DNA of 54,386 nt from Hydrogenobacter sp. GTDB taxonomy: Bacteria; Aquificota; Aquificia; Aquificales; Aquificaceae. Below, piece by piece: positions 1-54,386 of this stretch (positions are counted from its first letter, which is position 1; each line of letters opens with the position of its first letter). The position numbers and the translations under genes were made by a program. The stretch lies in assembly GCA_023255875.1 (NCBI GenBank), contig JAGDVY010000010.1, positions 1 through 54,386 on the forward strand, read 5' to 3'. The notes below the pieces were generated by a model. The model was not told the origin of the DNA, did not search any database, and saw only the letters and a program-made list of their open reading frames with translations.

Positions 1-132
1 GTTTTTAAGCCCACTGTGTGGGATTTTGATCCCTAAAACATCTGTCAGCAAAACTTCTTAAACTTAGTTTTCTCCAAGAGTAGTAGGCAGGAAGATGTAG
101 CTCCTGCAGGCTGGACGGAAAAATTTAGTGGA
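1..132. other. Window-edge intergenic stretch, no gene recognised
   Basis: This stretch lies downstream of the minus-strand acetyltransferase gene. It contains a small inverted repeat (CCCACTGTGTGGG, about 10-22) but no reading frame that can be identified. A few codons open to the left edge on the plus strand stop at about 34-36 and could be the tail of a gene outside the window. Nothing more can be supported. Confidence 0.3.
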
Positions 133-585
133 TTAGAGCTCTACCATCATAGCTATCTCATCACACTGTGGAAACTTAACACAATTTATGCACTCCCCCC
201 ACACCTTGTGAGGAAGGGTTTCCTTTTTAACCTCACGAAAGTTAAACTTGCTGAAAAAATCTGTTGCGTAAGTGAGCACAAAAACTCTCTTTATACCAAG
301 CTGTTTAGCCTCTTCAAGACACTTTTCTACCAAAAGGGACCCAACACCATTGTTTCTGTGATCCTTTCTTACCGCAAGACTCTTTATTTCCGCCAAGTCT
401 TCCCACACTATGTGAAGAGCACAGCAACCTATTATCTCATCTTCCTTTTCACACACCCAAAAGTCCCTTATATCTTCGTATATGGAGTTTAGGCTTCTGG
501 GTAAGAGGATACCCTCCTTGGCGTATTCGTTGATAAGCGTGTAGAGCTTTGGAGCATCTTTCAAAATAGCCTTTCTTACTTTCAT
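133..585 (-). CDS. GNAT-family N-acetyltransferase, short N-acetylglutamate synthase-like
   Basis: This 150-aa single-domain GNAT protein probably transfers acetyl from acetyl-CoA to an amine. The acetyl-CoA pyrophosphate-binding motif is visible as RNNGVGS (residues 77-83) after the usual beta-strand AEIKSLAV. The C-terminus carries three cysteines, C132, C135 and C141 (CINC, then FPQC), followed by DEIAM. That tail is typical of the short stand-alone acetyltransferases often annotated as N-acetylglutamate synthase (arginine biosynthesis), and it could bind a metal. The substrate is inferred from this resemblance only, and no other arginine-synthesis gene lies nearby. The gene is divergent from the small secreted protein at 617, and the two starts share a very short promoter region. 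Confidence 0.75.
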   Translation of the reverse strand: MKVRKAILKDAPKLYTLINEYAKEGILLPRSLNSIYEDIRDFWVCEKEDEIIGCCALHIVWEDLAEIKSLAVRKDHRNNGVGSLLVEKCLEEAKQLGIKRVFVLTYATDFFSKFNFREVKKETLPHKVWGECINCVKFPQCDEIAMMVEL

Positions 586-589
586 GTGT

Positions 590-595
590 TATAAT
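590..595 (+). promoter_or_regulatory. -10 box for the small secreted protein gene
   Basis: A perfect TATAAT at 590-595 predicts transcription starting near 602-604, just before the GGAGG at 604-608. The resulting leader is very short but contains a Shine-Dalgarno sequence. No convincing -35 box is seen. The box overlaps the start region of the divergent acetyltransferase gene. Confidence 0.5.
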
Positions 596-616
596 TTACG
601 CCCGGAGGGGATGAAA

Positions 617-865
617 ATGCTGTTTCAAAAATCCTTTTGGTTAAACTTAGTTCTCTTGGTAGGTTTTTCCTTTTCTTGTCCAGCAGGCATAAGCATAGAG
701 GATGCCATAAGGATAGCAAAACCCTACGTGGGAGATGTGACCCACTCTAGCAAAGGACAGAGCAAGAAAACGGGAGAATGCTACTACAGAATTAGAGGCA
801 CAGAAGGAACCGCCCTGATAGATGCCAAAGATGGAAAGCTCTTGAGGTTTTATAGAAATAGATAA
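617..865 (+). CDS. Small exported protein with a PepSY-like C-terminus
   Basis: The encoded protein is about 82 aa from the ATG at 617. This start is chosen over ATG 584 and ATG 611 because GGAGG (604-608) sits 8 nt upstream. A hydrophobic segment (LNLVLLVGFSFSC) acts as a signal peptide, and the cysteine at its end could be a lipidation site. The mature part reads ISIEDAIRIAKPYVGD, then YYRIRG, then GTALIDAKDGKLLRF. This matches the helix-strand pattern of PepSY domains, where a closing strand often reads D-x-G-x-(I/V/L). PepSY proteins are periplasmic or cell-surface and often modulate proteases, but the function here is unknown. The stop is 4 nt from the convergent tldD stop. Confidence 0.65.
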   Translation: MLFQKSFWLNLVLLVGFSFSCPAGISIEDAIRIAKPYVGDVTHSSKGQSKKTGECYYRIRGTEGTALIDAKDGKLLRFYRNR

Positions 866-869
866 CTAA

Positions 870-2270
870 TCAGACCTCGTATCCACCTAAAACTAAGGAC
901 TTTATACGCAAAGTAGGTTGTGCATCTGTGACGGGTACTCCCTGACCATCCTTACCACAAGTGCCTATGCTCCACCCTAAGTCGTTTCCCACCGCATCCA
1001 CATCTTGTAAAGCTTTTGGTCCATTTCCCATCAGCAAGGCAGACCTTATGGGATAAGTGATCTCACCATTCTCTATAAGATAACCTTCCATGATTTCAAA
1101 GACAAAATCTCCCGTGACGGTATTTACCTCACCTCCGCCCATCTTTACAACATAAATACCCTTCTTTGTGTCTTTTAGGATGTCATCGGGATTATCTTTG
1201 CCCGGTAGTATAAAGGTATTTGTCATTCTCACCATTGGCACGTGAGCATAGCTCTGCCTTCTGCCGTTTCCTGTGGAGCTAACTTTGTCTTTCATAGCAC
1301 TCAGCCTGTCATACATATAACCCACAAGGTAGCCCTTGTCTATAAGGAGTGTCCTTTGAGCAGGTACTCCCTCATCATCTACAGTAAAAGAACCGTTATG
1401 TCCTTCAAGACTTGCATCATCTACCACGCTTACGAGCTCGCTGGCAACTTTTTCACCAAGCCTACCCTTATACACAGAAAGACCCTTCTGAACAAGGTCC
1501 GCCTCAAGCCCATGCCCTACCGCCTCGTGTATCATAGTACCACCAGCCTGAGAAGACATCACCACAGTAAAGTTTCCCGCTGGTGCAGGCTTTGCAGAAA
1601 GCATAAGCAAAGCCCTTTTTACCGCTATGTCCGCTATCAACTCCGGAGGTTTTTCTTTGAAGATCTCAAAACCCCTAAGACCACCTAATGACTCATAACC
1701 CCTTTGCAGTGTATGTCCGTCGCTTACCACCACATCTGTAAAGAACACTACTCTTTTCTGCTCGTCCTCTGCAGTCTCTCCCAGATTGTTAATTATCAGA
1801 ATGTCTCTCGTTTTGTCCATAAGCACCACAAGCACTTGCTTTACTCTGTCTCCGTAGCTTCTTGCCCTCTCATTGGCTCTTTTGAGAAGCTCAGTCCTGT
1901 AGGCTATATCCTGAGCATCTATGTCTATTTCTACATGAGTTTTTCCTCTTATGTACCTTTTGCCTATTGCAACTGGACCAAAGGTGTTACCCATAGACAA
2001 AGTCTTTGCTATCTGCAGTAAGTTTTCAAAGGTTATGTCAGTAGTATAACCATAGTAGGTTTTGCCATCTTTTATGAGCCTTATGCCCACTCCTTCGTCA
2101 ATGCCCCATTGGACCTTTTCCACTTTGTTGTTCTCAAAGTGTATCCTACAGACCCTGGACCTCTCGTAAAAGATCTCACCGTACTGTCCGCCATTGGACA
2201 TAAGATAGGACAGTATATAGCCTGCCTTCTCCTTAAGAAGGTCCTTTACGCTTTCTTGGTTCTGTAACAT
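870..2270 (-). CDS. tldD: TldD-family metalloprotease
   Basis: TldD/PmbA-type zinc protease. TldD and its partner PmbA (TldE) form a barrel-like complex that degrades unfolded peptides and trims modified peptides. The TldD-type HExxxH motif (HEAVGH, about residues 248-253 from the chosen start) identifies this as the catalytic subunit. The downstream Cys in GTCGKDGQGVPV matches the expected third zinc ligand. The length, about 466 aa, is normal. The ATG at 2270 is preferred over a TTG at 2282 because it lies just after the nfu stop (2272-2274), which gives translational coupling. No pmbA partner is in the window. Confidence 0.93.
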   Translation of the reverse strand: MLQNQESVKDLLKEKAGYILSYLMSNGGQYGEIFYERSRVCRIHFENNKVEKVQWGIDEGVGIRLIKDGKTYYGYTTDITFENLLQIAKTLSMGNTFGPVAIGKRYIRGKTHVEIDIDAQDIAYRTELLKRANERARSYGDRVKQVLVVLMDKTRDILIINNLGETAEDEQKRVVFFTDVVVSDGHTLQRGYESLGGLRGFEIFKEKPPELIADIAVKRALLMLSAKPAPAGNFTVVMSSQAGGTMIHEAVGHGLEADLVQKGLSVYKGRLGEKVASELVSVVDDASLEGHNGSFTVDDEGVPAQRTLLIDKGYLVGYMYDRLSAMKDKVSSTGNGRRQSYAHVPMVRMTNTFILPGKDNPDDILKDTKKGIYVVKMGGGEVNTVTGDFVFEIMEGYLIENGEITYPIRSALLMGNGPKALQDVDAVGNDLGWSIGTCGKDGQGVPVTDAQPTLRIKSLVLGGYEV

Positions 2271-2271
2271 C

Positions 2272-2535
2272 TCAGAATCCAAAGGTGGTGGGTATGTCCA
2301 TATTCACATCTTTTACTTCTTTTATTTCTGGAAACTTGTTCTTTAGAGCTCTTTCTATACCAGCCTTTAGCGTAAGTATAGACATACCACAACCAGAACA
2401 CGCACCCATCATACGCACTAAAACAGTACCATCTTCCAACACATCTACAAGCTCCACATCTCCACCGTCAAACCTAAGAGCAGGTCTTATCTCATCAAGA
2501 ACCGCTTCTATTTCCTCTCTTGTAGGCATAGCCAT
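2272..2535 (-). CDS. nfuA: NifU C-terminal-domain (Nfu-type) Fe-S scaffold protein
   Basis: An 87-aa protein consisting only of the Nfu domain, which carries and delivers [4Fe-4S] clusters. The essential CxxC is present (C46-S-G-C49) in the context MMGACSGCGMS, preceded by the typical LRFDGGDVELV. The start at 2535 has a strong Shine-Dalgarno (AAGGAGGT on the minus strand). The gene lies directly upstream of tldD and diverges from rimM. The pair shares the palindromic promoter region at 2556-2573. Confidence 0.93.
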   Translation of the reverse strand: MAMPTREEIEAVLDEIRPALRFDGGDVELVDVLEDGTVLVRMMGACSGCGMSILTLKAGIERALKNKFPEIKEVKDVNMDIPTTFGF

Positions 2536-2555
2536 GACCGAGACCTCCTTAAATT

Positions 2556-2573
2556 ATTCTATTAAAATAGAAT
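2556..2573. promoter_or_regulatory. Perfect 18-bp palindrome holding both divergent -10 boxes (nfu / rimM)
   Basis: The sequence ATTCTATTAAAATAGAAT is a perfect 8+2+8 palindrome between the divergent nfu and rimM genes. Each strand reads TAGAAT, a plausible -10 box: plus-strand 2568-2573, with transcription near 2581, and minus-strand 2561-2556, with transcription near 2548. The two polymerase footprints would overlap, so firing may be mutually exclusive. A dimeric repressor site is the alternative reading. Confidence 0.5.
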
Positions 2574-2592
2574 ACTCCAAAAGACGCCAAAG

Positions 2593-3102
2593 ATGGATGA
2601 GAAAAGTCAGTTTGTTGTGATAGGTAAAATTGTAGATACATATGGGCTTAAGGGACACATAAAGGTGGAGCCTTACCTTGAACCAAAGCATTGGAAAAAG
2701 CTAAAGGTGGTTTTTCTCAAAAAGAAGGGTGGCGATTACTTTCCTTTTACCTTAGAAGATGTTAAAAGGCACGGAAGTTATGTGGTGATTAAGTTCTCTA
2801 ACTGTGAAGATGTGGAGTCTGCTCGCAGGTATGTATCCGCTAAGGTCTTTCTACCTGCCCATCAGCTTCCAAAGACGGGAGAGGAAGAGTACTATTACTT
2901 TGAACTTGAGGGTATGGAGGTCTATACACAGAGTGGAAAGTTTTTGGGTAAGATCACGGGAATTTTGGAAACACAACCTTATGACCTTCTTGAGATTGAT
3001 GAAGGCAGGGGATACATACCCTTTACTCAAGCTATGGTAAAAAAGGTGGACAAAGAGAATAGAAGGATAGAGGTGTCTGATATTCTGTCCGAGCTTTATT
3101 GA
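2593..3102 (+). CDS. rimM: Ribosome maturation factor RimM
   Basis: A 169-aa RimM, which assists 30S subunit assembly by acting on the 16S rRNA 3' domain and S19. The N-terminal RimM beta-barrel starts FVVIGKIVDTYGLKGHIKV, a family hallmark. The second half, from about residue 95 (YYYFELEGMEVYTQSG), is the PRC-barrel domain ending YDLLEID...IPFTQAMVKKVD. Length is normal. No good Shine-Dalgarno precedes the ATG at 2593, and the leader predicted from the palindromic promoter is about 12 nt. The common neighbour trmD is close by (3.9-4.7 kb) but on the opposite strand. Confidence 0.95.
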   Translation: MDEKSQFVVIGKIVDTYGLKGHIKVEPYLEPKHWKKLKVVFLKKKGGDYFPFTLEDVKRHGSYVVIKFSNCEDVESARRYVSAKVFLPAHQLPKTGEEEYYYFELEGMEVYTQSGKFLGKITGILETQPYDLLEIDEGRGYIPFTQAMVKKVDKENRRIEVSDILSELY

Positions 3103-3140
3103 TTATACTGCGGTTTATTTAGGTAAAGAGCCCAATAGGT

Positions 3141-3146
3141 TATAAT
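3141..3146 (+). promoter_or_regulatory. -10 box giving a leaderless mRNA for the PyrK-like gene
   Basis: TATAAT at 3141-3146 is followed by exactly 8 nt and then the ATG at 3155, with no Shine-Dalgarno between them. Transcription is therefore predicted to begin at or 1-2 nt before the A of the ATG. The -35 region is weak. Confidence 0.6.
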
Positions 3147-3154
3147 AACTCCAT

Positions 3155-3919
3155 ATGTTCAAAATTCTTTCTAAGGAATTTTTAGGTGAAAGATTTTTGG
3201 TCTTAAGGATTTACGCTCCTCACATATCCAGTGCGAAAGCAGGACAGTTTGTCATATTACAGCTCAAAGAAGACTCGGAAAGGATACCTGTATTTGTTTT
3301 GGAAACTTTCCAAGATGGTTTTTCTTGCATAATAGAAGTAGTAGGAAGAAGCACTCTTGAGATAAAAGAAGAAGGAGAGGAGTTTTATTATGTAGGTGGT
3401 CCTTTGGGAAAACCTTTTCCTGCTAATTACTACGGAAAGGTAGTTATATACTCAAAAAACTGGGGTGTGGCGAGTGCAATAAGCGTGGGAAGAGCTCTAA
3501 AGGATATGGGAAACCACATCACTTTAGTTTATTTTGAGGAAGTTTTCACTGATATTTTAAAGAAAGAAAAATTTGATGAAATTATCTTAGAGAAAGAGTT
3601 AAGAGCTTACAAAGATGTTGATCTTGTAATAACTGTTGGGGACAACTTACTATCAAAGAGTGTCTCGGAAATGTATCCTTCCGTAAGGCATATAGCTGTA
3701 CCTAAGGTGTATATGCTGTGTTCTGTGGGTCTATGTCTTAGTTGCAGGCTAAAAGTGGGAGATGGTTATTCTCTTGCATGTACTGATGGTCCATGGTTTG
3801 ATGCTCACAGTATAGACTGGGAAGAGGTGATAAAGAAAGAGGACACATATAAAGAAGAAGAAAAAATAGCTCTTGAGGAGTATCTAAAGAAGCTTGCAAG
3901 GAAGCGCATTAGCGCTTAG
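3155..3919 (+). CDS. PyrK/NfnA-like FAD and [2Fe-2S] electron-transfer protein with a degenerate NAD site
   Basis: A 254-aa protein of the dihydroorotate-dehydrogenase electron-transfer (PyrK) / NfnA / sulfide dehydrogenase beta family. The FAD-binding barrel covers about residues 1-92, with ERIPVFVLE in the flavin-binding position and the conserved GGPLGKPF. Four cysteines, C189, C194, C197 and C209, have the exact PyrK spacing (Cx4CxxCx11C) for a [2Fe-2S] cluster, and the family signature CTDGPWFDAHSIDW follows. The middle domain, which normally begins with a Gly-rich NAD loop (GGGxGxAP), instead reads YSKNWGVASAISVGRAL (99-115), so NAD(P)H binding may be lost. The gene stands alone, without a PyrD or GltD-like partner. 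Its 3' end overlaps trmD by 11 bp, convergently. Confidence 0.8.
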   Translation: MFKILSKEFLGERFLVLRIYAPHISSAKAGQFVILQLKEDSERIPVFVLETFQDGFSCIIEVVGRSTLEIKEEGEEFYYVGGPLGKPFPANYYGKVVIYSKNWGVASAISVGRALKDMGNHITLVYFEEVFTDILKKEKFDEIILEKELRAYKDVDLVITVGDNLLSKSVSEMYPSVRHIAVPKVYMLCSVGLCLSCRLKVGDGYSLACTDGPWFDAHSIDWEEVIKKEDTYKEEEKIALEEYLKKLARKRISA

Positions 3920-4652
3920 TTATCCACTCTTCAAAGCTCATGCCTTTTTTTATGCTCTCCAAGATCTGTTTTTCTGTGGGTGTGAGGTCTTGTGGGATAA
4001 GATCTGGCCTGTACTTTAAAGTCCTTTCTATGGCATGCCAGAGTTTCCACAGCTCTATAAGTTTGTGATTTCCAGATAACAAAACCTCTGGGACCTTCAT
4101 ACCTTCATACTCAGGAGGTCTTGTATAAACAGGGTATCCCATCCACCTTCTGAAGGAATCAGACAAGAGACTTTCTGGTTCTGTAAGCACGCCCGGTAGA
4201 AGCCTTACAATACCTTCAAGCAAAGCAAGAGCGAAGATCTCCCCGCCCGAAAGCACAAAATCTCCCAAGGATAGCTCTTCGTCCGCAAGGGTGCTGACAC
4301 GCTCGTCTAAACCTTCGTACCTACCACATATTACCGCTATACTGTCTTTTTTAGATAGCCTCTCAAAATCCTCTTGTGTGAGTCTTTTGCCCCAAGGTTG
4401 AGGTATTATGATGTATGGTCTGCCGTGTTTTTGTATGATCTCCCTATAAGCGCTAAAAACGGGTTCTGGCTTTATTACCATACCCGGAAGACCACCGTAA
4501 GCGGTATCATCTACCTTTCCCTTTTCCGCATAACGCCTTATATCTATCACTACCAGCTCTACAGCCCTCTTCTTTATAGCTTGTTTGACTGTACCATACT
4601 GAGCGTAGCACTCTATTATCTGAGGGAAGATGGTAAGCACAAAAAACTTCAT
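3909..4652 (-). CDS. trmD: tRNA (guanine37-N1)-methyltransferase
   Basis: A 247-aa TrmD, the SPOUT methyltransferase that makes m1G37 in tRNAs reading CNN codons and so prevents +1 frameshifting. Visible family motifs are AYGGLPGMVIKPEP, ICGRYEGLDERV and LGDFVLSGGE, which form the deep trefoil-knot SAM site. The C-terminal helical domain contains PEYEGMKVPEVLLSGNH, which is highly conserved. It starts inside the stop of the upstream recombinase gene (4-nt overlap), implying coupled translation. The two tRNAs in this window, Pro(GGG) and Arg(CCG), both carry G at position 36 or 37 and are typical TrmD substrates. Confidence 0.97.
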   Translation of the reverse strand: MKFFVLTIFPQIIECYAQYGTVKQAIKKRAVELVVIDIRRYAEKGKVDDTAYGGLPGMVIKPEPVFSAYREIIQKHGRPYIIIPQPWGKRLTQEDFERLSKKDSIAVICGRYEGLDERVSTLADEELSLGDFVLSGGEIFALALLEGIVRLLPGVLTEPESLLSDSFRRWMGYPVYTRPPEYEGMKVPEVLLSGNHKLIELWKLWHAIERTLKYRPDLIPQDLTPTEKQILESIKKGMSFEEWITKR

Positions 4653-5515
4653 TTTAAAAAGCTTTCTACTAACTGTCTTGCCCTTTCCTGACTGAACTTG
4701 TAGTATATGTCTATGGTAGTTCTTATGTGTGAGTGTCCTGCAAACTCCTTTACCACCTCTGCGGGAAAACCGCTATTTACTAAATTTGTTATGTAGGTGT
4801 GTCTAAAACTATGCACCGAAAAGGGAATACCTAACCTACGAGACAACCGATTTGTATATACTTGAAGAGAACCTCTTTTGACCATAAAGTTATCCTCATA
4901 AGATTCTATCCATTCAAGGAGTTTGCGTGTAGCTTCGTATGTCTCTTCTTTGGTGCTTCCCAAAATGGGAACTATCCTTTCTTTTCTCCCTTTGGTGATG
5001 TCCGCAGAGAGCCTTATCCATAAAAGTCCGCTTTTATCCTGATAAAAATTGTTCTTTCTGAGGGCAAGATACTCAGAAAGTCTAACACCGCTGTAAAGAA
5101 GAAGCATATATACCTTTTCGTACTTAGTTCCACGCACCGCAGATAAAATTCTCTTGGTCTCTTCCTTTGATAGAACCTTTGGATATCTATTCGCTACATT
5201 CCTCCCTATTTCCTCTCTCACTTCGTCTATGACCATTTCTATATTTGAGTATTTTTCCTTGTCTATGTATCCCCTTCTGAAAGCAAACTTATAAAAGTGC
5301 TTTATGGCAGATAGGTGAGTAAGTATGGAAGAGGTGTTAAGTGTAGAAGAATCCACATAAGTGTATATACTTTTGGGATCTATGTTGGTAATGTCTTGAT
5401 CCTGTATGTGTTTTAGAAAGGATTCGAAGCCTTTTAGGTATGTGATCACAGTTCTTGGGCTTTTAGTTCTTTCTAAGCTGTTTTTCCAAAGCCTCAGAAG
5501 GTGCTCAACGTCCAT
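4649..5515 (-). CDS. Tyrosine recombinase (Xer/phage-integrase family)
   Basis: A 288-aa tyrosine recombinase with an N-terminal SAM-like core-binding domain (about residues 5-85) and a C-terminal catalytic domain. All catalytic residues are present: R145 (SGVRLSEYL), K175, H235 and R238 (HSFRHTYI), H261 (AGHSH) and nucleophile Y271. The length fits single chromosomal Xer recombinases that resolve dimers at a dif site, and an operon with trmD argues for a housekeeping role over an integrative element. No att-like direct repeats or phage genes are nearby. A dif site was not recognised in the window. Confidence 0.88.
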   Translation of the reverse strand: MDVEHLLRLWKNSLERTKSPRTVITYLKGFESFLKHIQDQDITNIDPKSIYTYVDSSTLNTSSILTHLSAIKHFYKFAFRRGYIDKEKYSNIEMVIDEVREEIGRNVANRYPKVLSKEETKRILSAVRGTKYEKVYMLLLYSGVRLSEYLALRKNNFYQDKSGLLWIRLSADITKGRKERIVPILGSTKEETYEATRKLLEWIESYEDNFMVKRGSLQVYTNRLSRRLGIPFSVHSFRHTYITNLVNSGFPAEVVKEFAGHSHIRTTIDIYYKFSQERARQLVESFLK

Positions 5516-5555
5516 AAATTTTAATTCTAATCCTTGATAGTCCCTAACTCAAGTC

Positions 5556-5786
5556 TTAAAAGTCTATGCTCAGCCATATGAGGTATTGGTTTATGTACTT
5601 TTCTTTGTTAGCTATATATTCAAGATCCGTGGGCGTTCTTATACCGAAATTCAGGCTGGTCATCTTGTTAAGGTTATAACTGAGCTTAAGGTCTGGCTCC
5701 ATGCTTTTGGGAACATTTTCTTCATCTTGCACTGTGAGTATAAGAGCTATTAAGAGAACTTCCAAAATCCTACCTCTCCTCCACAT
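5556..5786 (-). CDS. Small exported protein at the end of the metal-efflux operon
   Basis: About 76 aa, not recognised as a known family. The start overlaps the end of the czcA-like gene, so it would be translationally coupled. The N-terminus (WRRGR, then LEVLLIALILTV) looks like a signal peptide. The remainder alternates polar and hydrophobic residues (LKLSYNLNKMTSLNFGIRTP) and ends YLIWLSIDF, with a terminal Phe as in outer-membrane beta-strand signatures. It is far too short for a complete barrel, so it may be a remnant of a porin-like protein or a small accessory of the efflux complex. An alternative start is a TTG following the GGAGGAGAGG that encodes WRRG. Confidence 0.45.
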   Translation of the reverse strand: MWRRGRILEVLLIALILTVQDEENVPKSMEPDLKLSYNLNKMTSLNFGIRTPTDLEYIANKEKYINQYLIWLSIDF

Positions 5787-8700
5787 GTGCATACCTCAAA
5801 AGGGATGGTATTACTAATAGTATAAGCAAGCCAGATATAAGCATACCACCCACAACTACTATGGCAAGGGGTTTTTGTATCTGGCTTCCTACACCTTTTG
5901 CAAGTGCGGTGGGCAAAAGTCCCATGGATGCTGTAAAACTGCTCAAAAGCACCGCTCTAAAGTTCTCCTTGGCGCTTCTTTTTGCGGATTCCACAGAAGA
6001 TAGTCCGTCAAGTACATGCTTTTTGTAAGATCTGAGCATAAAGGATATGTTTAGTACGGATATTCCAAGTATGGACACAAAACCTACTATGGCGGAAAGA
6101 CTCATGGGAAATCCCGCTACTAAAAGGCTTACTGATCCACCAAAAAGCGCAAAGAGAATACCAGTCATGGCTATAAGGGTGTTTCTTACAGAACGGTTTA
6201 TTATGTAAAGAAAGACACTCAAAGAAAAGAGTGCCAAAGTGCCAGAAAAAGCGAACCTTCTTAGAGCCTCTACCAAACTCTTGAACTGTCCGCTCCACTC
6301 CATGAAATAACCTTCTGGTAGTTGAATGTCTTTTACGGATTCCTGAGCTTGACGCACAGTACCCGCAAGGTCTTTGGAAACTACACTGAACTTTATGGGT
6401 ATGTACCTTTTGTAATTTTCTCTGTATATAAAAGATGCACCTGTGCTGAACCTTATATTTGCAACGGATGACAATTTCACATAAGATCCATTGGGAAGTA
6501 AAACGGGAATATCTCCTATCTTGGACACATTCTGCCTTAACTCGTCTGGCAGTATCACAAGAAGGGAAAAGCGTTTGTCTCCTTCTATAACCTGTGTTGC
6601 TTCTTTGCCTCCAAGAGCTGCAGACACAGTATCCATAAGTTGCTGTACACTAAGACCATAGGCAGAGAGCCTTTCTCTGTCTGCCTCTATCACCAAGTTA
6701 GGCTGTCCTATTTCTCTGAAAATGCCCACATCTTCTATTCCCTTTACCTTACTTATCCGCTCTTTTACTTGGTTTGCAATGCTATCTAACTTATATAGGT
6801 CATCGCCAAAAACTTTTACAGCGTTTTCTCCTTTTACCCCAGTCATAACTTCCTCAAGGTTGTCCTGTATGTACTGGGAGATATTTATATCTGCGTTAGG
6901 AAACATACTTTTCAGACCTGCTCTTATGGCTTCCTCCAACTCTTCCTTGGAACTAAACCTCTTCCACTGGGAATAAGGTTTTAGGTTTATGAAATATTCG
7001 GAATTGAAAGGTCCGGTGGGGTCTGTTCCGTCCTCGGGTCTTCCTACCTGAAACTCTACCGTTTTTATCTCAGGAAATCCCATCAAAAAGTCTCTTACTT
7101 TTTTGGCATTCTCATAGGTTTGGGAAAGAGATATAGAGTAAGGAAAGATTATGCGCATGTAAATGTTGCCTTCGTCCATTTTGGGAATAAACTCAAGTCC
7201 TAAGCTTTTGATGACAAAAAGGCTAAGTACTGCCAAAGAAGAAAGCAGGATAATTGCGTACTTTAGCTTTAGGTTCAAAAGCTTATTCAGTAACTTATCG
7301 TATATGTTTTCCAAAATTCTCACTACTGGAGTGCTTTCTTTGTGAGATTTAATAAACAAGACCAAAAGAGCCACTACAAAGGTAAAGGTCAAGATCACCA
7401 CCGCAGTTATGGCATAAAGGTAAGTTTTGACCATGGGTGCGAATATGCGCTTTTCCGCACCCTCCATTAGAAAAACGGGAAGGAAGGATATTCCGATGAG
7501 AACCACAGAAAACACAAGTAGCCTTCCCACTTCCTGAGAAGACTGGACTATAGCACGCCTGACACCAAGCTGGGTTGTATTCCTAAGATAGTTTTCCACA
7601 AAGAGCAAGGGTATGTCCGCTATTATGCCAAAGTCTATAGCAGCTATAGAGAGGAAGTTGGCAGACTCCCCTTTTATCGCCATAACACCCAAGGCTATAA
7701 CCAAAGACATAGGAACAGTTAGAGCCACCAATAGAGCTACTCTTAGATCTCCTAAGAATAAAAAGATGGAAACAAATACCAAAACTATACCCACAAGAGC
7801 TATCTCTGAAACTTTATGAATAACAGTGTCTATGAGTTTGCCCCTTTCGTAAAAGGGTATCACCTTCACATCCTTGGGAAGAATGTAGGAGTTTAGTTCC
7901 TCAATTTTTTCCTTTATAGACCTTATGGATGGGATGCTTTTTGCATCTCTTCTTAGCACAACCACACCCATAACTACGTCATCTTTGTTATTCAGTCCCA
8001 CTATGCCCGTTCTTGGTATGTTGCCTATCCTCACTTCTCCAAGGTCTTTTATTAAAACAGGTACGCCGTTGCGATAGGCAACTACTATCTGCTCTATATC
8101 CTTAATGTTTCTGATGAGACCCACTCCCCTTATAAGGAAGTACTGGGAGCCAAAATCTACCGCCCTACCTCCTACATTTACGTTAGAGTTTGCAATGGCT
8201 TGAATTACATCTGATAAGGAAACTTTGTACTTTAAGAGATTTTCAGGCTTTACCTCCACCACGTAAGCCTTTATAAACCCACCGTAGCTTGGTACATCTT
8301 CTACACCCTCTGCGGTTTTTATGTATCTGGATATGACCCAGTCTTGTAGAGTTCTTAACTCCATAAGGTCTCTGTTTCCCACTACAACGTATCGCATCAC
8401 CTCTCCTATGGGATTGGGTATTATTTGGGGTGATACTCCATCGGGAAGGTTAACAGTGGAAAGTCTGTTTATAACTTCCTGTCTTGCCTCTCTGTAGGGT
8501 ATGTCGTAGGAGAAGGTGCATTTTATGTCCGAAAGGCCATATAGGGATATGGAGTTTATTCTGTGAAGACCACGCATACCTGCAAGAGCTATTTCTAAGG
8601 GTACAGTTATCTGTCTTTCTACCTCTTCTGCGGACCTTCCAGGATAAAGGGAAACTATTTCTATGACGGGAGGTGAAGGATCAGGAAAGGCTTCCACATT

Positions 8701-8799
8701 TAGATTCCTAAGGAAAAGCGCAAAAGCGCTAACAACAATAAGGGTTATAAGTATAAACAGCAAACTGTTATTTACAACAAAGTTTACCCAAGACTTCAA
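5770..8799 (-). CDS. czcA: Heavy-metal efflux RND transporter, CzcA type
   Basis: A 1009-aa inner-membrane RND pump of the heavy-metal efflux (HME) class. It exports periplasmic or cytoplasmic metal ions at the expense of the proton gradient through a CzcCBA-type envelope complex. Twelve TM segments and two large periplasmic loops are visible. TM4 reads IDFGIIADIPLLFVEN and contains D389, D395 and E402, the proton-relay trio of CzcA-type pumps for divalent cations such as Zn, Co, Ni or Cd. Monovalent CusA pumps differ there. The exact metal is not determinable. It overlaps the upstream adaptor gene by 4 nt. Confidence 0.92.
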   Translation of the reverse strand: MKSWVNFVVNNSLLFILITLIVVSAFALFLRNLNVEAFPDPSPPVIEIVSLYPGRSAEEVERQITVPLEIALAGMRGLHRINSISLYGLSDIKCTFSYDIPYREARQEVINRLSTVNLPDGVSPQIIPNPIGEVMRYVVVGNRDLMELRTLQDWVISRYIKTAEGVEDVPSYGGFIKAYVVEVKPENLLKYKVSLSDVIQAIANSNVNVGGRAVDFGSQYFLIRGVGLIRNIKDIEQIVVAYRNGVPVLIKDLGEVRIGNIPRTGIVGLNNKDDVVMGVVVLRRDAKSIPSIRSIKEKIEELNSYILPKDVKVIPFYERGKLIDTVIHKVSEIALVGIVLVFVSIFLFLGDLRVALLVALTVPMSLVIALGVMAIKGESANFLSIAAIDFGIIADIPLLFVENYLRNTTQLGVRRAIVQSSQEVGRLLVFSVVLIGISFLPVFLMEGAEKRIFAPMVKTYLYAITAVVILTFTFVVALLVLFIKSHKESTPVVRILENIYDKLLNKLLNLKLKYAIILLSSLAVLSLFVIKSLGLEFIPKMDEGNIYMRIIFPYSISLSQTYENAKKVRDFLMGFPEIKTVEFQVGRPEDGTDPTGPFNSEYFINLKPYSQWKRFSSKEELEEAIRAGLKSMFPNADINISQYIQDNLEEVMTGVKGENAVKVFGDDLYKLDSIANQVKERISKVKGIEDVGIFREIGQPNLVIEADRERLSAYGLSVQQLMDTVSAALGGKEATQVIEGDKRFSLLVILPDELRQNVSKIGDIPVLLPNGSYVKLSSVANIRFSTGASFIYRENYKRYIPIKFSVVSKDLAGTVRQAQESVKDIQLPEGYFMEWSGQFKSLVEALRRFAFSGTLALFSLSVFLYIINRSVRNTLIAMTGILFALFGGSVSLLVAGFPMSLSAIVGFVSILGISVLNISFMLRSYKKHVLDGLSSVESAKRSAKENFRAVLLSSFTASMGLLPTALAKGVGSQIQKPLAIVVVGGMLISGLLILLVIPSLLRYAHVEER

Positions 8800-9821
8800 G
8801 GTGATACCTCTCTCATGGGATTTGCAAGTACTTTCTGTCCTTCTTGCAGACCTTCTAAGGCTACATTACCATCTTCCAACTCCTTTACAAAAAGTACTTC
8901 TTTCTTTCTAACATTTTTGCCTTCCAAAAGGTAGACATAGAACTTACCATCTTGGTATAAAAGAACCCTTTTTGGTAAAACTGCGTATTGCTTTTCTCCT
9001 GTGAACACCTTCATATTGAAGAACATGTTTATTTTGAAAGGTTCTTTCTCTAAGGGGTCTATATAAACCTTTACTGTGCGCGTTTCTGGATCTACAACAT
9101 CGCTCACATACTTTACCACACCTTTGAAGTTCTTATCTGGATAAGTGCTTATATTAAACTCCACAGCATCTCCCTTTTTAATTTTGAATGCATCCCTGTC
9201 ATGAAGCTGTGCAACTACCACAACTTTTTTAGGGTCTGCGATGCTTAGTATTTCCGTAGATGGATCTACGCTATCTCCTATATGGGCATTTATCTGATAA
9301 ACTACGCCATCTATGGGAGCTCTTAACACGCTCACACCCATACCACCACCTAACAGTTTTAACTTTTGCTCTACACCATCAAGCTGGGCTTTTATGACCT
9401 TGTAGTTAGTTTCTGCATCCATAAGTTCGCTCTTGGGTATGGCTCCAACTTCGTAAAGTTTTTGCTTTAGTTCATAAAGCCTTTTTGCCTGCGCCAATTG
9501 CACAGCAAGGGATACCTTTTGAGAATAGAGGTCTGTGGAGTCTGGTGCCTTTACCACCGCAAGAAGCTGACCCTTCTTTACCTTATCTCCCACCTGCACT
9601 TTTATGCTCTGCAAAACACCAGGCAAGCGCGATGTTATTTTTACCACACCCTCCTTATCAGGCTGTATGCTACCTGTAGCTTCTACAAAATCTTCTACTT
9701 TTTGCACAACTACCTGAATGGTTTGAATGTCTTGAGTTCTCTCCTTTTCTGGTATTTTTTCTTCCTTTTTACCACACGCAAATACAAGTGCTAAACCGAT
9801 CATTAAAAACTTAGTCCTCAT
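8796..9821 (-). CDS. czcB: RND efflux periplasmic adaptor (membrane-fusion) lipoprotein
   Basis: A 341-aa HlyD/CzcB-type adaptor that bridges the RND pump and the outer-membrane channel. The N-terminus MRTKFLMIGLALVFACGKKEE has a lipobox-like VFAC, so the mature protein is probably a lipoprotein. A biotinyl-lipoyl-like half-motif (VQVGDKVKKGQLLAVVKAP), an alpha-helical hairpin (about residues 98-155), a second lipoyl half (LRAPIDGVVYQI) and beta-barrel and membrane-proximal domains follow in the usual order. No His-rich metal-binding N-terminus is visible. It overlaps the upstream tolC-like gene by 11 nt and czcA by 4 nt, so all three are translationally coupled. Confidence 0.9.
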   Translation of the reverse strand: MRTKFLMIGLALVFACGKKEEKIPEKERTQDIQTIQVVVQKVEDFVEATGSIQPDKEGVVKITSRLPGVLQSIKVQVGDKVKKGQLLAVVKAPDSTDLYSQKVSLAVQLAQAKRLYELKQKLYEVGAIPKSELMDAETNYKVIKAQLDGVEQKLKLLGGGMGVSVLRAPIDGVVYQINAHIGDSVDPSTEILSIADPKKVVVVAQLHDRDAFKIKKGDAVEFNISTYPDKNFKGVVKYVSDVVDPETRTVKVYIDPLEKEPFKINMFFNMKVFTGEKQYAVLPKRVLLYQDGKFYVYLLEGKNVRKKEVLFVKELEDGNVALEGLQEGQKVLANPMREVSP

Positions 9822-11019
9822 AACTCCTAACTCCCAAAATTTCTAAAGTGTAGTAGCTTTGTAGATATTGATAACGAGCCTGGAAAAAGGCATTCATAAA
9901 GGCTCTGTATGTGCGCAGAGTATCTAAAAAGTCAAGGGTAGATATACCTCCCAGCAGGTATGCCTTCTTTGTCCTCTCTAAAAGCTCGTCCATAAGCTGT
10001 TTTTTTTCTCTGTAGGTGTTGTATATCTTTTTGTTAGCTATGTAGTCCTCATAGGCTTGAGAGAGTTCCTTTCTTATCCTCTCCTCCTCACGTTTTATGA
10101 GAGTAAGGACCTGTTCTCTTAAAGCCATAGCTGTCAGAAGGTCTCCCTGCCTGCGGTCAAATAGGGGAAGGCTTACCGAAACACCAAAACCCAAACCCGG
10201 CTTGTATTTTACACCAAAGGCGTCATACTCCACACCCACAGAAATGTCTGGAATGGAGTAAGCCCTAAAAAGTCTTATTTGATAATCCACAGACTTTAGC
10301 TGTTCTCTAAGAGCCTTTAGACTTTCTCGTTCTTTTAGAGCTCTCTGTATGAGTTCCTCCAGGTTGGCTTCCCTGGAGATGTCCTTTATATCTACTGGCT
10401 CGTAGTCTTCACCACCTAAATAGAAACTAAAGTCCTTTAAGTCCTTTTTGTAGTTGCTCATTGCCTGGGTTAGAGCTTTCTCAAGCTCCGTTTTGTATAG
10501 CTGGAGTTTTATAAGCTCTATCAAGCTTAAAAAACCTAACCTCTGTTTCTGTTCCTGTATTTTTAATATCTTCTCAAACTCCTCCATATCCTGCTTTACG
10601 TACTCAAGGTAAGCCCTATCGGAGAGTGCCTGAAAGTAAGCGGACACCAAACCGAGGCTCAAAGTCCTAAGAAGGTCCTCACTTTGGTAGCCTACGGACC
10701 TTAGCTGATACATGGCAGAAAGCTTTCTGTATTCCCTTTTCCCACCAAGCTCTATAGGTTGATCTACTCTCGCAGAAAACATTGTATTTCCCGTATCGTA
10801 AAGGATATTCTTTCCAAACGTAAGGCCTGTGTAATTTACAGAAAGGGTAGGATTTTGGAACAATCCAGCCTGTAAATACGCACCTTCACTCTTTTTAATT
10901 TCGTAAAGGGATATCTTAAAGTCGTAGTTTTTCTCTCTGAGTATTTTTATTGCCTTAAAGAGACTTATCTCTTCCGAAAAAGCAAAGCTCACAAAAAGAA
11001 GGACAAAGATAAACTTCAT
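9811..11019 (-). CDS. czcC: TolC/CzcC-family outer-membrane efflux protein
   Basis: The protein is about 402 aa from the ATG at 11019. This start is chosen over a GTG at 11043 because it directly begins a clean signal peptide (MKFIFVLLFVSFAFS before EE). It is an outer membrane factor that forms the trimeric exit duct for the CzcBA-like pump. Two repeats of long helices with heptad character and the OMF pattern (SLPLFDRRQGDLLTA; YLLGGISTLDFLDTLRTY) are visible. No clear Shine-Dalgarno precedes the start. The gene begins about 40 nt after the permease stop and is probably co-transcribed with it. Confidence 0.88.
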   Translation of the reverse strand: MKFIFVLLFVSFAFSEEISLFKAIKILREKNYDFKISLYEIKKSEGAYLQAGLFQNPTLSVNYTGLTFGKNILYDTGNTMFSARVDQPIELGGKREYRKLSAMYQLRSVGYQSEDLLRTLSLGLVSAYFQALSDRAYLEYVKQDMEEFEKILKIQEQKQRLGFLSLIELIKLQLYKTELEKALTQAMSNYKKDLKDFSFYLGGEDYEPVDIKDISREANLEELIQRALKERESLKALREQLKSVDYQIRLFRAYSIPDISVGVEYDAFGVKYKPGLGFGVSVSLPLFDRRQGDLLTAMALREQVLTLIKREEERIRKELSQAYEDYIANKKIYNTYREKKQLMDELLERTKKAYLLGGISTLDFLDTLRTYRAFMNAFFQARYQYLQSYYTLEILGVRSYED

Positions 11020-11059
11020 GAAGCAGGATTTTAGCAGAAACACATAAATTTTTTATTAA

Positions 11060-12037
11060 TTATTTGCCTATTAGCTCCCTTTCTCTTATGCGGGGATCAA
11101 GCATCGCAAGGAGTATGTCCGCTATGAGGTTTCCAAGTAGTAGCATAATGGTTCCTATGTACAGTCCTCCCATCACTAAGAAAAGGTCTTGAGCCAAAAC
11201 CGCATCAAGCATAAGGGTACCAAGACCTGGCCAACCCACTATGATCTCTATAAGTGCCGCACCAGAAAGAAGCCCCGCAATCTCATAGCCTATCAACGTA
11301 GTAAATGGGTTCATCACATTCTTAAAGACGTGCTTTATCATAACTCCTTTGGCTACTCCCTTTGCTTTCAGAAAGAGTACCATGGGACTGTTTAACACTT
11401 CTATCACACTGCTTCTTACGAGTCTTACCATGCTTGCAGTTGAAACCAAACTTAATGTAAGAACGGGTACAACCATGTGTTTCAAAAGGTCAAAAGTTTT
11501 CTCAAGAGGACTCATACGCTCAAACCCGGCACTGTGCATACCACCAACGGGAAGAATTCCAGTCTTAGATACCATTAACAGAAGCATAAAAGCCAGAAAA
11601 AAGGAAGGAAAGGACATAAAGATGTAAGCGTAAGCCTTGATAAGCTTATCTATCCAAGTGCCTTCCCTAAAACCTGCCAAAAAGCCAAGAGTAAGAGCAA
11701 AAAGCCAAGAGATTATGGCAGAACTGAGCGTCAGCAGTAAAGTATTACCTATCCTTTCTTTTATAAGCTCCAAAACGGGAGCGTGGTACTGAAAGGAGTA
11801 TCCCAAATCAAAGGTTATTGCGGATTTGAGCCACTTAATGTACTGAATTAACAGAGGCTCGTCTAAACCATACTGTTTTTTTAGAAGCTCTATGGTCTCT
11901 GGCGATATCTGTGGATTGAGTCTAAGCTGATCCAAGTAATCTCCTGGTGCCATCTTTATGATAACAAAGGAAAGGAAAGTGACACCCAAAAGGGTGATAA
12001 CCGACTGCAAAAGCCTCACAAAAAGAAACCTAACCAT
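11060..12037 (-). CDS. DppB/OppB-type ABC transporter permease, solitary
   Basis: A 325-aa inner-membrane permease of the peptide/nickel ABC family. The N-terminal FVIIKMAPGDYLDQL segment (following TFLS) and the first extracytoplasmic loop are typical. The ATPase-interaction EAA loop is present as AKGVAKGVMIKHVFKN, and the C-terminus ends LDPRIRER as in DppB. About six TM segments are visible. No binding protein, DppC partner or ATPase is adjacent. Instead it lies between a DUF1232 gene (start/stop overlap of 1 nt) and a metal-efflux set. A nickel/peptide importer whose other parts are elsewhere is likely, but the substrate is unknown. Confidence 0.85.
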   Translation of the reverse strand: MVRFLFVRLLQSVITLLGVTFLSFVIIKMAPGDYLDQLRLNPQISPETIELLKKQYGLDEPLLIQYIKWLKSAITFDLGYSFQYHAPVLELIKERIGNTLLLTLSSAIISWLFALTLGFLAGFREGTWIDKLIKAYAYIFMSFPSFFLAFMLLLMVSKTGILPVGGMHSAGFERMSPLEKTFDLLKHMVVPVLTLSLVSTASMVRLVRSSVIEVLNSPMVLFLKAKGVAKGVMIKHVFKNVMNPFTTLIGYEIAGLLSGAALIEIIVGWPGLGTLMLDAVLAQDLFLVMGGLYIGTIMLLLGNLIADILLAMLDPRIRERELIGK

Positions 12038-12414
12038 CAGAAGTAGTTAGCCACAAAGTATTTGACCTGAGAGAAGTACCTTTCTATCTCTTTCTTGTGC
12101 TTCTCTTTCACATACCTTACGAGTTTGTAGTCATCCCATAGGCCTATCAGTGGTATCCAGTCAGGTATGGAGTCCTTGCTTTCTATAAAGTAAAGAAGGG
12201 CAGAAATAAAATCTCTTCTTGCGGATTCTTGGAGGTCAAAGTTAGGATCACTAAGAATTCTGAACAAAAGCTTAGCATCCAGGATAAGGTTTCTCACATA
12301 CTCCATAGTAGGTGGTACGGAAGAAAGTTTTTCAAGAAAGAGCTTTCTGAGTTCATTTATCTGCACACTTTTATAGTATCTTTGCAGGGTTTTTTCTTTT
12401 TTTGGGTCTTGCAT
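12037..12414 (-). CDS. DUF1232 (YkvA-like) protein
   Basis: A 125-aa protein with a DUF1232 core, recognisable as ALLYFIESKDSIPDWIPLIG then DDYKLVRYV (about residues 67-100). Family proteins are small and often membrane-associated, and their function is unknown. The preceding half is helical and charged. It is the first gene of the operon leading to the permease and efflux genes. The -10 box TATAAT ends 7 nt before its ATG, so its mRNA is predicted to be leaderless. Confidence 0.75.
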   Translation of the reverse strand: MQDPKKEKTLQRYYKSVQINELRKLFLEKLSSVPPTMEYVRNLILDAKLLFRILSDPNFDLQESARRDFISALLYFIESKDSIPDWIPLIGLWDDYKLVRYVKEKHKKEIERYFSQVKYFVANYF

Positions 12415-12421
12415 AATTACT

Positions 12422-12427
12422 ATTATA
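12422..12427 (-). promoter_or_regulatory. -10 box giving a leaderless mRNA for the DUF1232-permease-efflux operon
   Basis: On the minus strand TATAAT (12427-12422) is followed by 7 nt and the ATG at 12414, with no Shine-Dalgarno. The expected -35 position falls at the very end of the inverted repeat of the decayed element that begins at 12446, so insertion may have altered the upstream promoter. Confidence 0.55.
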
Positions 12428-12445
12428 AAACCTTAGCTATTAACT

Positions 12446-12706
12446 GAGGCTGTTTAAAAAAATAGCAAAAGAGCTTTCCACAAGGGGAATAAGAGAAGTC
12501 TTTGCACATGTTAAGGTAGAAGTTCTCATGGGAATTGTAAGAGGTAAGAAGAGGGATACACCTTTCAGATCTTTTTACCTTTTGGGAGATGCTTAACGGT
12601 ATGGATAGAGAATTACTCAAGGAGATAAAGCAGATTTTTTGAGTTTTTGAGGGCTACTTTAAGAAATCAAGTTTTGTCAATATTCTGGGATTTTTCAAAC
12701 AGCCTC
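12446..12706. mobile_element. Decayed IS or MITE-like remnant with terminal inverted repeats
   Basis: A 261-bp segment bounded by imperfect inverted repeats. The left end is GAGGCTGTTTAAAAAAAT (12446-12463). The right end read on the minus strand is GAGGCTGTTTGAAAAATC (12706-12689). An open reading of 47 codons runs on the plus strand from 12453 to the stop at 12594-12596 and includes KKIAKELSTRGIREVF, then breaks down. A related segment occurs at 40313-40533. No target-site duplication is obvious. The IS family is not identified. It fills most of the 338-bp gap between the DUF1232 gene and argS. Confidence 0.5.
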
Positions 12707-12715
12707 CCAAATTAC

Positions 12716-12744
12716 TTGACTATTTTCATGTTTTGATGTACTAT
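12716..12744 (+). promoter_or_regulatory. Sigma-70-type promoter for argS
   Basis: TTGACT (12716-12721), a 17-nt spacer and TACTAT (12739-12744) form the best complete -35/-10 pair in the window. The -10 box ends 8 nt before the GTG start at 12753, so the argS transcript should begin at or next to its start codon. Confidence 0.65.
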
Positions 12745-12752
12745 TCTTATGC

Positions 12753-14408
12753 GTGAAAGAAGTATTAGAGACCGTCATAAAACAGGCAACAAAAGAGACA
12801 TACGGATTGGACATTGATCATTTTACTGTAGAAAAGCCCAAAGATGATCAGCTTGGGGATATGGCTACCAATGTTGCCTTTCTTCTATCAAAAGCGCTCA
12901 AACGCAACCCTCAGGCTATTGCACAGGAGCTTGCACAAAAGCTAAACGACAGTAGGTTTTCTCCGCAGGTAGCAGGAGGCTTTATAAACTTTGTCTTTTC
13001 GGAGAGTTATGTAAAAGAAGAGTTTATTAAACTCCTCCAGGAGGGTGAGGCGTATTTTGTGGAAGATATAGGTAAAGGAGAAAAACTACAGCTGGAGTTT
13101 GTAAGTGCCAATCCCACTGGACCTCTTCACTTGGGACACGGAAGAGGAGCGGTAGTAGGTGATGTCCTTGCCAATCTCTTAGAGACTTATGGATATAAAG
13201 TTGTGAGAGAGTACTACATAAACGATGCGGGATACCAAGTTTATCTGCTTGGGCTTTCCATACTTTACAAATACAAAAAGCTCTTTGGTGAAGAGGATGA
13301 ACAGCTAAGGGAAGTGTACGAAAGGGAAGGCTACAAAGGTAAGTACATTGAAGAACTTGCCAAAGATGTAAAAGCCTTTTATGGCTCTTCCCTATTGCAA
13401 GAGGATAGGGAAAAGGCTATAAATCTGCTAAAAGATTACGGGGTAAAGAGGCTCTTGGAGGAAATAAGAAGTACCCTTGATCTCATAAACATAAGGTTTG
13501 ATGTATGGTACAGTGAACGATCCCTCTACGAAGAAGGAAAGGTTCAAGAAGTGGTGAATTTACTTACACAGAAGGGATATACCTACAAAAAAGATGGAGC
13601 ACTGTGGTTTAGATCTACAGATTTTGGTGATGACAAGGACAGAGTGCTCATAAGATCTGATGGGACATACACTTACTTTGCAGGAGACATAGCCTACCAC
13701 TGGGAAAAGTACAAAAGAGGTTTTGACAAAGTAATAAATATATGGGGAGCGGATCATTATGGCTATCTTCCCAGGTTGAAAGGAGCATTGATAGCTTTAG
13801 GTATTCCAGAAAACTGGCTTAATGTGCAATTTGTCCAGATGGTTAGGCTCTTCAGTGAAGGTCAAGAAATAAGGATGTCCAAGAGGACAGGGGAGTTTAT
13901 TACTTTAAGGGAACTGATAGAGGAAGTAGGACCTGACGCGGTAAGGTTTGTGTTTCTGACCAAAAGGAGCGACACACCGTTAGATTTTGATATAGACCTA
14001 ATAAAAAAGAAGACTTCAGAAAATCCAGTTTTCTATGTCCAATACATGCACGCAAGGATAATGGGAGTATTCAGAGAGGTAAATGCAAGGTTTAACATGC
14101 AGATAGACAGAAAAGAACTTCATAACTATGTGTCTTTTCTCAAAGAAAATCAAGAGATTAGGCTCATAAAGAAAGTATTACTTTTGAAGGATCACATAAA
14201 GGAAGCAGTTCTAAGGTTGCATCCTCACATAATAACTTACGAGCTTTTAGACCTTGCTAAGGAGTTTCATAACTACTATAATCACTACAGGGTGATTCTT
14301 GAGGACAAAAACCTAATGTTTGCTCGCATCGCACTACTCAAAGGCATTGAAATATCAGTAAAATTTGCGCTAAAATTAATGGGAGTTAGCGCACCAGATA
14401 GGATGTAA
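12753..14408 (+). CDS. argS: Arginyl-tRNA synthetase
   Basis: A 551-aa class Ia synthetase that charges tRNA-Arg. The HIGH signature is HLGH (126-129) in NPTGPLHLGHGRG, and the KMSKS-like loop is RMSKRTGE. The N-terminal additional domain (about 1-85) and the C-terminal DALR anticodon-binding domain (about 430-551, ending LMGVSAPDRM) are both complete. The start is GTG with no Shine-Dalgarno and a predicted leaderless transcript, which is unusual because leaderless initiation normally prefers AUG. It is followed after 11 nt by two envelope SPOR genes in the same direction. A tRNA-Arg(CCG) substrate is encoded at 44240-44312. Confidence 0.97.
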   Translation: MKEVLETVIKQATKETYGLDIDHFTVEKPKDDQLGDMATNVAFLLSKALKRNPQAIAQELAQKLNDSRFSPQVAGGFINFVFSESYVKEEFIKLLQEGEAYFVEDIGKGEKLQLEFVSANPTGPLHLGHGRGAVVGDVLANLLETYGYKVVREYYINDAGYQVYLLGLSILYKYKKLFGEEDEQLREVYEREGYKGKYIEELAKDVKAFYGSSLLQEDREKAINLLKDYGVKRLLEEIRSTLDLINIRFDVWYSERSLYEEGKVQEVVNLLTQKGYTYKKDGALWFRSTDFGDDKDRVLIRSDGTYTYFAGDIAYHWEKYKRGFDKVINIWGADHYGYLPRLKGALIALGIPENWLNVQFVQMVRLFSEGQEIRMSKRTGEFITLRELIEEVGPDAVRFVFLTKRSDTPLDFDIDLIKKKTSENPVFYVQYMHARIMGVFREVNARFNMQIDRKELHNYVSFLKENQEIRLIKKVLLLKDHIKEAVLRLHPHIITYELLDLAKEFHNYYNHYRVILEDKNLMFARIALLKGIEISVKFALKLMGVSAPDRM

Positions 14409-14419
14409 AGGAGGAGAGT

Positions 14420-14998
14420 ATGAAAAAAGAAAAGCTAATAATTCTAATAGGTACGCTAGTTGCTGTAATTTTCTTTTATCTTGGTTTTAACACTTGGCTA
14501 AAGAATAAGGAAGAGAAAATAGTGCCACCGCCGGTAGTAGTTAAACCTCAACCCAAGGAAGTACCCACTCCACCCGCAGAAAAACCCAAAGAAGAAAAAA
14601 CCACCGAGCAGGAAGTGAAAGTGGAGGAAAAGAAAGAGCTTCCAAAGGAAGAGAAAAAAGCTGAAAAGTTTATTAAAGAAAAAATAAAGGAAGAGAAAGA
14701 ATCCCAAAAGAAAGAGGAAGAAGTTGAAAAGGTAGTTAAAGAGAAGATAAAGGAAGAGAAAAGACAAGAAAAAACCACTAAGGTAAAAGCTAAAACTTAC
14801 ATAGTTCAGGTAGGAGCTTTTTCAAAAATGGAGAATGCAAAAAGAGCCCTAAAAAAGGCGAAAAGCTTAGGTTATAAAAGCTTTATAGTAGAAGAAGATG
14901 GTTTCTATAAGGTTAGGTTAAAGGTTATTACTGCAGACATAAATAAAGACTTGAGTAAGCTAAGAAGCCACTTTGGAAGCGTGATCGTTAAACGATGA
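14420..14998 (+). CDS. Membrane-anchored SPOR-domain protein
   Basis: A 192-aa bitopic protein with a short cytoplasmic N-terminus, one TM helix (about residues 7-26), a Pro-rich then very Lys/Glu-rich periplasmic linker (about 35-122) and a C-terminal SPOR domain beginning YIVQVGAFSKMENAKRAL. SPOR domains bind glycan strands stripped of stem peptides and target proteins to the division septum, so this resembles a FtsN/DedD-type division factor. That role is inference. A strong AAAGGAGGAGAG precedes the ATG. Its stop overlaps the next gene's start (ATGA). Confidence 0.85.
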   Translation: MKKEKLIILIGTLVAVIFFYLGFNTWLKNKEEKIVPPPVVVKPQPKEVPTPPAEKPKEEKTTEQEVKVEEKKELPKEEKKAEKFIKEKIKEEKESQKKEEEVEKVVKEKIKEEKRQEKTTKVKAKTYIVQVGAFSKMENAKRALKKAKSLGYKSFIVEEDGFYKVRLKVITADINKDLSKLRSHFGSVIVKR

Positions 14999-16062
14999 AA
15001 AAGTTTGCCTTTTTCGTCTTCCTCTTAGTTTTATCTTGCGCGGTTCAAGAGCAGAGAGAGGTAAAGGATTGGCGGTATTACTATGATCTTGGCATGTCTT
15101 CTTATGTAGCAAAGAACTATTCAGATGCTATAGCTAACTTTTATAAGGCAGTTCAGCTTTCACCAAAAGAGCCAAAGGTATGGAACGCTTTGGGTCTTGC
15201 CTATATGGAGGCTAAGGAGTTCCAAAAGGCAGAAAGCGCTTTCCAAAAAGCTCTTGAGGTTGACCCTTCTTATACTGAAGCAAAGATGAATTTGGGTATA
15301 CTCTACTACAATACAAAAGACTACCAGAGGGCAAAAAGTACTCTTTTGGAAGCGCTCAAAGATGAGGCATTTTCTCAGAAGCATATGGCTTACTACTATC
15401 TTGCTAAGGCATACAAGGAACTTGGAGAAAGGGATATGTATTTAAACAGCTTAGAAAAGGCAACTGCTTACAATCCTCTTTTCTTAGAGGCTCAGATGGA
15501 ACTTGCACAGGAGTACGAAAAAGAAGGTAATTACCTAAAGGCAAGGGATGTTTATAACACGCTCTTGAACAACAATGTGGATAATCCTATAGTGCTTTTA
15601 GGTCTTGCAAGGGTAAATTTTGAGCTAGGTAATTACGATGCATCAAAGAACATAATAAAAACCATTATAGAAAGAAAAGACACAGATAGCTTAGTAAAAA
15701 ATCAAGCATATGAACTTCTTAACAAAGTGCTTATCAAGGAGCAAGAGAAGTATATACAGTCCTCTACAATACAATCCTCTCCGCAAGAAAAGCCCAAAGA
15801 TGAGCAAAAGGTAAAGGTGACAGAAGAAAATCCAACTGCAAGTAAAGTTTTTTCCATACAGGTGGGAAGTTTTTCTTCTTACGTAAAAGCCGAGGCTTAC
15901 AAGAAAAGGATAGAGACATATCTAAAAGATGTAAGAGTAGTGGAGCAGTCGGGCATTTATAAGGTTCTCTACGGAAGGTTTTCAACAAGAGAAGAGGCAG
16001 AAAAGGAACAAAAAAATATTTTGAAAAACTTTAACATACTGGGTTTTATAGTGGAGCAATAA
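14995..16062 (+). CDS. TPR-repeat lipoprotein with C-terminal SPOR domain
   Basis: A 355-aa envelope protein. The signal peptide ends in a lipobox (LVLSC, lipidated Cys about residue 15). At least five TPR units follow (for example WNALGLAYMEAKEFQKAESA, about residues 62-81, and AKMNLGILYYNTKDYQRAKS). A low-complexity Ser/Gln/Lys linker leads to a SPOR domain at about 280-355 (FSIQVGSFSSYVKAEAYKKR). It is co-transcribed with, and overlaps by 4 nt, the membrane-anchored SPOR protein. The pair could link outer and inner membranes around the septal peptidoglycan. The stop directly abuts the convergent Mut7-C gene. Confidence 0.87.
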   Translation: MKKFAFFVFLLVLSCAVQEQREVKDWRYYYDLGMSSYVAKNYSDAIANFYKAVQLSPKEPKVWNALGLAYMEAKEFQKAESAFQKALEVDPSYTEAKMNLGILYYNTKDYQRAKSTLLEALKDEAFSQKHMAYYYLAKAYKELGERDMYLNSLEKATAYNPLFLEAQMELAQEYEKEGNYLKARDVYNTLLNNNVDNPIVLLGLARVNFELGNYDASKNIIKTIIERKDTDSLVKNQAYELLNKVLIKEQEKYIQSSTIQSSPQEKPKDEQKVKVTEENPTASKVFSIQVGSFSSYVKAEAYKKRIETYLKDVRVVEQSGIYKVLYGRFSTREEAEKEQKNILKNFNILGFIVEQ

Positions 16063-16518
16063 TTAGCATCTTTTAAGAATGTCCCTTAGCGTCTTTTTCA
16101 TTCTTGGGAAGTGGCTACCTTTCCAAAATACATCTTGACACTTGGGACACTGGGTAAAGTCGTAGCCAAATTGGTAAACGAGAGGTGGAACCAGATCTTT
16201 TATTTTTTCCTTGTTTACAAGCTCAAGCTCGGTGTTGCAGTAGGGACACCTGCTTAGCAAAAGTGTGGGTCTTATTCGGAAGTGCTTGAGTATGAGACAT
16301 AGCTGAACCTCCCAGTCATCTCTTGGAAGGACAAGATAGCTAATTCCCCAATCTTTTAGATGCCTTTCCCACTTTCTTGATGTGGTGATAAATACTCTAT
16401 CCCCTTGTTCAACAATACTCCTTTTGTTTATGGGACCTTTGAGTACAAGAGCATCCTGACCTAAAAATCTCAGCCACTTAGCTAACTTTTCCAGGCCAGC
16501 CTCAAGTAGAAACTTCAA
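16063..16518 (-). CDS. Mut7-C RNase-domain / zinc-ribbon protein
   Basis: A 151-aa protein of the Mut7-C (DUF82) family. The N-terminal half (EAGLEKLAKWLRFLGQDALV) is the PIN-like fold predicted to be an RNase, with a conserved D/E-x4-KLAxWLRxLG start. The C-terminus has a zinc ribbon, CPYC then CPKC, ending FWKGSHFPRM, which is characteristic of the family. No substrate is known. Its start overlaps the leuC 3' end by 17 nt and its stop abuts the convergent TPR/SPOR gene with no spacer. Confidence 0.82.
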   Translation of the reverse strand: MKFLLEAGLEKLAKWLRFLGQDALVLKGPINKRSIVEQGDRVFITTSRKWERHLKDWGISYLVLPRDDWEVQLCLILKHFRIRPTLLLSRCPYCNTELELVNKEKIKDLVPPLVYQFGYDFTQCPKCQDVFWKGSHFPRMKKTLRDILKRC

Positions 16519-17788
16519 GCTCTTTTAAGCTTACTACCTCCTCAGGATGTGCTATTCTTCCAAGAACTGCGCTTGCTGCCACTACTGCGGGATTTGCCAG
16601 ATACACCTCACTTTTGGGGTGTCCCATCCTTCCAGGGAAGTTCCTATTGGAAGTAGAGATGCATCTTTCTCCTTCTGCAAGTATACCCATGTGTCCTCCC
16701 AAACAGGGACCGCAAGTAGAGACAGAAACCACACATCCAGCCTCTATGAATATGTCTATAAGACCTTCACGTAGAGCTTGTTGATAAACATTCTTTGAGG
16801 CTGGTATTACTATACAGCGCACGTAGGGGTGTACCTTTTTACCTTTAAGCACCTTTGCAGCTATCCTAAGGTCCTCTATCCTTCCGTTAGTACAAGAACC
16901 TATAAAAGCTTGATCTATGGTTATGTGGGTTGATTCGCTTACTGGGTGTACATTGGAAGGCAGGTAGGGCCATGCAACGAGAGGTTCTATCTTACCTGCA
17001 TCCCATTCATAAACTTCTAAATACTGAGCATCTGGATCGCTTTGGTAAATTTTCCAGGGTTTTTTGGCTCGTGCGGATACATACTCTATGGTCTTTTCAT
17101 CAGGGGCTATTATGCCGTTTTTACCTCCTGCCTCTATTGCCATGTTGGCGATGGTTAGCCTCTGTTCTATAGAAAGCTCTTTTATCGCTTCACCTTCAAA
17201 CTCCATGGCTTTGTAGAGAGCACCATCAACACCTATCTGCCCTATGGTGTAAAGGATAAGGTCTTTTCCTGTTACCCAAGGCTTTAGCTTTCCGTAAAAG
17301 ATGAACTTCATAGAGTGTGGGACTTTTAACCATATCTCTCCTGTAGCTAAGGCATATGCCAGATCAGTAGAACCTACACCCGTAGCAAAAGCTCCTATAC
17401 CTCCGTAAGTGCATGTGTGAGAGTCTGCACCTATGACCAAGTCTCCGGGTACAACTATACCTTGCTCAGGTAGTATGGTATGTTCTATACCTTCTCCCTC
17501 TGGAAAGAACCACTTTATCTTATGCTTTTTTGCAAACTCTCTTACCATCTTTGCCTGCTCTGCGGACTTTATGTCCTTTGCAGGCACGAAGTGAGAAAGC
17601 ACCAAAGCGACCTTATCTGGATCAAAAATCCTATCTATACCGTACTTTTCAAGGGTCTTTATAGCCAAAGGTGCGGTCACATCGTTAGCCATAGCAAGGT
17701 CTATCTTGGCGGTAATAAGCTCTCCAGGATAGACCTCCTTTTTCCCCGCGTGGTCTGCAAGTATCTTTTCCGTTATAGTCATACCCAT
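16502..17788 (-). CDS. leuC: 3-isopropylmalate dehydratase large subunit
   Basis: A 428-aa aconitase-superfamily protein that isomerises 2- to 3-isopropylmalate in leucine synthesis together with a small LeuD subunit. The [4Fe-4S] ligands are in IGSCTNGR and STCGPCLGGHMG. The substrate loop GADSHTCTYGGIGAFATGVGSTD (conserved core GADSHT) is present. At about 428 aa it belongs to the shorter archaeal/thermophile LeuC subfamily, which also includes homoaconitase-type enzymes, so broader specificity is possible. The start has AAGGAGGT embedded in the end of ftsH, 4 nt away. No leuD is in the window. Confidence 0.92.
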   Translation of the reverse strand: MGMTITEKILADHAGKKEVYPGELITAKIDLAMANDVTAPLAIKTLEKYGIDRIFDPDKVALVLSHFVPAKDIKSAEQAKMVREFAKKHKIKWFFPEGEGIEHTILPEQGIVVPGDLVIGADSHTCTYGGIGAFATGVGSTDLAYALATGEIWLKVPHSMKFIFYGKLKPWVTGKDLILYTIGQIGVDGALYKAMEFEGEAIKELSIEQRLTIANMAIEAGGKNGIIAPDEKTIEYVSARAKKPWKIYQSDPDAQYLEVYEWDAGKIEPLVAWPYLPSNVHPVSESTHITIDQAFIGSCTNGRIEDLRIAAKVLKGKKVHPYVRCIVIPASKNVYQQALREGLIDIFIEAGCVVSVSTCGPCLGGHMGILAEGERCISTSNRNFPGRMGHPKSEVYLANPAVVAASAVLGRIAHPEEVVSLKELEVST

Positions 17789-17792
17789 GCCT

Positions 17793-19670
17793 TTACCTCC
17801 TTACTAAAGATTCTTCCTGATTTTTCTTTTCAAGGTTTAGTTCTTCTTTTTTGCACTCATTTTTCACCTCAACTCCGTAAAGTTTGAGGACTTCTACAAA
17901 CTCCTCGCAAGATATGGTTTCCTTTTCTAAGAGCTTTTTCACGACAGCCTTTAGAGGCTCTTTGTAAGTCTCTATGGTTCTTTTAGTTTCTTCATAAGCC
18001 CATGTGAGTATTCTCTTTACCTCTTGATCTATCTCCCTTCTTAAGTCCTCGCTTATATCTACAGATGTAGTCATGCCTCCAAGGAAGGGATTTACTGTCT
18101 TCCTGACTGCTAAAGGTCCTACCCTTTCGCTCATTCCCCACATGGAAACCATCCTGTAGGCAAGCTCTGTTGCTCTTTGAAGATCGTTTTCCGCACCAGT
18201 AGTGATACCTTCCTTTCCATAAAACACCTCTTCTGCTGCACGCCCACCCATTAGGGTCAGTATCTTACCCATGAGGTCTTCCTTATCGTATATGTGTTTG
18301 TCATCTATGGGAAGCTGTTGAGTCACTCCCAAAGCCATACCCCTTGGTATTATGGATACCTTATGAAGAGCGTCTGAACCAGGCACCATAAGGCTCATGA
18401 TGGCGTGTCCTGCCTCGTGGTAAGCGATTTTCTCTTTCTCTTTTGGAGATATTACCATTCCTTTTCTCTCAAGGCCCATGGTAACTCTGTCTATGGCTTC
18501 TTCTATGTCCTCCATCTCTATGTAATCTTTGCCCTTTCTTGCTGCAAGAAGAGCTGCTTCGTTGAGCACATTCTCAAGGTCTGCACCTGTAAAGCCCGGT
18601 GTGGCTCTTGCTACTAGTTCTAGATCTACATTAGGAGCGAGCTTTTTGTCCTTTGCATGGACTTTGAGTATTTCGTATCTTCCCCTCACATCGGGTCTTG
18701 GTATGTATATCTGCCTATCAAATCTTCCCGGTCTTAGAAGTGCTGGGTCCAATATGTCTGGTCTGTTGGTGGCCGCTATGACTATGATGCCTTCTGATGT
18801 ATCAAAGCCGTCCATCTCCACAAGAAGCTGATTTAGGGTCTGTTCCCTCTCATCATGTCCACCACCTAAGTTTACAGCACCCCTTGACCTTCCTACCGCA
18901 TCTATTTCATCTATAAATATGATGCATGGAGCGTGTCTTTTGGCGGTATCAAAAAGATCTCTAACTCTTGCAGCACCTACTCCCACAAACATTTCAACAA
19001 AATCAGAACCAGAGACTGATATAAAGGGTACATGCGCCTCACCCGCTATAGCTTTAGCAAGGAGTGTCTTACCTACTCCCGGCTCTCCGTATAGGAGCAC
19101 GCCTTTTGGTGGCCTACCACCAAGCCTTTGGAACTTTACAGGGTCTTTTAGGTACTCAATGATCTCTTTTACTTCCTCTTTGACCTCTTCCATACCAGCC
19201 ACATGGTCTAGTGTTACCTTGGGTTTTTCATCTATGTAAACCTTTGCTCTACTTTTCCCAAAGCTAAAAGCTCTTGAGTTGGGGCTTCCACCACCGCTTA
19301 CCTGACGCATCATGTATATCCATATGCCTATAAACAAAAGAATGGGTAACCAAGATATTAAGAAGCTGATAAACCATCCGCTGTGCTCTGGAGCTGGAAC
19401 TTCAACTTTTACACCTTTGTCCATGAGTTTGCTCACTATGTCCGAGCCAGGAGGTATACCCGTCTCTATCTTCTGTCCGTCAGTGGTGACGCCTATTAGC
19501 ACATTGTCCTTTACTTTAACTTCTTTGAGCTTACCCTCTTCTGCCAACTGTAAAACCGTGTTTAGAGGGGTTTTAACTACCGTTTCCTTGCTTCCCTCAA
19601 AAAGATTAAAAGCAAGTATCATAAATCCTATTATGAGTAACCATACAAAGAGATTTTTCACCCACTGCAT
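17793..19670 (-). CDS. ftsH: ATP-dependent zinc metalloprotease FtsH
   Basis: A 625-aa membrane AAA+ protease that degrades misfolded membrane proteins and regulatory substrates. TM1 is near residues 6-24 and TM2 near 103-125, with the small periplasmic domain between them. The AAA+ Walker A is GEPGVGKT, Walker B is [11 protein letters not shown], and the second region of homology ends RPGRFDR. The zinc site HEAGH ([10 protein letters not shown]) lies in the protease domain. Length is normal. Shine-Dalgarno AGGAGGT precedes the ATG. It is 29 nt downstream of tilS, a neighbour pair found widely in bacteria. Confidence 0.98.
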
Positions 19671-19699
19671 ATCAACCTCCTAATAAGGATTAAACATAA

Positions 19700-20671
19700 T
19701 CAACATTCTGTCCTTTGCAAGTGTAAGTAAGCTCCTTCAGACTTTAGAACTTTTCCTTCACCAAGGTAGATACTCCCCCCTTTGTCTATCAAACATAGAG
19801 CCTGCTCTATCTTTCTAAAGTCCTTTATGCCCAACCACGTGGAAAGCACTCTCCTTTGAATGGCTGGGTGTAAGGACTTTAATTCTTTTTTGCGCAGAGC
19901 CTGTCCTTCTACACATTTTTCTAAAGCCATAAGGGTTTGCTCATGGATAAATGCGTTTTCCTCTTTGAGGATATCTCTTAGTCTTAAAAAGGTAGCTTCA
20001 AGGTGTGGGTTTATGTGTTTAAGTTCTGGGACTACACGGTGTCTTATCCTGTTTCTTGCATACCCAATGTCGTAGTTGGTGCTATCTTCTACCCAACTTT
20101 CCTTTCTTGATAATACAAATGCCCTTATTTCCTCTTTAGTCACCCAATAGAGAGGTCTCACAATATCCTCTAACTTTTCATCAAACCCTGTGAGACCTTC
20201 AAGACCACTGCCTCGGACAAGCCACAGTATTATGGTTTCTACAAGGTCATTAAGGTGATGAGCGGTAGCTATTAGGTCAAATCCTTCACGATCCTTGATA
20301 CTTCTGAGTGCCTTATATCTGAGTTCTCTGGCTAAAGCTTCAAGGTTTTCCTTACTTTCTTGTGCCATTTTTTTAACTTTTAGCCTCTCAACAAATATTT
20401 CTAAGCCCTTTCTCTTGGCAAACTCCACCGCAAACTCTTCATCTTTGTCCGCATCTTCCCTTATACCGTGATTTATGTGCGCTAGGGCAATTCTTTTTAG
20501 CTTAAGAAAGTCTTTTAGTTCTATCAGAGCTAAGGTGAGAGCCACAGAGTCTATACCACCAGAGAAAGCCACAAGCACTGATGTGTTTTCAGGTAAAAGC
20601 CTCTTTTTTCTTTGAAGGGTTATGACTTTTCTGAGGAGTTGCTGAGCCATATTAACCCTTGATGAGCTCAC
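19700..20671 (-). CDS. tilS: tRNA(Ile)-lysidine synthetase
   Basis: A 323-aa TilS, an N-type ATP-pyrophosphatase that converts C34 of tRNA-Ile(CAU) to lysidine so that it reads AUA. The PP-loop SGGIDSVALT is at about residues 34-43, followed by HINHGIREDADKDE. The length matches the shorter form without the full C-terminal domain, as in Aquifex. It overlaps the pilC 3' end by 20 nt and precedes ftsH. Confidence 0.94.
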   Translation of the reverse strand: MSSSRVNMAQQLLRKVITLQRKKRLLPENTSVLVAFSGGIDSVALTLALIELKDFLKLKRIALAHINHGIREDADKDEEFAVEFAKRKGLEIFVERLKVKKMAQESKENLEALARELRYKALRSIKDREGFDLIATAHHLNDLVETIILWLVRGSGLEGLTGFDEKLEDIVRPLYWVTKEEIRAFVLSRKESWVEDSTNYDIGYARNRIRHRVVPELKHINPHLEATFLRLRDILKEENAFIHEQTLMALEKCVEGQALRKKELKSLHPAIQRRVLSTWLGIKDFRKIEQALCLIDKGGSIYLGEGKVLKSEGAYLHLQRTEC

Positions 20672-21884
20672 CCATCTTGAATATGGGTAGGTAAAGAGCT
20701 ATAAGTATGAGACCCACTATACCACCTATAAACACCATAAGGGTAGGTTCTATGAGCTTTATCATGCCTTCGACCGCTCTGTCAAACTCATCCTCGTAAA
20801 ATCTGGCTATGGTATCAAGCATCTCATCAAGCCTTCCCGTATCTTCACCTACTCTCACCATTGCTATCACAAGCTTAGGAAATATGCGCGTCTCTTCCAA
20901 AGAAGCGTACATAGGTTTTCCTTCTGTAACGCTCTTCTTTGCTCTATCAAGAGCTTCTTTTATGATGAGGTTTCCTGTAACCTGACCTGCTATATCAAAG
21001 GCTCTATCAAGGGCTACACCGCTTGTAAAGAGTGTAGCCATGGTGCGTGCAAACTTTGCCATAGAGCTTTTTAGCACAAGCTCTCCCATTTTGGGTACTT
21101 TAAGAGAAAAGGCATGAACGGACTTCCTAAAAGCGTAGTTGTTTTTGTATAGTAGTCTGAAAGCTGTGGAAAACAGTACTATAACACCTATTATAAGCAA
21201 GAGGTTATTTCTCAGGGCGTTTGAAGCATTTACCAGCATTTGGGTGGGCAAAGGAAGCTCTCCACCTAAGCTTGCATAAAGTTCAGCAAAGGTAGGAACC
21301 AAATAGTAAAGTATGCCTGTGACTATGATAGTAGCTATAACTACAACAAAGATGGGATAAAAGGAGGCACTTTTTATCTTGCTTTTTATCATTGCCATTT
21401 TCTCATAATAATCCGCGGCTCTTATAAGTGCGATATCAAGATTACCCGTTTCTTCACCTACCTTAGCGAGGCTTACCACCAGTTCTGGGAAAACCTTCGG
21501 AAACCTTCTCATGGCAGCAGAAAGAGACATACCTTCGCTTACCATTTTTGCCACTTCCTTTCCTGCTGTAGAGAGCTGTTTGTTGGGAAGCTGTTCCGCG
21601 ATTATGTTTATAGCGTCTATTATGTTAACACCTGCGTTTATCATATTGCCCAACTGCCTGCAGAATATGGATATATCCCTGTCTTTTACACCTCCAAACA
21701 GGGGAATTTCAAAGGATAGCTTTCTTCGCTCTCCTTCCTTCTTTTCGTCTAACTGTTGCACTTCAACTATGGCTAGACCCTTTTGCTGAAGTTCAGAAAC
21801 CAAAAGATCGTAACTGGGGTATGTAACCTCTTGCTCCACTAAGCTCCCATCTTCTGCAAAGGCTCTGTATCTGAAACGAGGCAT
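20652..21884 (-). CDS. pilC: Type IV pilus inner-membrane platform protein PilC (GspF family)
   Basis: A 410-aa GspF-family protein that forms the rotating inner-membrane core on which PilB and PilT act. It starts MPRFRYRAFAEDGSLVE as in PilC. Two homologous cytoplasmic helical domains (about 70-190 and 275-390, each containing the S-x4-A-x8-FP and G-E-x-G/T-G-x-L pattern) alternate with three TM segments (about 172-195, 222-245, 382-405). The start is 1 nt from the pilT stop, so the two are made together. Confidence 0.95.
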   Translation of the reverse strand: MPRFRYRAFAEDGSLVEQEVTYPSYDLLVSELQQKGLAIVEVQQLDEKKEGERRKLSFEIPLFGGVKDRDISIFCRQLGNMINAGVNIIDAINIIAEQLPNKQLSTAGKEVAKMVSEGMSLSAAMRRFPKVFPELVVSLAKVGEETGNLDIALIRAADYYEKMAMIKSKIKSASFYPIFVVVIATIIVTGILYYLVPTFAELYASLGGELPLPTQMLVNASNALRNNLLLIIGVIVLFSTAFRLLYKNNYAFRKSVHAFSLKVPKMGELVLKSSMAKFARTMATLFTSGVALDRAFDIAGQVTGNLIIKEALDRAKKSVTEGKPMYASLEETRIFPKLVIAMVRVGEDTGRLDEMLDTIARFYEDEFDRAVEGMIKLIEPTLMVFIGGIVGLILIALYLPIFKMGELIKG

Positions 21885-21885
21885 G

Positions 21886-22977
21886 TTATATGCTCCTACC
21901 TATCATTCTTTCTAACTCTTTCACATCAGGAGAATACCTAAAGGCATCTTCAAGGGTGATGAGTCCTCTCCTGTAGAGATTTGCCAGAGATTGATTCATA
22001 GTTTGCATACCCGTTTCCGCCTGACCGCTTTGCATGATGGCATAAACTTGCTGAAGTTTGTTCTCCCTTATGAGGTTTCTTATGGCTGTGTTGGGAATCA
22101 GAAGTTCATAAGCTAATACTCTGCCACCTCCCACCTTTGGCACAAGTCTTTGGGCTATAACTCCCTGAAGAACAAAGGATAGCTGTATTCTTACCTGCTC
22201 TTGCTGTGATGGAGGAAACACGTCTATGATCCTTGTTATTGTGGATATGGCGGTGTTAGTGTGGAGAGTTCCAAACACCAAGTGTCCCGTTTCTGCAGCC
22301 CTCAGAGCTATTTCTATGGTTTCTAAGTCTCTCATTTCACCAACAAGAATGACATCTGGGTCCTCTCTGAGAGCTGCTCTGAGAGCACTTGCAAAACTGT
22401 CCACATCTTCACCTATCTCTCTTTGGTTTACTATACTCTTCCTGTGTTGAAAAACATACTCAATAGGGTCTTCTATAGTTATTATGTGATGAGGAAAGTT
22501 CTCGTTGATGTAGTTTATAAGTGCTGCCAAGGTGGTAGTTTTTCCTGAACCTGTAGGACCTGTCACCAAAATTAATCCCATACTCTTATGACAAAGCTCA
22601 AGCACTTTTTCAGTAAGCCCAAGCTCTTTCACGCTCATGATTTTATAAGGAAGCCTTCTGAAAACGCCAGCTATTGAACCTCTCTGGAAAAACACGTTAG
22701 CCCTGAAACGTCCTACATCTTTAATTCCAAAAGAAAAGTCTACCTGACCTTTCTCTTCTAATTCCTTTCTGTGTCTTTCGGACATAATAGAGTAGGCAAG
22801 CTTTTGAGTCATTTCTGGTGTTAGCACAGGATATTCAGAAAGAGGCGTAATCTTTCCATCTACCCTCACGGAAGGCTTGGCACCAGGTGTAATGTGAAGG
22901 TCACTAGCATTAAGCTGTACTGTCTTTATCAAAAGATCAACAAACTTAACTTCTTGGATTTGGGCACTTGGTGTCAT
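21886..22977 (-). CDS. pilT: Type IV pilus retraction ATPase PilT
   Basis: A 363-aa hexameric secretion ATPase that depolymerises type IV pili. The PAS-like N-domain covers about 8-110 (LNASDLHITPGAKPSVRVDG). The RecA-like domain carries Walker A GPTGSGKTT (140-148), the Asp box EDPIEY, the Walker B VGEMRD and the His box. The PilT-specific C-terminal motif AIRNLIRE is present, separating it from PilB. A Shine-Dalgarno (GAGGAGGG) and a TATAAT (22995-23000 on the minus strand) precede the start, so it may also be transcribed separately from the upstream mgl genes. Confidence 0.97.
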   Translation of the reverse strand: MTPSAQIQEVKFVDLLIKTVQLNASDLHITPGAKPSVRVDGKITPLSEYPVLTPEMTQKLAYSIMSERHRKELEEKGQVDFSFGIKDVGRFRANVFFQRGSIAGVFRRLPYKIMSVKELGLTEKVLELCHKSMGLILVTGPTGSGKTTTLAALINYINENFPHHIITIEDPIEYVFQHRKSIVNQREIGEDVDSFASALRAALREDPDVILVGEMRDLETIEIALRAAETGHLVFGTLHTNTAISTITRIIDVFPPSQQEQVRIQLSFVLQGVIAQRLVPKVGGGRVLAYELLIPNTAIRNLIRENKLQQVYAIMQSGQAETGMQTMNQSLANLYRRGLITLEDAFRYSPDVKELERMIGRSI

Positions 22978-22994
22978 TTTTCCCTCCTCATTAA

Positions 22995-23000
22995 ATTATA
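22995..23000 (-). promoter_or_regulatory. Possible internal -10 box upstream of pilT
   Basis: TATAAT on the minus strand lies in the 47-nt gap between the DUF4388-like gene and pilT, 17 nt before the ATG and just ahead of a GAGGAGG Shine-Dalgarno. No clear -35 box is visible. It could give pilT-pilC expression independent of mglBA. Confidence 0.4.
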
Positions 23001-23024
23001 TTTTACAAACTTTTAAATATTGCA

Positions 23025-24290
23025 TTATACGCTTGATTTCTTGCTTGCGATTTTTCTTTCTAATATATACTTTGCTCTTGAGCGCACTATGGGATAAGGA
23101 TGATGGGAGAGCTTTCTTAGAAGTTCCAAAGCTTCTACGTGGGACATTTTACCAAGGGCATCAACTATAGCCATCAAAAGTATAGGATTTGACTCTTTAT
23201 TCGCCATGTATTCAAGTTGGGGAATAGCGGATGCGAGGTCTTTTATGCCCACCGTATGTATAACATTCATCCTCATCTCCAATACTGGATGTTCAAGACC
23301 CATAAGAAGCTTGTATTCGTATGGCATTTTGTGGAATTCCCTAAGATCATATCCACAGTTAGGACATATCTCATCCTTTTCTGATATAACGCTCCAACAG
23401 GCGGGACAAAAGTAGATTATGGAGGAGTTATCATTAGTTTTCAATACCTTTATCTTACTGCCTTCTTCTATGTAATCGTAAGGATTTAATATATCAAACC
23501 GCTTTATTTGATTGACCAAATAAGCCTCAAAAACATCCACTTCTTCATCAAAAGCGCTTTGATATATTACATATCCGTCCATAAATACCCGATAACCGTA
23601 ATCTTGCATAGATACACTTACTAAAAGTAGTGGATGTCCCATGTGCCTCTTGGATAGTTCTTGGCAGAACTCTTGTGCATCCTCTAATTTCCAAAACACG
23701 GAGACCATCTTAGGATCGGAAAGTAGAAAGCTAAGCACTATGTCTTCCAATTGGTAGAGATTTATCAGACACATATTTTCAGAAAGATTTTCTATTATCT
23801 GTTTGAGTGCCTCTGTGCCCTTTTGTTGCTCAGTTCTTGCATCTACAATCAGGCCGTTCTGTAAGAAGATATATCCCTTTTCTCTTTTTACTCTGTCTTC
23901 TATCTCTACAAATCCCGTGGTAGAAAACTCTTCTAATTTTCTGAAAAACTCCTTTATGTTAAAGCTCAGACTTTCTAAGTTTATCCATATGGGTTCTTTT
24001 TTGCATAAAGGTATTTCTGGAGATAGAGGCATTTGAAAGTGATGTATGAGAAAGTTTCTTGTGGATTTATAGAAACTGAGCATCTCAAAGTACTCAGGAA
24101 GGTCTCCCCACAGAGCACCATTGACCATTGGTAAAAAGCGCGTCTGTTCCAAAGATTGAAACACATAAAAGCCCGTTTGAAGAGAAGAGCTGTGTATCTC
24201 AAGTATCCAGCTTAAGTTCACCGCTTCTCTGTGTATGGGACCAAAAACAGGTTTAGCCTTTTTAAGAAGATCTAACAGCTCCTTCTTCAT
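23025..24290 (-). CDS. DUF4388-like / zinc-ribbon / HEAT protein, candidate MglA effector
   Basis: A 421-aa soluble protein, not a named family as a whole. An N-terminal part (1-100) is unrecognised. Residues about 105-190 follow the DUF4388/PATAN-like pattern, a helix then TTGFVEIE, then GYIFLQNGLIVDA, then KGTEAL. A central alpha/beta region (195-285) is followed by a four-Cys zinc ribbon (C295, C298, C309, C312). The C-terminal 90 residues are HEAT-like helical repeats. It overlaps the end of mglA by 29 nt and is followed by pilT, so by context it probably connects MglA-GTP to the pilus motor. Domain calls come from pattern reading and have not been checked by profile search. Confidence 0.65.
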   Translation of the reverse strand: MKKELLDLLKKAKPVFGPIHREAVNLSWILEIHSSSLQTGFYVFQSLEQTRFLPMVNGALWGDLPEYFEMLSFYKSTRNFLIHHFQMPLSPEIPLCKKEPIWINLESLSFNIKEFFRKLEEFSTTGFVEIEDRVKREKGYIFLQNGLIVDARTEQQKGTEALKQIIENLSENMCLINLYQLEDIVLSFLLSDPKMVSVFWKLEDAQEFCQELSKRHMGHPLLLVSVSMQDYGYRVFMDGYVIYQSAFDEEVDVFEAYLVNQIKRFDILNPYDYIEEGSKIKVLKTNDNSSIIYFCPACWSVISEKDEICPNCGYDLREFHKMPYEYKLLMGLEHPVLEMRMNVIHTVGIKDLASAIPQLEYMANKESNPILLMAIVDALGKMSHVEALELLRKLSHHPYPIVRSRAKYILERKIASKKSSV

Positions 24291-24801
24291 TTTTTAGAGC
24301 AGTCTTTATGGCTTCTTTTAGAGTTTCCAAAACGCCAATGCCATCTTTTGCGACTGCGGGAATCACAGGTACGCTATTAAAAGTCTCTCTTATGATTTCC
24401 AATGGAACTGCGTTTGGTACATCTCTCTTGTTTGCTTGCACTACTATCCTATCCATGCTTACAATATCCTTTATTTCATAAAAGCTTTCCATGTTTTCCT
24501 GCATGTCTCTTGAGGAGTCAAAGACAAACACAAGGGAAGATGCATGTCCAAAAAGCCAAGGTCTGAGTATTTTAAACCTCTTTTGCCCGGGTGTGGTGAA
24601 TAGAGAAACAAGAACATCTACACCTTGAATATGGGTATGAAACTTTAGCGTGAGCACATCAAGATATACGGTCCTTCCTTCCGCAGTCTGCTGATGGATT
24701 CTATCGTAAACTCTATCTTTGTAGATTTCTCTAAGCTTTTCCAAGTTGGTGGTTTTGCCAGCCATACCAAGACCGTGGTAAAGTATGCGCAGTTCCCTCA
24801 T
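24262..24801 (-). CDS. mglA: MglA-type small Ras-like GTPase
   Basis: A 179-aa bacterial Ras-like GTPase that sets cell polarity by switching between GTP and GDP forms. The P-loop is G10-x4-GKTT (GLGMAGKTT), the G3 motif is TTPGQ (70-74) with the Pro typical of MglA, and the G4 motif NKRD (125-128) is present. In Myxococcus and Thermus, MglA pairs with its GAP MglB, and here the mglB-like gene is immediately upstream with a 4-nt overlap. The downstream genes are a possible effector and pilT-pilC, pointing to control of type IV pilus polarity or reversal. Confidence 0.88.
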   Translation of the reverse strand: MRELRILYHGLGMAGKTTNLEKLREIYKDRVYDRIHQQTAEGRTVYLDVLTLKFHTHIQGVDVLVSLFTTPGQKRFKILRPWLFGHASSLVFVFDSSRDMQENMESFYEIKDIVSMDRIVVQANKRDVPNAVPLEIIRETFNSVPVIPAVAKDGIGVLETLKEAIKTALKNEEGAVRSS

Positions 24802-25250
24802 ATGGCTATGTCCTCAAATCTTATAGTGCGCGTATTTGCTTTTCTATTGCGAGCCTCTTCTAAGATGGGATATATCTCTTTCATAAGTCTCTCGGCGAAA
24901 ACCTTCACACTGCCAAGGGGCGTTTTATTAGAGAAAGAAACGAGTAGAATAAAGTCGTTTTCTGATTTATGCATATACACACTCTTGGTCTTTCCTGCTA
25001 CGTACAAAACTCTTCCACTATCAACGAGATTTTCTAAGTACTCTATGGCTCCGTTTATTGCTGCGGAGATGACTGCACTTCTATGGGATAGGGGCTTTAA
25101 GCTCTCAAGCTTTGGGGCAAAAGTTATGAGTCTTCCACCTTCATCACACAGAACGCACAGTTCCACGCCCACATTCTTGACAAAGTTTTCTAACATTAGG
25201 GAAAGTCTTTCCAGCTCTTCGTCTAAAAAGTTGTAAGAAATTATATCCAC
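24798..25250 (-). CDS. mglB: Roadblock/LC7-domain protein, MglB-like
   Basis: A 150-aa protein with a Roadblock/LC7 fold: helix about 10-25, strands VELCVLCDEGGRLITFAP, a long helix about 57-75 (SAVISAAINGAIEYLENLV), then GRVLYVAGKTKSVYMHKSENDFILLVSF and a C-terminal helix. MglB homodimers are GTPase-activating proteins for MglA, and the adjacent overlapping mglA supports that role. The start is GTG with a strong AAGGAGGT. It probably begins a transcription unit, because 49 nt separate it from the M23 peptidase gene, though no clear -10 box is seen. Confidence 0.82.
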   Translation of the reverse strand: MDIISYNFLDEELERLSLMLENFVKNVGVELCVLCDEGGRLITFAPKLESLKPLSHRSAVISAAINGAIEYLENLVDSGRVLYVAGKTKSVYMHKSENDFILLVSFSNKTPLGSVKVFAERLMKEIYPILEEARNRKANTRTIRFEDIAI

Positions 25251-25299
25251 GATCGGACCTCCTTGGTAATAACTTTAATGATGAAATGTTAAGTTTTGG

Positions 25300-26592
25300 T
25301 TAATTTGTCTGGAGTACGCTATCTATGTTAGTTTTTATCCACTTGGAATCAAGCCACTCTTTTGGATTTACTTCTATCCCATGAACCATTATGCCAAAGT
25401 GTAGGTGGTCCCCAAGAGCCAAGCCTGTGCTGTCTGTGTTTGCTATAATATCTCCCTTTTTCACAAACTGTCCCTTTTTAACCTTTATCTCTGATAGATG
25501 ACCGTACAAACTCATAAGACCAAAGCCGTGATCTATAACAACTATATTTCCGTATATACCCATACTGCCAGTAAAAACCACTATGCCACTGTTGCTGGCT
25601 GGCACTGGTGCGTTTTTAGTAGAAGCAAAGTCATAACCCATGTGTCTGCTCATGCTTATTTCTCTGCCTTGGTAGTAGTAGTACCTTATGTCTCCAAAGG
25701 TGGAGATCACTTTGCTACCCGGAAGCTGTAAAAAATTGCCCTCCCAAAGCTTTTTAGCGGTGCTGTTTGATCCTATACTTTTGAGATGCTCCACGTCTTT
25801 CTTTCTCCAATTCTCGTTAACTTCTTTGAAAGCATCAATGGGTGGCATGTCCCTACCAAGAAGGGGTATAATGACTTTCTTTATAAACTCTTCGCTGAGG
25901 GTTATTTTATCTATTTTAAACTGTACCTTCTTTATTTGGGTTTGCAAAGGGATAACTGCCATGTTTCCTGCAAGGTCATAGGCAATAACCTTTATGGGGG
26001 TAGCAGGATCTTGGTCTACCTTTAGAGGATATAGAGTAAAGTATTCCTCCTTACCTACAGGATACATGGGATACTTTTCCTCTCCTACCTGCAAGTATGC
26101 GCTATAGCCATCTTTTACCCTTACCTTTACCGCACCTGTGCCACCCTGTGGTACATACCGAGTATAATCCACAACTTCAAGCCTTGGAGGCAGAGTATCA
26201 ATCCAAGTGTCCATTTGGTAAGTTTTTCTGCCCAAAAGCCCGTATCTAAGTGTTATGAGCAGTTTGGCTTTTCCGTCTGTTAGTCCCACCTGTTTGGGAA
26301 CTAAATGTAGGGGAATAGCCCTTCCTTGTGGTGGTGCATCATACAGGATAAATTCTTTCTCTCCCTGAATGATCTTTACAGTTGCCTTTTTTACATCACC
26401 CTTTAGTCTTAGGATCACGTCCTTTTGAGTAGGTATGAAAGTGAGGTCCTTTAGGTTTTCCACTTGGGGTTTTCTTAACAAAAGAGAAAAGGCTAAATAT
26501 AAAGCGGTTCCTAAGACACCTATCAAAAGGATCAACCTTAGAAGCTTTTTTCTTCTTTGTTTTGGCTGTTTCCTTTCTAAACTGTACCTCAT
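25300..26592 (-). CDS. M23-family (LytM) peptidoglycan endopeptidase, membrane-anchored
   Basis: A 430-aa protein with a basic cytoplasmic N-terminus, one TM helix (about 19-38) and a long periplasmic region of beta-rich domains (about 45-215). The C-terminal M23 domain is at about 300-415. Zinc-site motifs are visible: HMGYDFA (HxxxD) and HLHFG (HxH). A second His lies in SLYGHLSEI. Catalytic ligands are intact, so it should be an active cell-wall endopeptidase and not a degenerate LytM activator. It overlaps prmA by 4 nt. Confidence 0.9.
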   Translation of the reverse strand: MRYSLERKQPKQRRKKLLRLILLIGVLGTALYLAFSLLLRKPQVENLKDLTFIPTQKDVILRLKGDVKKATVKIIQGEKEFILYDAPPQGRAIPLHLVPKQVGLTDGKAKLLITLRYGLLGRKTYQMDTWIDTLPPRLEVVDYTRYVPQGGTGAVKVRVKDGYSAYLQVGEEKYPMYPVGKEEYFTLYPLKVDQDPATPIKVIAYDLAGNMAVIPLQTQIKKVQFKIDKITLSEEFIKKVIIPLLGRDMPPIDAFKEVNENWRKKDVEHLKSIGSNSTAKKLWEGNFLQLPGSKVISTFGDIRYYYYQGREISMSRHMGYDFASTKNAPVPASNSGIVVFTGSMGIYGNIVVIDHGFGLMSLYGHLSEIKVKKGQFVKKGDIIANTDSTGLALGDHLHFGIMVHGIEVNPKEWLDSKWIKTNIDSVLQTN

Positions 26593-27310
26593 TTTTCCAC
26601 CACTATGCCATACCAGCCTTTAAGTTTCTTTATTTTAACTGTGCGCAGGTCTTTTAGCATTTCTAAGAGTTCCTCAAGTTCCTCCCTGCCGTATATACCA
26701 GAAAATACCGCACGTTTATTAAACAGGGGCTTTATGTGTTTCATTTCCTTTCTGAAGATATCTATCTCTAAGTTTGCACAAAGAAAGTCGTATGTTTCCT
26801 TTACATCTTGTGGTCTTGCTTTTATGCATTTTATGGATACACCATTTGTTTTTGCGTTCTTTTTGCATTCTCTTATGGCAACTTGGTCTATATCAATAGC
26901 TAAAACTTCTTTTGCGCCGAGCTTTTTTAGAGCTATAGACAAAATTCCGCTACCGCAACCTACATCTATGGCGGTCCAACCTCTTTTGAAAAACTCATCT
27001 ATCAACAAAAGACATACCTGTGTAGATGGGTGCAAACCAGTGCCAAAAGCCATGCCTGGGTTTATGAAAAGGGTCTTGATACCATAGGGCACAATGAGAA
27101 AGTCCTTTACCCTTATGGTTCTTAGATAACTTTTTGGGTGTTTTATACGGACCTCTTGAACTTGCAGAGGTTCTAAATGATCTAACTTTTCATAGACCGC
27201 AAAGATCACATTGCCATCTTTTCTGTCTAAGATCTCAACACCTTTTGTGTACTCTGTAAGTAGCTGATAAAAGCTTTCTTCCTGCAAGGAGTATATGTAC
27301 CTTATGTACT

Positions 27311-27314
<4 letters not shown>
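26589..27314 (-). CDS. prmA: Ribosomal protein L11 methyltransferase
   Basis: A 241-aa PrmA that methylates L11 lysines and N-terminus. The family signature NPGMAFGTGLHPSTQ is followed by the class I SAM-binding motif AIDVGCGSGILSIALKKLGA. At 241 aa it is shorter than the roughly 290-aa E. coli enzyme, with a reduced N-terminal substrate-recognition domain, as in other thermophiles. It overlaps both neighbours by 4 nt. Confidence 0.92.
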
Positions 27315-29127
<1,813 letters not shown>

Positions 29128-29130
29128 TTA

Positions 29131-29787
29131 TTATAACTCTTTTAAAAGCTCCACTACTTTTTTCATATCTTGGGTGAACTCTTTGTCCGCTTGGGGGTTT
29201 CTTAGCACATAAGCAGGATGGTAAGTTAGAAAAACCTTTATGTTCCTGTCAAAGGGGTAGTCAAAAATTTGTCCTCTGTAGCGCGTTATGGGTAGGTTCT
29301 TACCCAAAAGCCCTTCAAGAGCGGTAGAGCCCAAGCAAACTATGAGCTTTGGCTTTATTATCTCTATTTCCTTTCTCAGATAGGGTATACAGCTTATCAT
29401 CTCCTCCTTGGTGGGTTTTCTGTTTCCCGGTGGTCTTGATTTTACTACATTGGTGATATAAACATCTTCACGCCTTAGTCCCACTTCTTGGAGCTTTTCG
29501 TTTAGGTACCTACCCGCTCTTCCTACAAAGGGCTTTTTTTGTATGTCTTCCTCCTCACCTGGTGCTTCTCCCACAAAAACCACTGGTGAATCAGGATTCC
29601 CATCACCAAAGACATAGCCACTGCTACCTTGATAGAGCACACACTTACCCTCGGAGCTCATTTTTTTGTATAGCTCTTCCAAAAGAAGCCTTTTATCCTT
29701 CTTTTCCTCTCTCTTTTCAACTGAGTAAAGCTCCGTTATACCTATTTCTTCTAAGGACTTTACCGTTGCAAAAAGTTTTCTATCCAT
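29131..29787 (-). CDS. Family 4 uracil-DNA glycosylase with an incomplete Fe-S site
   Basis: A 218-aa thermophile-type uracil-DNA glycosylase that removes uracil from deaminated DNA. Motif 1 is GEAPGEEED (73-81) and motif 3 is YHPAYVLRNP. ITNVVK-RPP and NRKPTKEEM are also typical. Family 4 enzymes normally have four Cys binding a [4Fe-4S] cluster (CxxC, KCRPP, and a Cys in the following helix). Here the first Cys is E46 and the third is S117 (VVKSRPP). Only C49 and C133 remain, so the cluster is probably absent. Activity is expected from the intact active-site motifs. Confidence 0.88.
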   Translation of the reverse strand: MDRKLFATVKSLEEIGITELYSVEKREEKKDKRLLLEELYKKMSSEGKCVLYQGSSGYVFGDGNPDSPVVFVGEAPGEEEDIQKKPFVGRAGRYLNEKLQEVGLRREDVYITNVVKSRPPGNRKPTKEEMISCIPYLRKEIEIIKPKLIVCLGSTALEGLLGKNLPITRYRGQIFDYPFDRNIKVFLTYHPAYVLRNPQADKEFTQDMKKVVELLKEL

Positions 29788-30008
29788 GACTTTTCAAAGC
29801 AAGCACTTCCCTCTTGGTAATTCTGGCTTTTCTCTATGCACTCCTTTAGCTTTTCCAACCTGTAAGTGGCTAACTTCTTGCATATTACCCAAGCGTATTC
29901 ACACCATTTGTGCTCTTTTAAGGGGTTGGTATTACACTCTTTGTCCCCTGCGTAGGAAACACCAAAAGCGAGTATTAAACAGAGACTAACTTTCTGTATC
30001 TTTCCCAT
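29760..30008 (-). CDS. Small exported cysteine-rich protein
   Basis: About 82 aa and not recognised. The ATG at 30008 is chosen because it opens a typical signal peptide (MGKIQKVSLCLILAFGVSYAG). The mature part is charged and helical with five cysteines (in KECNT, KWCEY, VICKK, KECIE and ACFEK), spaced like a small helical disulfide protein of the CHCH type. It overlaps the nuoF 3' end by 34 nt and the glycosylase start by 28 nt, unusually tight but in line with the dense packing here. Confidence 0.6.
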   Translation of the reverse strand: MGKIQKVSLCLILAFGVSYAGDKECNTNPLKEHKWCEYAWVICKKLATYRLEKLKECIEKSQNYQEGSACFEKSWIENFLQR

Positions 30009-31246
30009 TCTTCTGGAAACTTTTTCATAGTCTGTCTTATGAGCCTTCCTGCTACCGCACCAAGACCGCATATGGAGGTAGGCTGTATATACTGATTTAC
30101 GAAATCAAAGCCTTCCCAGTCTCTCTCTGTTGCAATGCCTTGAATGATCCTATGTAGAAGGTTTGCCTGCTCGTATGTGCCTACCCTACAGGGAGTACAC
30201 TGCCCGCAACTCTCATGAGCGTAAAACTCCGCTATCTTTAAACACATCTTGACTATATCGTCCTCCTCTGTTAACACTATTACCGTTCCTGTTCCACCAA
30301 AACCAAAGGGTGAGTAGTCCATGGGTGTGTCAAGTTCTTCCGCAGAAAAGCAGTCAAGGGCACCAGAAAATACCGCCTTAACCTTCTTGTTGTTTATAGT
30401 CCCACCTGCGTACTTATAAACCACCTCTCTTAAGGTAGTGTTCATGGGAAGCTCATAAACACCGGGTTTCTTAACCTTACCGCTTACTGGAAAGAGCTTT
30501 GGTCCCGGATAATCACTGGGTCCTATATATCTGTAATCTTCCCAACCGAGCTTTATGATAAAGGGTATGTTGCAGAGGGTTTCTACATTATTGACCACTG
30601 TAGGTCTTCCAAAAAGTCCATACTGCACAGGGAAGGGAGGCTTTATGCGTGGAAAACCTCTCTTGCCCTCAAGGGATTCTATCAGAGCGCTCTCCTCACC
30701 GCATATGTAAGCACCCGCACCCCTTGCCACATATATTTCAAGGTCAAAACCACTTCCCAGTATATTTTTTCCTAAGAAACCCATCTTTTTTGCTTCTTCT
30801 ATGGCATCTCTTAGTATGTAATACCCTGCGGTGTACTCTCCTCTTATGTATATAAAAGCTTCATTGGCACCAATAGCGTAAGCGGATATGATCATGCCCT
30901 CTATCAAAAGGTGAGGATCTCTCTCTATGATCACCCTGTCCTTGAAAGTGCCTGGCTCAGATTCATCTGCGTTGCATATGAGGTATCTGGGAGCAGGGTT
31001 TTGGATGGCAAACTTCCACTTTTTGCCTGTGGGAAATCCAGCACCACCACGTCCTCTTAGCTGGCTTTTGTCCACCCACTCTACTATTTCCTGAGGGTCC
31101 ATATTGAGAGCTTTTTCAAGAGCCTGATAGCCTCCGTCCCGTAGATAGTCTTCTATGGTGTGCACCTTTGGTTTTTTTGCTCTCTTTAAGAGCATATCCA
31201 AGGTGGTTTCTGCGTATATGTTAGGCATAACGGGATAGGATCTCAT
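29975..31246 (-). CDS. nuoF: NADH-quinone oxidoreductase subunit F
   Basis: About 423 aa. This subunit binds FMN and NADH and the N3 [4Fe-4S] cluster of complex I. NADH/FMN motifs are GRGGAGFPTGKKW and GAGAYICGEESALIESLEG, and cluster ligands are in ESCGQCTPCRVG and SICGLG. The ATG at 31246 has AAGGAG 7 nt upstream and is preferred over the longer form starting at 31267. It overlaps nuoE by 26 nt. Only E and F are here, with no other nuo genes in the window. Confidence 0.96.
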   Translation of the reverse strand: MRSYPVMPNIYAETTLDMLLKRAKKPKVHTIEDYLRDGGYQALEKALNMDPQEIVEWVDKSQLRGRGGAGFPTGKKWKFAIQNPAPRYLICNADESEPGTFKDRVIIERDPHLLIEGMIISAYAIGANEAFIYIRGEYTAGYYILRDAIEEAKKMGFLGKNILGSGFDLEIYVARGAGAYICGEESALIESLEGKRGFPRIKPPFPVQYGLFGRPTVVNNVETLCNIPFIIKLGWEDYRYIGPSDYPGPKLFPVSGKVKKPGVYELPMNTTLREVVYKYAGGTINNKKVKAVFSGALDCFSAEELDTPMDYSPFGFGGTGTVIVLTEEDDIVKMCLKIAEFYAHESCGQCTPCRVGTYEQANLLHRIIQGIATERDWEGFDFVNQYIQPTSICGLGAVAGRLIRQTMKKFPEEWERYRKLVSV

Positions 31247-31685
31247 GGAGTTTCTCCTTACTCTCAAATTTGTAAGAATCCTCGTCTATCATAAAAAAGG
31301 GCGCTTCGCTACACGCACCCAAGCATTGGACCGCTATTAGTTTAAAACGTCCATCTTTGGTAGTTTGACCAAAATCTATACCCAAAAGCTCCTTAAGAGC
31401 TTTAATTAGCCTGTCTTTGTTCATAAGCTCACACACTATGCTTACACACACTCTTATCCTGTGTCTTGCGGGCTCTCCCCTATCAAACATGTCATAAAAA
31501 GACACCACACTCTCCACGTGGTTTAGTGGCAGGTCAAGAAGCTTGGCAACCTCCTCAAGGGCAAACTGGGGTATGTGTCCATAATGATTTTGCACTTCGT
31601 GCAGGCACATAAGTATAGCTTGCTCCTTTCTGGGAAAGTACTCCGCATGCTCTTTGAGTTTGTTCAAAAGGCTTTCTTCCAGCAT
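31221..31685 (-). CDS. nuoE: NADH-quinone oxidoreductase subunit E
   Basis: A 154-aa thioredoxin-like subunit holding the N1a [2Fe-2S] cluster. Its ligands are visible as CVSIVC (Cx4C) and CLGAC (Cx3C). The N-terminal part is the usual helical bundle (RKEQAILMCLHEVQNHYGHIP). It forms the electron-input module with NuoF and starts 16 nt after the dnaG stop, an unusual co-transcription. Confidence 0.95.
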   Translation of the reverse strand: MLEESLLNKLKEHAEYFPRKEQAILMCLHEVQNHYGHIPQFALEEVAKLLDLPLNHVESVVSFYDMFDRGEPARHRIRVCVSIVCELMNKDRLIKALKELLGIDFGQTTKDGRFKLIAVQCLGACSEAPFFMIDEDSYKFESKEKLHEILSRYA

Positions 31686-31701
31686 GGTATTAAATTATAA
31701 A

Positions 31702-33252
31702 TTATCTCATCCTTCTAAAACGGACTATGTACTTGTCCTTTTCCTCTCGCAACTTTCTTATATCCTTTTCACCTTGACTGAGGTCAAACTGAGACTTATC
31801 TACTCTGAGAAGATGATAGCTTGTCTCAAAAGCAGACTCCAAATCATACACCTTTGTGTTTTTTATATCTTCTGGTACCATGTGGTAATCTCCTGCCAAG
31901 ATGTACTCCGCTATCTGCATGGCTTTGGGTGAGAGCACCACATCTTTCAAATACTCTTCTTTCCCCAATCTCATAAGACCCAGCAAAAATACTTTTTCGT
32001 TGTAAGTTAAACCTAAGGTTTCCTCCTTATCTTCCACCTTTTGAACTTTGGGCATCTGCTCGTAAAGAAGGCTCACAGAAAGGTTTGATGCGGAACTTGC
32101 TAACTTTATAAGCTCGTGTTGATAAACCACGTCTGTTACAAAGCTCGCATAATAAAGAAAGTCCTTCAAAGCATAACTTTTGCCTTCTTTAATCTCCTCT
32201 ATCAAAATCTGAAAAATGTCTTGTGCATTCTGAATGAGTGTTCGCAAACCCTCTTTGTCCTTTTTTGCCATGGTGTCTGGGTCCTCACCTTCTGGAAGGT
32301 ATGCCACCTTTACGTTAATACCTTGGGAGAGCAAATAAGGCGTGGCAAGCCTTACCGCTTTCTTTCCTGCATTATCACCATCAAAGAGTAGCACTACATT
32401 TTTTGTGTATTTGGAGAGGGCTTTGGCGTGATCTTGGCTAAAAGCGGTGCCTAAGGGTGCTACAGTGTTTTTGTAGCCTTCTTGGTGCATACTGATGACA
32501 TCAAAATAACCTTCAACCACTATCGCAAAATCCATCTCCTTTATGTACTCTCTTGCTTGGTGCAAACCAAATACAACAGACCTTTTTTTAAAAAACTCAC
32601 TTTCTGGTGAGTTTATGTATTTGGGATGTCCTTCCTGAAGAAGTCTTCCACCAAAGGCTATACAGTTTCCCTTTTCGTCCCTTATAGGTATTATGAGTCT
32701 CCCAGCAAAGAGATCTTTGTATACCCCTTCGTCAAGCTTTATTAAGTTTCCCGTCTTTTCATAAGCGTCAAGAATGCCCTCTTTTTTAAGAAAACTCACT
32801 AAGTCTTCAGATGAAGGAGAGTATCCCAACATAAAATTTTGGACACTTTTTGAAGATACACCCCTGCTTTTGAGATAATCTATGACCTTAGGTGCGTTTT
32901 CAAGAGCACTGTGATAGTAGCTTGCTACTAACTCAAGGATATGAAATGGCTTATTATCTTTTTTAGTCTCCTTGATCTTTATGGGAATGTTGTACTTCTT
33001 TGCAAGCTTTATAAGGGCTTCTGAGTAGCTTATGTTTTCGTACAAAGAGACAAACTTTATGGCATCACCACCTACACCACACCCAAAGCACTTGAATATA
33101 CCTTTTGAAGGAGATACAAAGAATGAAGGAGTATCATCTGGGTGGAAAGGACACCTTGCGCTGTAGTTACTTCCTACCCTTTTGAGATCTATGTAAGAAG
33201 ATATGACATCTACAATATCTATCTTTCTGAGAAGTTCATCTCTGGCGGACAT
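31702..33252 (-). CDS. dnaG: DNA primase
   Basis: A 516-aa primase that lays RNA primers for replication. The CHC2 zinc finger is CPFH at the start of the finger and CFGC after KGIFK (about 34-60). The TOPRIM core has VEGYFDVISM (catalytic Glu), LLFDGDNAGKKA and the DxD-type region. The C-terminal DnaB-interaction domain is shorter than in E. coli (581 aa in total). It is the first gene of the long minus-strand block. The TATAAT at 33276-33271 on the minus strand overlaps the start codon of the divergent epimerase. Confidence 0.95.
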   Translation of the reverse strand: MSARDELLRKIDIVDVISSYIDLKRVGSNYSARCPFHPDDTPSFFVSPSKGIFKCFGCGVGGDAIKFVSLYENISYSEALIKLAKKYNIPIKIKETKKDNKPFHILELVASYYHSALENAPKVIDYLKSRGVSSKSVQNFMLGYSPSSEDLVSFLKKEGILDAYEKTGNLIKLDEGVYKDLFAGRLIIPIRDEKGNCIAFGGRLLQEGHPKYINSPESEFFKKRSVVFGLHQAREYIKEMDFAIVVEGYFDVISMHQEGYKNTVAPLGTAFSQDHAKALSKYTKNVVLLFDGDNAGKKAVRLATPYLLSQGINVKVAYLPEGEDPDTMAKKDKEGLRTLIQNAQDIFQILIEEIKEGKSYALKDFLYYASFVTDVVYQHELIKLASSASNLSVSLLYEQMPKVQKVEDKEETLGLTYNEKVFLLGLMRLGKEEYLKDVVLSPKAMQIAEYILAGDYHMVPEDIKNTKVYDLESAFETSYHLLRVDKSQFDLSQGEKDIRKLREEKDKYIVRFRRMR

Positions 33253-33263
33253 GCTTTATAAGG

Positions 33264-33269
33264 TAAAAT
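33264..33269 (+). promoter_or_regulatory. Probable -10 box for the epimerase gene (leaderless)
   Basis: TAAAAT at 33264-33269 ends 7 nt before the ATG at 33277. A second AT-rich match, TATAAT on the minus strand at 33276-33271, would serve dnaG. Both genes therefore use a 24-bp divergent space. Confidence 0.4.
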
Positions 33270-33276
33270 TATTATA

Positions 33277-34245
33277 ATGCAAAGCTTCCTTGTTACTGGG
33301 TGTGCAGGGTTTATAGGCTGGAAGGTTTGTGAGAAGCTCCTTCAGAAAGGACACCAAGTGATAGGTATAGATAACCTTAATGATTACTACGATGTTAGGC
33401 TGAAAGAGTACAGACTAAACCTCCTTAAAGATTACGAAAACTTTACCTTTTACCAAGGGGATATAGAAGATATATCCTTTCTTAGGGAAGTTTTTAAGAG
33501 GCACGCCTTTGATGCGGTAATAAATGAGGCAGCAAGGGCAGGTGTTAGGTACTCTATAGAAAATCCTTTTGTTTATATGACTACCAACGCTCTTGGAACG
33601 CTTAACCTCCTTGAGACGTGCAAAGATTATGGGGTAAAAAAGTTTGTCCTTGCTTCTACTTCCTCCTTATACGCAGGACAACCTATGCCTTTCAAAGAAG
33701 ACCTTCCCGTGAATACGCCCATATCTCCTTACGCAGCCTCTAAAAAGTCCGCAGAAGTTATGGCTTATACTTACCACTACCTCTATCAGATAGATGTGGC
33801 TGTGGTGCGCTACTTTACCGTTTATGGACCTGCGGGAAGGCCAGATATGAGTATCTTTAGGTTTATCAAGTGGATTCTTGAGGGTGTGCCTTTGCAGATC
33901 TTCGGTGATGGAAGCCAAAGCAGGGACTTCACTTACATAGACGACATAGCAGAAGGCACTATCCTTGCTCTTAACACGGTAGGTTATGAGATATTCAATC
34001 TTGGAAATAACAAACCTCATAGTCTTTCTTATGTTATTGAACTCATAGAAAGATACACGGGCAAAAAGGCTCTTTTGGAATATAAAGAGTTTCACAAGGC
34101 GGACATGAAAGCCACTTGGGCTGATATAGAAAAAGCTAAGAGAGTTCTGGGGTGGGAGCCAAAGGTGAGCTTGGAGGAGGGTATAAAGAGAACCGTTGAA
34201 TGGACCTTTGATAACTGGGACTGGTTAAAGCATGTGAAGCTCTGA
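33277..34245 (+). CDS. NAD-dependent sugar-nucleotide epimerase (UDP-glucuronate 4-epimerase-like)
   Basis: A 322-aa short-chain dehydrogenase/reductase of the extended class. The Rossmann loop is TGCAGFIG at the N-terminus, followed by GIDNLNDYYDVRLKEYRL, a segment characteristic of UDP-glucuronate/UDP-galacturonate 4-epimerases (CapI type). The catalytic set is Ser in STSSLY and YAASK. It probably supplies a sugar for surface polysaccharide. No glycosyltransferases are nearby. Its 3' end overlaps dxs by 21 bp in convergent orientation. Confidence 0.85.
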   Translation: MQSFLVTGCAGFIGWKVCEKLLQKGHQVIGIDNLNDYYDVRLKEYRLNLLKDYENFTFYQGDIEDISFLREVFKRHAFDAVINEAARAGVRYSIENPFVYMTTNALGTLNLLETCKDYGVKKFVLASTSSLYAGQPMPFKEDLPVNTPISPYAASKKSAEVMAYTYHYLYQIDVAVVRYFTVYGPAGRPDMSIFRFIKWILEGVPLQIFGDGSQSRDFTYIDDIAEGTILALNTVGYEIFNLGNNKPHSLSYVIELIERYTGKKALLEYKEFHKADMKATWADIEKAKRVLGWEPKVSLEEGIKRTVEWTFDNWDWLKHVKL

Positions 34246-36111
34246 CTTTTTTACAAACTCTTTTACCCTTTTGGCTATACCCTCTGCGTCTATACCCACT
34301 AAGCTCCTGAGCAAGTTTTGGTTTCCGTGCTCTATAAACCTATCTGGAATGCCTATAAGCAGAGTCCTCTTTAGTATGCCCTTTTGGGAGAGCCACTCAA
34401 GAACTCCAGAGCCAAAACCACCAACAACGGTGTTGTCCTCTACCGTCACAAAAAGGGGATACCTTTCACACAGATGTGTAAGAAGTACATCATCCATGGG
34501 TTTTACAAAGCGCGCATTGACCACGCCTGCCTTTATACCTTCTTTCCTGAGAAGTTCCGCGGATTTTAGCGCCTGATATACAGTGTAGCCCACCGCAAGA
34601 ATGACCACATCTTCCCCTTCCAAAAGAACTTCCCAGCTACCTACGGGTATCTTCTTGAAGCCTTCCGTTGGCACTCCGTATGCTGGTCCTCTTGGATACC
34701 TTATGGCAAAGGGTCCGTTCCACTCAAGAGCGGTGTAAAGAAGGTCTCTGAGCTCCTGCTCGTCCTTTGGAGCAGAAACTACCATGTTGGGAATGCACCT
34801 AAGATAAGAGAGGTCAAAAACTCCGTGATGGGTTGGTCCATCATCTCCCACAAGTCCAGCTCTGTCTATGGCAAATACTACATGAAGGTTTTGTAGGGCT
34901 ATGTCGTGAATCACCTGATCGTAAGCTCTTTGTAAGAAAGTGGAGTAGTAAGCAGCAATGGGTTTTAGACCTTGAGCAGCAAGACCTCCTGCAAAGGTGC
35001 AAGCGTGCTGTTCCGCAATACCCACATCAAAAAACCTGTTGGGGTACTTCTGACTAAACTCTACAAGTCCAGAGCCTTCTTTCATTGCGGGTGTTATGAC
35101 CACAAGTTCGGGAAATATCTCTGCAAGCTCCACCACCGCCTTACCAAAAGCGGAGGTCCATGTAGGAGGTGAGGGTTTTTTGATAAACTCTCCTGACTCT
35201 CTCTTGTAAGGAGCCACACCGTGCCAAGTGACGGGATCGTTCTCTGCTGGTTTGTAGCCTTTGCCCTTTTTGGTGTATATGTGCAAAAGTACAGGACCCT
35301 TTATGTGCTTTATGTTCTCAAGGGTTTTCTCAAGAGCAGGAAGGTCGTGTCCATTTACTGGTCCTATATAATTAAAACCCAACTCCTCAAATATTATTCC
35401 GGGGGATATGAGCCCTTTAAGGAACTCCTCAGTGAGCTTTACTATCCTACCCGCACCGCTTATGTGCTCAAGCAAGTGCTTTACTTTTTGCCTTGTCTCT
35501 TGGACAAACCTTCCACTGAGAATCTTACTAAGGTAAGTGGATATGGCACCCACATTGGGAGATATGGACATCTCATTATCGTTGAGTATTACTATAAAAC
35601 GGTTGGGTCTTAAGTGCCCTGCGTTGTTTAGAGCCTCAAAAGCCATACCTGCGGTCATAGCACCATCACCTATGACCGCAACCACATAACCCTCTTGACC
35701 AAGAAGATCCATTGCCTTCCTAAAGCCAAGCGCTGCAGAGATGGATGTGGAGCTATGCCCTGCACCAAAGGCATCATAGATGCTCTCCTCTCTTCTGAGG
35801 AAACCCGATATACCACCATACTGTCTTAGGGTGGGAAAGCTTTCCTTTCTGTCCGTGAGTATCTTCCATGGATACGCCTGATGTCCAATATCCCAAACTA
35901 TCACATCAGAGGGAGGGTTAAAGGTTCTAAGAAGGGCTATGGTGAGCTCCACAACTCCAAGACCAGGAGCTACATGTCCGCCGTTCTTTGCGGTCACCTC
36001 AAGAATGTAGTCTCTGACCTCTTCCGCAAGCTTGTATAGTTCCTGATAGGACATGTATTTTAAGTCTATGGGACCCGTGTAATCCTTAAGAATACTATAC
36101 CTTTCCAGCAT
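34225..36111 (-). CDS. dxs: 1-deoxy-D-xylulose-5-phosphate synthase
   Basis: A 628-aa thiamine-diphosphate enzyme that condenses pyruvate and glyceraldehyde-3-phosphate, the entry step of the MEP isoprenoid pathway. The ThDP motif is GDGAMTAGMAFEALNNAG, with the DXS-specific GHQAYPWKILTDR and, in the transketolase C-half, AIDRAGLVGDDGPTHHGVFD. Length is normal. It lies 20 nt downstream of the 4-TM protein and is probably on the reverse gyrase transcript. Confidence 0.97.
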   Translation of the reverse strand: MLERYSILKDYTGPIDLKYMSYQELYKLAEEVRDYILEVTAKNGGHVAPGLGVVELTIALLRTFNPPSDVIVWDIGHQAYPWKILTDRKESFPTLRQYGGISGFLRREESIYDAFGAGHSSTSISAALGFRKAMDLLGQEGYVVAVIGDGAMTAGMAFEALNNAGHLRPNRFIVILNDNEMSISPNVGAISTYLSKILSGRFVQETRQKVKHLLEHISGAGRIVKLTEEFLKGLISPGIIFEELGFNYIGPVNGHDLPALEKTLENIKHIKGPVLLHIYTKKGKGYKPAENDPVTWHGVAPYKRESGEFIKKPSPPTWTSAFGKAVVELAEIFPELVVITPAMKEGSGLVEFSQKYPNRFFDVGIAEQHACTFAGGLAAQGLKPIAAYYSTFLQRAYDQVIHDIALQNLHVVFAIDRAGLVGDDGPTHHGVFDLSYLRCIPNMVVSAPKDEQELRDLLYTALEWNGPFAIRYPRGPAYGVPTEGFKKIPVGSWEVLLEGEDVVILAVGYTVYQALKSAELLRKEGIKAGVVNARFVKPMDDVLLTHLCERYPLFVTVEDNTVVGGFGSGVLEWLSQKGILKRTLLIGIPDRFIEHGNQNLLRSLVGIDAEGIAKRVKEFVKKSELHML

Positions 36112-36131
36112 ACCCTATGAATATAGGACCT

Positions 36132-36533
36132 TTAGGAGAAAAATACAAGCCTTATCATCCAGCCTGTGAAGAACTCAAAAAGTACCAAAAGCACCCCCAA
36201 AATGCTTATTAGCAGACCCATTTTGCCTGCATTTTCTCCCTTGAACCAAAAGAATAGAAAAGAAAAGAGCGCGTAAAGTAAAAGAAGTATGCCGTTCCAC
36301 TTGTGGGGAAACATCCAGATAGCGGGCGCTTTGGACTGCACCAAAGGCACATTAGACACAGAAAAACCTGCAAGCACCGACAGCAGTGCCACTACCATAA
36401 GAAAACCATGTAAGACAAGTGTGTACCTAAAAGCTTGGGTGTTTTTGAACAAACTGAGGCTGAAAACATAAAGCACAAACACTACAAAAGCTAAGAGTAT
36501 AGTGCTATAAGCAAAGAGCGGGTGAAGGATCAT
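36132..36533 (-). CDS. Four-TM membrane protein of unknown function
   Basis: A 133-aa polytopic protein with TM segments at about 8-28, 40-60, 80-98 and 106-128. Conserved-looking polar residues near membrane edges include HP at position 4-5, H43 (VLHGF) and HK at 77-78. The pattern is reminiscent of DUF2231-like or cytochrome b561-like bundles but is not convincing. It overlaps the reverse gyrase stop by 4 nt and precedes dxs. Confidence 0.7.
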   Translation of the reverse strand: MILHPLFAYSTILLAFVVFVLYVFSLSLFKNTQAFRYTLVLHGFLMVVALLSVLAGFSVSNVPLVQSKAPAIWMFPHKWNGILLLLYALFSFLFFWFKGENAGKMGLLISILGVLLVLFEFFTGWMIRLVFFS

Positions 36534-39500
36534 CTTCCTACCTCCAAAAAGGGTTCTAAAGACATTATAACCTTGTATAGGTCTTTAAGTATATCTTGGT
36601 AATCTGCATTACCTTCTTCTACCAGGTCCATAAGGCTTTCAAGCTTCCTTGTGAATTCTTCTGAGACAAACTCTCTTATGCCTTCCCTTTTGCTCAGATA
36701 TTCGTAAGCGGATTTGCCCAATTTTGTAGGTATCAAAAAGCCTCCCCTTTCTATCACATAACCTCTCTCTAAGAGCTTTTCCACTATGGTAGCGTAAGTA
36801 GATGGCCTTCCTATACCCCTTCTTTTCATTTCTTGAACAAGCTCACCCTGAGTGTAGAGAAACGCCTTTGGAAGTGATCTTAGCTCCTTTGAATTTTCTA
36901 CAGATACTATACCTTCTATATGTGGGTGGGTCTCTAAGTACAAGAATTTGTTCCAACCGTCTTCAAGGATCTGTACCGTAAGGGTGTGTTTTTGCTCCAA
37001 CTCACCTGCTTTTACAAGCACTTCAAGGGTTTTTACTTTTACGGGTCTTGTCTGGCTTGCCATGAACCTCCTAAAGATAAGGTCATAGAGCATTATATGT
37101 TCCCTTGTGAGGTTCTCTATCTGACCGCTCAGGACCAAAGCTTTTAATTCTTCCGTATCCATAGGCTTTGTAGGTCTTATACACTCGTGCGCTCCACCTT
37201 CTCCAAAGTGGTGAGGTCTAAAGTACTCTTCTCCCAGCTCTTCCTTTATGTACTCTCTGGCTATGCCTATGCCATAATCAGAAACCCTTGTAGAGTCCGT
37301 TCTGTGGTATGTTATAAAACCAAGCTCAAAGAGCGTTTGAGCCAAGTCCATAGTCTTTGGCAGAGAAAATCTATACCTATCGCTGGCGTCCTTCAGGAGA
37401 GTATCTGTGGTGTATGGAGGAGGTGGGTTTTTATACTCTTCTTTGCTTTCAAGCACCTGAAACTCAAGATACCTTAACTTATCGTAGAACTCCTTTGCAG
37501 AATTTTTGTTCTCAAAACTAAACTCCGTTCTAAAGACCTTTCCGTCCTTTTCTACCCTCACAAAGACTTTGTATATCCTTTTTCTGTATTCCTTTTCCCT
37601 TTCTATGATCCAGCCAAGCACAGGTGTTTGAACCCTTCCAGCAGAGAGCCAGCTCTTTCCAAAAGCCTGCTGTAGGAATCTGGAAAACTCAAATCCTACC
37701 CATCTGTCTGCAACCCTTCGCACCACCTGAGCCTTGACCAAGTTAATGTTAAAGTCTCTTGGCTCTTTTATGGCTTTAATTATGGCTTTTTTGGTCACCT
37801 CGTGGAACTCCATTCTCTTTATGTCTTTCACATATGGTCTTAGCAACTCCATAAGGTCCCAGCCTATCTTTTCTCCTTCTGTGTCTGGGTCTGTTGCTAT
37901 AAGCACCTGCATAGCCTCAAGGGACATTCTCCTTATGCTCTTTATTAGCTCTTCTTTTCCTTCAATGCTCTCATAAACAGGCACTATGTCTCCATTTACA
38001 TAAACACCGTAGAACCCCTCCTCCTTGTTAAGGTCCAGAATATGACCCAAAGAGGAGGTGATCATAATGTATCTGTCTTCCATAGATGTCTCAAGAACCT
38101 CGTGCTGTCCAATCCTTCTTCTTACTACCTTACCAAAGAAGTTAGCTATTGTTTTTGCCTTGTTTGGCGATTCAACCACTATAAGCACAGGCTTTAGAAG
38201 GTCTGTCTGTTGTGGAGGTCTCTCTCCCTTTAAAAACTCCCTCACTTTTGCCCTGTCATTGTCTATCTCCAAAAGCACCTTTTCCAAATCCACTGAAGAG
38301 ATGGGAACAAAGTCTATGTCTTCACTAAACCACCTTACCCTTTTCTTGAGATGATTAAAGGCTCTTGGGTCATCAACCAAAAGAATGCTAAGTCCCTTTG
38401 TGATGCCACCTGCAAACATTCTGGAGGTCCTTCCGCTTGCCTGAAGGTATCCTGTGGCATCAGAGACCACCATCTGATAATCCCCATTTACGAGCCTTAG
38501 CGTTAGGTCTTCTGATGTCTCAATGATGCTAATGACCTCTTGGCTCATCAAAAACTGCCTTATTTCTTCTCTGAGCTGGTCTATCTTTTCCTTGAGGTCC
38601 TTTTTCTCCTCCAGATACTCCTCGTTTATGTACTGATACCTTTTTAGTTTGGATATCCAGTTATCCACTTTTTGTATGTGATGGCTCAGGTGTTTTGCTA
38701 TGTGATGCCTAACAGAAGAAAGAGCCCAAAGCAGATGAGAAAGGCTCTTTTCAAAACTCAGAGATATCACTATTTTGGGAACACCGTAGAAAAGAGCGTA
38801 TCTGATCACATGAGGCATATCCAAGCCCCTTGCCAGAGGATTTCTGTAAGAAGCTATACCCACTATCACGTCTATTTTGCCCCTTTCGTAATCATGAAGA
38901 TGCCTTTCGTTTAGCTCCTCATAAGAGACCGCCCTTATACCCTTTTCTTCAAGGCTTTTTACAAGATTTGATACCTCTTCCTTTCCTTTGTCAGAGGACA
39001 AAAACACAAGCCCACCCTTGCCAAGCCTTTTGATCCACTCAGAAAGCTCCTGCTCCTGATAGGGTGCGTAAGCATCTACTATGTTTCTGAGGTAAAAGGT
39101 AGGAGTTCCCACCTCAAAGCCCAACAGCTCTCTAAAGAGTTTTATTCTGTTGGAACGAGGGTTTGATGTGGCAGAAGATACCACAAGCACCCCCTTTACC
39201 TTCTTTTGGGACAACTCCCTCACCTCTTGGGAAAGCTCCCTTATCTTCTCCCAGTCTTGATCTGTTTTTTTGAACTTCTCCTTTAACCTTATGAGGTTCA
39301 TAGCCTTTTCTATATCTTCCTCACTAAAGCCCAAAAGGTAAAGAGCCTTGTCTATGTTTTTGGCGGTCTTTAAAAAGGAATCCACATCATCCACAAAAAG
39401 GAAGGATATGTCCTTGGGTATATGCTCGTAGTTTTTGTAGAGGAACATGGAAGTGGAGACAAGCACAAGAAAATCACCGTTTTTTAACCTCTCCTTTTTC

Positions 39501-39973
39501 TCCTCTTTCTTTTTACCTTCCTCATCACCAAAGCTAAGAAGATCCGAATCTTTGATACCCATCTTCTTAAGACGGTTGCTCACTTGATTTACCAGCAGTT
39601 TGGTAGGTAGGATTATGTAGGACTTTTTCCCTTTTTTGGCAAGATAAAGAACCACAGACAAGCCAAAGGAAGTTTTACCTACACCAGTTGGAGCAAGCAG
39701 TGCAAAGGAACTTCCCAGAAAAACCCTCTTTGCCCACGCACGTTGCAAGCTCCAAGGCTTTGACTTTATGTGCTTCTCAAAGACCTCTTCCCACTCCTTT
39801 ATTTCCTGCTCTATATCACAGAGCTTTTTTAACTCTCCGTGCTTTAGTGCCTCACACACAGGCTTGTCTTCGTCTGGCATACAAACACTACAGGGCAAAC
39901 CTTTGAGCAGTCTATCCGAGCTTATATCTCCTCCACAGTTAGGACAAAGCCTAAGCAGAACACTTTTTACCAT
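36530..39973 (-). CDS. rgy: Reverse gyrase
   Basis: An 1147-aa fusion of an SF2 helicase-like module and a type IA topoisomerase that introduces positive supercoils, the hallmark protein of hyperthermophiles. The N-terminal zinc finger is C10, C13, C28, C31. Walker A is APTGVGKTS and the DEAD-box equivalent is DDVD, as usual in the family. The TOPRIM domain has VESPNKAKTIANFFG and ATDPDTEGEKIGWDL, and the nucleophile Tyr is near residue 889 (FITYHRTDSTRVS). The second zinc finger that some members carry in TOPRIM is absent. No Shine-Dalgarno precedes the start, and a -10-like TAAGAT ends 8 nt before the ATG. Confidence 0.98.
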   Translation of the reverse strand: MVKSVLLRLCPNCGGDISSDRLLKGLPCSVCMPDEDKPVCEALKHGELKKLCDIEQEIKEWEEVFEKHIKSKPWSLQRAWAKRVFLGSSFALLAPTGVGKTSFGLSVVLYLAKKGKKSYIILPTKLLVNQVSNRLKKMGIKDSDLLSFGDEEGKKKEEKKERLKNGDFLVLVSTSMFLYKNYEHIPKDISFLFVDDVDSFLKTAKNIDKALYLLGFSEEDIEKAMNLIRLKEKFKKTDQDWEKIRELSQEVRELSQKKVKGVLVVSSATSNPRSNRIKLFRELLGFEVGTPTFYLRNIVDAYAPYQEQELSEWIKRLGKGGLVFLSSDKGKEEVSNLVKSLEEKGIRAVSYEELNERHLHDYERGKIDVIVGIASYRNPLARGLDMPHVIRYALFYGVPKIVISLSFEKSLSHLLWALSSVRHHIAKHLSHHIQKVDNWISKLKRYQYINEEYLEEKKDLKEKIDQLREEIRQFLMSQEVISIIETSEDLTLRLVNGDYQMVVSDATGYLQASGRTSRMFAGGITKGLSILLVDDPRAFNHLKKRVRWFSEDIDFVPISSVDLEKVLLEIDNDRAKVREFLKGERPPQQTDLLKPVLIVVESPNKAKTIANFFGKVVRRRIGQHEVLETSMEDRYIMITSSLGHILDLNKEEGFYGVYVNGDIVPVYESIEGKEELIKSIRRMSLEAMQVLIATDPDTEGEKIGWDLMELLRPYVKDIKRMEFHEVTKKAIIKAIKEPRDFNINLVKAQVVRRVADRWVGFEFSRFLQQAFGKSWLSAGRVQTPVLGWIIEREKEYRKRIYKVFVRVEKDGKVFRTEFSFENKNSAKEFYDKLRYLEFQVLESKEEYKNPPPPYTTDTLLKDASDRYRFSLPKTMDLAQTLFELGFITYHRTDSTRVSDYGIGIAREYIKEELGEEYFRPHHFGEGGAHECIRPTKPMDTEELKALVLSGQIENLTREHIMLYDLIFRRFMASQTRPVKVKTLEVLVKAGELEQKHTLTVQILEDGWNKFLYLETHPHIEGIVSVENSKELRSLPKAFLYTQGELVQEMKRRGIGRPSTYATIVEKLLERGYVIERGGFLIPTKLGKSAYEYLSKREGIREFVSEEFTRKLESLMDLVEEGNADYQDILKDLYKVIMSLEPFLEVGR

Positions 39974-39981
39974 GCTTTACT

Positions 39982-39989
39982 ATCTTATA
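39982..39989 (-). promoter_or_regulatory. Probable -10 box for reverse gyrase
   Basis: Overlapping TATAAG (39989-39984) and TAAGAT (39987-39982) on the minus strand lie 10 and 8 nt before the reverse gyrase ATG. With no Shine-Dalgarno in between, this predicts a leaderless or near-leaderless message. Confidence 0.4.
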
Positions 39990-40091
39990 GCAAACTTTTT
40001 ATATTTTACACCCTTTGGAAAAATTTTCTTATACCCTTGCCATCTCTCGTCAAGCACATTAAATTATTTAGCCAAAAACAGGAGGGATGCC

Positions 40092-40289
40092 ATGACTTCA
40101 ACATCAAAGAATGCAAGACTTTGTGCCACCTGCCAGTATTGGCTGGGCGCAAGGGAGCTTAAAAAATCTGGTAGTGTTCTTCATGATTATGAGGGAGTTT
40201 GCAGTGCTGCAGGCTCACCGTACAAAGGCAAAACGGTACGAGCTAATCAGTCCTGCACACACTGGCATAAGTGGGTTCTCATAACCTAA
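40092..40289 (+). CDS. Four-cysteine mini-protein
   Basis: About 65 aa. The ATG at 40092 follows GGAGG (40081-40085) by 6 nt, and an upstream ATG at 40087 reads into an immediate stop. Cysteines C11, C14, C37 and C55 lie in CATCQYWLGAR, GVCSAAGSPYKG and NQSCTHWHKW. The CxxC plus two later Cys with aromatic neighbours suggests a small zinc or Fe-S (HiPIP-like) module, somewhat like the small subunits of benzylsuccinate synthase-type enzymes. That comparison is from memory and weak. It diverges from reverse gyrase with 118 bp between, and has no co-directional partner. Confidence 0.65.
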   Translation: MTSTSKNARLCATCQYWLGARELKKSGSVLHDYEGVCSAAGSPYKGKTVRANQSCTHWHKWVLIT

Positions 40290-40312
40290 TCAAAACCTTT
40301 TTTATGCACTAA

Positions 40313-40533
40313 AGCCCTTTGAAAAATCCTAGAACATAGCTGTGATTACCCTAAGCTGTCTCAAAGTGGCAGGCTAAACTGTCCGAAGAATGCTTGGCAC
40401 GTTCTCAAGGTAGCTATTGCTATTCCTCTTTTTGGGAGGTCTTTTGTCAGATACTTCTTTCCCTTGAAAGGCGTTTTAGTCTCGGGGGACTGGTATAACA
40501 AACAAGGCTTTGGATTTTTTAAACAATCTGAGA
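40313..40533. mobile_element. Second decayed remnant related to the 12446-12706 element
   Basis: The left end (40313-40337) reads CCCTTTGAAAAATCCTAGAA, nearly the same as the right end of the first element read on its minus strand (19 of 21 positions from TTTGAAAAATCC onward). The right end on the minus strand reads ATTGTTTAAAAAATCC. A broken minus-strand reading ending at 40361-40363 includes YLTKDLPKRGIAIATL, which lines up with IAKELSTRGIREVF of the first copy. It lies in reversed orientation just after rpmI. This and a short spacer fill the gap between 40290 and 40535. Confidence 0.4.
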
Positions 40534-40535
40534 GT

Positions 40536-40736
40536 TTATTCCTTCAAAAGTCCCCTTACCTTATCTTCCCAGCCACTATTCACAAGGGTGGGTTTTCTGA
40601 GCCTTCTCTTTCTGTCCTTTGCTTTTTTGGTGTTGTAGTGAGAACCACCTGCACGCCACCTTTTTATCTTACCCTTTGCGGTTATCTTAAACCTCTTCTT
40701 TGCGGATCTGTTGGTTTTCATCTTCACCTTTGCCAT
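40536..40736 (-). CDS. rpmI: 50S ribosomal protein L35
   Basis: A 66-aa L35, recognised by KMKTNRSAKKRFKITAKGK and KDRKRRLRKPTLV. It has a Shine-Dalgarno (AGGAGG) and its own extended -10 promoter. In most bacteria rpmI is followed by rplT (L20). Here it is followed by a decayed mobile element and no rplT is present, so the usual infC-rpmI-rplT order is broken. Confidence 0.97.
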   Translation of the reverse strand: MAKVKMKTNRSAKKRFKITAKGKIKRWRAGGSHYNTKKAKDRKRRLRKPTLVNSGWEDKVRGLLKE

Positions 40737-40756
40737 GAGCTTGCCTCCTGATACGC

Positions 40757-40762
40757 ATTATA
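40757..40762 (-). promoter_or_regulatory. Extended -10 promoter of rpmI
   Basis: On the minus strand TGGTATAAT gives an extended -10 (TGn plus TATAAT), 20 nt before the rpmI ATG and directly after the tRNA-Pro gene. It has no convincing -35, as expected for an extended -10 promoter. Confidence 0.55.
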
Positions 40763-40770
40763 CCATAAAA

Positions 40771-40843
40771 TCGGGGTGACGGGACTTGAACCCGTGACCT
40801 CTGGCCCCCCATGCCAGCGCGCTTCCACCTGCGCCACACCCCG
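40771..40843 (-). tRNA. tRNA-Pro (anticodon GGG)
   Basis: A complete cloverleaf on the minus strand: acceptor CGGGGTG/CACCCCG, D-stem GCGC/GCGC, anticodon stem CTGGC/GCCAG with loop ATGGGGG (anticodon GGG) and T-arm ACGGG-TTCAAGT-CCCGT. The discriminator is A (40771) and CCA is not encoded. It starts 9 nt after the HU-family gene stop and is probably cut out of that transcript. Confidence 0.95.
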
Positions 40844-40852
40844 TCATTTAGA

Positions 40853-41149
40853 CTAAATTTTACACCTTTTGACCAGCATGTTCAACCTTACAGTTAGCTT
40901 TTTGCTTGCCTTAAACTGTACCGTTCTTTTAGGCTTTATATCTTTTATCTCGCCAGTTCTTGGGTTTCTCCATTTCCTATCTTTGGTCTGTCTAACTTTG
41001 AAAGTTCCAAAACCCGAGATCTTAACCTCCTGCTCCTCTTGAAGAGCTCGGCTTATAAGATCAAACACATAATTGAGCATGCTATAGAGAGTTTTTTTTG
41101 AAACACTACCCTCTTTCCAAATCTGATCTACTATGCTTTTTCTTGCCAT
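40853..41149 (-). CDS. HU/IHF-family DNA-binding protein
   Basis: A 98-aa bacterial histone-like protein. Visible are the N-terminal helices (KSIVDQIWKEG, KKTLYSMLNYVFDLISRAL), the strand VKISGFGTFKVRQT and the DNA-embracing arm around RNPRTGEIKDIKPKRTVQF. Its ATG overlaps the rpsA stop (TAATG), so expression is tied to ribosomal protein S1. It could be HU or an IHF-like subunit. Confidence 0.92.
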   Translation of the reverse strand: MARKSIVDQIWKEGSVSKKTLYSMLNYVFDLISRALQEEQEVKISGFGTFKVRQTKDRKWRNPRTGEIKDIKPKRTVQFKASKKLTVRLNMLVKRCKI

Positions 41150-42735
41150 TATAGTTTCATTTTCTTTCTGAGTATATCTCCTAAGGTAAAGCCACTTTCG
41201 GAAGATGTGGTGATAACTTCTTCCTTCTTCTCCTCTTTATCTTCTTTCATAGTTAGCGTTATTCTTCCTTCTTCTGGAGATATTTCAAGGATCTTAACCT
41301 CTACCTCTGAGCCCTCTTTTATCTCTGTACCTTTTGGTATCTCAGAGAGAGGTAAAAGACCGTCTAAACCTTCTGGAAACTCAAGAAAGACACCAAAGGG
41401 ATGGGTGGATTTTACCTTTAGGGTCACTTTCTGCCCTACTTGGTACTTCTGCTTTATAAGGTCCCAAGGATTGGGTGTTAACTGTTTTAGTCCCAGCTTT
41501 ATAAACCTACCCTCTAAGGCAAGAACCGCAAACTCCTTTTCCTCACCAACTTTTAGCACTTCCTCTATCCTACCGGGTCTCACCCAGGATAGATCGCTTC
41601 TGTGTATTACGCCCTTTACTCCTCCGCCTAAGTCCACTATGGCTTTTGCACCTTCTATTCTCTCTATAATACCTTTTACCCTACTACCTGCAGGATTTTT
41701 CTTGAAGAACTCCTCCCAGGGTTTTGGCAGAGCTCTCTTTATGCTAAGGATCAGTCTTCTCTTGGTAGGTTCAAACTCCAACACCTTTGCCTTTACTTCT
41801 GAGCCTTTCTTATAATTTACCTCACCATTGTAAGATATCTCTTCTTTTGGTACAAAACCTTCTACACCTTCCTGAACTTCTACTATCAGTCCTTTCTCTG
41901 AGATTTCTACCACTTTGCCAGATACAATATCCCCCTTGTTTATCTTATCCTTTATCTTTTCCCACGGGTTCTCTTTCATTTCTCTTAGGCTCACAAATAT
42001 GAACTCGCCATCTTTGGGTATGCGCTTTACCTTAACTTTTAGTTTTTCATCTATTTCCGCGTAGTTATAAGGGTTTTTGTCCCTACCCCATGATAGCTCT
42101 TCTTTTGGAAGGAATGCCCTTAGAACTCCCTGAACCAGTAAGGTTATACCCTTTTCTGGGTCTATCTTTATCACTCTTCCTTCTACTACATCACCAACTT
42201 TTAGTTTTTGTAAAAGTCTTTCCTTTCTACGCTTCTCTTGTTGTGCCAAGTAGGCTTTTTGAGATACCTTCAGCTTTATACCTTCCTTTGTGTTTTGAAA
42301 CTCTATAATCTTTACCACAACTCTTGAACCTTCTTTGAGCCTTCTGCCAGCTTCGTTATAGGGCATAAAGGCACTAATGCCATTTATATCCACTGTATAA
42401 CCTTCTTGAGTTTTTTCTTTAATCCTCCCCGTTATAAACCTTCCTTTCTCATAAGCGGAGCGCAAAAAGTGTATGTACTTTTCTTGTATGTACTTTTTGT
42501 AAGAAAGTATGGGTGATCCTCCTTTTGCTATTTTTACTACAACCGCTCTTACCTGATCCCCTTCCTTTACATCAGGAAGCTCTTCTCTTGGGATTATTCC
42601 CTCCACTTTGTAGCCTATGTCCACATACACATTCCTGTCATCTACTTTTACAACCTTACACTGTATTACTTCTCCCCTCCTTATCTCTTTTACTTCTTCA
42701 AGACTTTTCTCCAGTAGCCTTTCAAATTCGCCCAT
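41149..42735 (-). CDS. rpsA: 30S ribosomal protein S1
   Basis: A 528-aa protein made of about six tandem S1 (OB-fold) repeats, for example GEVIQCKVVKVDDRNVYVDIG (first 20 residues of repeat 1 begin near residue 19), then GRFITGRIKEKTQ, GDVVEGRVIKI, GDIVSGKVVEIS, GSRVKGIIERI and GQKVTLKVKSTHPFGVF. S1 helps load mRNAs on the 30S subunit, and leaderless mRNAs are thought not to need it, which is relevant given the many predicted leaderless genes here. It has a -10 TATAAT and Shine-Dalgarno (CTGGAGG) just upstream. Confidence 0.94.
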   Translation of the reverse strand: MGEFERLLEKSLEEVKEIRRGEVIQCKVVKVDDRNVYVDIGYKVEGIIPREELPDVKEGDQVRAVVVKIAKGGSPILSYKKYIQEKYIHFLRSAYEKGRFITGRIKEKTQEGYTVDINGISAFMPYNEAGRRLKEGSRVVVKIIEFQNTKEGIKLKVSQKAYLAQQEKRRKERLLQKLKVGDVVEGRVIKIDPEKGITLLVQGVLRAFLPKEELSWGRDKNPYNYAEIDEKLKVKVKRIPKDGEFIFVSLREMKENPWEKIKDKINKGDIVSGKVVEISEKGLIVEVQEGVEGFVPKEEISYNGEVNYKKGSEVKAKVLEFEPTKRRLILSIKRALPKPWEEFFKKNPAGSRVKGIIERIEGAKAIVDLGGGVKGVIHRSDLSWVRPGRIEEVLKVGEEKEFAVLALEGRFIKLGLKQLTPNPWDLIKQKYQVGQKVTLKVKSTHPFGVFLEFPEGLDGLLPLSEIPKGTEIKEGSEVEVKILEISPEEGRITLTMKEDKEEKKEEVITTSSESGFTLGDILRKKMKL

Positions 42736-42769
42736 AAGTTCCTCCAGAGGGTTATATATTATATACCAT

Positions 42770-44212
42770 TCAACCTTTTAAAGTGCCAAGAGGTTTTAAT
42801 CTTGCTACGAGCTTTGCTATGCCAAGAGCATCTACAACTTTGACTACTTCTGTCACATCCTTATATGCCTGAGGTATCTCTTCCATAATGGTGCCTTTGC
42901 CCTTTGCAACCACTACAAGACCCTTTAGCACTTTCTCTATACCCTCTTTTCTTGCATACTCCTTGGCTTTTGTTCTGGACATCAGCCTACCAGCACCGTG
43001 GCACGCACTTCCAAAGCTCATTTCCATACTCTTGGCTGTACCCACAAGAAGAAAGGAATACCTGCCTATATCACCAGGTATAATAACAGGCTGGCCTATA
43101 TCCCTATAAGCAGGTGGCACATCTGGGTTATAGGGAGGGAAGGCTCTTGTTGCACCCTTTCTGTGTACCAAAAGCTCCTTTTCTTTACCGTCAATTTTGT
43201 ACCTCTCCACCTTTCCTATGTTATGGGCAAGGTCATACACTACCCTGTAGCCTAACTCTTCCCAAGATATGCCAAGGAACTTTCTTATGGTGTCAGCAGT
43301 GATAAAACCCAGTATCTGCCTGTTGGCAAAGGCATAGTTTGCTGCACAGTTCATGGCTTTAAAGTAGCTTTGTCCTTCTTCTGATCTAAAGGGCATGCAA
43401 GCTAGTTGCATGTCTGGTATGTGTATTTTATACTTATCCAAAGCATCCTTTGCAACTTTTAGGTAATCTACGCACACCTGGTGTCCGAAACCTCTTGAAC
43501 CAGAATGCACCATAATTACCACTTGTCCTATGCTGATGCCGAGCTTTTCCGCAACATGTTCGTCATATATCTCATCAACCGCCTGTATTTCAACAAAGTG
43601 ATTTCCTGAACCTACTGTTCCTAATTCTTCAGAACCTCTCTCATATGCAAAGTTTGATACTTTCTCAGGATCTGCATTGGGAAGGGTTCCTGAACTTTCT
43701 ATGTGTGCAAGGTCCTCCTCAAAACCAAAGCCGTATTCCACTGCCCACCTTGCACCTTTTATAGCCACCTCCTTGAGTTGCTTTTTTGATAGCTTTAACC
43801 TTCCTCTTGAACCAACACCTGCTGGCACTTTGTTTAGTATCTCTTGCATGAGCTTCTGCCTTATGGGAAGGATACTTTCTTCTGAAAGATTTGTGGCTAT
43901 TAGTCTTACACCACAGTTTATGTCGTATCCTATGGACCCTGGGCTTATGACACCTGTTTGTGTGTTTACCGCCATAACTCCACCTACGGGAAAGCCATAA
44001 CCTACATGTACATCGGGCATTACATATATGGCTTTTTCAACACCCGGAAGGGTAGCTGCGTTAGCTGCCTGCCTTATGGCATCTTCCTCAAGATGTTCAA
44101 AGAGACTTTCGCTTATATAAAAGTAAACGGGTACCCTTTGACCTACCACCGTGTTTTCTTTTAGTACATAAACGTAGTCAGAAAGGCGAACAAGCGCTTC
44201 TTTTAAACCCAT
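42770..44212 (-). CDS. rtcB: RNA-splicing ligase RtcB
   Basis: A 480-aa Mn/GTP-dependent ligase that joins 3'-phosphate (or 2',3'-cyclic phosphate) and 5'-OH RNA ends. Metal-site motifs are visible: YDINCGVRL, GSGNHFVEIQ, VHSGSRGFGHQV and HNIGKVERY. The guanylated-His region is SFGSACHGAGRLMSR. Length is normal and there is no intein. No archease partner is adjacent. The start is 27 nt from the tRNA-Arg gene, with TATAAT 9 nt before the ATG and no Shine-Dalgarno. Confidence 0.95.
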   Translation of the reverse strand: MGLKEALVRLSDYVYVLKENTVVGQRVPVYFYISESLFEHLEEDAIRQAANAATLPGVEKAIYVMPDVHVGYGFPVGGVMAVNTQTGVISPGSIGYDINCGVRLIATNLSEESILPIRQKLMQEILNKVPAGVGSRGRLKLSKKQLKEVAIKGARWAVEYGFGFEEDLAHIESSGTLPNADPEKVSNFAYERGSEELGTVGSGNHFVEIQAVDEIYDEHVAEKLGISIGQVVIMVHSGSRGFGHQVCVDYLKVAKDALDKYKIHIPDMQLACMPFRSEEGQSYFKAMNCAANYAFANRQILGFITADTIRKFLGISWEELGYRVVYDLAHNIGKVERYKIDGKEKELLVHRKGATRAFPPYNPDVPPAYRDIGQPVIIPGDIGRYSFLLVGTAKSMEMSFGSACHGAGRLMSRTKAKEYARKEGIEKVLKGLVVVAKGKGTIMEEIPQAYKDVTEVVKVVDALGIAKLVARLKPLGTLKG

Positions 44213-44221
44213 AACTTAAAA

Positions 44222-44227
44222 ATTATA
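44222..44227 (-). promoter_or_regulatory. -10 box of rtcB (near-leaderless)
   Basis: Minus-strand TATAAT (44227-44222) ends 9 nt before the rtcB ATG at 44212. The box lies between the 3' end of tRNA-Arg and rtcB, so rtcB has its own promoter in addition to any read-through. Confidence 0.5.
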
Positions 44228-44239
44228 GCTTTTTTTAGC

Positions 44240-44312
44240 GTGCCCTGGGGGACTTGAACCCCCGACCTTGGGCTTCGGAGACCCACGCTCTATCCACCTG
44301 AGCTAAGGGCAC
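44240..44312 (-). tRNA. tRNA-Arg (anticodon CCG)
   Basis: A complete cloverleaf on the minus strand: acceptor GTGCCCT/AGGGCAC, D-arm GCTC-AGGTGGATA-GAGC, anticodon stem TGGGT/GCCCA with loop CTCCGAA (anticodon CCG) and T-arm GGGGG-TTCAAGT-CCCCC. The discriminator is G (44239) and CCA is not encoded. The first tRNA base (44312) directly follows the last base of the SpoVG-like stop codon (44313-44315), leaving no leader. Confidence 0.96.
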
Positions 44313-44579
44313 TTACAAAAAATTTCCCTTATAGTAGTCTACTATGACCCTTCTTATGCTCTCAAGAAGGTCTCTTGACTTTATATCTATTATGGCATAG
44401 CTTTTTCCGTCTTTTTGTATCTCAGGAAGTTGTATGAAGTACCCTCCATACTTACTCTCAAAAAGCTTTATGTTTCTGATCACTATAAGCCCGTCTAACT
44501 CCACATCTGCATAACCTAAAAGCCTGGGCCTTTTCAGAGATGTTTCAAAGGGATAGAACTTTAACAATTGGACATTCAT
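44313..44579 (-). CDS. SpoVG-family protein
   Basis: About 88 aa from the ATG at 44579, chosen because AAAGGA lies 5 nt upstream and the start falls 7 nt after the def stop. A longer reading would overlap def. The pattern VQLLKFYPFE, LLGYADVELDGLIVIRNIKLFESKYGGYFIQLP and the later DI-s-R follow SpoVG, a small DNA- and RNA-binding regulator. In a non-sporulating chemolithotroph the target is unknown. The stop codon is immediately followed by tRNA-Arg. Confidence 0.78.
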   Translation of the reverse strand: MNVQLLKFYPFETSLKRPRLLGYADVELDGLIVIRNIKLFESKYGGYFIQLPEIQKDGKSYAIIDIKSRDLLESIRRVIVDYYKGNFL

Positions 44580-44586
44580 AAGTCCT

Positions 44587-45096
44587 TTATACTCTCTCTT
44601 TTTGTAGCTTAGCGTACTTGTCAAGAGCCAAACGCCTTTTTAAACCGCTGACTCTGTCTATAAAGGTTATACCATTAAGATGGTCCATCTCGTGCTGAAA
44701 CACTACAGCTGGAAATCCATCAAACTCGTATATTTTCTCCTCTCCTGTAAGGTCCAAAGCCTTTACCTTAACTTTGCTGTACCTGCTTACTTCTACCACC
44801 AATCCCGGAAAAGATAGGCAACCTTCTCTGTATTTGATCTGCCCCTCTGCGGACAGCACCTCTGGATTTATAAGCACCGCCTTTATTGGTGGGCTTCCCT
44901 CCTTTTTTGATGTGTCTATGACCATCACACTCAGCTCTACGCCTATCTGGTTAGCAGCAAGACCAACACCTTCTGCATGGTACATGGTATCAAACATATC
45001 CCTTACAAGCTCGCGCACTTCTCTGTCTATCACATCCACCTTTTTTGTGGGTGTCTTTAGGACTGGATGTGGGAACTTTAGTATCTCTCTTATCAT
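44587..45096 (-). CDS. def: Peptide deformylase
   Basis: A 169-aa iron or zinc hydrolase that removes the formyl group from nascent proteins. All three motifs are present: GVGLAANQIG, EGCLSFPG and QHEMDHLNGITFIDR. Length is normal. It is in an operon-like row with the SpoVG-like gene and tRNA-Arg. Confidence 0.97.
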   Translation of the reverse strand: MIREILKFPHPVLKTPTKKVDVIDREVRELVRDMFDTMYHAEGVGLAANQIGVELSVMVIDTSKKEGSPPIKAVLINPEVLSAEGQIKYREGCLSFPGLVVEVSRYSKVKVKALDLTGEEKIYEFDGFPAVVFQHEMDHLNGITFIDRVSGLKRRLALDKYAKLQKERV

Positions 45097-45136
45097 AGGA
45101 TAAAATAAATATGCCTTTTTTGTTGGCTTTCAAGTG

Positions 45137-48196
<3,060 letters not shown>

Positions 48197-48203
48197 GTGA
48201 AAG

Positions 48204-48228
48204 ATTATAGCACAACTTTTGGTATAAT
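48204..48228. promoter_or_regulatory. Back-to-back leaderless promoters of atpG (minus) and lysS (plus)
   Basis: The 40-bp space between the two start codons holds TGCTATAAT on the minus strand (-10 at 48209-48204, 7 nt before the atpG ATG) and TGGTATAAT on the plus strand (-10 at 48223-48228, 8 nt before the lysS ATG). Both are extended -10 boxes. The -10 boxes point away from each other and are only 13 bp apart, so the two polymerases cannot both be bound. Confidence 0.65.
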
Positions 48229-48236
48229 GCTAAAAA

Positions 48237-49931
48237 ATGGAGCAAGAAAGACTCAAAAAACTTGAAAGGATAGAAGAACCTTACCCACACAAGTTTGAGG
48301 TAAGCCATTTTATAGGTGAAATAAGACAGATGTTTGAAAAAGACCCTACAGGAGAAGAGGTAAGCGTAAGGGGCATTGTCAAGAGAGTATCTAAGATAGA
48401 AGATGGGTTTTTGGTAAGGCTTAGTGATGAGGAAGGATTGGAGATACTTGCTATAACGGAGCATTCTCTAAAGCAGGGTGAGATTTATAATCTCAAGGGA
48501 AAGCTCGTAAGGCATGAGGGCAAGCTCACCCTTGAGTCTGCTGAGCCATCAGATAGTCCCACAACCACAATAAAAGACATAAAGAGCACGTACGATTTTG
48601 ATCCTAACTTCTATCAGGTATCTGTGGCAGGGAGGTTAGTTTCTCTCAGAAGTATGGGAAAAGCCATATTTGGACACCTTCAGGATGCCACAGGAAGGAT
48701 ACAGATATACATAAAAAAGGACATAGTGGGAGATGATAAGTTTCAGGCTTTTGATGATCTTTTTGATGTGGGGGACATAGTGGGAGTAAAGGGTAAGCTC
48801 TTTAGAACCAACACGGGAGAGCTAACTGTTGAAGTCAATGATTTTAAGATGTTAGCAAAGAGCCTAAGACCCCTTCCAGAAAAGTGGCACGGACTCAAAG
48901 ACGTGGAAGTAAGATACAGACAGAGGTATTTGGACCTTATATCCAACGAAAGGGCGCGCAAAATAACCATTCTCAGAAGTAGACTCATTTCGGAGATAAG
49001 AAGATTTCTTGATGAGAGGGGCTTTATAGAAGTAGAAACACCCATCTTGCAACCTGTAGCATCTGGAGCTAATGCCAAACCCTTCATCACTTACCACAAC
49101 TACCTTGAACAAAATCTTTACCTGAGGATAGCACCAGAGCTTTATCTAAAAAGGTTAATAGTGGGAGGCTTCAACAGGGTTTATGAGCTTGGCAAAAACT
49201 TTAGAAATGAGGGAGTGGATACCACACACAACCCAGAATTTACCATGCTTGAGTTTTATTGCGCTTACTGGGACTACAAGGACCTTATTAAATTCACAGA
49301 AGAGCTTTTTTCTCACCTTCTTAATAAGCTTTTGGGTACTCTCAAGATAACCTATCAAGGCATTACCCTTGACTTTACACCACCTTACAAGGTAGTTAGA
49401 TACTTTGACCTACTTAAAGAGAAGACAGGAAAGGACAAGGAGTTTTTCCTCAGGGACCTTGAGGGTCTTAGAAAGCTGGCTATAGAAATAGGTGTGCCAA
49501 AGGCAGAAACACTTACACATGCAAAGCTCATTGACAAAGTGTTTGATCTTCTTGTGGAAGATGAGCTCACAGGTCCTGTTTTTGTTATAGACTTTCCTAA
49601 GATACTCTCTCCTTTGGCAAAAACCCACAGAGAAGACAAAGATCTTGTGGAGAGGTTTGAGCTCTTTGTGGCAGGCAAGGAGATAGCCAACGCTTACACA
49701 GAGCTCAACGACCCCATAGAGCAAAGAAATAGGTTCTTGGAACAGCTAAAGGAGAAAGAGATGGGAGATGAGGAAGCCATGCAGATGGACGAAGACTTTA
49801 TTATTGCCTTGGAACATGGCATGCCCCCCACCGCAGGAGAAGGCATAGGTATAGATAGATTGGTCATGCTACTGGCAGATGTGGATTCTATAAGAGAAGT
49901 TATTCTCTTCCCTGCCCTAAGACAGCGATAA
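48237..49931 (+). CDS. lysS: Lysyl-tRNA synthetase, class II, with an extra OB fold
   Basis: A 564-aa class II synthetase that charges tRNA-Lys. Motif 2 is in YELGKNFRNEGVDTTHNPEF and motif 3 is GIGIDRLVMLLAD. Typical bacterial LysRS is about 490-510 aa with one N-terminal OB fold. Here residues 42-104 (VSVRGIVKRVSKIEDGFLV... then GEIYNLKGKLVRHEGKLTLE) form one OB-like unit, and residues 127-208 (QVSVAGRLVSLRSMGKAIFG) form the standard one. The extra unit sits between the N-terminal helix (YPHKFEVSHFIGEIR) and the usual domain. The 3' end overlaps ridA convergently by 32 bp. Confidence 0.96.
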   Translation: MEQERLKKLERIEEPYPHKFEVSHFIGEIRQMFEKDPTGEEVSVRGIVKRVSKIEDGFLVRLSDEEGLEILAITEHSLKQGEIYNLKGKLVRHEGKLTLESAEPSDSPTTTIKDIKSTYDFDPNFYQVSVAGRLVSLRSMGKAIFGHLQDATGRIQIYIKKDIVGDDKFQAFDDLFDVGDIVGVKGKLFRTNTGELTVEVNDFKMLAKSLRPLPEKWHGLKDVEVRYRQRYLDLISNERARKITILRSRLISEIRRFLDERGFIEVETPILQPVASGANAKPFITYHNYLEQNLYLRIAPELYLKRLIVGGFNRVYELGKNFRNEGVDTTHNPEFTMLEFYCAYWDYKDLIKFTEELFSHLLNKLLGTLKITYQGITLDFTPPYKVVRYFDLLKEKTGKDKEFFLRDLEGLRKLAIEIGVPKAETLTHAKLIDKVFDLLVEDELTGPVFVIDFPKILSPLAKTHREDKDLVERFELFVAGKEIANAYTELNDPIEQRNRFLEQLKEKEMGDEEAMQMDEDFIIALEHGMPPTAGEGIGIDRLVMLLADVDSIREVILFPALRQR

Positions 49932-50304
49932 TGTCCACCTCCACATAAGCGCCCATAGGAAGGTTGCTGACACCCACGGTAGTCCTTGCTGGTTTTACCT
50001 CAACATCTTTGAAAAAGTCCTCATACAGAGCGTTCAGATGTGGAAAAAGGGAAAGGTCCGTTATGTAGATATTCACCTTGACAATGCTCTTTCTGTCCGC
50101 ACCAGCGCTTCTTAGTATGGCATCTATGTTAGTAAATATCTGCTTTACCTGTTCTTCAAAGGTCTCTTTAATCTTGCCTGTCTTTGGGTCTATACCAATC
50201 TGTCCCGATACAAAGAGTAAATCACCGTAGATTACAGCTTGTGAGTATGGACCCACAGGCTTGGGCGCTTCCTCTGTGTGTATGCGCTCTATTTTCCCAC
50301 CCAT
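49900..50304 (-). CDS. ridA: RidA-family enamine/imine deaminase
   Basis: A 134-aa member of the YjgF/YER057c/UK114 family that hydrolyses reactive enamines such as 2-aminoacrylate. Conserved elements are APKPVGPYSQAV, LLFVSGQIGIDP, the substrate-binding Arg in PARTTVGVSNLP and the final AYVEVDIIAV. A TATAAT lies 16 nt before the start, with no Shine-Dalgarno in the short leader. The last 32 bp are shared with the lysS 3' end on the other strand. Confidence 0.94.
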   Translation of the reverse strand: MGGKIERIHTEEAPKPVGPYSQAVIYGDLLFVSGQIGIDPKTGKIKETFEEQVKQIFTNIDAILRSAGADRKSIVKVNIYITDLSLFPHLNALYEDFFKDVEVKPARTTVGVSNLPMGAYVEVDIIAVLGQGRE

Positions 50305-50488
50305 GATGAAGGATTAATTAATTATACACGGAGTGAGAAATAAGTTAAATGCCAAAACCTTTTTTTCTCTAAAGAAGCTATATCCTAAAGCATAAGTATG
50401 CAAAGGAGTTATTTGGATATCGGAGACTTTTGGTTTTCTTCCTACCTTAGTTTTTCTCTGCGTATCTATACAATTATAATGCATACCT

Positions 50489-50494
50489 TATAAT
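50489..50494 (+). promoter_or_regulatory. -10 box giving a leaderless murC mRNA
   Basis: TATAAT at 50489-50494 ends 8 nt before the murC ATG (50503). A second TATAAT at 50475-50480 could give a start about 14 nt further upstream. No Shine-Dalgarno is present. Confidence 0.6.
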
Positions 50495-50502
50495 TTTATT
50501 GA

Positions 50503-51861
50503 ATGTTCAGAGAGAGAATAAAAAAGTTCCATTTTGTAGGTATAGGTGGTATAGGTATGAGTGGCATAGCCCAGATCCTTTTGGAGATGGGCTATGAAGT
50601 GTCTGGCTCAGACATAAGGGAAAACAAAAACATAGAGCTACTAAGAAGGAAAGGTGCAAAGGTCTTTATAGGACATAGGGAAGAGAATTTAAGACAGGTG
50701 GATGTTGTAGTCTACTCTTCTGCCATACCCGAAAACAACCCGGAAATAATCCAAGCTAAAAAGATGGGGCTACCTGTCATCTCAAGGGGGGATATGTTGG
50801 CGGAACTCTTTAGACTAAAGGAAGGTATAGCGGTTTGTGGCTCACACGGTAAGACCACCACCACCTCTATGATAGCTCATGTGGTGTATGAGGCAGGTTA
50901 TGATCCTACTGTGATAGTGGGGGGTGTGCTTCAGAAGTTTGGCAGTAATGCACGATTTGGCAAAGACCAACTTATAATATCAGAGGCGGACGAAAGTGAT
51001 GGCTCTTTCCTTAAGCTAATACCCACTGTTGCTGTGATCACCAACATAGACAAAGAGCATTTGGGATATTACAAAGATATTGAGGACATAAAAAATGCCT
51101 TTCTTAGGTTTGCCAACAGTGTGCCTTTCTATGGCTTTTGTGTGATGAATGCAGATGACGAAAACTCAAGGGAAGTCATGAAGAAGGCAAAGGGACCACT
51201 TATAACCTTTGGCATAGAAAACTCTGCAGATGTTATGGCAAAGAACCTAAGCCTGCAGTCTGGATATTATAGCTTTGACCTCTTTTATCAGGGCAAACCC
51301 TTAGAAAGAATACAGCTCTCTGTTGCTGGAAAACACAATGTTTATAACGCTCTTGCGTGTATAGCGGTAAGTCTTAAGATGGACATAAGTGTGGATACCA
51401 TAAAGAGAGCCTTGGAGAACTTCAGGAATGCGGAAAGAAGACTGGAGCTAAAGGGCTACTTCAATGGTGCACCTGTGTATGACGATTATGGGCATCACCC
51501 TACAGAGATAAAAGCAGTTATAAGAGCTCTCAGGGAGATGTATCCACAAAAAAGACTACTGCTCATCTTCCAACCTCACAGGTACTCAAGGACATACTAT
51601 CTTTTTGATGAGTTTGTGGAAGTTTTAAGGCTTGCTGATGTGTGCTTTCTAACGGAAATATACCCAGCAGGTGAGGATAACCTTTATGGTGTTTCTGGCA
51701 GAGACTTGGCAGAAAAGGCAGGGTGTGAATTTTTTGAAGACAAGGAGAAACTTTTCTCCACCTTAGTGAGCTCTGTAAAGGACACAGACGTTGTGGTCTT
51801 TATGGGTGCTGGGAGCATTTCCCGCTGGTGTGAGGAGTTCTATGAAAGGTATATCAGGTAG
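50503..51861 (+). CDS. murC: UDP-N-acetylmuramate--L-alanine ligase
   Basis: A 452-aa Mur ligase that adds L-Ala to UDP-MurNAc, the first amino acid of the peptidoglycan stem. The N-terminal UDP-binding loop is FVGIGGIGMSGIAQ, the ATP P-loop is GSHGKTTTTSM and the Mur signatures SEADESDGSF, TNIDKEH and YGHHPTEI are present. Length is normal. murG or murB are not adjacent, and recJ follows with a 20-nt overlap. Confidence 0.97.
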   Translation: MFRERIKKFHFVGIGGIGMSGIAQILLEMGYEVSGSDIRENKNIELLRRKGAKVFIGHREENLRQVDVVVYSSAIPENNPEIIQAKKMGLPVISRGDMLAELFRLKEGIAVCGSHGKTTTTSMIAHVVYEAGYDPTVIVGGVLQKFGSNARFGKDQLIISEADESDGSFLKLIPTVAVITNIDKEHLGYYKDIEDIKNAFLRFANSVPFYGFCVMNADDENSREVMKKAKGPLITFGIENSADVMAKNLSLQSGYYSFDLFYQGKPLERIQLSVAGKHNVYNALACIAVSLKMDISVDTIKRALENFRNAERRLELKGYFNGAPVYDDYGHHPTEIKAVIRALREMYPQKRLLLIFQPHRYSRTYYLFDEFVEVLRLADVCFLTEIYPAGEDNLYGVSGRDLAEKAGCEFFEDKEKLFSTLVSSVKDTDVVVFMGAGSISRWCEEFYERYIR

Positions 51862-53494
51862 AAATTGGTTTCTCTTAAGCGAGATTATAGAGCCTCAAAA
51901 GGAACTAAAAGAGAAGTATGGACCTCTGATAGCACAACTGCTTGCCAACAGAAATGTGGATGACAGAGTGTTGGACACAAGACTAAAGAACCTGCTACCC
52001 TACCACCTTATTCCTAACATAGAACATGCGGTAGAAAGGATCATTAAGAGCATAAAAAAGGGAGAGAGGATCATCATATACGGGGACTACGATGTGGATG
52101 GCATAACTGGAAGCGCACTGCTTTACGATTTTTTAAAAAAGGCTGGTGCAAGGGTTTGTTGCACCCTTCCCACAAGACAGACGGGCTATGGTCTCAGAAA
52201 GGATCTTGTGGATACTTTTGCCAAATACGCTCAATTGCTCATAACAGTTGATAACGGCACTACCGCCATAGAAGAGCTAAAGGGCTCACCAATAGAAACT
52301 GTTATTATAGACCATCACAATCCCCACGAAGAGCTCCCCCATGCACTGATAGTCAATCCAAAGATAGATGAGCTGACTCCTAACGAACTCAAAGAGATAT
52401 CCTCTGTGGCTCTCTGCTTTTACTTGGTTGCACGACTGAACAAAGAGCTTAATGTAGATATAGATGTAAGGGACTATCTATACCTTACCGCTATAGGGAC
52501 TCTTGCGGATGTGATGCCTCTTAATCCTCTGAATCGCATACTTGTATCCAACGGTATAAGGATGCTCAACTACATACTGGCGGGTGGAGAGACTACGGCT
52601 TACGGTATAAAGGTGCTTTTGGAAGGCATAGGCATAAAGGGTGAGATTACCTCAAAGGACATTGCCTTTTCCATAGCACCAAGACTTAACGCGCCGGGCA
52701 GGGTCTCTAATCCTAGAATAGCTATGAACTTGCTACTTTCAAAGGATATAAACACCGCAAGGATGTGGTTTAAAAAGGTAGAAGAAGCCAATCAGCAGAG
52801 AAAGTACATATCTGACAAAGCCTTTGAGAAGGCCATTTATGAAGCATCTTTGCAAAAGGAGAGGAGCTTTTTGGTGGTGCGTATGGGTGAGTGGGCAAGC
52901 GGTGTGGCTGGTATAGTTGCTGGTAGGCTTTCAAGCCTTCTCTCAAAACCTTCTGCTGTCTTTTCTGTAGGCAAAGAGTTGGCAACCGCTTCTGTAAGGG
53001 GTGTGGAAGGTATAAATGTTTATGAAGGTCTAAAGAAACTATCCCACATGTACATAAAGTGGGGTGGGCACACAAGCGCTGCGGGCATCACCATCAGAAA
53101 AGATCACATGCAAACTTTTGAAACATTGGTGGAACAGGTATTCTCCCAGATGGAAAGAGAGGAGCCAAGACTGTACATAGATGCACCTTTGGATCCCGCA
53201 CGCGTAGATGAAAGGGTAATAACCGCTTTGAAAAGCTTAGAACCTTATGGAGAAGGCTTTCCACAACCCATCTTTGTGTCTCCACCCTTAAGGATAGAAA
53301 GGGTAGAGACCATTAATGGAAGATACATTTTAAGAACACAGCACAACATAACCTTTGTCAGTTATGATACTACGCTGAAAAATAAGTGGGAAGAACTTGT
53401 GGGCTCTGTAAGAAGGATTGCCTATAGCATAGATACAAAAAAGGGCAAGCTTTTCCACCTTGTGGATGTGGAGGAACTAAATGGCTCTGGGTAA
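51842..53494 (+). CDS. recJ: Single-stranded-DNA exonuclease RecJ
   Basis: About 550 aa from the ATG at 51842. This start is chosen over a GTG at 51791 because AGGAG lies 4-5 nt upstream and the overlap with murC is smaller. It is a DHH-family 5'-to-3' exonuclease for recombination and mismatch repair. Motifs are YGDYDVDGITG (motif I), VDNGTTA, DHHNPHEELP (the DHH) and, in DHHA1, WGGHTSAAGITI. The C-terminal OB domain is present. Its stop overlaps the next gene by 14 nt. Confidence 0.94.
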   Translation: MKGISGRNWFLLSEIIEPQKELKEKYGPLIAQLLANRNVDDRVLDTRLKNLLPYHLIPNIEHAVERIIKSIKKGERIIIYGDYDVDGITGSALLYDFLKKAGARVCCTLPTRQTGYGLRKDLVDTFAKYAQLLITVDNGTTAIEELKGSPIETVIIDHHNPHEELPHALIVNPKIDELTPNELKEISSVALCFYLVARLNKELNVDIDVRDYLYLTAIGTLADVMPLNPLNRILVSNGIRMLNYILAGGETTAYGIKVLLEGIGIKGEITSKDIAFSIAPRLNAPGRVSNPRIAMNLLLSKDINTARMWFKKVEEANQQRKYISDKAFEKAIYEASLQKERSFLVVRMGEWASGVAGIVAGRLSSLLSKPSAVFSVGKELATASVRGVEGINVYEGLKKLSHMYIKWGGHTSAAGITIRKDHMQTFETLVEQVFSQMEREEPRLYIDAPLDPARVDERVITALKSLEPYGEGFPQPIFVSPPLRIERVETINGRYILRTQHNITFVSYDTTLKNKWEELVGSVRRIAYSIDTKKGKLFHLVDVEELNGSG

Positions 53495-53954
53495 AAGTCA
53501 CGATATGCTAAACATGCTACTTCTGCCTGTACCTCTATACTTCATACCCAAGGAGTTTTACCTGCCTTTCACTTTAGGCTACATAATAGGCACTTTCTTT
53601 TTATCACCTGACCTTGATCTTAGGCACTCCAAACCTTCAAAGAGGTGGGGATACCTCAGAGCTCTGTGGATACCATACCAAAAAAAGTCCAAACACAGGG
53701 GTATAAGCCACATACCCATTTTGGGAACAATAATTAGGCTTTTTTACCTAAACGTCATTGTTTTCATCTTGTACTTTGTGATTTTAGGCATTCTAACTCA
53801 GATAAACCTTGATAAAGTCATTCTTTCTTTTGATTTGGTGGAGTTTTTAGAAAAATTAGCCAGCAGTCCCGCAAGTTTTTACTTCCTTTTGGGACTCTTT
53901 ATTTCTGAGATGCTTCATGTGCTCTTAGATGTAGTATTTAGTCTTCGTGATTAA
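53481..53954 (+). CDS. DUF2227-like membrane protein with putative metal-binding site
   Basis: A 157-aa protein with three or four TM segments and a conserved polar patch: H7-D8, SPDLDLRHSKPSKRWG (about 42-57), IPYQKKSKHRGISH (68-81) and EMLHVLLD near the end. The His/Asp set resembles metal-dependent membrane hydrolases of the DUF457/YdjM and DUF2227 type, for which no activity is established. It is translationally coupled to recJ by a 14-nt overlap, hinting at a DNA-damage or lipid-related role that cannot be proved here. Confidence 0.75.
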   Translation: MALGKSHDMLNMLLLPVPLYFIPKEFYLPFTLGYIIGTFFLSPDLDLRHSKPSKRWGYLRALWIPYQKKSKHRGISHIPILGTIIRLFYLNVIVFILYFVILGILTQINLDKVILSFDLVEFLEKLASSPASFYFLLGLFISEMLHVLLDVVFSLRD

Positions 53955-54323
53955 TCTCAAAATCTCTTAGCAAATACGCTTATATATGCTAAATTCTTCT
54001 CCGCCTTTATTGTAATTGAAGGGTTAGCCTCTATCCTCTTCAGTGAAGTGAAAAGCATTCCCTAAGACAAAGGTATCAATGAAGCGTCATCTATAATATA
54101 GGATAGAGCTTTTAATCTGAGTTGCATTTTACGAGCTCTCTATTTAGCTTCTTTATCAGGGGCTTTAGCTTAGTCTCTGCCTACTCTTTGTCTATGAAAA
54201 TTTACAACACATTAGCGCATGCCAATAGGTGCTGTGAAAAGCTGAAAAATCAAGAAGTTTTAGAGGGGTAAGTAGTGGATAGGTTTTCATCTTATAATAA
54301 TTATTGAAAATAGGGTGGGAGGT
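53955..54323. other. Intergenic region with decayed coding-like traces
   Basis: This 369-bp gap has no intact gene. On the minus strand, coding-like runs (KPLIKKLNRELVKCNSD, then after a frame change LKALSYIIDDASLIPLS and FTSLKRIEANPSITIKAE) are interrupted by stops. This could be an old pseudogene of unidentified family. A TATAAT at 54293-54298 may serve the gene that starts at 54324. No RNA gene or repeat array was recognised. Confidence 0.3.
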
Positions 54324-54386
54324 GTGACTATCTATATAGGTAGTAGTCCAAACCAAAGTGAGGAGCTGGTGGTAGATATTAAATAT
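54324..54386 (+). CDS. 5' end of a truncated gene (window edge)
   Basis: A GTG at 54324 preceded by a strong GGGAGGT opens a frame that runs to the window end (21 codons). The N-terminus MTIYIGSSPNQSEELVVDI resembles the start of HerA/DUF853-like ATPases, where a similar lead precedes the P-loop domain, but so few residues make this a guess. TATAAT at 54293-54298 is a likely -10 box. Confidence 0.5.
   Translation, partial: MTIYIGSSPNQSEELVVDIKY

Follow-up and report, generated by a model that had tools for sequence, protein, structure and literature searches.

Replacement of two of the four iron-sulphur cluster ligands in the family-4 uracil-DNA glycosylase of Hydrogenobacter and related Aquificaceae

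The role of the [4Fe-4S] cluster in family-4 uracil-DNA glycosylases (UDGs) is unsettled, and work on mutants has pointed to a role in structure or stability. A gene on contig JAGDVY010000010.1 of a Hydrogenobacter sp. genome (assembly GCA_023255875.1) raises the question whether such an enzyme can do without its cluster, as an earlier note had described the product as a family-4 UDG lacking two of the four cluster ligands. The gene lies at positions 29131..29787 on the minus strand of the window, i.e. the whole stretch of 54,386 nucleotides that was analysed, and encodes 218 amino acids from an ATG start.

The protein scored 220 bits against the family-4 profile TIGR00758, compared to a curated cut-off of 125.3, and 136 bits against PF03167. 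Its scores stayed below the cut-offs of the UdgX profile TIGR03914 (152 versus 189.95 bits) and of the archaeal-type family 4 profile NF040953 (196.5 versus 250 bits). The motif A GEQPG and the KRRIH loop that mark UdgX are likewise absent, the Hydrogenobacter protein having GEAPG and no KRRIH loop. An AlphaFold2 model calculated without any cluster (mean pLDDT 95.7) shows the UDG alpha/beta fold, and its closest PDB structures are family-4 UDGs, with target-normalised TM-scores of 0.88-0.90 (1l9g/1ui0). This high-confidence prediction without a cluster indicates that the fold is kept and says nothing on the absence of the cluster itself. A PF03167 search of the window genome (99.86% complete) matched this gene alone; no second gene of the UDG superfamily, and hence no additional cluster-bearing UDG, was found by it.

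Ligand sites were assigned by aligning the protein with family-4 enzymes of known structure (1l9g, 1ui0 and 4zbx), and the codons were read from the DNA. The columns of the four cluster cysteines correspond to E46, C49, S117 and C133. Glutamate E46 (GAG, 29650..29652, minus strand) occupies the site of ligand 1, the first cysteine of the CxxC motif, and S117 (TCA, 29437..29439, minus strand) that of ligand 3 in the KCRPP loop, which is part of motif 3 and lies between N113 and N122. Ligand 2 (C49, TGT, 29641..29643, minus strand) and ligand 4 (C133, TGT, 29389..29391, minus strand) are kept. The protein therefore does not have the four cysteine ligands expected for a [4Fe-4S] cluster; by descent and active site it would be classed as a family-4 UDG, and by its ligand set not as a cluster-bearing one. 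We infer the absence of the cluster from the loss of ligands, and the conserved E46 and S117 could be oxygen ligands.

The active site is preserved. Motif 1/A (GEAPG, residues 73-77, 29557..29571), which is responsible for uracil recognition, and motif 2/B (HPAYVLR, residues 190-196, 29200..29220), which contains the catalytic histidine, are intact, as are both catalytic asparagines of motif 3 (NVVKSRPPGN, residues 113-122, 29422..29451; all on the minus strand), the motif in which ligand 3 is replaced by serine (PMC5387724). The active-site residues E41, E47, F54, N80, N89 and H155 of Thermus thermophilus UDGa, which were probed by mutation (PMC5387724), correspond to E74, E80, F87, N113, N122 and H190. 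Among these, the N113-equivalent contacts uracil and the N122-equivalent coordinates water (PMC5387724). Each of the six residues, as well as the family-4 motifs GE(A/G)PG, the motif-3 asparagine pair and HPA with the catalytic histidine, is conserved in 24 of 24 sequences of the clade that shares the ligand loss (hereafter loss clade). Family membership and intact active-site motifs, both proposed in the earlier note, are thus confirmed, and its reading of the ligands (E46-x-x-C49, S117 and C133, with two of four gone) proved exact to the residue.

To determine how far the replacement extends, we surveyed 112 Aquificales genomes, of which 106 contained a match, and extracted and aligned about 90 sequences. 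All 24 full-length sequences of four Aquificaceae genera, including that of the window, showed the pattern E/D-C-S-C (glutamate in 23, aspartate in one), and one partial sequence from these genera has serine and cysteine at its readable ligand sites. The other Aquificaceae genera and two further Aquificales families have C-C-C-C in all full-length sequences (63/63). Named records with the loss are Hydrogenobacter sp. RSWP5 and Thermocrinis sp. RSWP3, while Aquifex keeps all four cysteines. C49 is invariant in the loss clade and in all Aquificales sampled, C133 in the loss clade. A loss of only ligand 1 or only ligand 3 was not seen in any Aquificales sequence sampled. The loss clade uses GAG or GAA for E46 (GAT for the aspartate) and TCN for S117; since TGY became GAR, the change from cysteine to glutamate altered all three codon positions. 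A sequencing or assembly error, which had been named as a way in which the observation could fail, is ruled out by the fixation of E/D-C-S-C across four genera; both losses are common to close relatives and absent from the other Aquificales (0/63). Records titled Acidobacteria (J001) and Gammaproteobacteria (MAG 128) also carry Aquificales-type UDGs that match genomes of the Aquificales search, and these titles look wrong.

In a tree of 98 proteins, inferred with the four ligand columns masked, the loss clade was monophyletic (SH-aLRT 100) and nested inside Aquificales (98). Its stem measured 0.26 changes per column, compared to about 0.05 for the adjacent stems. The replacement of both ligands thus has a single origin in Aquificaceae, presumably in the ancestor that Hydrogenobacter and Thermocrinis share with their related genera. 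Pairwise comparisons of clade members gave a dN/dS of about 0.05-0.15, a sign of purifying selection, which, together with the lack of another PF03167 gene in the window genome, indicates a maintained gene. The same observations, and the complete catalytic set, make it very improbable that the protein has degenerated or been repurposed and has given up uracil excision, even though a conserved cofactor site was lost and the replacement of G84 by lysine adjoins the active-site loop.

This lysine is one of several clade-specific replacements that cluster around the ligand site, namely in the linker at residues 52-57, at V115 and at K84. The residue at the position of K84 (29536..29538, minus strand) is glycine in 63 of 63 other Aquificales and 61 of 61 non-Aquificales sequences, and its replacement is a possible compensation. 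The linker after C49 (residues 52-57, 29617..29634, minus strand) reads Y-E-G-A/S-S-G in the clade versus H-K-S-R-T-Q. In the AlphaFold2 model, ligands 1 and 2 lie where the N-terminal helix ends and ligand 3 in motif 3 between N113 and N122, positions from which it follows that a cluster would hold the N-terminal segment and the catalytic loop together.

Whether the altered site still binds a metal, be it a [4Fe-4S] cluster, a smaller cluster or zinc, via C49, C133, E46 and S117 has to be considered at this point. Residue 46 is glutamate or aspartate in 24 of 24 sequences although positions 45 and 47 on either side are variable, and both cysteines as well as S117 are invariant; such conservation could look alike if these residues were metal ligands, which speaks against a loss of the cluster. 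UdgX, which is described as cluster-bearing (PMC10359453), has a histidine aligned with ligand 3. We nevertheless regard a retained metal site as unlikely, as two of the four cysteines are gone and the changes in the linker and at G84 suggest a repacking of the region.

Relatives outside of Aquificales bear on this point as well. Among 61 such sequences compared at the ligand sites, ligand 3 was replaced in eight (serine in four, histidine, alanine, tyrosine and tryptophan in one each) and ligand 1 in two, while no replacement of ligand 2 or 4 was found. Four unrelated lineages have serine at site 3 and keep the remaining cysteines (C-C-S-C), which can be read in favour of a metal site. Together with the histidine of UdgX, this serine means that a residue other than cysteine at site 3 need not indicate a lost cluster. 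Site 3 seems to be the most plastic ligand position, judging from UdgX and the replacements in these relatives. The family-4 UDGs with C-C-S-C (four), C-C-H-C (one) and C-C-A-C (one) may represent intermediates or clusters with a non-cysteine ligand. An E-C-Y-C pattern in one relative is doubtful, as its cysteines are spaced CxC.

Prompted by one of these sequences with replaced ligands, from Rhodospirillales, we also sampled 96 genomes of Alphaproteobacteria, which yielded 75 family-4 UDGs. Ligand 1 is replaced by phenylalanine, tyrosine or leucine (valine and isoleucine once each) and ligand 3 by tryptophan (tyrosine once), giving the signature FDGC...WRPPGNR; for most of the sequences the TIGR00758 score still exceeds the cut-off. 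Of the 75 sequences, 59 retain ligands 2 and 4, seven have neither and nine have lost one of the two, so that some are devoid of all four cysteines. A cluster in these proteins is hard to reconcile with phenylalanine, tyrosine or leucine and tryptophan at the ligand sites and with the dispensability of the remaining cysteines. That residues unable to bind metal, such as phenylalanine and tryptophan, occupy the very two sites that were lost in Aquificaceae also argues against a metal site in the latter. The Alphaproteobacteria form a clade of their own (98) in the 98-protein tree, apart from the loss clade within Aquificales (98), and a shared ancestry of the two losses is not supported. Ligands 1 and 3 were therefore lost at least twice, with aromatic plugs in Alphaproteobacteria and glutamate and serine in Aquificaceae.

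The explanation that we consider probable is that the gene encodes an active family-4 UDG no longer containing a cluster, in which two ligands were replaced and packing took over the tie. It is favoured by the fixation in the clade, purifying selection, the sole PF03167 gene, the fold, the catalytic set, the alphaproteobacterial parallel and the activity of cysteine mutants: Cys-to-Ser mutants of the Pyrococcus and Archaeoglobus family-4 UDGs are reported to have lost only about 40% of their activity, and the cluster was read as stabilising (PMC5295032). Here, we infer from the sequences the absence of the cluster, the retained uracil excision and the mode of compensation. The gene product would be the uracil-DNA glycosylase of the cell, in which the family-4 fold and active site were retained while the [4Fe-4S] cluster was shed. 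The replacements of the ligand 1 cysteine by glutamate and of the KCRPP cysteine by serine would have come together with compensating changes nearby (linker 52-57 and G84 to lysine), and uracil would be excised by the usual histidine and asparagine machinery. The job of the cluster, presumably to hold the N-terminal segment against the motif-3 loop with the catalytic asparagine pair, would now be done by protein packing, and C49 and C133 would persist as a buried thiol pair or, in a thermophile that contains PDO, possibly as a disulfide.

The latter version, in which a C49-C133 disulfide would link the N-terminal segment to helix 127-144 in place of the cluster, is a tentative refinement of the clusterless enzyme proposed above. 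Both cysteines are invariant in the loss clade, the PDO family is present in the window genome and nearly all Aquificaceae, and Aquifex aeolicus is exceptional among bacteria in the intracellular disulfides predicted for it (PMC3177088). The cysteines at ligands 2 and 4 of the alphaproteobacterial enzymes tend to be kept or lost together (Fisher p 1e-4, ancestry ignored), but phylogenetically independent pairs left only one supported pair. Moreover, most Alphaproteobacteria are mesophiles whose cytosol is reducing, and yet the cysteine pair is mostly kept, so packing may explain its retention. It may be speculated, with some doubt, that a swap from cluster to disulfide is a repeatable route, in which ligand 3 is lost first, then ligand 1, and ligands 2 and 4 pair, and which was taken separately in Aquificaceae and Alphaproteobacteria.

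As to why the cluster was lost, the earlier note had suggested that the loss may suit hydrogen oxidisers that live microaerobically and are exposed to oxygen. Oxygen is indeed respired by members of the loss clade, such as Hydrogenobacter thermophilus, which oxidises hydrogen aerobically (PMC3111988). However, Aquifex and other Aquificaceae genera keep C-C-C-C, proteins with the EndoIII-type 4Fe-4S motif are kept in 58 of 61 Aquificaceae genomes, including all five of the genus of the window, and the family-4 enzyme of the strict aerobe Sulfolobus acidocaldarius belongs to the cluster-bearing type (PMC5295032). The oxygen rationale is hence not upheld, and we regard it as improbable.

Compared to the UDGa enzymes of Thermus thermophilus, Thermotoga maritima and Sulfolobus tokodaii (1ui0, 1l9g and 4zbx), the Hydrogenobacter UDG shares the fold, motifs 1-3, the catalytic histidine and asparagines and ligands 2 and 4, and differs in glutamate and serine at ligands 1 and 3, a new linker at 52-57 and lysine in place of G84. 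The alphaproteobacterial enzymes resemble it in having lost exactly ligands 1 and 3 while usually keeping ligands 2 and 4, but have a separate origin, carry bulky phenylalanine, tyrosine or leucine plus tryptophan instead of glutamate and serine, and can lose ligands 2 or 4. UdgX (family 7) shares the superfamily, the fold and a non-cysteine ligand 3 (histidine by alignment), whereas its CxxC is intact in the copies examined, and it has GEQPG and covalent-adduct chemistry (PMC10359453). A further parallel is 'clusterless' MutY, natural members of a DNA glycosylase family without the 4Fe-4S ligands, as cited in PMC11078426; in contrast, MutY has the unrelated HhH fold, and DNA binding and activity are linked to its cluster (PMC5295032).

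The variant is a new natural form of family-4 UDG, and Alphaproteobacteria offer a larger parallel to it. We found no published description of the ligand loss in either group in the literature covered; most subscription papers were outside its scope, and an earlier mention of the alphaproteobacterial loss is possible. The expectation that such an enzyme would show the cluster to be structural only was overstated as new in view of the active Cys-to-Ser mutants (PMC5295032) and the larger alphaproteobacterial example. The loss clade beside its four-cysteine sister genera (Aquifex) constitutes a matched pair for roles of the cluster in stability, DNA binding and redox processes at high temperature, and the independent alphaproteobacterial loss of the same two ligands a repeated natural experiment. 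Both warn against labelling every family-4 UDG a 4Fe-4S protein.

Other genes of the window were noted in passing. An open reading frame at 29760-30008 (minus strand; the frame may extend to 30071) encodes a small cysteine-rich protein with a signal-peptide-like N-terminus and no Pfam match, and shares the 28 bases at its 3' end with the start of the UDG gene; it is conserved upstream of the UDG gene in several loss-clade genomes and elsewhere found near nuoF. Reverse gyrase, a marker of hyperthermophily, is encoded at 36530-39973 (minus strand; zf_Rg, DEAD, Toprim and topoisomerase domains). At 24262-25250 (minus strand), a Ras/Arf-like small GTPase gene lies beside a gene for 150 amino acids without a Pfam match, and the two resemble an MglA/MglB-type pair, the likeness of the second member being a guess.
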